Assembly: GCA_034687125.1 (NCBI GenBank)
Contig: JAQGBZ010000292.1
Coordinates: 1-64,000, forward strand
Direction: 5' to 3'
DNA from: Neelides folsomi
Lineage: Eukaryota; Arthropoda; Collembola; Neelipleona; Neelidae
DNA: 64,000 nt
Below are positions 1-64,000 of the stretch, piece after piece. Below the pieces are notes generated by a model, which was given only the letters and a program-made list of their open reading frames with translations, made no database searches and was not told where the DNA came from. Each line of letters starts with the position of its first letter. The first letter of the stretch is position 1. The position numbers and the translations under genes are program-made.

Positions 1-96
1 ATATAGGTTAGTTATTTTAGTATATTTTAGGTCATATTTTATAGTGATAATTATGATTAATTTATTAAATCGATGTCATTTTTAATAAAAATTCAC

Positions 97-465
97 CTTA
101 GTATCGTGAAGTGTCACCGATTTGACTCCCCCCAAAATGACATTTTTGGCGACTTCAACACCAAGTCCGCCAAGTCCCGAAATTAGAATCCTTGAAGCGG
201 CCATTCGCGTCATGGCTTCTTCTCCAAGTACGTAAAGTTGACGAGAGTAAAGTCCCTCATCGATGCCCGGTGGGGCTCCATTGGTAGCAGTCATGTTTGA
301 GCTGTTTCCGTTCGAAGAGTTCATGGAGTGTGGCAGAGGTTGATTTACAGATTCTTTTCCTGACCCGCTTCGGTCCTCGGAGTACGATCCTCCTCCTGCT
401 GCACTCAATCTAGGCTTCTTGCTAGGCGGAGAGGCAGGGATGTCAACGTTAGCAGCTCTGGACAT
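97..465 (-). CDS. UBA1: Ubiquitin-activating enzyme E1, first coding exon (partial gene)
   Basis: E1 enzyme that adenylates ubiquitin and passes it, via a catalytic cysteine, to E2 enzymes in nucleus and cytosol. Only the N-terminal 123 codons are here. Residues 1-65 are low-complexity (Ser, Gly, Asn) and carry a short basic NLS-like stretch, PPSKKPRLS, at the place where vertebrate UBA1 has its own. Next comes the inactive-adenylation-domain start: [15 protein letters not shown], then the nucleotide-fold glycine motif GLGGLG and [15 protein letters not shown], all typical of E1 and better conserved than anything else in the exon. The exon ends in phase 0 with AAG before a GT donor at 96-95; bases 1-96 are intron and the rest of the gene lies left of the window. 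ATG at 465 is the first in frame. Upstream, TTCTTAAAG could be the acceptor of a 5'UTR intron. Identification is secure; the extreme start is less so. Confidence 0.95.
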
Positions 466-1720
466 CGACGCTGCGGCCCGCTTTAAGAAATAGAATTTTC
501 AAAATTCTAAGGCTTATTAAATACACATTAATGATACAATATCAATGATATCGATGATATCTTGTAGATGATATAATATCGATTTATATAATATTGATTT
601 ATAAAAAATATTATAATTATAAATTATGACATTCTTGATGATCTTGTCGATGGTTTAATTAAATATTTAATATTTCCAAAGCTTTTCATTCTCTAGCAAC
701 TTGGCGAGTCATGGAATATGAATTTAGAAAAAAAAGTTAGGAACTGAGCCAAGTCAGCAGAAAATAGACTGAGAAAATGGGAAACCCAGCGGTGTGGATG
801 AGAAGTCAATGAGTTGCAAAGAAGGAGAAAAAACTGTACGTGGACTTTGAAATTGAAAGTTCCCCCATGTGGGGATGTTTCCCTTACCAAAAAGAAATTG
901 TAACGAAAAGGGCGAAGGGCGGCTGATGTTCGTCGCTTGACCTTTGGGTTGAGATTCAATTTTTGATGTCTTTGGGAGAGAAAAGGGAGGAAGAGGAAGA
1001 CAAGTCGGCTCGGAGTTCGACGACAGGACGAGTGATAGAAAGAAATTATACAAAGATCATTCTCCTCCAAATCACACACCGAAAGGGAAACATGGAAATG
1101 ATTTTTACATATCCTTTGGATACAAATGACACGTTACAGGATTGGAAGAGGATCCAAACCCGCCACATAACATTCTTGGATTCATCTCATGCTCTGACTT
1201 TGTTCAGGCAAGTAATAATAAATGACAGGTTGGATGTGGAAAGTGTGTGGAAAGGGGGAAGAACCACGTGAGGTTCCAGAATGTACGAGTATTGGATGGC
1301 GCGATTTGTTTGAATCTCGGTTAAATTAAATAATTAATTTTTCAGTTTTTCACAAAACGTTTTTCTTCTCTTCATTTACATTTATTTCTTCCTTATTATC
1401 GCTCTTTTGAATGTTTTCTTCAGATTCAGATTTCAAGATTGGAATAAGTTAACTTAACTTCTTAGTTAAGATATTAATAACATATTAACGAGAAAAACTC
1501 TGATTCAATAAATTTTATAAATTAAATTAACATTTAATTCTGTCAAAGTGAAATAAGTGTAAGTCCCGAAAGAACTGGAAGTTGAAAGGAAAAAGGTAAT
1601 ATTCGTGATATACAAGATTTATATATATTTTATTTGTGTAATTTAATGAATAAAATTAGATAAGTAAACATAAACCAAATAATGTGTTAGCATTAATCTT
1701 TTACATTTTTTATTATAGAA
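466..1720. promoter_or_regulatory. Divergent intergenic region, UBA1 / SMYD4 promoters and 5' leaders
   Basis: About 1.25 kb between two genes pointing away from each other, so it should hold both promoters. A CACGTG E-box at 1265-1270 sits inside a small inverted repeat (GAACC...GGTTC, 1261-1276). The sequence from about 690 to 1320 is less AT-rich than its flanks and gives overlapping open frames on both strands, but none has recognisable protein content. On the SMYD4 side, TTTATTATAG directly before AA-ATG (1717-1718) reads as the acceptor of a 5'UTR intron, with a candidate donor AAAAAG|GTAATATT near 1594. No TATA box stands out. Confidence 0.5.
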
Positions 1721-4528
1721 ATGGTCAATTTCTCTCAATTTTTTGTGGATTATGTTTGGAAGGAGAAATATTTGGATCCATCCGACCAAAGTTTTTGGTT
1801 AAAACTTGTGGCTCTTCAAAAAGTGAATCACGATAAAAACGAATTTGTCGGATTTTCACCATTAAAATGCATTGAACATGTTGTGAACAATTATGAATCT
1901 ATCAAGCTTCGGATAGAGAATGCTGGAAGTAAGTCTTAAAGACAAAGTTAATCGTAATTTCATTTTATAAATGCATTGTATTAATGTGTAGTGTGTACTG
2001 TTATCTTATGGTTTTTGTTAAGTTTAAAGTTATTTGCATTGAGAATGCGTAAATGAGTAATAAGCTCTAGGCGCCAGGCTTGCCGACTAGTCGGCAAAAT
2101 TAATTAAAATTCTTAGGTCTTGACCTATTATCTCTCCAGGAGTTGTCTCTTATCATTCCAATTCTAATAAGGTCACTTATTCTTATTTGAATATCTTTAC
2201 AGCTTGCGGAAAGTTTGACAAGAACTCTATTTATTTTCGAGAACTTGGGAATGCCGAATACAGGAATTTGAGATATGATCAATCATTAAGAGGTGAATAA
2301 AATTATTATTTATTATAAAATTATCATTTTAGCTACCCATTTGGATTTTTTTACAAAAATTATGTAGCTGTAATATACCTATTAAAAACATTAACATTTG
2401 GATTCATTTTTAGCTTACAATTTGGCAATTTGCTTTGCCCCTTCAAGTTGTGGTTATGAGTTAGCTTTGGCTTATTCAAACCGAGCTGCTTTGTTCATTC
2501 AAATCAACGAACCAAAACTTGCTTTAAAAGATGTTGAACTTGCGTTGGCTCAAAGACATCCAGAGGAGTTGTTAGAAAAACTTTTGACCAGGAAGAAAAA
2601 ATGTGAGGAGATGATCAAACAGTACAATTCTGCCATTGACATTGAACGTACAAAATTTACAAAGGATCTTTTCACACTCAAATCCCCATCGGATACGATT
2701 ACTCATGCTGAGGATTTTGTAAAAATTGAATCAAATTCTGAAAGAGGAAGACATTTAATTGTCACTAAAGATGTTTCTCCAGGTATTTTTACATCATTCT
2801 CATTCATTTCATAGATAAAAGATAATTCAACAGTAATGTACTGATACAAATATTTTAACATATTATGATTACATACTTATATTATAATTTTGATTATGCG
2901 TTTTAGGTACGGTTGTCGTTGTTGATGATCCTTTTGCAAAAGTTCTCATCTATGAACATTATTGGGAGTTTGAACATTGTCATTTCTGCCATAAACGAAT
3001 AAAACAGTGGATTCCTTGCACCAAATGCGTTTATGTAAATTGAACATGATGATGATTCTTAATTACATTACAATATTTAATTATCATTAAATTAATTAAT
3101 TTTAATTTATTAATTTTGTTAGGCCTGCTTTTGTGACGAAACTTGTCGAAATTCTGCTAACGAATCTTTTCATTTATACGAATGCGAAATTGGAAAATAT
3201 TTGAATTTCATGAGAGTTCATCGAGCAAATTTAATCGCTCTCCGAATTGTTACATCCATCGGTCCTAAGAAGTTATACCAATATTTCAAAGAAGGACAAA
3301 CTTTTCTTCTTGGGCCAAAATACGATTCATTGAGTTATGAAACCATCTACAACTTGATTTCTCATCCAGACAAACTTAAGCGAGAAGAAATCCTCCAATA
3401 TTCAACATTCGGAACAGAAATCACAACAGTTATGGAAAACGAAACTCCCTTTTTTGTCGATATTCCAAAGGTGGATGAAAAGGGGTTTAAAAACTACATT
3501 TCGAGCTTAATCCTTCAACATTTGTTCAATTTGCCTCCTAATGCCCACAGTTTGTTTGAAGCAACTTTCAGAAGAAATGGTCCGTTAAAGCAATCCGAAA
3601 TTAGATCAGGATCAAATAAAGAATACGGAGCTGGAGCTTTTGCTGTGCTTTCGCTTATCAATCATGCCTGTGATCCAAATGTTACAAGGTGATAATTTAA
3701 ATATAAAATTATATCCATAAATTATCGATAATAAATATAATTTTACATTTACATTAATAATGAATAGCAATATTGATTATTTTAATTATTCTTTTCAGAT
3801 TCAATTTATCAAATGGAAAGACTGCTGTTGTTGCTTTGCGTTATTTACGCGCCGGTGAAGAAATTCTGGATAATTACGGTGCTCATTATGCTGTTAATCC
3901 ATTTTATGAAAGAATGGAACATTTAGCAACGAATTATTACTTTAAATGTTCATGCGTTGCCTGCAAAAATATGTTTCCTTTGCTGCCTTTCAATCCGCCC
4001 GAAGTCTTCATCTGCTCAGCTTGTTCAAAAAAGTCTGTCGAATCTGTCAGATTCCAAAGTAAATTCATCACAAAGGTTAAATTGGATAAGACAAATGAAA
4101 CTTGCCGGATTTGTTCAGAAAAATATTCATTTGTTGGTTTGAATAAGAATTTGAACATGGCAATTGACAAGCAAATCAGTGCTTTTACTTCTGTCCTTCA
4201 AAACCAACCATTGGAGGTAAGAATTTGAATTTGTGTTTAATAGCTGTAATAAATTAATATTCGTTCTATTTCTATCTAGTAAATATTAACATATTTTAAT
4301 ATTCTCAATTAGTTTTTAGTTTACTATGTAAGATATAACAAATTGTAATTAATATTTGAATTTTTATAATTGGGTTTCTTGTTTTGATAACAGGCAATGG
4401 ACAAGCTAACTAGTGCAATGGAATTCTTCAACCTTAATTTGGTAATTCCTTATCTTAAAATCAACGAATCTGAAGAAACATTCAAGCAGGCAATCAATCT
4501 CATTATCCATTTCTCACAATATGCTTAA
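1721..4528 (+). CDS. SMYD4: SMYD4-like protein: TPR, MYND zinc finger and SET lysine methyltransferase
   Basis: Coding exons 1721-1928, 2203-2292, 2414-2782, 2907-3034, 3123-3688, 3799-4216 and 4394-4528 join in frame to 637 aa. Order: N-terminal helical region; TPR-like stretch about 85-165 (FRELGNAEYRN, LALAYSNRAALF); start of the split SET domain with SERGRHLIVTKDV near 205; MYND finger with C247/C250, C260/C263, C269/C273, H282/C286; SET core with NHACDPN near 445 and DNYG near 478; post-SET Cys cluster CSCVAC at 504-509 plus two further CxxC pairs. SMYD proteins transfer methyl groups from S-adenosylmethionine to lysines; SMYD4 is the TPR-bearing member. The AdoMet/zinc motifs look intact. 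The C-terminus is short: human SMYD4 is about 800 aa with a longer helical tail, whereas this ends 44 codons into the last exon. The start is the first ATG after a good acceptor. It is convergent with DCAF6. Family assignment is strong; substrate unknown. Confidence 0.9.
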
Positions 4529-4985
4529 TCAACACTTAAATACTCAATCGATGCCTCTACCATGTTTATGTTTACTTAACAGTTTTTAAATAGAACTCAA
4601 TTAACCAATATTTATTAATCTCATATTTGGAATTATGTATGATAGCTCTAGTCAATATAACTATTATAGATTATTTACATTTTGTTGAATAATTTACAGT
4701 TTATTCATGTATTATTTTAGTATTTACTTAAATGCCATGAGTCGTTCATGATGTTCTCAATCTGACTATCGATGATTGAACTAAAAGTATTTATTATAAT
4801 ACCTTTAAGTAATGTTAAAGAGAATTATTTCCTATATTTACAAGTTCCCAATTGTAATATTTTCTTGTATTTGTGCCATTTCGAACAACGTGTGATAATG
4901 TGAGCGATTAAATTAATACTATTAAATTATACTTATACTAATTGTTATAATGATGATTATTTTCATTATGAATGCCAAAATATTG

Positions 4986-4991
4986 AATAAA
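4986..4991 (+). terminator. Candidate SMYD4 polyadenylation signal AATAAA
   Basis: Canonical hexamer about 460 bases after the SMYD4 stop, the last one on this strand before the DCAF6 coding sequence. Confidence 0.5.
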
Positions 4992-5022
4992 AATTTGTTA
5001 TTCAGATGGAATTAAATTAAGT

Positions 5023-5028
5023 TTTATT
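5023..5028 (-). terminator. Candidate DCAF6 polyadenylation signal AATAAA
   Basis: Reads TTTATT on the plus strand, so AATAAA on the minus strand, about 130 bases after the DCAF6 stop at 5156. Confidence 0.55.
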
Positions 5029-5155
5029 CATTAATGGTTAAAATAAGACAAGAGATGAATAAGACTATTTTTGTTGCGACTTCAAACGACAGATAGAGAT
5101 GAATTTTTGAAAGCACCATTGTCCATCTCATTTAGATACACACTCAATTCAATGC

Positions 5156-8100
5156 TCAATTGCCCTCGTCTCTTCTTCGCGCATCAATACCTCCACCAAT
5201 TGGCAAATCTTCGTTTCTACCACGGCGAATGTGGTTCAACACAGATAACATCCTGCATTTTAATTTTAATCATTATTTAACAATGCAAAATTTAATCTAA
5301 TGGATAATCAAAAATTGAATAATATTGTATAATCTGTTAAAATATCATTTATTTAATTTAAACCTTATCATGAATCCAGCTGGAACAGTAATTGTATCTA
5401 AAACAAATGAAAAATTACATTTACGTTTTCAATTGAAATAACTTAAAATTGCATGCTACTAACTTTAACTAACTTTAAGAAAATAATAAATGTGCAACTT
5501 AAACTATATTATCTATTAAATTATTAACTCACCTTTGGTTTCTTCTAGCATAATAGCATTTCTCTTCATCAACTGTCATGAATAACAAAAATATTTAAGA
5601 TACATAATATTGTTTATATCTAATAGTCAATCTAAAAAACACATTGTATGCCAAATAATGTAAATATAATTTTACCTCAGAAGTAGATTCAGCATCGAAT
5701 CCACACTTATCATTAATGGGAGCCCAGAGCTTCACATCATAGTCAATCCCTGACGACGCTAAAATGGGATCGAACGGATGTGGCTGAAGACAATTTACTA
5801 CCTGTTAATCCAACAAAGTTAAATTAATATAAATTAATTATTCATCTAATTATTCTGGTAAACTCTAATGTCTTACATGACTATCGGCTTCGATTGTGTA
5901 GACACATTTTCCAGTATCTCTATAAATTCATTGATAATTATGAAAATGAATTCCTTTAACATTTATTTAAATGATGTTAACTCTTACCTGTCCCAAAAGA
6001 AAATATGTCCACAATCTGACCCAGATATGATAAACTTGTCTCCCCAAAAGTTTGCTTCTTTGATCATCGTCCTATAAAGACAAACATATTAGATATTTGT
6101 TATTAAATATTATTTAGGTTTAAATAAGGCCATTAATGTCATAAAGTCAAATAAGGTCATATCGTAATATGAGAACGATGTAACACCTGGCATTCCTGTG
6201 TCCGTCATATTTCATGATAACTTTTCCTCCAGGCAAATTCTTCCAAATTTCGGACCTTAATTTTGTTCTATGACTCTCTTTTTCCTCATCTGGTTTTCTC
6301 TCTGGTTGTTTCTCAACAGGAGTAGGATTCATTTCCAAGTTCCTCTCCATTTCATTTCCAATCGACATCGAGATCCGACCAACACTTGGCCCTTCACTGG
6401 CGTAATTCAAATTGACTGATGGTTCCAAATGATGCCTTCATTTTGATCACAAAATTAAATTAAGATTAAAATATTTAAATATTATGCTAAAATTATAGTA
6501 TTATACTTCTGGCCATATGCCATAATCCATACAAACCCATATTCATGGATTGCTCATTTTCCATTTTAATAAATCTTACCTCTCAATGAAGTTGTCACGA
6601 AGAGAAGCCAATTGGTTTTCTAAATTAGGAATTGAATTTGCATGTTCCATTCCTAACTCCATTTGAGAAGGAGAAGGAGGAGTTCCTGCTTGCCCATCCC
6701 TTGAAGTTGATGGATCATCCAACGAATTGGCATTTCCAGAATTTCCTCTCTCATATGTTTCATTCAGCATCTGACTCAACACGAGAGTCATTCGTTCCAT
6801 TAAACTCGATTGAAGAGTTGGTCTTGCTTGGGCAATCTCTATTTATTTTTAAAAAAGATAAAAATTGTTAATGCATTCATAATATCTTTATTACTCTTTA
6901 CTTGTACATTAAATTGAATTTAATAAAAGTACCTCCGGATGCAGGATGATTTGGCCTTGCATTTGGTCCAGTATCTGACCAATCTCCTCTCAGTCGCAGT
7001 CTTCTCATTGTTGGCTTTTTCGCTCCTTTCCCTTTCATTTTTCGTGTTCCAGTGTTAAGTTCCATTGAGGGTTTATCTATTCCATCCTACATAGAAAATC
7101 ATAATGATAATACAATAGTATTTGCCAAAATGTATTATAGACTTTATAATACATTTAGATTTGTAACGAATTATCAAATTAATTTTTAAAATAGAAAATT
7201 GAACTTACATTGAGCCGGAACAAATAAACGTAGTCGGAAGAGAAAGAGGCAAGAAGTTCTTGACCATCTGGACTGTAGCAAATTGACGTTATTCTGTAAT
7301 ACCGTTCAGCTGTTTCCAAATCCGGAACCATAAGGCGTCGAATCAAACTCCCACTTTTGATTTGGGCTGAAAATTCGGAAGGAAATTTTAATTTTACAAA
7401 AATTAACATTTGAATCATAATGAGTTTTTTAGTATATAGTATAATATTTAGTATAATATACTTTCAATGGAACAGAGCCGTGTTCCCAATCGAAGTCTTC
7501 TTCTATCATAAATGCGCACCTGAAGAAATGACAAATTAGTATATTACATTGAGCAAGTTAGCAAATCTAAATACATTATATTAAAATGTTTATTCACTGA
7601 TTCATTATTATAAAGTAAAAAATAAAAAAACTACCGTGCTATCTGCAACTCCAACAGCGATTTCATACTGGCGGATAGGATTTACTGCCAGTGAAGTTAT
7701 AGCACGGTTACTATAAATCACGACATCTTGCTATAATATAAAATATAAAAATTAAAAACTCTGTTAATAATAAGAAAATAGCAGAAGCAAAAATTGTGAA
7801 TAACATACCGATTGATTCTCCCTTGCAGGATCATTCTAAAATAAGTGCAAAGTCATTAATTTTATTCTAACTAATTATACTATATAATCATTTTATAGAG
7901 TAAATATAAAAAATAATATTATCTTACGAGACAGTTGCAATTTTCTTTTATTCTGAGATCGTAATGTCGAACTGTTCCATCTTAAAGTAAATAGCAAAAT
8001 TAATTAAAAGCTCTTCGATTTTAAGAAATTAAATAGATGAAAATGTACAAAGAAAATATAGCCATTTATAAAAAAATAGTTTACCTTCACCACAACTTAA

Positions 8101-8778
8101 AAAAGTGTATGGTTCACTTTGAACGACAGTGAGTTTGTAAGCCGTTCCATCGTGACACTGAAAACGAGAATGCGAATTCTCTTCTGGAGATCGGTTAATA
8201 TCTATTACAAATCAAAAAAATTCAATTCATATTTTAATTTCCTATTTGATGGTATTTTGTTGAAAATTTAGGAAATTACCAGTGTAAAGAATTACTCCGT
8301 CTCCTGAACAGGAGACAATTCTTTCATCGGAAGATGCAGGCAGAAATCGAGCGGAAAAGATGTTTGACGAATGGGATGTTTTATAGTCGTAAAGAACAGT
8401 TCCTTCATATCCAAATGCATCGGTCATTTTCAAATGTAGATCGTCGGAACCAGAAAGGATCAAATTGCCACTTTCGTTCCATGAAAGTGAATTAACACAG
8501 CCTTCATGATTAGCTAATGATGCACGATAACTCCCAAGACGTTGCACCATGTCAAGATTATCTATAAAATAACGTAAAATCAGTTTTCGTATTTACATTA
8601 GTTTACTTTATTATTCATATTTATTAATTAAATATAAGATAAAAAGATACTTATAAATTGAAATGTTTGTTAAACCTTTAGCCAAATTGTAGACAAGACT
8701 CCTTTGCCCTGCATAGTTCTTGTAGTCGGTTAGTGCTTGGAAAAGTGTCAAATTCCGATTCTCTCGCCCCCAATTCAT
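5156..8778 (-). CDS. DCAF6: DDB1- and CUL4-associated factor 6 (NRIP-type WD40 protein)
   Basis: Seventeen coding exons in transcript order: 8778-8676, 8561-8280, 8201-8085, 7980-7928, 7835-7809, 7730-7635, 7519-7462, 7366-7209, 7086-6933, 6838-6580, 6435-6187, 6071-5988, 5919-5877, 5801-5676, 5572-5533, 5397-5364, 5252-5156. They join in frame to 659 aa. DCAF6 is a substrate receptor for the CUL4-DDB1 ubiquitin ligase and, in vertebrates, a nuclear-receptor coactivator. N-terminal WD repeats include [27 protein letters not shown] and FLSCGEDGTV; Y-D-x-R boxes (HYDLR, IYDRR) match the DDB1-contact WDxR motif. A middle linker keeps [13 protein letters not shown], nearly identical to the vertebrate protein, and two C-terminal WD repeats follow ([37 protein letters not shown]). 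The linker is much shorter than in human (about 860 aa total) and I see no IQ motif. ATG 8778 lies 15 bases inside its exon after a likely 5'UTR-intron acceptor; an earlier in-frame start was not found. Confidence 0.95.
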
Positions 8779-8795
8779 TTTCAAGCACTTGTCCT

Positions 8796-9532
8796 TTAAA
8801 AAAATAATTTATTGAATGATTAAATCCGATTTCAATTATTTATTTTAAAATACTAACATAACAAATATGGTTAATTAATCACCCAATTTCAATTTAAGAT
8901 GTTAGTGTAATTCATACGAAGATTAAATGAAAATAATAAACCATTTTGACATTACAGCTAAACTGACATATTACTCAATCAGTCAAAAGAATAAATAAGA
9001 GCTATCATAGCAAAACAATAATGACATCTAACTCCCAACGCCTTTTAGTCATATTTAAAGATTAAAATATTATAATCACAAAAAAGATAAGTTTTAATAC
9101 TCTGCTTAGCAAAGTTCGATATATCACACCATTAAGAACCAGTATGAACCTGATAAAAATAGGATTAACTGATTTTCTCTTTCATTATAAAAAGACCAAG
9201 CAAAAAGGAATTTTGTAAAATAATTAAATCATTATTTGAAAGATTTTAAACACAATATTCCTAGCTAGCCAAAAATATTCCTAGCTATACTGTTATGTAT
9301 AAAATCATTTGTTGACATCTTTCTTTTTCCTTCATCTGTCAAATGGCCGAAATTTCATGTTTCAAAATATAATATTTTAAACGGAGTTTTAAATAACCCT
9401 TCATTACTAAAAGGTATTAAAATAAAAACAATATAATTATTACTGGAATTAATTTAAGCTAATAAACTTAGTTATACACCATATTTTAAATATTTACAAA
9501 ATACAAATAGAAGTGTGAAAAAAGTTTACCTT
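8796..9532 (-). other. Probable 5'UTR intron of DCAF6
   Basis: A TTTTTTTAAAG acceptor (AG at 8795-8794) lies 15 bases before the DCAF6 ATG, and donors GTAAAAAG/GTAAACTT lie near 9533-9545 on the minus strand. The interval is AT-rich, contains no gene, and has a short tandem duplication (AATATTCCTAGCT at about 9254 and 9273). Confidence 0.45.
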
Positions 9533-9860
9533 TTTACCAATCGGAGATAAAAATCGACTGGTGTTGTTTTATTGTATAATTAGAACGATTGTAATGCTTG
9601 ATCCCGTCGGCCCTTGAGGTTATTTTAGGGCCAGAGGAGGTCACCTTGGGGGGAACCTCGGTTCCTCCGCCCCCATATCCGAATATCGGGAGCTCGAAAG
9701 AATTATCAGGCTAACTTCGAATCTCCCGCTGGCTCTATGCCTTTCACCGCCTGAAGCCAATACCAAGCTTTCTTCTTCACTTCCAACATCTCCACAAACC
9801 CCGAAGACTTCGTTTTCTCATGTTTCCCGATTTACCCTATCGGATCTCAAGATCGGGAAG
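9533..9860 (-). promoter_or_regulatory. GC-richer block: probable DCAF6 promoter / non-coding first exon
   Basis: A sharp change in composition compared with both flanks, placed exactly where the DCAF6 5' end is expected. It contains repeated ATCGG/CCGAT words in both orientations (near 9684, 9828, 9840 and 9853) and only short ORFs (27 aa at most in the sense direction). A tRNA or SINE head was considered but the pairing does not work. Role inferred from position. Confidence 0.4.
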
Positions 9861-10594
9861 TGTTAAACCGAACCGAATCTACTGAACTATTCTTTAGCTT
9901 TGCTGTTTATAGTTTTGTATCCTACGTATAATTCAGATGAATTTAGCTGCTCTGACTCTCTGAAGTCTCTGACTAAAAAGTATGTAATTAATGTAATACT
10001 TTTAAACAAACTTTTTCAACGACTTACACGTCATTTAATTATTTTATTGGGTAATGGTGTTCACTTACTTATACATTTGTATCTTTTTTATTAATGTTTC
10101 ACAATTTTTGTTCATGCTTTACTTTATTAAATTATGGTTTCAAATTGCAGTTTGAAAAAGTACAAGTCCATTGACATTATACGATGTGTGACGTGTATAC
10201 TTCTGAAATTAAATTTTATTGTTTTTTATAACTTAAGTAAAAGATAAATGCATTATGTAATATCATTAAAAAATTACTAATTTTAAGGTATGCTTTAGGT
10301 AAGGTATGCTTTAGTACTACTAATTTTAAGTAGAGTATGTATATGAGTATGTACTAAAAGTATGAAATAGACAAAATATTTAGAATATGGTACTGCAGAT
10401 ATTTATATTATACAGTTTGATTAAATATGTCTTATTTTTACGCAATTGAGAATACAGTAAAGTACCTACTTATAAATAAATAAAATTGTGTAATGCTAAT
10501 TTTATACTACGTAAATGATGCTTTAAACATAGGATACATAATTAATAGATTAGGTATGTAAAGTAGTTATCAATAAATTGTCGACTGTTCTCAT
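9861..10594. other. AT-rich intergenic spacer between fRMsr and DCAF6
   Basis: This spacer should contain the 3'UTR of the fRMsr gene and the DCAF6 upstream region. I see no gene. A nested direct duplication is present: AAGGTATGCTTTA at 10285-10297 and 10301-10313, itself flanked by two copies of ACTAATTTTAAG. No AATAAA stands out just after the fRMsr stop. Confidence 0.45.
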
Positions 10595-12059
10595 TTATGC
10601 ATCCCATTCACAGCCATCAATTAAAATTCTGACAACATTTTCGAGTCCAGCCTTATCTTCTTCATCGAATGCTGAAAATAGATTTTTAACTAGAAGATTC
10701 AGAAACTACAACTTGTAATTAGACAATTTTTTGATAATCAATGAAGAATTTGAAAGTCTTTTAGATTTAGATTTGTATCCTAAATTATTTCTACAGATAG
10801 ATAAGTAAAAGTTGTATTGTATTGTAATAGTCTAAAATTACCATCTGTCACTTCGTCGTCAATATCTAAAACGCCTATCATATCATTCTGAAATATTCAT
10901 TTTATAGCACATAATAAATTTATAGTTTATAAGTTACAAGGATTACAAAGTGCATTCACTTCATATTGTTGTCTGAGTTTGAAAAATCCGCCTATTTCCA
11001 GCGATACGAATTTAGTTTATTGTTACTATTAATTGTAGTACATCATATACAAATTACTTATAAATAACTATAGAGTGAAATACAATAAATTAAACTTATA
11101 AACACTGATATAAAGTTAACTGAATAAACATGAACTGAAATATTTAATTGATTAAACATGATTTAAAGTTTTAAGTCAAATGTTCAAAATAATAAAAAAT
11201 GGATTTATATTATTTTATCTTTGCATTACTACAGTTAAAAGTTACAACAAACTAAATTCGTATCGCTGGAAATAATTAGGCGGATTTTTCAAACTCAGAC
11301 AACAATTTGAAGTGAATGCACTGTAGTATGTATTCATTTAAAATATATTGCATAAATAAACAAAGTATCAATATTTTACATACCTCTTTGCAAATGAGAG
11401 GAACAACAATCTCGGAGTTTGAATTTGAGTCACACGCTATATGACCAGGAAAATCATGAACGTTAGGAACAACTTGGGTCAATTTGTCTTCGGCCGCTTT
11501 CCCGCAAACTCCTTTGCCAATTTTGATTTTTGTACACGCCACCTTTATAATAAATAATATGTATAAATTATAATCCCATCCAATTCATAAAATTCCATGC
11601 CAATCAAATAAATGAAAGCAATTGTTAAATACTTAACACAAAAAGTCAGTCTCAATATTTTCTTAATGTAGTTTTATTACCTTTCCTTGAAATGGTCCAA
11701 GAATCAAATAATTTGGGTCTCTTTTATCTTTCAAATAAAATCCAACCCAATTGACCTTCCCGTTAAATATGTCAAGCCCGTTCATTCCATGGTATATCAA
11801 TGAAGATACGTTCGCCAAATTTGTCACCTAATATACAAATACATAAAGAGGGTTAATTTGTGAAACTTTGGAGTTGAAACTAAATGAAAATTTTACAATC
11901 ACTAAAGTGCTGTGATGATGAATAATTTGGATTTACAGAGTTATTCTGCTTTAATATTACCCAATAAGATTCTCCATGAATCAACGCTTTAACTTGTACT
12001 AAAAGTTCTTTGTAAAAGGCCTCTTTTGTTAATTTCGGATCAAAATAAGTATTGAACAT
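10595..12059 (-). CDS. Free methionine-(R)-S-oxide reductase, GAF domain (fRMsr / MsrC type)
   Basis: Five coding exons in transcript order, 12059-11961, 11827-11681, 11542-11384, 10887-10842 and 10671-10595, joining in frame to 175 aa, the usual length of this family (about 165-180). The enzyme reduces free L-methionine-(R)-S-oxide to methionine with reducing power from thioredoxin; it is a single GAF domain. Signatures: LILGPFQGK, then CTKIKIGKGVCGKA and FPGHIACDSNSNSEIVVPL, and MIGVLDID. Cysteines at 85, 95 and 119 have the same 10- and 24-residue spacing as the three E. coli cysteines (84, 94, 118), so activity is likely. The start is the only sensible ATG; a 5'UTR intron probably precedes it. 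Introns, base composition and flanking animal genes argue against bacterial contamination. The family is usually described as bacterial, fungal and protist, so its presence here is unusual. Identification is very secure. Confidence 0.95.
10946..11323. mobile_element. Palindromic MITE-like element with TA target duplication, in an fRMsr intron
   Basis: Two inverted arms of about 92-95 bp (10946-11040 and 11229-11323) are nearly identical when one is reversed: about five substitutions, one 4-base insertion (ATTA near 11273) and a 2-base difference at the tip. The loop is about 188 bp of AT-rich DNA. The tips read CA(AA)GTGCATTCACTTC and CAGTGCATTCACTTC, each bordered by TA (10944-10945, 11324-11325), as expected for Tc1/mariner-type elements. 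No transposase ORF, so it is non-autonomous. It lies in the 497-bp intron between exons 3 and 4 and has not disturbed splicing signals. The arms would form a long hairpin in the pre-mRNA. Confidence 0.65.
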
Positions 12060-12260
12060 TTTAGTTCTTTGTTCACCAAAAAACTAATATTGGATAAGTT
12101 TAATGAACTCTGCTCTGTAATGCGAATGATGATGAAATTGGAAATAAATGTGTATGTACTTATTATTACCTTGATGCTTATTACTTAAACTCACTTTCAG
12201 TTAAGCGAGTCACATCTGGCAGACCAAACGAAGTATCTGTACATGTAATACATCACATTT
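12060..12260 (-). promoter_or_regulatory. fRMsr 5' leader and probable promoter
   Basis: On the minus strand a good donor (TGAAA|GTGAGTTT, GT at 12194-12193) and an acceptor (AATATTAG, AG at 12085-12084) define a likely 110-bp 5'UTR intron shortly before the ATG at 12059. The first exon would start somewhere in 12200-12260. No TATA box seen. Confidence 0.4.
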
Positions 12261-15200
12261 TGTAATAACTAATAATATATATTCAGAAATGATCAACACT
12301 TCTTAATTTCATCATTCTGAATACTATTGAATAAATAGTATGCATTGTACGTGCTTGCATCTGTATTAGTTATATGAGTATTTGACTTCATTTAACGACA
12401 TTGATGTTATAACATTATAGTATATCTAGGTAAGATATAATTCTAATGTTGCCGATTCATTTATCATAATTCATAAACTATAATATGTACAATTAGAGTA
12501 ACAACTGTATTTAAGCAGAAAACTTAACTAATTTCTATAATAAATTGAAGCATTAACTTTTAAAAATATTTTAAATGTTAAAATAATATCTAAAATATGA
12601 AATGGAATTGAGGATAGATGAAGAAAAAATGTGTGTAGTTGACTCAATTCATGAAATTCCATATGTTTTGAACACCTGCCCATGGTCTGCTCATGAATGT
12701 CTATTGAAAAATAGACTTATTGTTAGTAGGTACTCCATCAAAAAGTTTGACTTAATAATTTCCCATTTGAGATAACGGGAAATGGTCGAGGGTGTGAGTC
12801 TCCCAAGTTCTAAATTTTAGTCTATTTAACACGCGAAAAGTCACTTTCATCTTGACTCATGCAAAAGGGTGATCGGGGAGAGTGAGTGGGTGAGTTGTGT
12901 CGAATTGGACTAGGTGATTGAATTGATACAGATTTTCATCTCTCCGCCTTTTTGCTTCTTCCCCTCCTCGTTTTCTACTTTCTTGTGGGGGTGAACACGG
13001 AAAGTGGTTCCTTTTTGAGCCTTCTGTTCCTTCATTTGTGTGGGACTCCACTTTCCCATTTTCTTATCGGAGACATCGGAGAAGGATCGGGGGGAAGCAC
13101 ATGTGGAGAACTCCGACATGTCACGGCATCCCAAGATACGTTTTATCCCCCAACCCTCAATCATCGCCCCCACAAGAGGAAATATAAATTATAGCCTTCA
13201 TACATCTTTTCATCCCTTCGTCTTCCTCCCTCGTTGTTACAAATGCAGAAACTCTTTTTTACCTTTTGTACAATAATGAGAGAAAAATGGATGGAAAAGT
13301 TGTTTAAACTACGAGGAAAACACGAAAGAGAGCAAATAATATTTAATTTGCACACTTACGACTCACTCGCTTTACTTTTAAATAATGGACATCCATCCCG
13401 ACTTCCATTATTATTATTATAATAAAAAGTAGATGTGTTGTATTTAAGTAATTTACTTCTCTCATACGACTCTTCATTATTAAGGATATACACGGTGTTC
13501 TTTGCATATTGAAGGCTCCTTCAGCTTCCACTACATTTCTTTCAATAAGGAAAAATATTAGCATTTTGAAATTATGAAAAGTTGTTTGAGAAATAGTCGG
13601 AGAATAATTGAGAGAGGTTTATAATCATAGTCGCAGCCCCTTTGCGTGTCCATCCACTCAAATTGCTCTTTTTCTGACTCCCACTCTTCTCTACCCTATT
13701 AGCAAACACTCCCGAGAAGGAAAAAAAGAGGGGAAGAGAATTTGAAAAAAAGAGAATGAACGTTGAATTGTCCAACTCCCAGCCACACTGGTCAATTTAA
13801 TCCATTTATTACAATTCAATGCTATTGACTATAATAATCGGCTTTCGAGTTGAATGTTCCTTTCAAGAAAATCGAGGGTTGGTAAGAATATAATTATTTA
13901 ATTGAGTTTATATGATCCAAATATTGAGTAAAAGAACAAATAATTGAAAAATGTAATTCTACTATTCTACTGCATGGGATTATGCAAGAAAAGAGCTAAA
14001 AGTATCAGGATAAAAATGATGTATAAATTTAAGCCGAAAGGCCCTGTTTAATATTCTGGAGAGTGAGTGGGTTTGAATTGATGAAGGTAGATATTATATT
14101 CTTATCTCTCCACTAACCCATCAACTATCACTTGTTTTCACTAATTCCTTCAGGCCGATATCATCTCAAATTACACATGTCAATCTCATCAACTTTGATT
14201 TAAGAAATTCTTCACACTTAGTATAATTTAATGGTAAATATACTTTAAGTGCGAATATTTCACAAAATAAATTAATAATGAAAATTGAAACACGTTTTGC
14301 ATAATGCGAATTGTTAATTATATTTACATTATTATAACATAATTAATTATATTTATATTATTATTGTTAATATATTGTTAAATTCTGAGAATTATCATAA
14401 ACAGAATAACCAAAAGTTTAAACTCTTTAAAAGCTACATAGCATACATGAGACATGAAATAATTTACAATTAATTATTCTGGATATTTAGAATAATAATT
14501 TATATTTCAATTATGGTTCTTTTTAAGGAGTGTAATGAATTGGGTGGGGAGGAAGTATTAATTAGACAGAGTATGTATGGGATTGTCGAGAAGTGGATTA
14601 CTGGGATCTCCATTGTGTTGTTCCATTGAGCCATGAGAAAAGATTTCCTCGAGGTCCTTTGGTCGGAGAACAAAAGGCTTTTTCCCATACCATTACCCCT
14701 AATTATGTTAAATGCGGTGGTCGGCGGATAATGAGGGGGAGGAAGTGAGGCCCTTAATTGGACTCCAAGCTCCGACCACTCGAGATGTAGACGACGATTA
14801 AACGTCCCTTTCATATCATCATAGGGTGCGGCCACTCTCTCAAAACCACAACAAAAAAAGACTAAAGACTAGCGTAATAACAAATACTTACATACCATAT
14901 CTGCAATCTCTTTATAGGCCCTACAACCTTTTCTACACTCTTCTACACATCCAGCCTTCTTTTCAACTCTCAACCAAATCACTACAATTTAAATATTGAC
15001 ATTGATAACTTTAATGTGAAGTTTAAATCACAATTAGTTTTATGTAACATTTGAAACATTTGCAAACATTTGAGGAAAAAATTAAATCATTGATGATGTT
15101 TTAATTGAAATATTTGGTTTTGTATTGTACAGTGAATGTATTGGTTTTTTGAATTGATCTTTAAATGAGTGCAGAAGAAATTCTGCATCTACTTGAGTGT

Positions 15201-18200
15201 GTCTTTGGCATTAAAGGGCATAGCGTGGCTCACGACTGTCTGTCTCTTAAAGTGTCACATCGGAACGTTGAAGTTCCAACACGAATGAGGAAGGGTCGAG
15301 CAGATGATGAGGATATTAAGGTATCTCGAATATGATTCTTTTGAGAACTCACTTAACTTTTATCTCCTCATATCCCCACAATCCCACCAACCCAATTTCG
15401 ACACCAACAGTTTGGTCTTGTTCTATATCAAGACAAGGATTTCACATGCACAGATCCACACGGAATGTCTCATGTCTAAATTTAAGTTAAGATATCCCGG
15501 ATCCGGAAGTGAATCGGTGTTTATCATATACAAGTTCGTTATCTTTATCATGCAAAGGAACTCTGCTTTACTTTCAGTCCCGGGAATGGCTTAATAACTC
15601 TTATTAAATACCTACATTATAACAAATAATATAATATGTATTTTTGAAAATCGGAAGAGCAACCGATTAACTCCTGCGATCGAAAATTATCTAATTTGAT
15701 TGACTCATGTCAACCAAATCCCCAGCAATTCCCATGATCCTCTTGACATTCCAAATTTTTATTAGTGTTGTTATTCTTCATGTTCAGGTTTTCAATGTCT
15801 TTAACCTGGAAACCTTTAACTTGATTGACAGCGTGAGTTTGACTATAAATACAGATATAAATAAAATGGAAACTTTGAGGTTCCACAGCCCTCAATGTGG
15901 AAGAATTGGAGAATAAAAAGTCTGGGAAAGTTTTGTCTGGACGTAAATTCAGAGGGTGGTGGTTTTAGATGGGCTTTAATAGCAAGCTATGCATTTGGCT
16001 ATAGAATCTAGGCTCCGCCATATTGTCCGACATCCCCTTTGCGTGGGTCTTCTGTCTCCTTCCGGTGTCATTGTCAATCACGCGATCCAAGTGGGCCGAT
16101 AACATCAAAATCCTCCCTGGTCCGCTGGAAGAGTAAATCCTTATTAAACCCCTCGACCATTATATTTGCAAGGGGAGATTACATGAATTAAGAATAGTGG
16201 AGTCAGTATATGGAGTTTACAGAGTTATATGGATCCAACCCATCAACTTATTATTATATTATTATGTAGAGAACGGCTGACTCTGTGTAATCATAACCAT
16301 ATTTTACACAATCCTTATAAATACAGAGTAATATTTTCTACAGAGTTATATTTTCTACATACCAGTTATATTTTTTAGGGGAAAATTTTGTTGAAGGAAG
16401 ATTCTGGGTGTAAGTAGTGCTGTATTGTTTTGAAAGGACTGTTGGAGCCGAAGCTCCAATTTGGCCCAGCCTTTGAAATTCAAGGTATGGGGGTGATTGA
16501 CAGGGAGTGCAATCACGAGCATAAACGCGATCCTCCAAATTACCCTCCACATATCGAAGTTTTCAAAAGTAGTTTTCTTGTAGATTTTTGGATGAGTTGT
16601 GAGATGCGTTCTGAAGCTGGTACATTATTTTACTTACACAACTCCTCATCGAGGAACCTTCTACCAAAGTGGACGGTTGTTGAAGGGTAAGAGAGAAGGA
16701 AATTGTAATTGCCTCCTTCTTACGACATTTACTTGACAATTGAACATTTTAATTGTCGATTCCACCGAGGCTTTTACACAGCCTCCACTTTGAGTCAATT
16801 TCTTTTAAGTGAGGGAAATGACGAGGGGATGATTAAACCCCCTGTTTACTACTTTCTAAGAATCATTGACTCGGACGGGCTGAAAGGAGCCGCTTTGTTT
16901 TCTTATTGACTCAAGGTGGAAAACATAGAAAAGTCAGGTTGAAAGTGAAAGGAAGATTTTAGGAAAATATTTACTTCTTGGAAGATGAGAAGTTATTAAA
17001 TATGAGAACAATTATTTTCTAGCTTGGTAAGTTTGGAATGAAAGAGGGGCCATAACAGTTTAGGATGATGATTCTTCTGATAAAAAAATGATTGTGGAAT
17101 TTGTGAGTTTTTGAAATGTATGAATGAATTGTTGGATGTCTGACAATAGAATTTTAATTGTTTGAAGAGGCACGTGGATGGGCGAAATCACGAAGGGATT
17201 CATGTGAGGATGAATTTCCTTTTCAACACCCTCTCACTCTTAAAGAAAGAAACCTAAAAGTCAGAATGCACGACAAGAGTCACGGAAGTTCCTTTTAAAT
17301 TCCTTCTCTTTTCGTGTCTTCCTTCATTTTAAAATGAAGTAGCAAAGGGTGCTTCAACTAAACAAATCATTAGATCAAAAATCATCATCTTTATCAATTA
17401 TTATAAAACAAGATAAAAATCCTTTAGATTCAAATTCTTCTTAATTTTGTGAAATGTTTATCCTGGAATTTAGACTAGGAGACAGACATAATTATTCATC
17501 AAAAATAAAATCCAAAATTGATTACGACAAAGTATTGATATAAGTATAGTAGGTATTATTGTATTCAGTATGTTAAAGCTGAAAAAAACTGCTAATTAAT
17601 GAATTGATGAGGAGTTCATTTGTGTAAATTCAAGGTTGGCAATAAGAGAGATATTCATCAGTGATTTGAAAGAGATGATTTTGAGATTGGAGCCTTTGAA
17701 CTGAATTTGAACTGATGAGAGGAGTTTTGTATTTGTTATTCCTTTTGTGTCTTCGACTGATTAATTGACTTTCCCCACGGAGGTATAGTTTAGTTGTAGT
17801 AGAGCTGTTAGGGACTCTAATGTAAAAAGAGGACAGACAGGTCAGGAGACCTCGCAAAGGAACTCTGCAAAACATTAATTGCAGGGATGTCAATCAGAAC
17901 AACCGAGCCCGTCAATTATTCGACGGGCCAACGGGGCTCTTTGATCTGCCTCTCTTAATCATTGTTATCAACTCTCGTGGTCCGACTCTCAGCATCTTCG
18001 ATCAAACGAAGAATATTATCAACATTCTTTTATAAATCGTGATTTAATTCAAAAATCGGCCTTTTTCTTTACATTTATCTGACTTTTCTTCTCAAACATC
18101 AATGATTAATGCTACCTATACTCTATTAATTTATGTACACAAGTTATGTAAGTTACATAAATGCACAACTAGTTAATATTACCATATTTGTATATGGCAC

Positions 18201-18540
18201 AATATATCATCAAATATGAGAAAAAATAAAGAAAATTCGACAACTTTAAAAATTATATTTTCATCATGCTGTTTTTTTCATGTATAATTTAAATAAGTTT
18301 GAAAAAGTGGAAAAAATAAAAGATGTATAGATACCAACTATGATCCAGACCAGGACTATAAATATTTATTGTCGGTGTTAAAGAGGCTCTTGAATTTTGT
18401 ATATGATGAATGTGCTTAAGTTTATTGTCCGTTCATTTGTGAGAGAGCTGTTGAAAGTGTCTAAATAAAAGTGGATAATTCCCTTCCATGAGTCTCTTCA
18501 ATTGATCAACATGCAAATGAATTAACTCTTCGCTTCACAC
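12261..18540. other. Gene-free DNA, distal upstream region of spineless
   Basis: No protein gene, RNA gene or transposon recognised. AT-rich DNA alternates with more GC-balanced blocks at about 12.85-13.25, 13.62-13.80, 14.50-14.84, 15.18-15.45, 15.95-16.17 and 16.43-16.70 kb. The blocks give overlapping ORFs on both strands without protein character. Two copies of the 12-mer CCCCTTTGCGTG (13637-13648, 16034-16045) contain the AHR/Spineless core GCGTG. Regulatory role is inferred from the setting. Confidence 0.45.
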
Positions 18541-18547
18541 GGAAGAG

Positions 18548-18554
18548 TATAAAA
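18548..18554 (+). promoter_or_regulatory. Isolated TATA box (TATAAAA)
   Basis: A consensus TATAAAA in GAGTATAAAATATTC, 67 bases before the ATG of the small ORF at 18621. No convincing initiator is visible about 30 bases downstream. It could belong to that ORF, to a distal spineless promoter, or be chance. Confidence 0.25.
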
Positions 18555-18620
18555 TATTCAAAGAGGATTCTTCTGTACAATCACCACGGGCTCTCCCGCA
18601 ACTCGTGTAGTTCATTTAAT

Positions 18621-18782
18621 ATGGAATTCATAGTTTGCTTTGTGGTGGCCGCCGTTGTCGTCGTGCCATGGCTCCTTTACTTCATCCACACCTCGCTCCG
18701 CACGAACGATGGCCCTCAACCACTCATCATTCCCATACTCAGAAATAAAAGGACAAGGAGGAACAAACAGGGAAATTGTTAA
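18621..18782 (+). CDS. Possible 53-aa membrane micropeptide (smORF)
   Basis: ATG-initiated ORF of 53 codons. Residues 3-23 form one hydrophobic stretch (FIVCFVVAAVVVVPWLLYF) able to serve as a signal anchor or transmembrane helix; the tail is basic (RNKRTRRNKQ). The use of G/C-ended valine and alanine codons makes it less likely to be simple AT-rich noise, and a TATA box lies shortly upstream. No family recognised and no clear polyadenylation signal after the stop. It lies about 7.6 kb upstream of the spineless promoter. Chance ORFs of this size are common, so confidence is low. Confidence 0.22.
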   Translation: MEFIVCFVVAAVVVVPWLLYFIHTSLRTNDGPQPLIIPILRNKRTRRNKQGNC

Positions 18783-21700
18783 ACTCCCTCCTTCTCATTA
18801 CATTTTCATTACACGCCGATGGTCACAACATCGTTGGTTCCATTATCCTATCAATTCCTCGCATTGACAGAATTCTTCTTACAAAGCTTCTTAATTTAAG
18901 TTAATTCACAAATTAAATTCTATTAAATTATTTGCTCTCATTAAACTATGTAGTACACTAATACTACAAATAATACGGTACTTACCATATTTGTATTGTC
19001 GGGAAATATTAGAGTTTAAAGCGTTGAAGAGTATTTAATAACATACAGGGTGAAAAGAGAGAAAAACGCTGGTGGTCTTAATGTTAATTAATATGCATAA
19101 TCTTCATAGCGGGATTATGTTTATTGTGTATAATTCTATCAGAGACACAAATTTATTCATTAATTTGTCAAAATGGGGCGTAAAAAGATTGATCCAAAAG
19201 TGGAAGGGATGGTAGTGGATTTTCACAAATCTCCTTATAGTCAGAGAGAGATTGTGGAGATTTTGAAAGCGTTTTTTTTTCTCTTTCCACCCTCAGCATT
19301 GTAAAATTAACGAAATGTAAGACATCATTAAAATTAATAAATAATGACTCCAATGTAATTTTAGCACAAAGACTCATTTTTCAGTCCTTGAGCCAACAAT
19401 GTGTAATTGTGAATAATGTGTTGAATGAATGTAAAATGGGGGATATTAAAGTAGACTCATAGGATGAGTTGTGAATAAAAAGAGGGTGCGAGGGCGCATT
19501 GGTGGTGTTGCAAAAGGAATGGCGTTCCTCGATTGGCTTGGAGAATAAAAAGGGCTCGTAATTGGAGTCGACCCATAATGATAGAGATGGCTATCAACCT
19601 AACAATAGACGAACCGAGAAGAAACTGAAACGGCGGAAATCCGTCTCCATTCTCTCCACAACTCACAATGGAAGTCCATATGGACATTACAAACATTTGA
19701 GCACTTGAAGCCATATGGGTGATATGGAGCTACCGGTGATATGGAGGTAGTATATGCCCACGTTTTAAATCTCCTCTTTCACATTTTTTATCTAACGCGT
19801 ATCGCTCTAAAAGCATCATAAAACTTTGACGAGCCTTCGACTAACTACACATAAAAAGTGTCCAATCTCCCCATCTCATCTCCATTAAGCTTAAGCGACA
19901 ATTTTGTAGAGTGCAATTATTATTAAAGCTTTCCTCGACTATCGTGCCCCATCGTCCAACACACTCTCATTTATTCTCAAATAGGCCTTCATCCATCACA
20001 CAATTAATTTAGATTTTTATTTAAATTCAAAAAGCAAACAAACTAACGCTAAATATTTAATGCCCAAGGAGAACTTTCTTTCTAAATGTTCAACTTGCCA
20101 CCCAAGAGATTTCTTTTTAAATTAATTATTTTTGGTTTCATAATCTATAAAACTTTATACTTTATAAAACTACTTGGTATGTAATGAACCATATTCACCA
20201 TGAACCATGATGAATTAATTATTGAAATGATGTTAGTGTAAATAGTGTTTGCATAATTATGTATTAGTTTGTTGATTCAAATAGATTAAAACATTTAAAT
20301 AATTAAGGTATAAGTTAAATATGACGATCATGTTGAACAATGATTAAAAAATTCATAACCCGATTGCACATTATTACAATGCTCAATTACCGGCCATGGG
20401 AAAAGAATCTTAATTTTCTCTCATGTCAATTTTGCATTTCATTTGGCTAAGCACTATTAAGCTGTTCATTAAGGTTGATAATGTTCAAAGTAATGATTAA
20501 AGGAATATGAGATTAATAGAGAAACGGAATCATTTTGAAATTATAAGTACAGATATTTATCCAAGTGCTTATACCAATATTATTGTAAGTAACGTATGAG
20601 AAGCATGTGTATCGGTAGCTATGATAAATAAATTAAAGCTCTTGAATGTTCTGCTGCTCTCATTGTCAGTGATTGTTCAAGAGTAATGAATACTTAACTT
20701 TATGTTATGGTTTATTGGAATCTTACATTATATGTTATGTCATTTCCATATTATACGAGTACTCGTACATTTGGAAGGTCTTGTTTCAACCGACACACAA
20801 TATTGTTCACATTATTTATTCTCAAGTTTCATGAGACTCATCGATAAATTGCTTGTATTAAGTTGCAACAAATGAAGGAATGAGGAAATGACATTGCAAA
20901 GATCAGTTAACTATCTTTAGTTTTCGGCTCTCATGATTCTGTATTTTAATCAGCGGCTTTGGAATTGTTTCAATGGAACTTACGATAAGAATTTCATACA
21001 CTTAATTAATTTAAATTAATTACTTAAGTTTATACATAACTAAAAGGATAAAGATTACTATACTTTATCGTGTTTTGCAATAGTTTTATCTTTTAACTTA
21101 AATAGAGGTATAAAGTATAATTATGAAGATTTAGAAGTTATTTTTGTTGAGAATATTTCATTCATATTTAAGAAGTATGGGTCAATACACTGTATCAGTT
21201 CTATCAGTCTATTAGCTCAAAATCTTAATTAGTGAGACATTGAGAAACGTTCCGAGCTTTATCTTTAATATTTCAAAATTCTACAAGGCAAGTTAATTAA
21301 GCCAGATTGAAGTTAAGGAAAATGTTAATGGGATAAGTTTTGAGCTAATGAACACAACTCTTCAAATCATTTAAGACAGTTTAGATCATTTCTGACTAAA
21401 TTGCTACGTTTCATCTCACCACTAACATTTGTCTTTAAGACCACACATCCAAAGTCATCAATCATAAAATTTCTCATTTTTTAAAGGGAAATTTATATTA
21501 TGAAGAATGCTCTGCACTCCAACACTGTTTTAATTTTTCATTTAGTTTCAAGTTAAAACTTTATTTGTTTAATTTAAAGTTTAGTTTTTATAATAGACTT
21601 GTCATTAATCTTTGTATGTACTTTTACAATATATTGTTATTTAAGTGCAGGTAGAGTATTAATGGTAAGTATACTACCTATACATATATAATTTGAGTTT

Positions 21701-24700
21701 TTAATCATCAAGTCATATTTAGAATCTTAAGCATATTATGTAAAATACAGTTTTATGATCGATAACCGTAAAAAACGAAATTGAGATCCGAGTTTTCGAT
21801 TGACGGTTTGTTAACAATTTGAAAAAATAAGAACATTGAAAACGGGGTATAAAAACTTGTTGAAAAAGCCTTAAGGCCTCTACTCGCATGTTGATCCTTC
21901 TTTCAATAATAATATCTCTGTAATTTAGAGCGGATATCTGAGAGATGGATCTTGGAAAAGAAATATTTTGAAGGTTTGGGAGTTTAAGAAAAGAGATGAT
22001 CTTATTACAAAAGTATGTATAAGAGGTTATTATCCTCCTTAGGATGATTCGGAGACGAGGAGGCGAGACTTGTGAGAAATTATCTCAACTCTCTGATCCA
22101 CTTCAATTAGAGATATTTATCCAGGCCATCGGACACGAAACCTGAGTGGTGAAATTTGGACATGAGTTAAAATTACTAGTTGATTGGACGACTCCTCCGG
22201 CCGAGTCCCTTGAAACTTCTTTATGTAATTTCTCCTGCCCTTCAGTCTTGAAGTCTTGTGTGTATGTTTTCGACTTTTTCTCCTCCTTAAATCTACATAT
22301 GTTTAATAGAATAATTAGGCACACTGTGGGCACTTCATTTCTCAAGATTATTTTTTATGTTGAGGAATTATTTAAGCATTGAATTGGGCTATCTTAACTG
22401 GATATTTCATCAAGTTTACCTTCTTACAATTAAGCTTAATTTTCTTCATCAATTTGTGTGAATTTTTATTGTATTGACATGATGTATGTTAAAGTTGGAT
22501 TCAACGTATGTACAATGTGAAATAATTGAAGTCTATGAAATAGTTTCTAACATTATTTGTACTCATTATTTTCTTATTATTTCCCATTGCAAGGTCCAAT
22601 TTCTCCAATTGGGATCTAAGGGGTCGATAGTTATATGAGTAGATTGGTTGTTCGAATGCTTTAGACATTTTAAATGATGAGAAAGAGGCTGGGAGTAATT
22701 TCTATAATTTTATGTAGTCGGAGTAATCATAAGTTAATGTGGGTACCAATTGTAAAGTGTAATTTTCCACTGGGAATCGCATGTCTCTCTCTCGACCAAA
22801 CATAGTATTTGACCATATATGCCCCTCTCAGGAGACCTCGATTCCCTCCCATCAAATCCAATTATTTTCATCTCTGCCTCCCTTCTCCACTTGAGACAAT
22901 TGAGTTGGATTGAAGCCTTTCTTCATCTTTCAATTCCTTCAACAAATCTATCTGACAAAGAGGAAAACCATATGCAATAATTATATAAACATCTCAATTA
23001 TTTTTATCAATCCCTTAATTTATTAGATTATTCCCTTTCATTTTACATCGTTTGTTTTCTATTAATGTTCTATAAATATTCTACAGGTATCTGTATATCA
23101 TTTGAATAACAAAATGGTCAATATTTATACCTGTACATTGTTGAGTATTTATTTTAAACGTTATGTAGGATATAATAGCTAAAAGTATTTTTTAATAAAC
23201 GAGAGAGTTTAATTTTAAACAAATTGTTTTAATAATTCAAGTTAAAAGGAAATAAATAATTAAGAATGATAGATGATGGAGAAAGGATGGTTAAAGGGTC
23301 ATTCATTGAATGGGCCGGATGAGTGTTCATCTCCCGACCGAGTTGTCACGGGTCATTAACGTAAGGTTGTGGTTCCGACTTCCTACGGTGTCCCTCGGCC
23401 AAAATTTACGAGACTCCTCTAAGTGCCCTCATATATTTTCCCCCTGCCCCCATAAATATCTCTAAGTACTTGTCCTCACGTGGTTCGGAATTAAAAGTTA
23501 CACTCTTGATAGGATCTCGGATAAACTCCAAACTCTTTTCCTCAAAACCCACCGTCCAAATGAACCCAAAAGACAGAGTTTTTCTCCTCGGCCCAAGAAA
23601 GGGAATTTCATTTGTTCATCATTGATGTGACTCTTGTGAGACTGTGGAACCTCTTAATTTTCACAGTCGGCTTCTGTTCCTTCACCTGGGAGAGAAATGA
23701 AATGGGGATTTGTGTGAGGAAGGGCCAAGGGACACAATTGTGTCTTAATTTTTTATCTCTCCGCTTCCCGACCTCGGCCAACTCGGCCCAAACGAAATAA
23801 GATAACACTCAAACCAGATTCCTCTCTTTTCATACATTCTATCCAAGTGTACAATTAAGCGATTGTATTATGATTAAACCCTTTCTTATTATGATGTGAG
23901 TTTCATAAAGAAATGCTAATAATATAAATTGTCATATTTTATATTATAAATGGTTTATTCATTTTTAAAGTAAGTATATTTAATATATTCATGTATATTT
24001 TATAGGTATGATGTATGTACATTATATATGAAATTTAATTGTATGGGTTATAATCTTATAAATGGTTGATAAATACAATGAGGTTTAAGTTAAGAAATCA
24101 GAAGCTCATTAAGAACAAGGATTGGAGTTATTACTCTGATGAAAACATTCTTCATTTTCTTCTTTTTGAGTCAAAGGAGTAAAATGGGGAGAAAGATGGA
24201 ATCTCGTTTTACATTCTTCACACTTTCCACCTTTCATAGCTTCCTTTTGGGAAATAATGAGCAAAGTTCATAAAACTAGTAATGAAGTTGATTAAAGCTC
24301 ATCATTAATTATTAAAACTTCCTTTATTACTTTTAATTCAATGTTCTGATTTCTTCAAGACCACCCCGACTCACTCATCAATTTCTATCTCTTAATTATA
24401 TCAGCCTCATAAAAGCTATGCATCAAATAATGCATAAATAATGACAATAATGAGAATGAGATTAAAGAAAAACTTCATATTTTGAGTTGTTTACTTTATT
24501 TTAAAAATATGGTTTAGAATGGGGATAAAGAGTTCTTCATCATTCAAGCAATTCAAGCGTAATTGTAATTGTCCGGAGAAGTTTAAGTTGGGAAGGATTG
24601 AAGCAATTTTGAGTTCAAAAAGGAATTTTGAAAGGATGAATGAAAGGGCGAGTTTTGGGTAAAGGAAGTTACCTCAATTCCCACAGAAGGAGACTTTAAA

Positions 24701-26200
24701 CAATTAACGCGGTTTGTATCCCGAGTAATTAAGGGATCCCTTTCATGGGATAATCATCGGCAAAGGTTCCTTATGCCGGAGTAGCCGGAGACAATTTTCC
24801 TCCGTCCATTCCCCATTTATCTCTCGGATCTACGAGCTATAAATTTGAGGGGAAAAGTGGAAAGAAGAACCGGAAGTATTTATCTGGGGTCCTTCCTGAC
24901 CTTTCTCTGTTCCCAACTCGGCGGATGACCCCTTCATCCCTTAATGGGCCTTCCGAAGTCGTGTTCCTCTTCTAAATGAACCCGAGTTGATTGCTCGGCG
25001 GCTCCAGGATTCCCTTTCTAACCATTCTGTATCAACGTCTCCCATCACTCCAAAGGGTCCCAATACTTCTAATGGCCCAATAAGACAATGTTAAATGTCA
25101 AACACAATGTAATGAATACGACTCTTTCAAATCCTTAATTGAAACCTCAATTGAATCTGATGATGCAAAATCAGATTCAGTCCCACGAAATAAAGTACAA
25201 AGATGTTTAAGCTTAGAAATACATTATTAATATTTAATACTTATACCCCATAGCATCAGTATTTATGTTAAATAGTGAAAACAATACTTTTAATAAAGGT
25301 TGAATCTATTGACAAATGGATTTTCGGTTTATGAGAGATTCTGTAGATTTTTCCATATGACTTATATCTAGATTAAAAAGCATATGATAAGGAGTTTAAG
25401 GAGCGAAAGGTGAGAATTGAGTTTATGGTAATGGTAATGTGCGGGTGAGTTTGTTTGTCCCAGCTGTAAAGAGAAAACCCGGGCGTTTTGTTTTGACCAG
25501 ATGAGTCTGCTCCGGAGCCATTGGAAAGGGGTGGAGTTTTTCTCCTCCAAGGGCGGATTCTCCATCCACGAATTGAGGGAGAGGAGGCGGACTTATGGGG
25601 CGGGAGTTGGCTCACCTTCTACGAACGAACTCTTCGACCTCACCTCAATCCCACACCTCACAGTCCACTTTGGACGGCCGGCTAGGAAACAACTTCCACC
25701 GCATTTATTTAATCCGCTCATTCTCCCTCTTTGACCTCCCTGCCATTCTACAACTTCGCCCCATTAAGTCAACACAAGTCCAAGGTGGAAATTGCTAATT
25801 GGAACTCTTTTTCTTAATTCACACATTTATCAATCTTCATTGAACAAAGAATCTTTATTGAACTTTCAAGTCATTAAAGATTTACTTGGATTGAACCAAT
25901 TTGGTCCAATTGTTAAGATATTTCATTTTGAGAATTCTTCAATTTATAGTTGATAAACCTATACCCGGAAAAATTTAATCTAATAAAAAACTTGGAAATT
26001 TCTATATTAGCATTAATGTATTAAAAAGTGAATAGGATTTCTGAAAAACATTGACATTAGCCAAATAGGAATTTTAAAATAGTTTTTAAAACAATTAAAC
26101 TGTGGTTGGTCATTCAAACAATTTTATCGTTAATTAAGTGATGTGAATCGACTTGTCCAAAATGGGCCTCATTTAAAGAAAAGATCTTGAGATCGAGTTA
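18783..26200. other. Gene-free DNA, proximal upstream region of spineless
   Basis: AT-rich DNA with GC-balanced blocks near 19.46-19.75, 22.08-22.26, 22.75-22.92, 23.28-23.80, 24.60-25.08 and 25.44-25.78 kb. No gene, tRNA or transposon recognised. The blocks repeatedly contain an ATTTATCTCTCCG-like word (22862, 23751, 24815). A CACGTG E-box is at about 23478. The region would be expected to hold spineless enhancers. Confidence 0.45.
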
Positions 26201-26207
26201 GTCCACA

Positions 26208-26248
26208 TATATTAAAGAAGAGCCGGTTTGTTGTTCGGAACTTCATTT
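26208..26248 (+). promoter_or_regulatory. Candidate spineless core promoter
   Basis: A TATA-like TATATTAA (26208-26215) lies about 35 bases before an arthropod-type initiator TCATTT (26243-26248). Transcription from there gives a leader of about 58 bases to the chosen ATG. Alternatively the first exon is internal and the true start is further upstream; RNA data would be needed to decide. Confidence 0.35.
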
Positions 26249-26302
26249 CATCTTGAGAATCTCGGAGATCGGCAAATGCTTGCTCACTCCGTGTCCAGTA
26301 AC

Positions 26303-26358
26303 ATGAATCAGCTCGGGACGGTGTACGCGACGAAGCGACGGAGACGGAATGGCAAAAG
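26303..26358 (+). CDS. ss: ss coding exon 1 (N-terminus)
   Basis: Encodes [18 protein letters not shown] plus two bases of a Ser codon; donor AAAAG|GTGAGCC. The open frame extends upstream to 26216, including an alternative ATG at 26276 (MLAHSVSSN before the chosen Met). Confidence 0.92.
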
Positions 26359-29300
26359 GTGAGCCTTTGATAAGATTTAAATTAACGAGCTTCTGTCTCA
26401 CTTAATGAGTTTTCATCGTCCTTCCAAGATCACAGTCGACATCTCCCCTATAAGAACATTTGTACTTTAACTCTTTTACTTTAGCTACACTTTTACTTAA
26501 TGTTAGTTTTAGACCCAGAACGATAATCCATTATTACATTACGCCACTACATCCTTTTTAAAGAGTTAAAAACTTGTAAAGGTTGTTCGAACAACAACGA
26601 GGGACCATGTTCAAAGTTGTTTTTCTCCATGTAAGAATAGGATCATAATTTATGTAAATGTACCACTGCGGAGGGTTGAAGAGGACAGAAAACCCTCGTG
26701 ACAATAAAAGATCCTTCCTATGATCCTTCCATAGACCCGTCCTCGGAATTGCATATAAACGTGTCCGCAGTGAGGCCGGAGTAGGTAGTTTGCTCCTTGT
26801 CTGATAATAATTTGTCAACGGCTTCCACAATTCCATCCAAGTCGTCGAGGTTCTTCTACAAGAGTTACGGCGACCATCCGGAACTCGCCCAAGGAATTCC
26901 AGACGAGGAGCAATAAAAATATCTTTAGACTGAATTCAACTCCTTGTCCCATCCTTCCCTTTCATCTTCGCCTCCCTTCTTTCATATTGTGGTTGGGATC
27001 TGGAGGTGGAGAAGAATCTCTGCTCGATTATCGCCCTTCCATCTCACAGAGTCTTCGATGGGGTCTATCAAATTTATTCAACCCGTTTATCTCAAATCTT
27101 TGCCAAATTATCATCCAAGGAAAAACTTGTAAATTTTCTTCCCATTCGACACAATTTTTTCAATTTGGAAATTTATGAGGCGGTGAATTATAATGCAAAG
27201 GTCTATAGCTGGGTTGTTTAAATTCCACTATGTAAAATTCATAAAAGGTCAGAGTCCTCATTTGCCGTCGCATTTATTCATTTTACAATTTCATATTAAA
27301 ATTAATAAATTTTTTTGACACGAACTTCTAATTGATGAATTCAATAAATGGTTAATTAAATACAAGTACTGATACATTTGAAAGAGAGGAATAAATTGAG
27401 TAATAATCAACAGTTAAAATAAAATTACAATTTCATTCAAGGCGATATAAATCTTGCAATTTGCACTAAAAAATGTATACTAAAATTGATAAAAATGAAA
27501 CTCGCAAACACTTATGGTAAATATAATAACTATATACCATATTGTAAATCAGGATTGTGTGGATGTGTGAGAAATCGGTCTTTGGTGCAGTTCGCGTGGA
27601 TCTCACGTTACTAACTAATTTCAATGTGTACGTCCTAATAGTAATGCACATCTCACGTGCGGATTCAAATTTAACTTTTTGAGATTTCTCCATCACCTTG
27701 TTGATTTGAGGGGAACCTATGAATTAACACGTTAATCTTAATTTCAAAAACGGTCGACGTCCGTTGTGTGCGTTGAGGAGAAGAGGAATTGGAGGGTCTT
27801 GTTGTTGCATCTAGCTGCTGCACTTTGGAATCCTCATTGAACTCTTGAGGTGACTCTCTGATGAGAATTGAACACGGAAAGGAGGAAACACGCATTATTT
27901 GCGTGTCGACGTGTGCTATTTTCAGTTTCAACTGTTACTCATACCAAAGGGCCATCTCATCACCAGACTCATCACACACTTGACCTTCCAAGGCCAATTG
28001 GCAATTTTTTAAACCTCCAACTTACCCACATTTGAACCCAAAATAATATTTAGCTACAATGAATAAATGGAATTTTTATTAAATAATGGTTGGCAATATT
28101 TGAGTTCTGAATATTATTCAAATATGTTGCTTATGCTGGAAATAATTTTGTAGTTGAGAGGTTGGGACGTTGGAAGCTATTTACATTCAATGGAAGTAAT
28201 GTTAAATTGAGGAATTGATAAGGAATTGTAATCTGGAATTTAATTGCACGGATATAAATATTCATAGTTAATTGGTCTTCCTAATTGGGTTGGGTCTCAT
28301 TATGTGTTACCAATTGGAGCATCTCGATTCCCGTATTTGCGCAAGAGAGAATCAATTACATCTCATCCCATATACATCCATGTCCGTGTGGGAGGTTGAA
28401 GGTTCGAGGTAGGAAATTGGAAATGGAGAAATAGAAATCCAAATTGACGTCTCTAATGGAAAATGTCACATTGAGAGATAGAAGGAACTGAAAAAGGATT
28501 AGGGGCTGAGGTGGTTTATGGGAATCCAACCTCTAACTACGGATGTCAAGTTCGTTAGCCCGAGGAAAACAAATAATTAATGGGAAATGATTGAGAAAGC
28601 TGTCATGATCGGAGTTTTTTCGGACAGGGCGGGCGGATTGGAGAATGTTTGAGAAGGAGTGGCAAAGCTCGTAAATTCACGCTCGCATTCACATTACGTA
28701 CGCTATGAGTATGCCCCTAAATACATTCATAATAAATAATAACACTGCTTTTTTAACCATCACATTTTTTCAATATTTCCAAAATATTCTATCATTTAAT
28801 AATAATTAAGTTAACTTAATTAATACTCATACAATCTTATACTATTAGTGCAGTTCTTTTTTAAATCGGCAATCGCATAATAAAGCAAGACATGAACTTA
28901 TCTAATAAATAAATAAACATTATCGATAATTATTAGCTAATAAATAAAATAAACATTCGACCATTATTTTCCTCGTAACTTGTCCCAAATGGCCAATAAA
29001 TTAATGTGGAGTTTGAGGAGCGGAATTGAGTATATAAAAATATTAAGAATAATAACAAAGGAATGAAGATTGAATATATAAATAGAGAACCTTTAGAATG
29101 ACATATGTGGGTTGTAAGATGTAAATTGTTGTGAGATAGTTCTGGAAAAATCTCCTTTGCCCGTCTGTTTGTGTAAATTGGAATGACTTCATGATCTCTG
29201 CGGAGCATGTGAAGTTGTGTGTAAGTCATATGGCAAATGCACGGCCGGCTTCATTGCATGAAAATCCCATAAACTCCGAGGAACCCCAAGAGTCGTTTAT

Positions 29301-32300
29301 GATGAAGTTGTCTGAAAAATCTACAATTCTAATCAGGACACATACATAACCCTTTACCTTCAGTCTCAAAGTTCCACATCAGGAATTGAAGACATTCTCA
29401 CATGTTCTCCGCAATAGTAAATATGTATTACAATGCGGCTCGCTCTCGACCCAACCGTATTTACGTATGGATGAGATGGACGCCGTATGGGAGTTATGGA
29501 GGGATGAAAAACATTTTTAAACTTATTCCTCGACAAGGGCAGAAAAAGTGATGGGACTGAATGAGACAGAGAAGGAAGGCCCAGAGACCCGCGTAGGATG
29601 TTCAAATGACTCTCGACTAAAATTCTTGACTAATTCATCCATAACGAGGATGGATTGAAATTGAAGGTTTCTTTTTTAGGGTTAGGGAAGGTTTGAAGTC
29701 TTTTAAGGACTCATGAAGCCAAAATACAAAAACGTATCTAATTTCAACTCTTCCATCTAAGTTAGAGATGAAACCCTTTTTGTTGGATCAATTTACTCAC
29801 AATGTTATGTCACTTTTGATTCAATTACGCTCCTATGCTCTACTTTAAAAAACTCAAGTAATTTATGAATATTCAAAAATTATAAATTATGGTAATAATC
29901 AACAAAATGCTGAATTCATTTTAAAATCTCTAACAATAAGTTAAATGTATGTATAAGTATACGAGTACCGCTACCACTGTAACAATTACCTAAGTTGGTA
30001 CAAGTGTAGTGATATAAATAAGATAGGGGAAACTAAAAAGAACCCGGAGTGAGGTGTTGAAGGAAATAATGAACCAATCTCTTTATCTTTTTGAATAGGC
30101 AGTGGGTGTATTTGAGGTCTCTTTGTTGGACAAGTGTAAACATTTTACGACTCATAATCAAGTCGGGATGGTGAAGCATTTCTTTTATCCTTGTGTGTGG
30201 AGGCACAGGAGGGCCCCTCACCCTTTCAAACCCTTCAACTCTTCCCGTCCCATTCCAACCCCTTCTAATGTATTCACACGTCAATTTATACAAACTGACG
30301 AGGATCTTCATCTTGGAAACGAGGCTTAATGGCCCTCTTTCTCTCACAAGTTCTCAATGTCAGGGAGTTGGAAGTTGGTCCATTCACAACCTTATCGATG
30401 CAGTTGAACTTCCCCAATTATCAGTAGAGCGTATATGAGACTATTGAGTAAATTGATGCTTGTACATCATCCTTCCCTCATGTATATGATTCCCCAAAGG
30501 AACAGATACCTTAAGGTGTAATTAGGGCCTCGTCGAGAGAATCATATAGATTTAACACATAAAGGTGAGTTTGAAGTCATTCCGTATGTACATAATGTAT
30601 CGCAGTTAGTTCATAAGTATTCCATTCTCAAAGGTCGAAAAGACTCATTATTGCATATCATTATATCTTATTGTTAGTTAATATTTACTAGTACGTGTAT
30701 GATTTTCCCGGTTCCTTCACGAGCCTCGTTTTTGTTCCCTCAGAAGAAGATGGACAAGTTTTTAAAAAGTGAGTTTCGGCTCCGCTGTGTTTCCCCTTGG
30801 CCAGGGCGCCTTCTGTAATTATAGTCGGCCAGATTTAATTTCCCGGCTCTTATTACATTACTCGGAATAAAAGACTGATATTTATTAAAACGGATAATAT
30901 TGAGAAGTGGCGGTGATTATTAAAAACTTAACTAACTCGACCATTCTTATTTGAAGAGAAAGGGCAAAGTCGAAGAAGATTAAGTAATAGTGCAAAACAA
31001 GGGTGAGGAGGCGAAATGGGTTTACATTGATAAAATGTCAATTGTTCTTGTCAACATGTCAGTGGCCGTTGAAGTGGACGTAATGCATTTCCGGCTTGCT
31101 CCCGCTCTGTTCAATTCTCCTTAATGATTTCCCCCAATATTTGGCTCAATAATAGCGGCCGTAACTGTGGGTCGTGTCTTTCATTATCCGCCCTCTCGGG
31201 CCATTAAAAGACCATTTGAGGATTCCTCGGTGAAGGGACAGGGAGGATGATGATGGTTCCCTCATCGGCAAACAAAGGGTTGAAAGGAATATAGAGATTA
31301 TTAAAGGGATTATGGATTCTTGGAGGAACATGGAGGTTTTGAAGGAACGCCATTACGGTCGCTTCATAAATTTTTTTACGATTCACAAGAATATTTATGT
31401 GAGAAATGGGGAAAGAGAATTATCCCCCCAGAACTCGTCCTTTTACCAAGATGAAATTTCTTCCCTACAATCCAATCTCCTTCAATTGCCCCTTTGCTTT
31501 AAAATGATATTTTTTGCCAATTTTTGATTTTGTCCATTAAAATTAAATGAGTCAATTAATTAATATCGTGATTCTAAGCTCCGCTGATTGTGAGTTCATT
31601 GTTTTTAACCACCGTGGTTAATTTATTTTCCCAGCTTTGTTCATTTAAATTTCGATTAAAAAGTATCTGTAAATAAAGAATTTTTGTAATGATTATTCTT
31701 AGGATCATTTTTGGACTTTTGAGCATCTTATAAGAAAGTAATAATTAAATCGTGGGTGCCGACGGGGGGTGTTCATTCTCATTTGAAGATGGGGATTATT
31801 TATTGTGTGGATCCTTGGGACGATGCTCCTGGTAGGTTGAGGGCAAGAGCGGCTCACAACCTACGAGAACATCAAATCGGTATCTATTATTTATATTTTA
31901 AAATCGTTGGGCATGTCGATGTCAATGTCTTTGAAATTCGAATCCATTGGCATTCATTCCCGCTTCCCAATATCTTGTCAACTTAAATCACGAAAGGCTA
32001 ATGTATCTCCTATAAACCCACCCTCACGATCTCTTTCTTCAAAAATTACATTTCTCATCTGGATATCACTACATTTCAACCTCACGTCGCTTTGCCTTTA
32101 AAAGTCACATAAATATGAAGCCTCATCATGTAATAGTCAGGCTTCAATAAAAATCTCATCTTTTGCTCCTCCTCTTTCCAAACTCTTAAACCGATAGGTT
32201 GTTTTCCCTTTAATCCTTTAGATTTATATAATTCCGCTCTTGTCATTTTTTTTATTTGTAAGATCAGATAAATACGATATAACAAAATCAAGAAACAAGA

Positions 32301-35300
32301 AAGAACTGCAAAACTATTAAATAAAATATTCTATTATGTTTAATTTAAAAAGTTGTAAATATTTAAATCGGAGTAAAAACCATTTTAAAATTGAGTTCAA
32401 AGAATAAGAAATGGATCTACCAGTGATAGTATCTGTAAATGGATTTTTATATGATGGTAAATGCAATTTATTAAAAATTCGAAATCATGAGAAAAATTGC
32501 CTAGGCGTGTATTTGGACTCCCTTCATGGAGGATAAAAAATAGGAAAGGCGAAGTGGGAAAAATGACTTGGTTCTTCCTCCTTTACCTGGGAACGGAGAT
32601 TGGGGTGGAGGGATCTTTTCTATTCCCACTTCCAATTTCCCCTCCTTGTACTTAATCCTCATAACTTTTAATTTATACCGAGTGACAAGGAAAATGGACC
32701 AAATAAATCTACCGAGCAGAACAAATGCCTGGAATCCCGAATATTCCCAAAGTAAATCCTGCCCCTAATAAACTCGACGACCATTTCCACTGTCATCCCT
32801 ATCTCTTCCCCGTTCGCATCTTATGAGGTTGAAGGGAACTTTACATCTGTCCACTCCCTACTTCAACCAATGTTCTATTGTTATTCTTATGTTTAGGAAC
32901 ACACATTGAGTGCATCTCTCCCTCCTTTCCCTTTCTGCCATTAAGGAGTATCAGGAGGATCTTAAGGGACGATTGACGATAAGGAGTACAAGTAAGAATG
33001 GGGAATCTCTTTAATTCCTTTCCCTTTCATCTCGGTCTTCTCTAATTGTAATGAACTCCGATCTCAATATGCCTTTACGGAAAAGGGTAATGAAGATCAG
33101 CGCTTCTGCACTTTATCTCTCTTTCTTAATAATTCATTGTTAAAAATGGGCAAAGATAAGATTTCCCAACTTATTCATTCAACCGGCTCATTAAATCTGA
33201 AGAAAGAAATGAGATTTTGACCAAAAGACGATTTAAAATGGTGAGTGATATTAATATTATGCATTTAATAAAGGTAAAGAATAAAGGGCAAAGGAGGTAA
33301 AGAAAAGAGCGAGTGAATCTCCTTTTGTTTCGTAAGAAAATCTAAAAAGCTGGCAACCGTAAACGGTTTTTATGGGCGTTATGTGTGTGAGGGCTGTTTG
33401 TGCCTCCAGGTCTCTTCTTTTACATCAAGGAAAAAATTCTTCATTACTCTAGACGCGTAAGGAAGGCAATGAGAAAATGAGATTAATGTTATGTTTGTTC
33501 CCTTTATCGCTCTACAAAAAGATGAGACTTATTTACCTCTATGGTCGATTCACTCAACCCTTATTAACTCATTTTTAACTATATGAAGATATGAACCTTT
33601 AAGGCCCACCTTGTATATTTACGCTTTTACCTTGCATACTGATTCCAAAATGAATTCTCCCTATTAAAATTTAAAAAATATATGTATTATAAAAATACTA
33701 TTATTATGGGAAATTAAATATCCCAGTAATTATATTATTTTATAGCAAATCCTGATTTCAAAACCGTCGAGTATTAACTGAACTTATTCAATTAAACAAT
33801 TTTTTTAAAAAAACATTACTCGACACCTATGCCAAAAATAACGACATAATATTAATATTAACTATATTATAAGTAATTAAGTCTAAAAGACGTTAAAGTT
33901 CAATATTAAATTGTTTGAGTTAAATAAAACATTGAATAATTAAGTAGCAGCTCGAGGCCTCTGAGCCATGTGAGTAATTCTCTTAAACCCTTTAACATTA
34001 ACACATCATGTAGAACATGAGAGAAGGCGTTGGCCAACTTCATCCAATAAAGAGAACATGAAACATTAATGAACATAATATTCGGAAGGAGTAAATTAAT
34101 TAGGCGATCTCTTGTGGGCGCATAAGAGAAAAGTCATCGGCTGACAAGCTCACACTTCTCCTAAGGGGACACCATGAATGAACTCACAAAGGTGAATGAA
34201 TCGGAATTAAGAATTCAATGGACGGAGTCATTCTTGTCAGCTCTTACCGAGGTGTCGATGTTAATTAGGGCATCTACACACACACGAATGTTCCCGACGG
34301 GCGGACGGGTGGAGGCGGAAGACAAAAAAGTTCCTTTGACTCCAGGAGTTGAAAAGTATGAGGAATGGGCGAGTCTCCGCCTCCTTCGCCCTAATCATGT
34401 CCAAAATGGTGAATAAATTCTCATCTCTCCCTCCCTCTCCCGACTCGGAGGAGTGGATCTCCATCACTTCCCTCCACGACCCTCAATTTATGGACAAACA
34501 AATTTATTTAACCCCCGCTCCAAATTTACATTCATAGAAATATAGAATTCGATCGAAAGAAAATAATGCAAAAGAAAATAATGCAACATAAAATAATGCA
34601 AAAGAAAATAATGCAACATAAAATAATGCAAAAGAAAATAATGCAATATAAAATAATCCAATATTTTACTTATCTTATTAATTTATAAACTCTTCAGATT
34701 TTCTTTCTTTGGAATTCTTCGCACTTTGAATTTTTGGTGCGCATTGATGTGAATTTTGTGAATTGAATATGGATTTGAGTTGTCTGTGCTGGAATTGGAT
34801 GGGAAGGAAGATATTTAGGAATCCAGCGGAATTGACGAGAGAAGAAGAGACATGTATAATTGAGGCTAATTACCACTAACATGAGTGAATGGTGCATGGT
34901 GGGTTTCTATAAGGTTCCTTCGACTCCTAATGACCGCGGCGAAGTTAATTACACGGGATGTATTGAGGCGAAGACCCAAGTTTAAATTTGTCATAATGGA
35001 TCCCATTATTATTACATGGGCATCCTCTCAGCGTCTCTGGCCGCCTTCGTAATAATTTCCTTTCAAAATTTCTTGTATTTTATTATTACTGGACATTACT
35101 GGGATTGTTCAACTACTAGCTATGTATCTGTATGGAGGTATACTATAGTTCATATTACAATTATAGTGTGTTTACAATTTCAGCGAGAGTTGTATTGTAT
35201 AAGATGTGTTATATCCATTCCAAAGACTCCTTTTGAAGAAAACAATGCAATAAGCTATTATGAAAATTTGAATAATTTTTATTGGAAAGAATAAGTATTG

Positions 35301-38300
35301 GGGTAGGATTCATTTACTGCACAAAATAAGACGTTTTTACTCAAATTATTTTAATTGAAACTTCCACTTTGGTGTTGCTGGTTCTCTTCATTTTTGTTTT
35401 ACTAGAATTTACAAGTATTTCTGAATTAGTCCTCATTTTAGTGGAAAAGTAATTTCATAAAAGACTGTTTTTGGATATGACGATTATTCGTAATTTGAAA
35501 ACTTTATTTTTATAGTTAAATCGTTACAAATATAAAGTTTAATAATGTAATTGTATTATTTTTTAGCATCAAGCCACCGCCGAAGGACGGAGTTGCAAAG
35601 AGTAATCCATCGAAGCGGCATCGAGAGCGTCTCAACGCGGAGTTGGACACATTGGCTTCTCTCCTCCCCTTCGAACAGAACATCCTCTCCAAGTTGGACC
35701 GCCTCTCAATCCTTCGACTTGCCGTTTCTTACCTTAGAACAAAATCTTACTTTGGGGGTAAGTCACATCTTTTCATTTTAAATCAGATGCATTTATTTCA
35801 GATATTTTCATCAAATCATATTAATTAAGCAGAGTGCAAAACTCATGATTCATTAAATTCTTAAAACTGTAAAAAGATTTAGCTTGCACATTAAAAATTC
35901 CAGTTTTCGAATCTATCTAATAAAATCTATCAATTATCAATTTAATTAAGATAAAGAATTAATTTATCCGAAAGTAATAGCAAAAGTAAGATTATGACTG
36001 CTGTGGATGGTTGAATTGTAAATTAATGGGAGGACAAATGACTTCCGACCGCCGATTCGGTTCGAAGCAGATGTATACCATAAATAAGGCCTGAGGGGTA
36101 CACAGAAGGTCCATCGGATCCAAATTCCTAATGCCCCATGAATCCTTACGTCGTAACTCTTCCCTTACATGCTTTCTTCCTCCAGACTTGTACATTTATA
36201 CTAGTTATTTCAAAAAAGGAGAAATGTAAATATACTCACAATACATACATAATTTATAAACATTTTTAACCAGAGTTTACAATAAGAGTTTACATTAAGA
36301 GTTTTACAATAAAAGCATAAAATTGCAGTAAACTCGTAATTCAGTATGTCGAAAGACCAACAAACTTTCGCAAAATATTTGTGATATTGTTGGATTATAT
36401 TAAATTACAGCAATCGTCCTTTTTTGTATCTTGAGTGAAGGTGTGAAAAGTTTTTTATTTCCCTTGGGAGATTTTCTTAAAGTGATCACGAAAGAGGTGC
36501 TGTATATGGAAGTCTCCCCCTTGGCACCTCCCTCACAATTAAGAATCAATTAATGTGTGTGTATTTTGCCGTGTCAATATGTCAGTGTAGTGAGTGGCCC
36601 CCTGGTGTCTCCTCGAAATCGGTGGAGAGGCCGAGAAGACAAATTTGGTTTGGCAGGGGGAAGCCAGCAGGGATTTCTTAACACGGGTCTCCGGTGAACG
36701 GACCCCTACCTCGACTCCTTACATCATCCCAAAAACACCTTCACAAGAACGTCCCTCATCTCGTCTCCACTCATTGTAGACCAAAGTGAGTAAAATACGA
36801 GGGGAAAGGAATCTCTCGACTGTATCAATTAACGGTCGTGAGCGGAGGAGGAGGATCGATGGAGCTAATCCCGAATAGCAGAATACACACACACAACCTT
36901 CACCTGCCCACACCACACCGCGGATCGATCCCCATTTGACTCTCCAACTCCCACGGAAAAGGGAGAAACACCAAGTTGTTTCTATACAAGAACAACACAA
37001 TACGGGGTCTAATGTGTGTAGCTTTTCTATCCCAATACAGGGATGGATAGAATACCTCATGAGAGTATATTTATCTTACTGACAATGCGGAAGGCTCTCC
37101 ATTGTATCTCTTTCTCTAAATTAACTCTCACTGGCGACTGACACCCATCAGACTCGCTCCCAGTATTCATCAATTTGTCACTACGTCTTCATTTAATAAC
37201 TTTTCAATACAACTCTCACTTTCATCTATTTTACCAATATATGATATCATTTGATCAAAGTACATACATTACTTGTAATAGTACAGATATTTCTAAGAAA
37301 CTTTAGTTATTGGATAGTGACAGCTTTGGACTAGCGTTAGTTGATATAACTTTATTTGGGAGACTTTCTAGTTATAAACTATGAGAGGGAGTTCCCTAGA
37401 GGGAAATTTAATGCAATTTTACGACGATTGTTAAATGGATGATCCTTGTTGGAACTCATTGGGCTAAGCTCATCCTTTTATTCTACCGCGTCCCACGAGA
37501 CTTGGTTGTCCCGTTTGTTCAACATTAAGAATTTTGATAATTGAATTAAACTCCTCCGCATAAGAGTACTGAAGCCGTTTGGAAATTGAACGAATTTTCA
37601 AATTATTCTATAGTTATTAGGTTATTACTGTAGTTGGAGTAGGGAACAGAGAGGAAATGTTTATTACCTCAAATACCAGCCGAGATGATTATGTATAAAT
37701 TTTGGAGTAAAGGATTTTGAAGGTATCTTTGGGAGAGTCGTAAAACGTAAAAGGATCATTAGGGGAGAAGTCGATGAGATATTAATTTTTGAGGGGAGAG
37801 GTGATCCTGGAAAGGGACAGACGACGTGTGTATTTGGTAGAGAAAGAAGAGGGATAATGAGTCAACTAATTGATGAACCCTGGACAGACTTGATTAACTT
37901 GTCATTCCCCGAATGTTCCTCAGGAGGGTTCCAATCCCCTCCATTTAATATCACTTTCCCTAATTCAACATACTGAGCCCTTCCCTTTTGTTACTCCTAC
38001 GCTCAATCCTTTCCCTATAACTTACCCTCCATGTTGTCAACCAACAGTATATTTTATGTAAAAGTATATCCATGTTCTGCATATTTCAATTTCAATACCT
38101 TTCCATATATTGGACCATCAATAGGAGAAGCTTCCTAAAATATGTAACAGTTTGAAGATATGCCCTTTTCATTTCCCTTTCTATTTTCTATTGTTAATCC
38201 AAGCCTTTGTTATTTGATAGGAATTGATACAGCAAATATTGGGGATGCATTTTATATCAACAGTTCATTTTATTTTAATTTTTCGACTTGTTTACTGCGG

Positions 38301-41300
38301 CATGGGCGGAAAATATATGTAAATATAAAAAATTAGAAATGTATTTGAACTGATGATTTCATATTTTGATATTACTTAACCAAGGGCAAGAGTCAATTCA
38401 AAGGCGGGGCAATGATACTGTATAGGAAAATGAACTCATCATTTTCATTGAATAAACGACTTTTACATCAAGTTAATTACTCCTGACATTTAATCATGAA
38501 CAAAATAATAAGTCGATAATTTGATGGAGCAAATAGGAGATTAAGAGATGAGGCTCATTATTTCGCCCTAGACCCCCATTACCTGTCTTAATCCCTTTCC
38601 ATCAAGGCTTTGCCTCCACGAATTTCTCTCTTTTTCCTCAACTTTGTTTTTCCTTTTAGACTCAATGCCTGGCGCCTTTATGATGATGAGTGATGAACTA
38701 TAAAAATGTTTGTAAAGCTTAAACGAAAGGAACCTAATGGCATTTTCATAAAATTGTTATAAAGAAACAACTTCCAGGCCCTATGCTAAATCTGTCCTAT
38801 TTGAATTATGATATTAAGAGAACATGGAGCTGTGGGCCTAATTATCTGTATTACCTGGATAAGAAATTAGATTAAATAAATTGGCCATTCATTTATTGTA
38901 AGAGAAAAGGGGTTGGATGAAATTCAGGAATATATGGCCATGTGTACACAGTTAGGTTGGGGGTATGACGCATAAACAGAAAAGAGCCATTCATCAAAAC
39001 TCAGGTTCATTTCGGGGATTTTAAGGGGAGAAATGAGGAACAAAAATTGAGGTGGATTTTTTGTCTCTCCGGTCCTCATCTCAATAATGGGGAACCGCGT
39101 CTAACGAAGAGAAATCTCTTCTTGGTTTCGACCTGTGGATAATTTGAAATCTCAATCTGGGCCTGCCTCGGAACTCCCATGGAAAATCTCTCTTTTTACG
39201 AGAATCCGGCAGTTTGGTCCACTTTTTTATGAGGTTTCAGTGGTTGGAAGAGAGGTTCATCAGTCAGGTCGAGTTCATTTTCTTAATCCGAGACTTCATT
39301 CCCAACACATTCGACTCTCATTACACGGAGTGGAAGATCGCCGCCTCTTATCTACTCACATTCAAATCTCTCTCTTCTCTTAAGATTCGGAACTGGATCG
39401 AATTACATGAGACTCTCATCTTCCTCAACTCATTTTATATTTCAAGTTACTCTTTTTAAATAACCATAACCCAGAAACAGATTTATACCAGGCTTAGACA
39501 ACTTGAGCTTATACAGTTTGATCATATGTACAGTACTAACATTAAGTAATAATTTAAAAGTAAAAATAGTTATTTTCTTTTTAAATGTATTTCATTTCCT
39601 ATTTCGTAAACCATCTGGTGCAATACGGAACTTAAAATTTTTGATAAATGCATAGATTTGACTTTGAGGACATTTTGTCTGCCTGTTTGAGTATCATGCC
39701 TAAGCCCAGCCTCCCATTGTGTGTCATTTACAAGCGGAAATCTGAAGGAGTAATGTCAAATGTAATGATGTAATGAGGAGTGTTGGCTGCAGACGGAGAG
39801 CCTCGACGAGACCTTCAAATCAAATTCAGTTTTTTAAAGTTTCTTGTCGACTCCCATTTGGGCCAAAGTGGATAAAAAATTCTTGCCACGTCCTCTCCTA
39901 CATTTCCGGCTCACTTTTTCACTCAAATCCCCGCCGTCGACCATTATGCCCATGAATATGAAATTAATTTTCTTCCTCTACTTCTACATTATTTAAGGAG
40001 GATTGTTCAGTTCCATATGTCTCTTATAAAGTTACATGAATAGGTCTGGTATAACTACTAATATACGAGTTACTATACTCTTATACTAAACTATACAGCA
40101 CCTACAATACTTAAAAACTCATGTCTTCATGTTGTTGTAAATATTCAAGTAGATTTGGCGCAGGTGTACTAAATGTGATACAGCATTAAAAGTACAGATA
40201 TGTATGGTTTCATTATTATAGTACAAATATTTAGCACAGAGAACTTCAATCTATAGTTAAAATTGTGAGTCTATGAATCTATGCAGTCTATGGCCACTAT
40301 TGCGCGTTATCTTGACACAGCTCACTGACTTGCATCAAATCTGCTAAATGTATAATTCATAATAGAGGAAGTTGATAAGAGAAAATTCGGACTTGTCAGA
40401 ATTGCCAGTTGGGAAGTTAAGTCCCAGGATGAAGAATTACTAAGTTTATGTTAAACTCCTTGATTGATGAGGAATCAAGAACTATGGAATACATTATAAA
40501 TTAAAGATTATACTCGTACATTATAACAGTATCGAGATTGGCCACTTTTATAAAATACTAGGACCTTTACTAATTATTAATACTTCAAAGGATAGAAAGT
40601 TCATTTTATTAATTAGGTCTTTAGAGTTAAGTAAAAATATTCATATTTGTAAATATTGCATAAGTCGTTCATCATATTAATCATCAGAGTTAAATTGCGC
40701 AAAATTTGAAGGATCAATATAAAAATTAAGCATAAGTAACTATAAGATTGGATGAAGCTCGATGAATTAAACACATCCAGGGTTCGTAAATTGAATAATT
40801 GAGGAAAACAATGGGCTTTATTATTCTATGAATTCTGAATTCATCCTGAGAAGTTTCCCACCTGCGTTTCAACATTCCACTTTTACAATAGGAGTTTATT
40901 TTGTTTCCAATTCAAGGAATCCCATATTGAAAGCTTACCCACGGCTATAATGCAAATTTACTGTTAATAATATAATGTACAATATGCCAATTTAATTGGA
41001 ATCGTTGTTTATCTGGGCTATTTAATATTTTATATATTTCATTCGCTAACAAGAGTTTCCCAACGTGAGGTATAAGGACGGTATATTTATGTAAGATATA
41101 CAGATACATATAAAATTTATATTATAGTGCTATATGGCAATTCATAAATTCATATTTAATTTCCTTTCAAGCGAATCTGTTCATTATGAATTATCAGATT
41201 AAACGTAAGCAGATAGTAGAATATGTATAAATGAATTTGGAAGAACTCTCATGGAAGAACAATTGTAAGTTGTGAATGTAATTTTAAAAAGGAGAAGGTG

Positions 41301-44300
41301 GTGAACTCGGATGGAGGGAGAGGATTATTCGGATAGAAAGGATAGGAGGGAGATTTTTCTCAAAGTGTGTGTATGTAAGAGAAGAGGGAGAGAATTTCCG
41401 TGACTGGAAGACATTAAGGTGACTGCGTTATCTGGAACAGTAGCGTTAGTTAGAGTTTCCCCGACTCCCTCGCCCGACTCCGGGCGGATTAAGGAAGAAG
41501 GGGAAAAGGGTTCGGTCCTAGGAACCCACTACTCGGAGATTTAATACATTTCCTCCCATACACTTTCTTCTCGATGGAAAATCTGTTTTAATACTCCTTT
41601 CACTCTCGCCTTATATGTTCCTTATAAAATGTCGGCGAGTGTAGGGCTAATAAAACTTTCAGGGGAGACTCTTCCATGCCATAGAGAATAAAAGAGTATT
41701 AAAAGTGAAGGAGCCGGGGATTGAAAAGGGGAATTTATGAAAGTCGGGGAAAGAGAAGAAAAATTCTCCCTCACTCCCACTATGACAATCAAACGTCTCG
41801 AGTTGGAAGATTGATGTCGGCTATCACATTACCTTGATTGATAAATACCTTTCCCAATTCCCCAATACTTCTTCGCTCCCTACGCCCTAAACTTATGGGG
41901 TACACTTTCCCATTTTCTCAATTCCTTCTTTCCCTTTTTACTACCCTTTATCCTACACATGGGGAATATCAATAAAATGGACGCATGAGTCAGGTAGTGG
42001 AGCTATTTATCATTTGTAGACACTAAAACGTAATTTATATTGTCAATTGGAAAATGGGCATTAGCAGGTTCAAATCCATAAATAAGAATTGTTGACTTAT
42101 TTGAAAGTTATTTTGTAATCTAAATTGGATATTATTTCTATCAGTCATAAATAAAGTAAATATAAAATTGAATCGAAAATTTTCCACTTCCTCTCTCATT
42201 TCAACTCTATATAATTACTTGTACACTAGATTGATACTATTATCTAAAATGTAATTTTGGCCACTATATGGTAATAGCTGGGATTTAATCGTATGGAGTG
42301 AACAATGAAAGAGAATTAAATCCTTTCGTATTCGAGCACAATATTCGAAAGGAGAATCGGGTTTTAAATTATATTAAATGGGACGTGCGGAGTTGGGATA
42401 ATGCATGGAATGAGAAATAATAAATAGGAATGTGAATTATTTTCTTTAGTCAACTCAGGTCGTCGGAGGTTTCGAGGCCTCGTTTTATGAAAATAATAAA
42501 AGGAGTAATTCCTTCCATAAGTAATTCTCGTGGTTTTCCTGGGCTTTATCGGGAGAAGGGATCGGTGAATAATGGTTTACTTTATAATGGGCTCCACAGT
42601 AAGCACTTGACCGCTTCACGAGCAAATGAGCTTATAAAATAATGGAATGCTTCCCGAGGAATTCGGCCAGGTAAATTAAATGGACGGCCAAATGCCGGGG
42701 TCCAACTTTAGGCTTCTTAAGTATATTAACCCATTCCAGAGCTCCGACTCGATTGACTACCAGTAGCAATATAATATGCACATATAATTAGTTCATACCA
42801 TAAGTAGGTATAGTAAGACGCTGGTGTATTTTACGATTAGCAAACTTACAATGTTTACTTTGCGTTTGATATTAAAGAAAATTTATTACGAACCTTACAC
42901 TTTCTCAACCATCTAAAGAAGTTTCAAGTCTGAACATTGTTAAGATAGGAAGAGGAATCATAGCAAATTTTATTATTCCCTAGTATAGAAGTATATGTGG
43001 TGGTTGACATTCATTGCTCATTTGATGGAAATAATGCATGAAGGAGATTTGGGTAGCTGTTTTGGAAGAACTCTGGGAGTCAAAATAGAAGTTGAAGTAG
43101 CCGGGACATTTGCATAAGTCATATTAATAATATGCGGTGAGTGAGCGAGGGTAAGTAGTGGACTCCGAATGTAACAATGCTTGTGAGGTTGTGAGTGGGG
43201 AAGTAATTTCAACTAGTTCCGAGTATCATAATCATATATTATGATAATATATTTCGGAATCCGGCTAATGGCCACCAGCCGGAGTTATTGATCAGATGAA
43301 GGTGAAGGGAAATCATCTTAAGTCCTCGACTTAACTCACTCTCCTTCCCAGGATTCTCACTGCGTCTTAACACGCATATCTCCACACATATCCAAGCTCC
43401 CGGAGAAGTTACTCCTCCACTTTATAATACAAACAAGACTCCTTATAGACCCATTTATCATTATTTATCACCACTAAGAACTTATTAGCTAACCATCGAC
43501 TTGATGCCAATTTAAACCCCCTATGATATTATTTAACTTATACATTTAATTATTTAAGATTATACGAGAAAGAAAATAGTTATAAAGTAGTTTAGCACAA
43601 AAATATGTAGGTAGACCAGCATACTGCACTTACCTAGAGATTTCAATTTTAACTATTAAAATTGATTTAACCATACATATATTAAAATTTAAATATTATA
43701 TATTATTAATATTTGGCTTTAATACTTTATCTTAATTTTATTATTTTTATTTTGGTCTTATTTATGGAAGGAGTTATTTAAACAAGGTTAATAGTTTTTA
43801 ATTAAAGAAAATTTAATACCTTAAATTCAAAAGGCAATTTTAAAAAATTCGGGCAACATGTACGAGAATGAATGAGGGAAAGTTTGCGTGTGTCTGAAAT
43901 AGTGTATAAAAGTATGAACATGTTGCTCTCCCCTTTTTCACTTTCGGTCGCTCTCCCGTCAGCCGAAACTCGATTAAACTAATTCACTTTTTACGATCCA
44001 TTCCAATTAAGAGTCCGCTCGCAATCTACATATTTACTTTTTTAAATTCTCACACCCTCCCATTTTTCCTTATAAACTTTATAATGTAAAAAAACCTCAT
44101 TTGTGTAAACATTTACAATTTTGTAATATAGCAAGCAAAATGATACTTAGTAAGCTATGCACAATATGATGATATTCTAAATTCTTACTACAACCCCCAT
44201 TGATGGCCGAATCCTCATTGATGAGGATATGGATAGAAATAAATCTCGTCTAGGAGGCGTATTCCTATTGGGATTGCATTGGATGAAAGGAGTCGGTGAA

Positions 44301-47300
44301 TGTATAGGCGTCTCCTCCTGCGTATGCGTCTGGAGCGTAGCGGATCGGGAGGGAATTCGGGATAATGGTAGAGATTCGGGAGTCGCCATCTCCGCCGCAT
44401 GGTCCCATCCCCTTGGCTCATCTCCTCCCTTTTAATCCCACCAAGGAATTGGATATTCCTTCCATACGCCTGGCGCCGACTAAAAACTCAATTCACTCTA
44501 TAATTTTCACAATTACTATTATCATACGGTTGCTCAATTTCTCCACAACCTGTCTATGGGCTCTTGATCTGAAAATCTTGAGGATTCTCCTCCTTCCAAC
44601 TACCATCGACCATTCCACTACTTTTCAAGCCTAGTTCCATTTTTTCCTATCTAACTAAAATGATCATTATTTTATAACCAGATATTACTCCAAGCTACAC
44701 TAGGAACAAAATGAGCCCTCGACATTCGTCTTTAATAGGAATACCGATGGGGAGATATGCAAGTTTTTATGAACCTCATGAGGGGGAAATCTGGGAAGGA
44801 GGGCTTTGAAATTAAATTGTGAGGTGTGACGGTGGTTGTTTCTTCCTTCCAATTACACTTGATCTATTTTTCATCAATTGTGGACGTAATGGATTTGGTT
44901 CCTCTGTATGGGCAGATGGTTATCTCACACACACAGCGACTCATACAAGGATCTATTACTATTACTCCGTATTCTTCCTAAAGGTGTAATGGATCCTACG
45001 AGTCAGGAGGATAGAGATAAATGGAACGGGGAAAAAGAGAGGTTAATTTGCCCTCCGGCTCAATTACCACAAACTCTAATCGTTATATAAAATCCAACTG
45101 ATTTCGCCCACCTTTCTTTTCTCCTCTCATTAGTAACTCTGGTCGTATCTCTTCCCTTAAATATGTATTTATGGTATATTCTATGAGTAATATTATGTAA
45201 TATACCACACTGGTACACTAATATGTATCATATGTATTTATTAGACCGGCTCTTAATTTTTAGGGTTTATGAGTGGAATATACATAAAGGGGACTTTTCT
45301 ATCCATCATTTTACTAGACTTACTGGGCTATGATTGAAGGAGTCAAAGGTCACCTATGTTGTATGAATGTAACGGGAGGTTTCACGGGCGGAACCGACGG
45401 AGGAAGGTGGTTTTTGTTCCAATCGATTTTTCTTTCCCCTTTTTCTCATTACGGGCAGAGAACGGAGAAAAACATATTTCCCCTTATCTCGACCACTCCG
45501 CCTTCAAAACAACTGTCAAAGTCTCTCGGCCCTACTTTTGAAGGATTCAAAATTACACATTGTGGAAAGACGTAGGGAGAACCATTTAAAGTCTATGGGG
45601 AATGGGAAAAGTAAAAATTCCATCCTACTTACTTCATTACTCCATTCACTACCAATATAAATGCATATTGTGTATACTTACTCCATTGTAAAGTTTAGTT
45701 ATAGGGACTTTACAAACTGCGAAAAATTTCAGAGGGTTTTAGGTTCAGGTTGTTTGAAAGCAGGGTTGCATAAGATTGAGGTGAGACTGATCAAAAAAGT
45801 GTATAGCTGATAGGGAAAGAAGAAGCGAAGTGAGTACGTGATGATAATAGAGTCATCAACACTTGGCAAAAAGAGGTGTACGAATTTTTACACCTGCCAA
45901 TTACTCAAAACCTCTCCTTCAGATTCCCTCCAAGTTTAACGATCTGCTTTTATGCCCCCGTCTCCCTTTTAATGATTGTTTCGATGGAGGAGCCGACGTG
46001 GAATCTCTCTACTCTCATTACCAAACACAACCTTTGAGAAAGATATAAGAACTAATTTGGATACGAGGCAGTAGCAACCAGGAGAGAACAACAACAACAC
46101 ACCGACAACCGACGCTTATCTCTTTACAACTTTCGGACTCACTCAAACTTTTTTGGATCACAAATCCCCCCTTTGGGTTCTATCCAGCTAATAAGATATC
46201 TCTCTTTGGTATACATACCTACTCAAATTGATCCTGTGGGAGATAATTTAGGGGAACCCTTACGCAATGTTATCGACTAATACTATCCTCCATACATAGA
46301 GTACATACTCTATATACCATAATGTGTATATGTACCATACATTCTAAATCACTTTAATCTGGTAATATTGTTATATAGTTTTAAACTTTGACAGAATCAT
46401 AATCATGGTGTAGGAATATAAGTTGAAACGAATTGGCTCAAGAGATGTGAAAATTTCCTATACACAATGATTGTTATTTAATGCATTTGTATGAAACTCG
46501 TTAACTAGATTGTTTTAAGGAAAAATAAGGTTGAGTAGAGAGTTTGAGGAAATTCTTCACAATTCAAGATTCCTACTACACTAACAATTATCTACTTTAA
46601 TTTCGACTTTTCCACTAGACGGACCTAGTCATTTTCTTACTTTAAATTGGGAAATTCGTTTCACTTTGTCGCCTCCTACTGTCAAATGGCTCATGAAAGA
46701 AACGACTAACAATTGGAAAAATATTCACTGGGCAAAGGAAAGTCAAACCGGAATTTAAGAATAGTAACTGATCCCTACTTGTATCTGCCAGAACTTAAAC
46801 TAAAGCTTCTTTATTTAAACCTGAATATAAAATTGTGGAAGGGTTTCAACAAAAAATATTAAGGCTTGTTGAGCCAGTGCAAAGTTAATTCATGAATAAG
46901 TTTATTTAATAGGATTACCTTTTAGAGTTGACATTTACCTTTGTGTGGGACGATGTCTTATTAAAAAACTAGAGTTTTGACAATTTGTAATTTATTCACT
47001 ATTATCTAACCTACTTTATGTATAGCGTCTTTATATAAAAGTCAGTCAAACTCAAGTTATCGAATAAAATAATTTAACTCTGATCAAAATAGAGCATTTT
47101 ATTCATATAGGGTGGACTTGAGGGTTTCTCACATCGTAAGTTGATAAAAACTTTTAAATCTTATTTAAAATGTACATGGGTGGAAATTGAATATGGGTAG
47201 ATTCATAAGTGGCTTAATGCCTGAGATTCAGTCCGACTACTGTGCGACTCGTTATTTGATGTAGCTTCTGGATTTGAGATTTTCATGGAAGGAATGCGAT

Positions 47301-50300
47301 TAACGAACAAATTTAAATGTGGTCAACCTGCCATTAAATCTTTTCGTGAAAGTTGTTAAGGGTTTGAGACTTGGATTACAGAATAGCTAATGTGATCTTT
47401 TGAGGACAAACAGCATATTTCTTTAATCTCATCTCTGATTTCTTTAGGTAGCCAGACACATAAAAACTGAGTTGTCGTCTCATCCTTTGAAACTTCTTGT
47501 CGTCTGTCACAAGAACTTTTTCTTTCTTTCATTCAACTTCAACAATTCATCACCTTTATTTTATTTTATTTCATATCAATTGATTGCATCATTCCACCTT
47601 TCAATTATTTTGATCCCTGATCTCTTATTTTTCTGTCAATTCAATTTTACTCTACCTGTAAAGTCATGAATGGTAGATACAGAAAACTTCATATTAACTG
47701 GGCCTTGTAAGAATGTAAAAATTAAAATGGGTTTAAAACATTCGTAAAAGATGTTTTATAATTTTAATAAATGAACCAAAGAGGTTTTCGATGAGGTAGG
47801 CAAAATTATTTTTTTATGTTTCTGCTCGAAGCTAATAGGTTAGTATTGAATACATAATGGGAGAATTTACCAAGGCGGAATAGGAAAAGAGAAATCGATC
47901 AAGATTTGGATTGGTTCCTTGAGGGTGGATCGACTAGAGATGATTATTAGAGATTATTGAGGAACTGAATTGTTTTTTCCCTCGAACGAGATTTTGTCGA
48001 TGGTTGGGAGGGGGGAATTAAAATAATTAGCACTCTCTCAATTATTTGCACAAGCTGGGATTGGAGGAACTTTGAGCTATTAACCGCATTGTAGGGCGAG
48101 GAGTTTGAGGAGAAGCCGTCGGTGTACTTTCTCAGTATTTACAGGTGTATAGATCGAGGGGAGTAATTATCCTCCAACGTGCAATTAAGGGGAATTTCCC
48201 TCTGTTCCATCAACCTCTTCCTCGGTGGTTCACTCGCTCATCCTCCACTATGGAACAATAGTAGTACCTTGACTAAGAAATATGGAGAGTTATCGGGGAG
48301 GAACATCAGAAGAGTCGAGCCGGAAATCACTTATTAAACCTGGAGTGGAACGAAAGTTTATTCATAAATATACTCTAAATACTCAAATTTCAAAAATGAT
48401 AATTGGCCGCTCAATTCCTATTAGATTCAACGATATTTTTAAAATCGGAACATTTCCAACGTCGGCAGTATCCTTTCATAAATAAAGTATTGAAGAGTCT
48501 TTCATATTATAAAGAGAAGAATTTGCTCTTATTAAAATTTCCTTCCTATCCATTAAGAAATATGCAAATGACGTTGGAGTCAAGTGTAATTAATGAGCTT
48601 TAAAGGCATTTCACAATTTGTAATGAAAGGACTGGAATGGTTATTAGACGTATAAATAGTAAAGAAAGGTTGAGGAGGTCAACGGGCCTTTTATCCATTT
48701 GATCCCTCAAGATTAGATGGAGTGTGATGACCATTGTTCCATCTCATTTAAAAAAGATCTCACTTGAGGAATGAAGAAGTTTAAAAAATGAGGGTTTTTG
48801 TTTAAGGGTGATCCGAATGGAGCATTCATTTAGATATGAGATGTATATAAGGGGGTTCCCTGTCCAGAACTTAATGGATGCCCCCATAGAAGTCATCGTA
48901 AATAAGGTGGTGGACTACGTGGCTTAGGAATTAAAACACCGTGAGCAGAATTATGATTCTCCCTCGAATCTTTAATGAACAGTGAACATTATTACTTCCA
49001 TATATGAACGGAGGTTCGGTTCCTCGACGTCCTCATCTCCTCTCTCAAAAGTAATACATTATCATATAATCATCATCACTTTGGCTTATTTGTAACTTGC
49101 ATTTTTCAACTCCTCCATCTTAAGATATATCCATACATACATAGTATTTAGATAAGTACAAATAATATATTTACGAGTATAAGGAGAATTTTGTATAAGG
49201 AGAATTTCCACGGCCCATTTCTTAGGCAGTTGAGTGAGTCATAGCCCATAGTAGTATTTTAATTGTGTGTTTGACTTCATGGGTTTTAAAAAGTAGTAGT
49301 AGTATTTTGCTCCTTGGTAACTCTGATATAATCCATGTACTACTGGGGATTATTACGTTGAAGTGTGTTTTAAAGCTAAGTAACGATAAGTAAAGGAATC
49401 TGACCATTAGTTATTGTTAGTGTGGTTGAATTTATAAGAAGGAATCTGTTCCAGTTTGTGAGGACTGGAAGTTGAATTCCTAATTAACTCTTTCGCTCCT
49501 TTCCCCTTCGCCTCGACTATGGAGAACTAATGACAGATTCTGCTTGGAATAAATAATTGTGGGTTGACCCTATAGGAACCCATTCCTCCTCCTCATAAAA
49601 AATGAAGGTAATGAGCTAGGGGTTGTAGTAGTTCAGGTTTATTTGCACTACTATCCACAATTTATGGTCATTCTTTACATCTCCAGCCTTTAACATTGCT
49701 CGAATACTTTCAACTTCAATTTTTACTCATTTGTGATTTAAAACATACGAGGCACAAATGTGTAGTCCAACAATTGGAGATTAGTATTTGAGATTGGGCA
49801 TTTTAAGGCGAACAGAAGTTTATTTAAATAAAACATGATGCCACCATGTCGTTTAAGTCCTTTTTATCCTTTTTTCATGACAGTCGCCAAGTATTTAACA
49901 TTTATTCTACTTCTTTGGATCAACCAAGTACAAATACAATTTTGTAACTCGTGTAAGCACTTATGCTAGTCCGTGGATAATATTCATAGACAAGTTACAA
50001 GATGGAAATGATGCTATTGAATATGATAGGATTTATAAATCTTTAAATTTCGTTTTTCGAATATGAAAAGACTTTTACTTTCTTTGAGTGTTAAGGTTGG
50101 TGTGTGTGTGTGTATGTGTGACATTTGAGATTTGATGATTCGGAGTGTTGAGTGATAGGGGGTTATGGTTGCATGACACGACGGTTTTCTTTGCCTGTTG
50201 CTCTTCGGTCCATGTCTTCTCGGGGTCACGTGAGGGTGTGTTGTGCGGGGTACCTGTATCCTCATCCCCCTGCGTGAGGAACCCACCTTGGCGTGATCCT

Positions 50301-53300
50301 CCACATTTCCAAGGTGTTGACGGCTCCCTTTTTGACATTCGAGCTCCTCTTTAATAATTCCTCCACATATCCCCCACTGCCCCACTTACGATCAGCCAAA
50401 TGAAAGGGAAAACAAACTCCGAACACGCTAATACATTCATTTATATTAACCTCTATTCATTCAACCAACAACAATTACATACTTCCTTCCAATTTAACTC
50501 TTTGATTTATGCTTTTCCAATCCCGCTACAAAATCAGTTTCTTGATCAATCAATAATAAAAATTCAAATTTCTTACAAAAATGCTTGAATTCATTAAACG
50601 TATTTACGTAGGATATTCATGAAACGACCATTAGACAAACAATTACATGTCTTATATTTATTATGGTAATAAAGATAAATGAAATTAAATTGTTAACTGT
50701 GTCGGGTATTAAATACACCCAAAGTGGCGTTAAATACATGGTATTAATCCGACCTTCGGATTTGGTTCATTAATCATTGGACAGAAAGGTCGCGTGATTG
50801 TGAGTTGGCCTGTACCTCCTTCTGGGGTGTTTCTGTGGGGTCTGTGTCACCAGGAAAAGAAACTCCTCTCGGAATCAAGTCCAGTAGTGGATGGAGGCCC
50901 CAGTGTTGAATCACTCCAGTGATTTATCTCTTCTATGTATAATATAATCTCTTCAATATGTTAATCACTCCTCTCCCACTTACCCTCACATGCTTCACAT
51001 AGCAGTCCCACACTCAAAACACGGCCAAACTTCTTTCAATGAGGTTCCATACATTCTCAAAAACTCACAACCCCCCGATCCCAACACTCTTTACCTCGAT
51101 CCTCATCACGCAACAATACAAATGAATCCAAGTTGGAGTAAACCGAGAAGATTCTTACTATTTTCTCACAACCAAACCGTTTCTTCAGTCCTTTCACACA
51201 AGATAGTAAAAGGTGTAAAAATGATTATTTCTCAATCTTTATCTAACGACATTTCCATTTCACCCGAATTTTATTCTCTTTCATTGTAATACACAGGTAC
51301 TATTTTAATTACAAGTTCGGTGAGTTGTGGTTGTAAAGGGGAGAAATGCCGACTGTTCGAGTTTGTATGCAGATGAGATTGCGGCAGATTTATCTCTCTG
51401 ATCTTTCTCTGAAAGGTAGGAGTAATTGGGTGGCTCCACCCGAACTACTAAATTTCCCATCCAAACATTTCCCCCAGTTCTCCGACAGCCGACCACATGA
51501 ACATGTTAACCACCCCTTCCCCATCTTCACAAAATCCATTTACCTTCAATACACATCTCATCTCTCGGAAATAGAGATGAGTTTGGGGGTAAGCAGTAAG
51601 CACTGGGCCTATTAGAATTAACTCTCAACCATGGGAAGGTGTAGAGGGCGAGAGAAGAACATGTGTTCATTGAAGGGTCGGATGTCGGAAGAGTTAATAA
51701 TATTCGTCCCAGCATGAGAGACTCATCGAGGTGAGTCGGAGGAGTAATTACCTTCAGTGCTTGGACGTATGTGTCTGCCACCGGTGACTCCCTGTTTCAA
51801 TATATGATTCTATCATAATATGTTGGCGTATATGGGGGCTTGGAGAGTTGGACGGATTATATGCGGATTAGAGCTGTAGAATCCGGCGAGTTGGTCCGTA
51901 CGCCGATTACCGCCCTCAGTCCTTAATTACTCGTTAATGTTCTCCGTACGGCACGTGTGTGAACGGGAGGAGGGATAAATTTATGTCTCATCGATTTGCC
52001 CACTACTTTATCTTCCGACAACTCGTCCCGGGTTTCCCTTCCATTTCTATCCAGTCTGTACATTTGGGAAATTGACCGTATCGGGCAAAAGGATCAAAAT
52101 CCATTCACTCATAAACTTTCTCCCATAAGGTTCATGAAAATACATTGGCTCTTAAAATAACGTTTAACTACACACCCTTCGTCATCGCTTCCGAAATCTC
52201 ATATACATAAACTTTTTTAATTTCCTTTTATATGATGCCATTAACTAGGCTCACCATATAGCTCACCTTTATGCTCAAAGGCATTAGAGTTATTATACAA
52301 TTTACTTTCTGGAACTTCCATATTTTTACAATAGCTTATTATTCCTTGGAATCTTTATATGGATATAAAGAACGGCCCAAATATTTGAAAGCTTTATATT
52401 TTCCAGTCGGATTTACTCGAAGGTAGGGAAATGGGTGAATAAATAAGAGAAAAACTCATTTAGTTTTCTCCCCTCAGAAAACAAGGTGAAACAATGAGGG
52501 TTGAATACTCTCATTTATTCCCTTTAATATAACCCTGCTAATTCGAGTCGTGAGGGTTGGAGTGATGCTTACCTTTAAAACCATATGATCACACGACGCG
52601 GATTCTCTCCCTTTTTCGATACAATTATCTTTCATTTATCTCCCGGTCGTAAAATTGATCGAGCGTTAAGCGAGCTGAGAAGGGGCCATACGCAACGACT
52701 GATTCACCTAATTTACATATTCATTAACTTACCTTTATATTGGATTATTCTAAAGCAAAATGACTTTTGATTCGGAATGATATAGTGTTAAAATAACTAT
52801 TATTTTGTTATTTCAAATAGGAAAATATTTTATACATATAATCAACATATGCAATTAATTTGCCAAATATATTATTTTTATATAATAATAAAATCCATTT
52901 ATAAGTATTTAATTTGTAGTTTACATTATACTCTATAACTCTATACAAATGGTCATGTATCATCGTCGTGTAGCTGAAGTTGTTTTTTAGTCATTGATAT
53001 GAAATGTCTAAATAAGGAGATTTGGTTTCTCCTCCCATTTCTTCTTCTTCTGGCTCTCCTTTAATTCTTCTTTTTTTAATTCCAGAATCAATGGGACGAC
53101 CAAAGGAGGAGCCGGGCATGGAGTTCCGGAACCGAGAGCTCACCGCCTTTGATCACACTCCCTTAGACGGCGAACTCTTCTTGCAAGTAAGCAGAAACAT
53201 AGAAATAGTTTTGTAGTTTCAATTCACAAGAATTTGTTCAATGCCGGCTCATCTCGTTTTCACTAAAGGAATTTGAGATACTTGTCAGAGATGAATTTGG

Positions 53301-56300
53301 TATTAGCAGTTAGAGGATGATTGGAATTTTCTATTGTTATTCCTAGAGTTTTGTGGATATCGGGGAGAAGGTAATTAAATTACACTAATTGAATTACTGG
53401 CCCAATTTTTCAATTAAGTTTGCATGTTTCTTCTCCATCAGGCTCAATGCAAACGCATCTGATCTCCCCGCATTACATGTTTACTGTGCTCAGTATAGTT
53501 ATTTTACTTCTACACGGTCGACATGGACGCCTATGCAAAGAACATTTCATTCTATTTACCAAACATACCATTTAAAGGTGAACAACACAATGCAGACAAA
53601 CATTTGATAAGAATTTTTGTATAAAAGCAAATTATAAGTTTATAATGAAAATGGTCATTTGTAATTCATAACTGATATTTCCCTTGAGCTATTTCCCTGT
53701 CAGACAATTGAAGAAATTCAAATAGAAACTTTCTTCTATCAAACTCGGGCTCGTAAATATGATAGACCTTGTCGGAAATACAAAGGATTGCCATTTAGTT
53801 AATCAAAAGTAATTTCATTATTATAAATAATTCAATGTATTAAAAATTGACACTGTAAAAACTTTTCAACTGATTGTCGGATCGCCAATGCATTTTATTA
53901 AAGTCTAGACAGGATTTGTGACTACATATAGTGTACGACGTAATATTAGTATATTAGTCTCCCGGTCCCGGCACTTAATACTAATAGAACTTAATAGCAC
54001 ACTCCTATTAGTGAAATTGTATCCGAAGAGGAACCATAAGGATTGAACAAGTTTAGCGGAAAAGAAAAAGTTCTCGCGAATTTCATTATTACTTCCCTAT
54101 ATATTCCCTCTTATTAGATCCGGATTGAAAGTGAGGAAAAAAAGAAGTTGGAGGAATTAAAACTTTTCTCATCAGATAAAACTTTTGTCGCGTGTTTTGA
54201 GGGGCCAGGGTGGAGAAATGGAATGTTATTAAACATTTACTTTTTCTATTACGCCCAAGTAAGATGAGTCGATGTGGAGATGAGATTAGTTTCAATCCCC
54301 CAAAAAACTTCATTTCCTTTGCGGTTGAGGAGAACAAGATGGAGGGATTCAACTCTTGTCAAGAGAAACCTTCAGGTCGACCAAGATCCCAAATCCAATT
54401 TGCCCAATTCCAATTTCTTCGATTCCTCTCGGACAGAGATTACTTATGTATGAAAAGACCATATGTTCCTCCCTTTATAATTCCATTTCTTCATTTGGAG
54501 CGAAGGGGAATTTTTTACTACTGGCATACATACATTTCAAACATTTGAGGAGAGATGGATGACGAAGGCTCAATGCAGTAGAGAACCTATTGGAACATTG
54601 GAAGGAATACGTGAGCGAGGAAAGTGATCGATACCTCGAGGCTTCTTCAACTTCTTCAAAAAAATGTATGAAACATTCGAGAAAAAAAGTTAAACTAACA
54701 TTGAGAAGTTTGAAAGTCAATTTGTCAATATTCGATCTCGTGATTTATGGAATTCTCCCATCCGCTTTATGTTGCTGATTCTCAATTACTCATTCTTTTC
54801 AATCATTTTTCAAGACTTATTTTTTCCATTCAAAACCTACGCTGGAAGAAAAAGTGGGCAAAAGTTAAAAAGAAAAACGAAAAGTTAAAGAGAATTGATT
54901 CCAGTTCCAGTGGGATTTATTCCTCTTGATAGAAAGATTACAAGGAGAAAATGATGGTTATAGAATCAAATACCAAAATGGTAAATGTTCTTTATACAGG
55001 TCTAAATATTTAAAGCGAGCATTGAGTCATGGAATATATTAACTGACGGAGGGAATGATGATGATGATGATGATCGGGAGAATTTGAATGATACAGGTTC
55101 AATCAGAGGAGAGAGAGGGATAATGCATCTGTAATGAGGAAATAATTGAAGGAGAGTTTCTCCCTTCTTTATACTATAGGATTTTAAAACTGTCCGACTC
55201 CCTTCTATGAAATATGGCCCACGTTGGCAAGTACAAATTCGCTCAATAAATCAGGTGTCAGCTCAGGTCTCCCCTTTTTTACGAACCCCGAACCTTTCCC
55301 CGCATCCCTTCATACTCCAGATTACGAGGCGAAGGAAGGAGGCTAAATATCCAAACACACACACACCGCATTTATCTCTTCGCCCTTCGGGAAACAATTG
55401 AAATTTTTTACGTCGGCGAAAGACAACAGACACTTATAAATACATTTTGAGATGGGGCGCAGAAACTGGGGAGATTCCAATATCAGAGAACGGGCCGTGT
55501 TCTGTAATTAGGAAACTTTTCTATTCTTAAATTACACAACCCTGGATTGAATAATCGGAAGATGTGGGAAAATGTTCAAAAGGTTTTTTTTCAAAATTTC
55601 AATTATTTGAGATTTTGGATATTTGTATATGGGATATTTTGTATATTGTATTAAGGCAAGGGTTGATAAATATGAGTGTTGTAGTGAATTGTAGGATTTA
55701 TCCAAATTCGCAATTTGTTGTTTGAGCCGGCTTGTAACCTCCCGCGGATGAAGTTATGTGACGAATGTGTTTGTAGGCGCTGAATGGATTCCTCCTCATC
55801 CTCACCTGCGACGGGGAAGTTTTCTTCGCGACTCACAGCATCGAGAGCTACCTCGGTTTTCATCAGGTAAGAATACGTAATGAGAGGAGATTTGGGGAAG
55901 TACGCGTGGCCCCACCCGGAGGGACGAACAAAAACAGGATTTACGATGACATTTTTATATCGGGGAAGAGGAGAGGAGTTCTGAAGCCCCCACCGGTGAT
56001 CTATGTCTTAATAAGTCGTGGCTCGACCACCTTCGGCCACCTTCTCCGTATAAATTACCCACCACCATTTACCAAATCCAATACTCGAGAGACAATTATT
56101 TGGAAACCTGTTTCTTCTCGATCATATAAACGGCCCCATCCGTACGGAAACCTTAATTTATTCAATATTATAATACACCATTTCTCGGATTCATGAGACG
56201 GGAATTGATACGATGAGGAGACTACGCCTTTTACAACAATTCAATTCAATTTTTTCCCCTTCAATTATTTTTGAGACATTTTAATGTCTACATTTTCTAA

Positions 56301-59300
56301 ACAAAACTTTCAATTTCATTTTCATTTTCATATGTAAAATAAAATATCCTTTATTTAAAATATTTTATTTAGCTACCTATACACTTTTGATATTTATGTA
56401 TAAGCTGAAAGCTATAGGTTTAAAGTTAACACTTTTTGTCAATAAATAGCGGATCTCAAAAAAAACATTCTGTATTTAATAAATATGATTTAAATTTATT
56501 AAATATTAAATAATTAATTTCTTTCGGCAATGTTGGCTGAAATGATAGAGGGATAATGGAGAGGAATAAAGCTGTTAGGGTTCCCATTGCTTCTCTGTCG
56601 TCTCCCGGTAAGTTTATGAGAGGAGTCCCATGGAGTGGAGCCGTCGAATGAATTTGTAGTCTCCGCCGACGGGGAAGCTGTTGTGGTGAAAAATTAAGGG
56701 CGGCCCGGTTCCCGAGACAAATAATGTCTCTCATACCCTCATAATTAAACCAAGGAGTGAAAGGTGACTTCAACTCTTTTCTATTTTATTCATTTTAGTC
56801 AGACATCGTTCACCAATCCGTCTACGAGCTCGTCCACTCCGAAGATCGGGAGGAGCTCCAACGACAGCTCATGTGGAACGCGTTCTTCCCCACGGAACTC
56901 TCCGGGATGTCACTCCAGGAAACGGTCCACACGGCCGACCACTCACACTTCCTCGAGAGATCATTCACTGTCCGCTTCCGATGCCTCCTCGACAACACTT
57001 CAGGATTCCTTGTATGATCTCGATCTTCTTAATTATATCTCGATTTCGACCTTCTTAATTATTATCATTGTGGACGACAATCACGCCATGTGGGACTACT
57101 GCTGATTGTTTCTTGTGGTGCTAATTGCAGCTTGGAGCAAATTGTAGATTTTCCTAAAGTAGGATTTCTCCAATGGGAAAGGAAATTGAAGGAGAAGGGT
57201 TCAACATATTGCATCGGTCCCATAAAACCCTTTTAATGATAGAAGGAGAGTAAATCAGGAATTTCGTGAGCTTTGCCTTTCTCCCTGTGAATCCCTGTAC
57301 TGTATATTTATCCGTTCTGTATGGTGTTTGTACAGTATGTATGTAATATATGATATGTATGAGGCCTTATTGGCGATATATGTAGACATATAATTATGCT
57401 AAGGTGGTCTTTTAATTTCGTAGATGTGTAATTAAGATACGAGTGGGTGAGTGAGGGCGATTAGGGCCGTAATGGTCTGAGCCTCTCGGATCAATTGCTC
57501 TCCCCATTGATTTTCTTATCGGCCCTCCCGAGAGTTGTCATTCTGACCGGAAGGGAAAACTCCGCGCAGGAGTACCAAACCTTACTGAATCACCTATTGA
57601 TTTCGCATATTTCTTGATTCATTTTACTAAAAACTCCTCCTTCCTCCTTCTTCCCAATTGACTTACCTTTACGAACTTTCCCTCCCACCCGATCCTACCC
57701 ATTTTATCAGGATTTTTCCTACAATTTGGATTTTATGTACACTTTTAAATCTCTTCCTTAATTGTAGGTAAATTGGATAAAATTGGCTTGTTTAAAGCAA
57801 AAGTTAATTTTGCTTTTATACCTTGACATGTATAGGAAAATTTAATTGCGACATGGGTAGGGAGTTTTGTTTATTTAGAACATTTAAATGGTTTAGACTT
57901 AAAAGATTTCTTTAGGTTAATTTATTAACGTTGAATCTAATTTCAAAATTAGAACTTTGCCTATTCACTTATGCTAAATAATGCTAAAACATAATTATGC
58001 CATTTTAATTATAAGAAGTATATTAACCATTATTAGATTCCCCTTTAAAAAGTATTATTTTTAAGGAGCGTGTTTGCCCTCATTTCAAATCCACTTATTT
58101 AAGTTGGATATTGAAGAATTACTCCGTAATACATATTTATCAAGAACCCAGAAGTCTTTGGCACACTCTCAATTAATGCCAACTAACTTCAATATTACTT
58201 ACCGATTAAAGCCGAATTACAAGGCACGGAGAGCGAAACACAAAAATAAATTCACAAAACGGAACTGCTTTCAAATCCATAATATAAAAATGATAAAAAC
58301 ATTAAAAAATCCATTTATTTTATTGCTGACACACTCAAATGTACGAGACGTACAATATGATGGCTTAACAATCTGCATATTATTATTTTATTAAATATAG
58401 CTATTACGTTGATACTTTGGTATAAATCACATACTTAATATATGTAAGTTTTAATCTTGATACAATTTTTGTATTGGGACGAATGTATGGAAGAAAGTGA
58501 AATGAATTGGATTTGAAAGCATGTTGTATAGTTATAAGGGGAATTTATATGAGTAGCATTTAATTTAAACTCTATCTGTCTTGTTGCGTGCTTGAGCTCC
58601 TTGTTGGAATTAACCCTTTGATAGGGGCTGGGCAAAGGGGACCGCACGCCAACACAATTGTAGGAAAGAGGAGTCGTAGGGCCACTTGAGCTTCACCACA
58701 CACCCCTCATTCTCATTTCGGATTCAAATGTAGGAAGATTAAGGAACGAGAATTTCCTCTCATTTTCCGGGCCACCCTCGGCCCAACTCTCATGCCCTTC
58801 TATGTATCCCACAATCACCTTTGTCTCATTTCCCTAAACTAGAGAAATAAAGTATATTATTAAACCCAATCCTTTCTATTCAAATTTAACAGCCCAATAA
58901 ATTATTTGGGAAGCAAATGAATAGTCGGAGTAATGGGGTTTCGAACCCGTTTTCAGATAATTCATTCTTTTTCATGTGCCAAATCCAAGCTATAATAGTA
59001 ACGGCTATGCTTTTCAATTGAAGTGATAGGAAATGGTAAATGTTAAAATAACATGTAAGGAGAGCAGGGGACCACTAAAGATATCAGTAATAAATGATTT
59101 TTGTTTTTTATCATTTCAGCGGCTTGATATCCGTGGCCGAATCAAAGTTCTCCACGGACAAAATCGAAAGTCTGAGGATCCTCCTTTGGCACTATTTGCT
59201 CTCTGCACGCCGTTTGGGCCCCCGTCGCTCCTCGAAGTGCCCCAGAAGGAAGTCATGTTCAAGAGCAAACACAAATTGGATCTCAGCATTGTCTCAATGG

Positions 59301-61961
59301 ACCAAAGGTATTACACAACTCACAGAAGTTTATTACATTAATACCTATTTAATTCTATTAAAATATTTTTCTATTAACTCACTCAATATATATTTAAAAA
59401 ATATTTATTTCTAATACATGAACATGCTAAATTCAATGTGTAGTTATTTAAGACTGCTATGTACTTTATTACTCGTATATGTAATTGATTTGTTTTACAA
59501 TCAAAATTATTGTCCTTAAGATATTAGTTTTCTAATATTTATTTGAGTTGCAGAGGGAAGATGCTGATAGGTTACACAGACAGTGAGTTGACGAGTATGG
59601 GGGGATACGACCTAGTCCACTTTGATGACCTCGCCTACGTCGCTTCTGCCCACCAAGAACGTGCGTACCAAAGGAACCAAATTTTTCCGTGTCCAGTAGC
59701 TCTAAGAAAGATCTACTCAATTTACTACTTTACTACTACGGTATTATAATATGGGAGAGATTTAACTCATATTGTGATTGTTTTTTTAGTGTTGAAGACG
59801 GGGGCGAGCGGTCTCATCGCCTACCGGCTCCAGAGCAAAGAAACTCAATGGCAGTGGCTCCAAACCAGCTCTCGATTAGTCTACAAGAATTCAAAGCCCG
59901 ACTTTATCATCTCCACCCATCGCCCTCTCATGTATGGATCTCCGAATGTTGAACAATGTGATTTGCATAGGAGTTGAGATTCGTAGTAGTGGCCCGTAAA
60001 TCCACCTTTTAAACTCGTTAACGAGAGGGAGAGTGTCGTCAATTATACCATCATTGGTCAGCTCCTGGGCCCTTCTTTTCCCCAAACACATTCCCTCTCA
60101 CGTAGTTAAACACGACTCCCTCAACTCCTTTTTACCCTACCTTTGTGAGTCTTTAAGTTTAACTAATGTAGGGATGCATTATGCAGTCTTTTGTTCATTC
60201 ACATCATTTGACTCAAAGGAGAATTTTTCCCATCTCATTAAGCGATTTTCGAGATTTCGCCCCACACAGCCCCATCCTTCAAGAGAATCCCGCCTCAAAT
60301 GGGCCATTAAAGGACAAACGGGCCCAATAATTGAACGGTTAATGCCTCATTCTGAACATTCCAGCCACTCGGATCAGAGAAGCTCCCACAGTTTGAACAT
60401 TCAAACAAATCTTATCCTTATCTCCTCAATCCCTTTAAACAATAGCTAAAACTCACCCACAATTCAAGAAGAAAAAGAAGGACCCGCTCTGAAAAACACG
60501 GTTTACAATTAGAACCATAAAAACCTGTCAAATTCCCTTTTTTTCATAAACGCAACATCGATAAATGTCAATATTCTTAAAATATAAAAATTATCTTACA
60601 AATATTTATTCTAAATAACTACAATCGAAATATTTATATTTTTTAATTTAAATATATTGATATAATGTTAAAGTTTTAATTAGAACTTGTAAATGATAGT
60701 AAATTTTCAATATTTAAAATTATTATCCATTTATTCCTGATAATTCATTTTTTTAATTATAGGGAGGAGGAGGGCAGAGATTTGCTTGGTAAGCGTACAA
60801 TGGACTTTAAAGTTTCCTACCTTGACGCTGGCCTTACAAATTCATACTTTTCTGATGCGGATCCTCCTGTCACTTCCACAGCCTCTTCAAGTGGCCCAAC
60901 TCCCAAAACGAGAAGATACAAAACTCAATTGAGGGATTTCCTCGCGTCTTGTCGATCCAAGAGGAAAATTGCTTCAGAGTATTCACCAGTAGAAGGGAAT
61001 AACACGGTAGTTGCGGCGGCCGCAGCTGCAGCCGCCGCCGCTGCCACAACACCCTACGCTCCTTACAATTGCAATGCAATGAGCTACAACAACTATAACA
61101 ATTTGGGAAGTGGAGCGGAAACCAATTTGTACAACCACCAACCTTCAAACTTCTACGGATCTTTTGAGAACAGATACCTGGAAAACTCTCTCTTTCAATA
61201 CCGGACTTTGGGGACATATTACCCGGACTACTCAGGGAGTCCTTATGTCCAAGCAGCTTCAAATGGATTCTCGTCACTTTATGAAAACGAATATAGCAAA
61301 GGATACAACCAAGTGAATCATCATCAGGAGAAAAATCCAAAAATTGAACCAAAGGAAGAACCCAAATCTGATTTCTACAATGGGAACGATACGAGACAAA
61401 CTGTTCTCATGTGGGGTTCAACAGGACACCAAAGATCTTACAGCGTAGACAAAAAGTATGCTCCGGACCCTTTAAGGTTATTTCATTAAATTACTACAAT
61501 TTTAACAGAAAATTTTTTTTACTACTCTATTAAGCATTAATTAAGCAATAATGATTAACTTGGATTAAGCATTTCAATTAATTTTAAAAATAAAATATTG
61601 TAGATCACTAAGTGAAATGGGTTCGAGTGGAAATGAGTGCAAATGGGGTTCGATCATAAAGAGCAGTCTCGGTGTGATCGGAGAAGCGGGTGGCGGGAGC
61701 CATCATGATCATGAGAAAAGTGTTTATCATCTTCAAAGCTATCATCATCCTACTCAACCCACTGAAGATGTTTGGGTCTATCCTCCGGCGCCTATTAAGT
61801 AAATTTAACTTATAACCAACATTTAAATATTAATATATTAATATTAAATGTTTCTCATATTAATATTAATAAAAACTCACTATTTTTATAGCTCTTTGGT
61901 ATCGGCGGCAGCAGCTGGTGAGGGTTATTATCCCACAGCATCAGCATTATCTCTGAGGTGA
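26303..61961 (+). CDS. ss: Spineless, arthropod aryl hydrocarbon receptor (bHLH-PAS transcription factor); 11 coding exons
   Basis: Exons listed separately below join in frame to 688 aa. The protein pairs with Tango/ARNT and binds GCGTG-type sites in the nucleus; in insects it specifies antenna, distal leg, bristle and photoreceptor subtype fates, and invertebrate AHRs are not known to bind dioxins. Domains: basic N-terminus with KRRRR; bHLH about 30-82 with [13 protein letters not shown] about 110-215; PAS-B about 265-360; post-PAS block [15 protein letters not shown] and [17 protein letters not shown], characteristic of Spineless; an 11-alanine run; a Tyr/Asn/His-rich activation-type tail. 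The ATG at 26303 has A at -3 and gives the insect-like start [15 protein letters not shown]; an in-frame ATG at 26276 would add nine residues but has C at -3. Introns 1 and 2 (9.2 and 17.3 kb) dwarf every other intron in the window. All junctions are GT-AG and frame-consistent. Confidence 0.96.
27594..27913. promoter_or_regulatory. Cluster of AHR/Spineless-type sites (GCGTG / ACGTG)
   Basis: Within 320 bp: CGCGTG (27593-27598), CACGT (27604-27608), CACGTG (27654-27659), CACGC (27889-27893, the reverse of GCGTG), TTTGCGTG (27898-27905) and ACGTG (27909-27913). The last three form a compact inverted group. Spineless/AHR:ARNT heterodimers bind TNGCGTG; other bHLH-PAS and bHLH dimers bind ACGTG/CACGTG. 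It lies 1.2-1.6 kb downstream of the gene's own promoter. Function inferred. Confidence 0.35.
34560..34660 (+). repeat. 15-bp tandem repeat array with 30-bp higher-order unit
   Basis: Six full units and one partial: AAAATAATGCAAAAG alternates with AAAATAATGCAACAT (last full unit ...CAATAT, then a decayed AAAATAATCCA). Units are nearly identical, implying recent expansion of a 30-bp dimer. Each unit contains ATGCAA, similar to POU-type octamer half-sites. Confidence 0.9.
35567..35757 (+). CDS. ss: ss coding exon 2 (bHLH domain)
   Basis: Encodes residues 19-82: [20 protein letters not shown], then the helix-loop-helix with [38 protein letters not shown] and YFG. Acceptor ATTTTTTAG, donor G|GTAAGTC, phase 1. 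Confidence 0.96.
43883..43912 (+). promoter_or_regulatory. TTTGCGTG followed by TATAAAAG in ss intron 2
   Basis: TTTGCGTG (43883-43890) lies 15 bases before a consensus TATAAAAG (43905-43912). This is the spacing expected of a response element next to a core promoter. No clear initiator or downstream exon was found; an internal promoter upstream of exon 3 is possible but would give a product without bHLH. Confidence 0.25.
50099..50120 (+). repeat. (GT)n microsatellite
   Basis: Imperfect GT run interrupted by one TA step, in ss intron 2. Confidence 0.8.
53086..53186 (+). CDS. ss: ss coding exon 3 (bHLH to PAS-A linker)
   Basis: Encodes residues 83-116, a poorly conserved linker ([20 protein letters not shown]) ending in the conserved LDGELFLQ that begins PAS-A. 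Acceptor TTAATTCCAG after a long pyrimidine tract, donor CAA|GTAAGC; in phase with exons 2 and 4. Confidence 0.93.
53187..55776. other. ss intron 3 (2.6 kb)
   Basis: No gene recognised. Composition alternates as in the larger introns, with GC-balanced blocks at about 54.1-54.45 and 55.2-55.5 kb. Confidence 0.5.
55055..55074 (+). repeat. (ATG)n microsatellite
   Basis: About 6.5 perfect ATG units in ss intron 3. Confidence 0.85.
55777..55866 (+). CDS. ss: ss coding exon 4 (PAS-A)
   Basis: Exactly 30 codons (residues 117-146): [20 protein letters not shown] and [10 protein letters not shown], near-identical to insect Spineless PAS-A. Phase 0 at both ends. Confidence 0.97.
55867..56798. other. 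ss intron 4 (0.9 kb)
   Basis: GC-balanced sequence directly after the donor (to about 56.17 kb) and again at 56.55-56.75 kb, AT-rich between. Open frames on both strands, none recognisable. Confidence 0.5.
56799..57011 (+). CDS. ss: ss coding exon 5 (PAS-A, second part)
   Basis: 71 codons (residues 147-217): [20 protein letters not shown] through [17 protein letters not shown]. The central stretch ([15 protein letters not shown]) is the variable part of the domain. Phase 0 at both ends. Confidence 0.97.
57012..59119. other. ss intron 5 (2.1 kb)
   Basis: No gene recognised. GC-balanced at about 57.42-57.60 and 58.60-58.83 kb, AT-rich elsewhere. Confidence 0.5.
59120..59307 (+). CDS. ss: ss coding exon 6 (inter-PAS / PAS-B start)
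   Basis: Residues 218-279: [55 protein letters not shown]. Highly conserved with insect Spineless. Ends in phase 2 (AG|GTATT). Confidence 0.97.
59554..59660 (+). CDS. ss: ss coding exon 7 (PAS-B)
   Basis: Completes Arg280, then [20 protein letters not shown] and [15 protein letters not shown]. Donor C|GTGCGT, phase 1. Confidence 0.97.
59790..59931 (+). CDS. ss: ss coding exon 8 (PAS-B end)
   Basis: [37 protein letters not shown] and STHRPL. Acceptor TTTTTTTAG, donor AT|GTATGG, phase 2. Confidence 0.96.
59932..60762. other. ss intron 8 (0.8 kb)
   Basis: Contains a 138-codon plus-strand open frame (60033-60449) without recognisable features, treated as chance. Its right end is AT-rich. Confidence 0.5.
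60763..61476 (+). CDS. ss: ss coding exon 9 (post-PAS block and transactivation tail)
   Basis: Largest exon, 238 codons. Begins [20 protein letters not shown], then [14 protein letters not shown], the Spineless signature [17 protein letters not shown], eleven consecutive alanines (codons 61013-61045, GC-rich), and a Tyr/Asn/Ser/His-rich tail. Donor TTTAAG|GTTATT in phase 2; read-through would end after only three more residues, so an intron-retained short isoform is possible. Confidence 0.95.
61604..61798 (+). CDS. ss: ss coding exon 10
   Basis: 65 codons in phase with exon 9: [18 protein letters not shown], then a His-rich stretch ([18 protein letters not shown]) and [11 protein letters not shown]. 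Acceptor ATATTGTAG, donor AA|GTAAAT, phase 2. Confidence 0.88.
61892..61961 (+). CDS. ss: ss coding exon 11 (C-terminus)
   Basis: Completes Asn666 and encodes [20 protein letters not shown], then LR and a TGA stop at 61959-61961. The stop overlaps a possible donor (CTGAG|GTGACC), so further 3' exons in an alternative isoform cannot be excluded. Confidence 0.8.
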
Positions 61962-64000
61962 CCACATCGCTTTTGGACCCCTCAAGATGAAACGAAGATG
62001 ATCTGATGAGTTAATTTCTGTGATAATTTATTTAACTTCTTCTTCAACGTTTCTTCCACTTGGATGGAAATTGTACTTTGAGCTTTTATTTTTAGTTATT
62101 TCGATACACACCTTTCTCATGTGTGACCGATTGACATAACATGTAATTTTCTGTATATAAATATAAATTATAAACTATAACGTGTATCATAATTTAAATT
62201 CCTCAACACAATGATAATTCAATACACTAAAATATACGTAATAACTAATTTAACTCAATTACTGATTGTAAAATGTACATGTTCAAAATCTTAGAATTTC
62301 TTGTAAATGTGATTAATAAAATTAATAATCCTAACTTCTGTATCATCGCGTAGAAGAAATGAGTTGATGTGTACACATATTTGATAAATGATTCAAGTAC
62401 GAGAATTAACATACATATTACCTAGTTAAATATCTGTTAGGTAATTAGGTACATTTAATTCTATTTGATTTTTAACTAGATTAATCCATCAAGTTATCTA
62501 CTAATGCATTATGTATAAGTACTTTTACCTAAAAGTACTTTTGTTACATTTGAAAATGCATTTGTTGCGGATTCTACAATTGATATTTTTTTAATCGCTG
62601 TTAATGAAAGTTATTATGTTTTTGGTATATATTAATAATTTCTCAATATATGATAGAATAATTATGGAGTTCTCACATTAGTGTATGTTGTATGTTATAA
62701 CAACTTTACAACTTATCGAATTTTGTAAAATGTATCATAAGAAATTTAGTAGGTGCTTGTCAAATAAACACACTAAACACTTTAAATGATGTAACAGGAC
62801 GTAACAAATGTTAAATTATGGTATGATGCATAGCATAAATAATATTCATGCTTTTTCGACATTGGTTAATAAACTTATGCGTAATAAAAATTATTTCTTA
62901 CAGTGGCGAAATGAGATAAACTTAAAATGCTAATTTGAGATTCATCTTTTAAGAATTGATCATGTAAATATTTCAACTCGTAAACAGTAAAATCCAAAGA
63001 TTCCAATCGATTGTGTTATTAATATATAAGAGTTTAAAATGAATCTCAAAGTCCCATTACAATTCAACCATTATTCTCTCTAAACTTATCTACAACTAAC
63101 GAGCGTAAACACACCCGTCTAATTTAATAAGCGATTCTTTCTGTGTATTGTGTATGTATTGTTAGTTAAATTCCAAGGTTTATACATATAAGGATACACG
63201 TTCTAACTTTTAAACTTTAACCCAGCATTATCTGTGAGCGTGAAATAGCTTTTACAATAATTTTATAGATTATGTATATAATTAATACCTACATAATAAT
63301 AGGCCAGATTTGTTCAAGTGCTGAAAATAAAATGAAATTCTTTTTCATAAATTTGACATTATTCATTATTTATATCCCATCCACAAATCATATTTCATAT
63401 TAATATTTAATTTACTATTTTTATTTAATTGTAATAATCAATTAATAAAGAAAACAAAAGATGCTTAATTAATAAACGTTCATTCCTTCTTAAATTAAGT
63501 TAATTAATTAAGCGCACAATATAGCATAATGGAATAGGTAAATTGAGAAAACCGTCTTTTAATACATGGGGCCCCAAACACATCTAGCGAGAGGAAAAGG
63601 AACTCCAAATTTTCTCAGCTCATTTAACATTGTTACATATTTGAAAACTTTCCAATAAGATTTTCCAGTCTGGATTTTTTAATTAAACATTTTAATTAAT
63701 TACCCACGACGTGATCATTGTTGATTTCGACTATATTTTAAACTAAGAAGTGTTTTAAACTAATTTTTATAACTAGATAGTAAATAAGCTTCAAAAAAGT
63801 AAATCAAACAACATTTATTATCTCATCTATTTACTTTCAAAAACGGGGCCTGGGTTTTTCAAGGGCCTTTCAATTTTCTTCCAAAGTTTAATTATTTAAC
63901 TATCAATTTAACATTACATTAATAATTAATTAATTGTAGCAATTGGTTTATAAATTTTAAATCATTAATAAAATATTGTGTAAATTTCAGAATGTCTATG
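61962..64000. other. ss 3'UTR and downstream AT-rich DNA
   Basis: No further gene recognised. The region is AT-rich. An acceptor-like TAAATTTCAG ends at 63990, just before the window edge, and could start an exon of the next gene or a distal ss exon. Confidence 0.45.
62315..62320 (+). terminator. Candidate ss polyadenylation signal AATAAA
   Basis: First canonical hexamer after the ss stop, about 355 bases downstream; others follow (for example near 62765), so longer 3'UTRs are possible. Confidence 0.4.

Follow-up and report, generated by a model that had tools for sequence, protein, structure and literature searches.

Free methionine-(R)-sulfoxide reductase (fRMsr) is described in the literature as an enzyme of microorganisms. 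Passages in three publications state that it is confined to unicellular organisms (PMC4598790), that it is so far known only from prokaryotes or unicellular eukaryotes (PMC6316033) and that it has been lost in metazoa, the yeast enzyme having prolonged lifespan when it was put into flies (PMC5798039). For the bacterial and yeast enzymes, a CysA/CysR scheme involving an intrachain disulfide is given in the relevant section of PMC6211008. A first-pass annotation of the DNA analysed here had likewise referred to fRMsr as missing from multicellular animals, and the passages of the former three publications agree with that statement. Among the titles listed from open-licence PMC, no report of an animal's own fRMsr gene was found; sequence databases could well contain annotated but unpublished animal copies.

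The gene under study is located within a 64-kb stretch of DNA, referred to below as the window, and is considered, with a probability of approximately 0.86, to represent a working, yeast-like nuclear fRMsr gene of a pancrustacean arthropod with a small genome. Based on its splice sites, the gene was shown to consist of five exons on the minus strand (12059..10595), which when joined represent a 528-nt reading frame specifying a protein of 175 aa, and no stop codon or frameshift was observed in any of these exons. The four introns (133, 138, 496 and 170 nt, with phases 0, 0, 0 and 1) are all bordered by GT and AG. The ATG start codon (12059-12057) encodes the first Met in frame and is preceded by an in-frame stop that begins 27 nt upstream, while the TAA stop codon ends at 10595 and is followed by an AATAAA sequence starting at +374 nt. 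The five-exon gene at 10595..12059 that had been proposed in the first-pass annotation was located exactly, with GT-AG borders at 4/4 introns.

The copy number of the gene was assessed by searching the whole 75.1-Mb assembly at E <= 1. Matches were limited to the gene's own exons, four of which were recovered with the 46-nt exon left unmatched, and no second fRMsr copy was detected in the assembly at this threshold. A search of the whole genome with the GAF_2 profile did not return a match, which we think is due to the short length of the exons. The coordinates of the gene, its neighbours and an intronic repeat are listed in Table 1.

Table 1. Features of the fRMsr gene and its surroundings in the 64-kb window
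Feature	Position	Strand	Evidence or remarks
fRMsr exon 1 (ATG, residues 1-33)	11961..12059	-	GT donor after TGG; first Met of frame
fRMsr exon 2 (residues 34-82; NWVGFYL, GPFQGK)	11681..11827	-	AG/GT sites, phase 0; matched in genome search
fRMsr exon 3 (residues 83-135; C85, C95, C119)	11384..11542	-	AG/GT sites; cysteines conserved
fRMsr exon 4 (residues 136-150 plus base 1 of codon 151; GVLDID, D143/D145)	10842..10887	-	AG/GT sites, ends in phase 1
fRMsr exon 5 (bases 2-3 of codon 151 through residue 175, plus stop)	10595..10671	-	AG acceptor, TAA
Fold-back (MITE-like) repeat within intron 3	10949..11322	.	Inverted arms: 49 nt at 96% and 64 nt at 83%
Ubiquitin E1 (UBA1), N-terminal exon	85..498	-	phmmer E 4.4e-25; ThiF by Pfam
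WD40 gene, DCAF6-like, several exons	6150..8592	-	Open frames; Pfam WD40 at 8245-8592; DCAF8 among PDB matches
AhR/spineless orthologue, bHLH exon	35520..35825	+	Matches aryl hydrocarbon receptor in phmmer (E 1.9e-22)

The fRMsr gene belongs to the nuclear genome of the animal. Its third intron harbours a fold-back repeat of 374 nt, in the absence of which the intron would measure 122 nt, similar to the other introns. When this repeat was used as a query (382 nt), 113 matching pieces were obtained on 39 contigs, i.e. on 38 contigs besides that of the window, where the number of pieces does not equal the number of copies, as fold-back copies are often counted on both strands. Since the repeat in intron 3 matches other contigs, the fRMsr gene sits among the host genome's own repeats. 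DNA of a fungus, a protist or a food organism that was assembled into the genome as a contaminant would be in keeping with the absence of the family from animals, as described in the passage of PMC5798039, yet AhR/spineless and UBA1 are present on the same 64-kb stretch, in which no N bases were found, and the intron 3 repeat is shared with the 38 other contigs. Contamination was rejected on the basis of this host repeat and the animal neighbours, and is regarded as extremely improbable, barring a chimeric contig. The claim that the gene resides in an arthropod genome is consequently upheld by its neighbours, its introns and the repeat that intron 3 has in common with other contigs. The flanking genes had been named DCAF6 and spineless; the latter assignment was corroborated by phmmer, while the WD40 neighbour is tentatively taken to be DCAF6.

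Several further observations were made on the window and the assembly. A gene on the plus strand of the window (1697-4225), of which two exons were tried against Pfam without a match, presumably encodes a SET/MYND (SMYD4-type) protein, as judged by its translation. On the mitochondrial contig (C742; 15,157 bases), trnL2 is located between cox1 and cox2 and trnN was not called by ARAGORN; this is the ancestral pancrustacean gene order, in agreement with an arthropod host, and the COX1 translation appears springtail-like. The springtail assemblies given in the relevant part of PMC8138834 are larger (166-381 Mb) than the present one of 75.1 Mb. Matches to MsrB were observed on three contigs (C53, C407 and C276) and matches to MsrA on two (C222 and C3), and the Msr set thus appears fuller than that of Drosophila, for which a single MsrA and a single MsrB are mentioned in the passage of PMC5798039.

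Sequence comparison confirmed the deduced product as an intact member of the fRMsr family (EC 1.8.4.14). The protein was matched by the Pfam GAF profile (PF01590) with a score of 32.2 bits against a cut-off of 22.4, fell slightly under the cut-off of the Pfam GAF_2 profile and was not matched by any of the NCBIfam profiles. A single GAF domain spans most of its length (residues 58-164 according to PF01590, and residues 6-171 in the phmmer alignment to yeast YKL069W). Using phmmer against the PDB, 10 distinct sequences were retrieved at E <= 0.01, of which eight are fRMsr-like with E values from 1e-45 to 5e-28, headed by yeast YKL069W (E 1.2e-45) and including yebR (E 4.3e-37) and 3mmh (E 2.1e-31), the two versions of Ta0848 being far weaker matches. 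Identities over the aligned parts were 47% for yeast, 48% for 5hl6, 54% for 3ksf (which we take to be the S. aureus protein) and 48% for yebR (presumably the E. coli protein). Only 3mmh carries the name methionine-R-sulfoxide reductase among the matched PDB chains, the rest being named GAF or uncharacterised proteins; these remaining chains are assumed to be fRMsr, in part on the basis of passages on the yeast, E. coli and Thermoplasma enzymes. On this assumption, the window protein lies nearer to fRMsr than to other GAF proteins.

The conservation of individual residues was assessed against 183 bacterial homologues, the selection of which is described below. Each of C85, C95 and C119 was found to be Cys in all 183 sequences as well as in yeast, and their spacing (10 and 24) is that of yebR (PDB 1vhm), in line with the E. 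coli spacing that had been claimed for them. Among the 40 columns that are at least 90% conserved in the 183 bacteria, the window protein keeps 39, with D in place of S146 as its sole change, and yeast keeps 36. W60, Y64, E126, D143 and D145, which we take to be substrate-pocket residues, are all within the 39 columns kept. As reductase activity is predicted from the sequence and the GAF fold is widely used in sensing, the gene might instead encode a GAF protein devoid of this activity, acting as a sensor or undergoing decay. This reading is deemed quite unlikely in view of the retained cysteines and conserved columns and the uninterrupted frame across five exons.

If the protein functions as other members of its family do, its GAF pocket would bind free L-Met-R-O, and Cys119, assumed to be the catalytic Cys from work on the E. 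coli and yeast enzymes, would attack the sulfoxide, yielding Met and a sulfenic acid. The resolving Cys85, with Cys95 as a possible second, would subsequently form a disulfide to be reduced by thioredoxin. Such an enzyme would enable the animal to salvage free Met-R-O, a substrate that MsrB is expected to reduce poorly and MsrA not at all.

For the phylogenetic comparison, 230 bacterial loci were considered. Of these, 80 were derived from a collection scan that yielded at least 593 stretches, and they do not represent the top 80 of that collection. The other 150 were obtained by searching 1,634 genomes drawn from five phyla, with some genomes present in both sets; the yeast sequence was added from the PDB. 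A blastp match was obtained for 226 of the 230 loci, and 183 were kept (>=100 bits, with the alignment starting by residue 25). Reduction to <70% mutual identity left 112 rows, the best-scoring 95 of which were combined with yeast, three bacterial PDB sequences and the window protein into a tree of 100 rows. Window residues 7, 50-56, 69-71 and 133 were omitted from this tree, which thus excluded the loop-insert residues (50-56). Yeast served as the sole eukaryotic comparator in both the tree and the indel comparison.

In the resulting tree, the window and yeast proteins were placed as sisters with a support of 99/86, where the yeast branch is long (1.96) and the bootstrap unsettled. The tree that had been proposed in the first-pass annotation was accordingly realized in part, with bacteria and one fungus (yeast), and in it the window protein groups with yeast. 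The loop from Y45 to N59, assessed separately, comprises 13 residues in the window protein and 10 in yeast, compared with 5-7 in 183/183 bacteria; the insert is therefore common to the window and yeast proteins and occurs in 0/183 bacteria. A second indel (Y64 to G77) was rejected as a marker, as some bacteria equal or exceed its length.

Genomes with a match at E <= 0.001, a count that takes in distant GAF proteins, amounted to 165/398, 195/296, 61/246, 34/296 and 93/398 for the phyla of G001 to G005, respectively. No close bacterial relative was present among the matches listed from genomes of the five phyla: among these, identity peaks at 63%, though only for a partial alignment (residues 56-166); over most of the protein it reaches 59%, in one genome (G484; residues 11-171). 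No relatives were found in the viral contigs searched.

Horizontal acquisition of the gene from a bacterial donor, with introns gained afterwards, would be consistent with the raw identities, which are highest for Bacteroidota-phylum proteins (53-55%) and exceed the 47% of yeast; for the Bacteroidota-phylum locus L130, values of 53.6% by blastp and 55% on the tree alignment were obtained. In a quick tree built without yeast, the window row was moreover not part of any starred group, and an AU test did not reject the joining of the window protein with L237 (p 0.070). The same test rejected its joining with the best Bacteroidota-phylum trio (p 0.035) and with a Burkholderia group (p 0.012). All groups were picked after the tree had been seen, and the p values carry less weight for that reason. 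Bacterial transfer is disfavoured because of the tree grouping with yeast and the loop indel, and the four introns of the gene also speak against it. It is accordingly viewed as an improbable origin, and a recent bacterial donor appears unlikely from the sequences compared.

The origin of the gene is old. The earlier claim that it represents either an ancestral gene or an old transfer with subsequent intron gain was thus narrowed: a bacterial donor is disfavoured, while retention and an old fungal transfer remain. Retention of the gene from the animal-fungal ancestor is somewhat favoured, whereas acquisition long ago from a fungal or other eukaryotic donor is a tentative second choice; the two are inseparable because yeast is the only eukaryotic sequence compared. 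A transfer of the latter kind, in which the arthropod lineage either received the introns together with the gene or gained them later, is possible though less probable than retention. Its nearest tree partner is fungal (99/86), the loop insert is present in both proteins, and the host, if it is a springtail, may eat fungi; the loss of the gene in animals, according to the passage of PMC5798039, also fits such a transfer. On the other hand, an identity of only 47% to yeast rules out a yeast-like donor in recent times, and nesting within fungi cannot be shown with a single fungal comparator. The fuller scenario built on retention, in which the ancestor of animals already possessed fRMsr and at least one arthropod lineage kept it as a working, intron-bearing gene, with many losses elsewhere, is given about even odds.

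An fRMsr gene in an arthropod contradicts the published statement of its loss in metazoa, would provide a natural test of direct free Met-R-O repair in an animal, and bears on the question of whether such a gene was inherited or was acquired from a fungus. If ancestral retention is true, the published view of metazoan loss would be wrong, and animals carrying the gene could be compared with non-carriers for free Met-R-O, stress resistance and lifespan.

Among the known systems, the closest is the fRMsr of Saccharomyces cerevisiae (YKL069W; PDB 1f5m and 3ko6), which shares with the window protein the GAF family, the three cysteines, the loop insert before NWxGFY and a sister position in the tree; it differs in its fungal host, in sharing only 47% identity and in having a loop of 10 rather than 13 residues. 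The yebR protein (fRMsr/MsrC; PDB 1vhm) exhibits the same Cys spacing (10 and 24) and the GPFQGK, GHIACD, SEIV.P and GVLDID motifs, but is 48% identical over the aligned part and is devoid of the loop insert. The type II archaeal fRMsr (PDB 4mmn; Ta0848), presumably the Thermoplasma enzyme of PMC6211008, is a distant homologue (E 1.6e-10). It differs in that no disulfide is formed between Cys60 and the catalytic Cys84, as stated in the relevant section of PMC6211008. The enzyme described here is hence of a well-known kind, and it is its occurrence in an animal that is taxonomically surprising, rather than representing a new kind of system.
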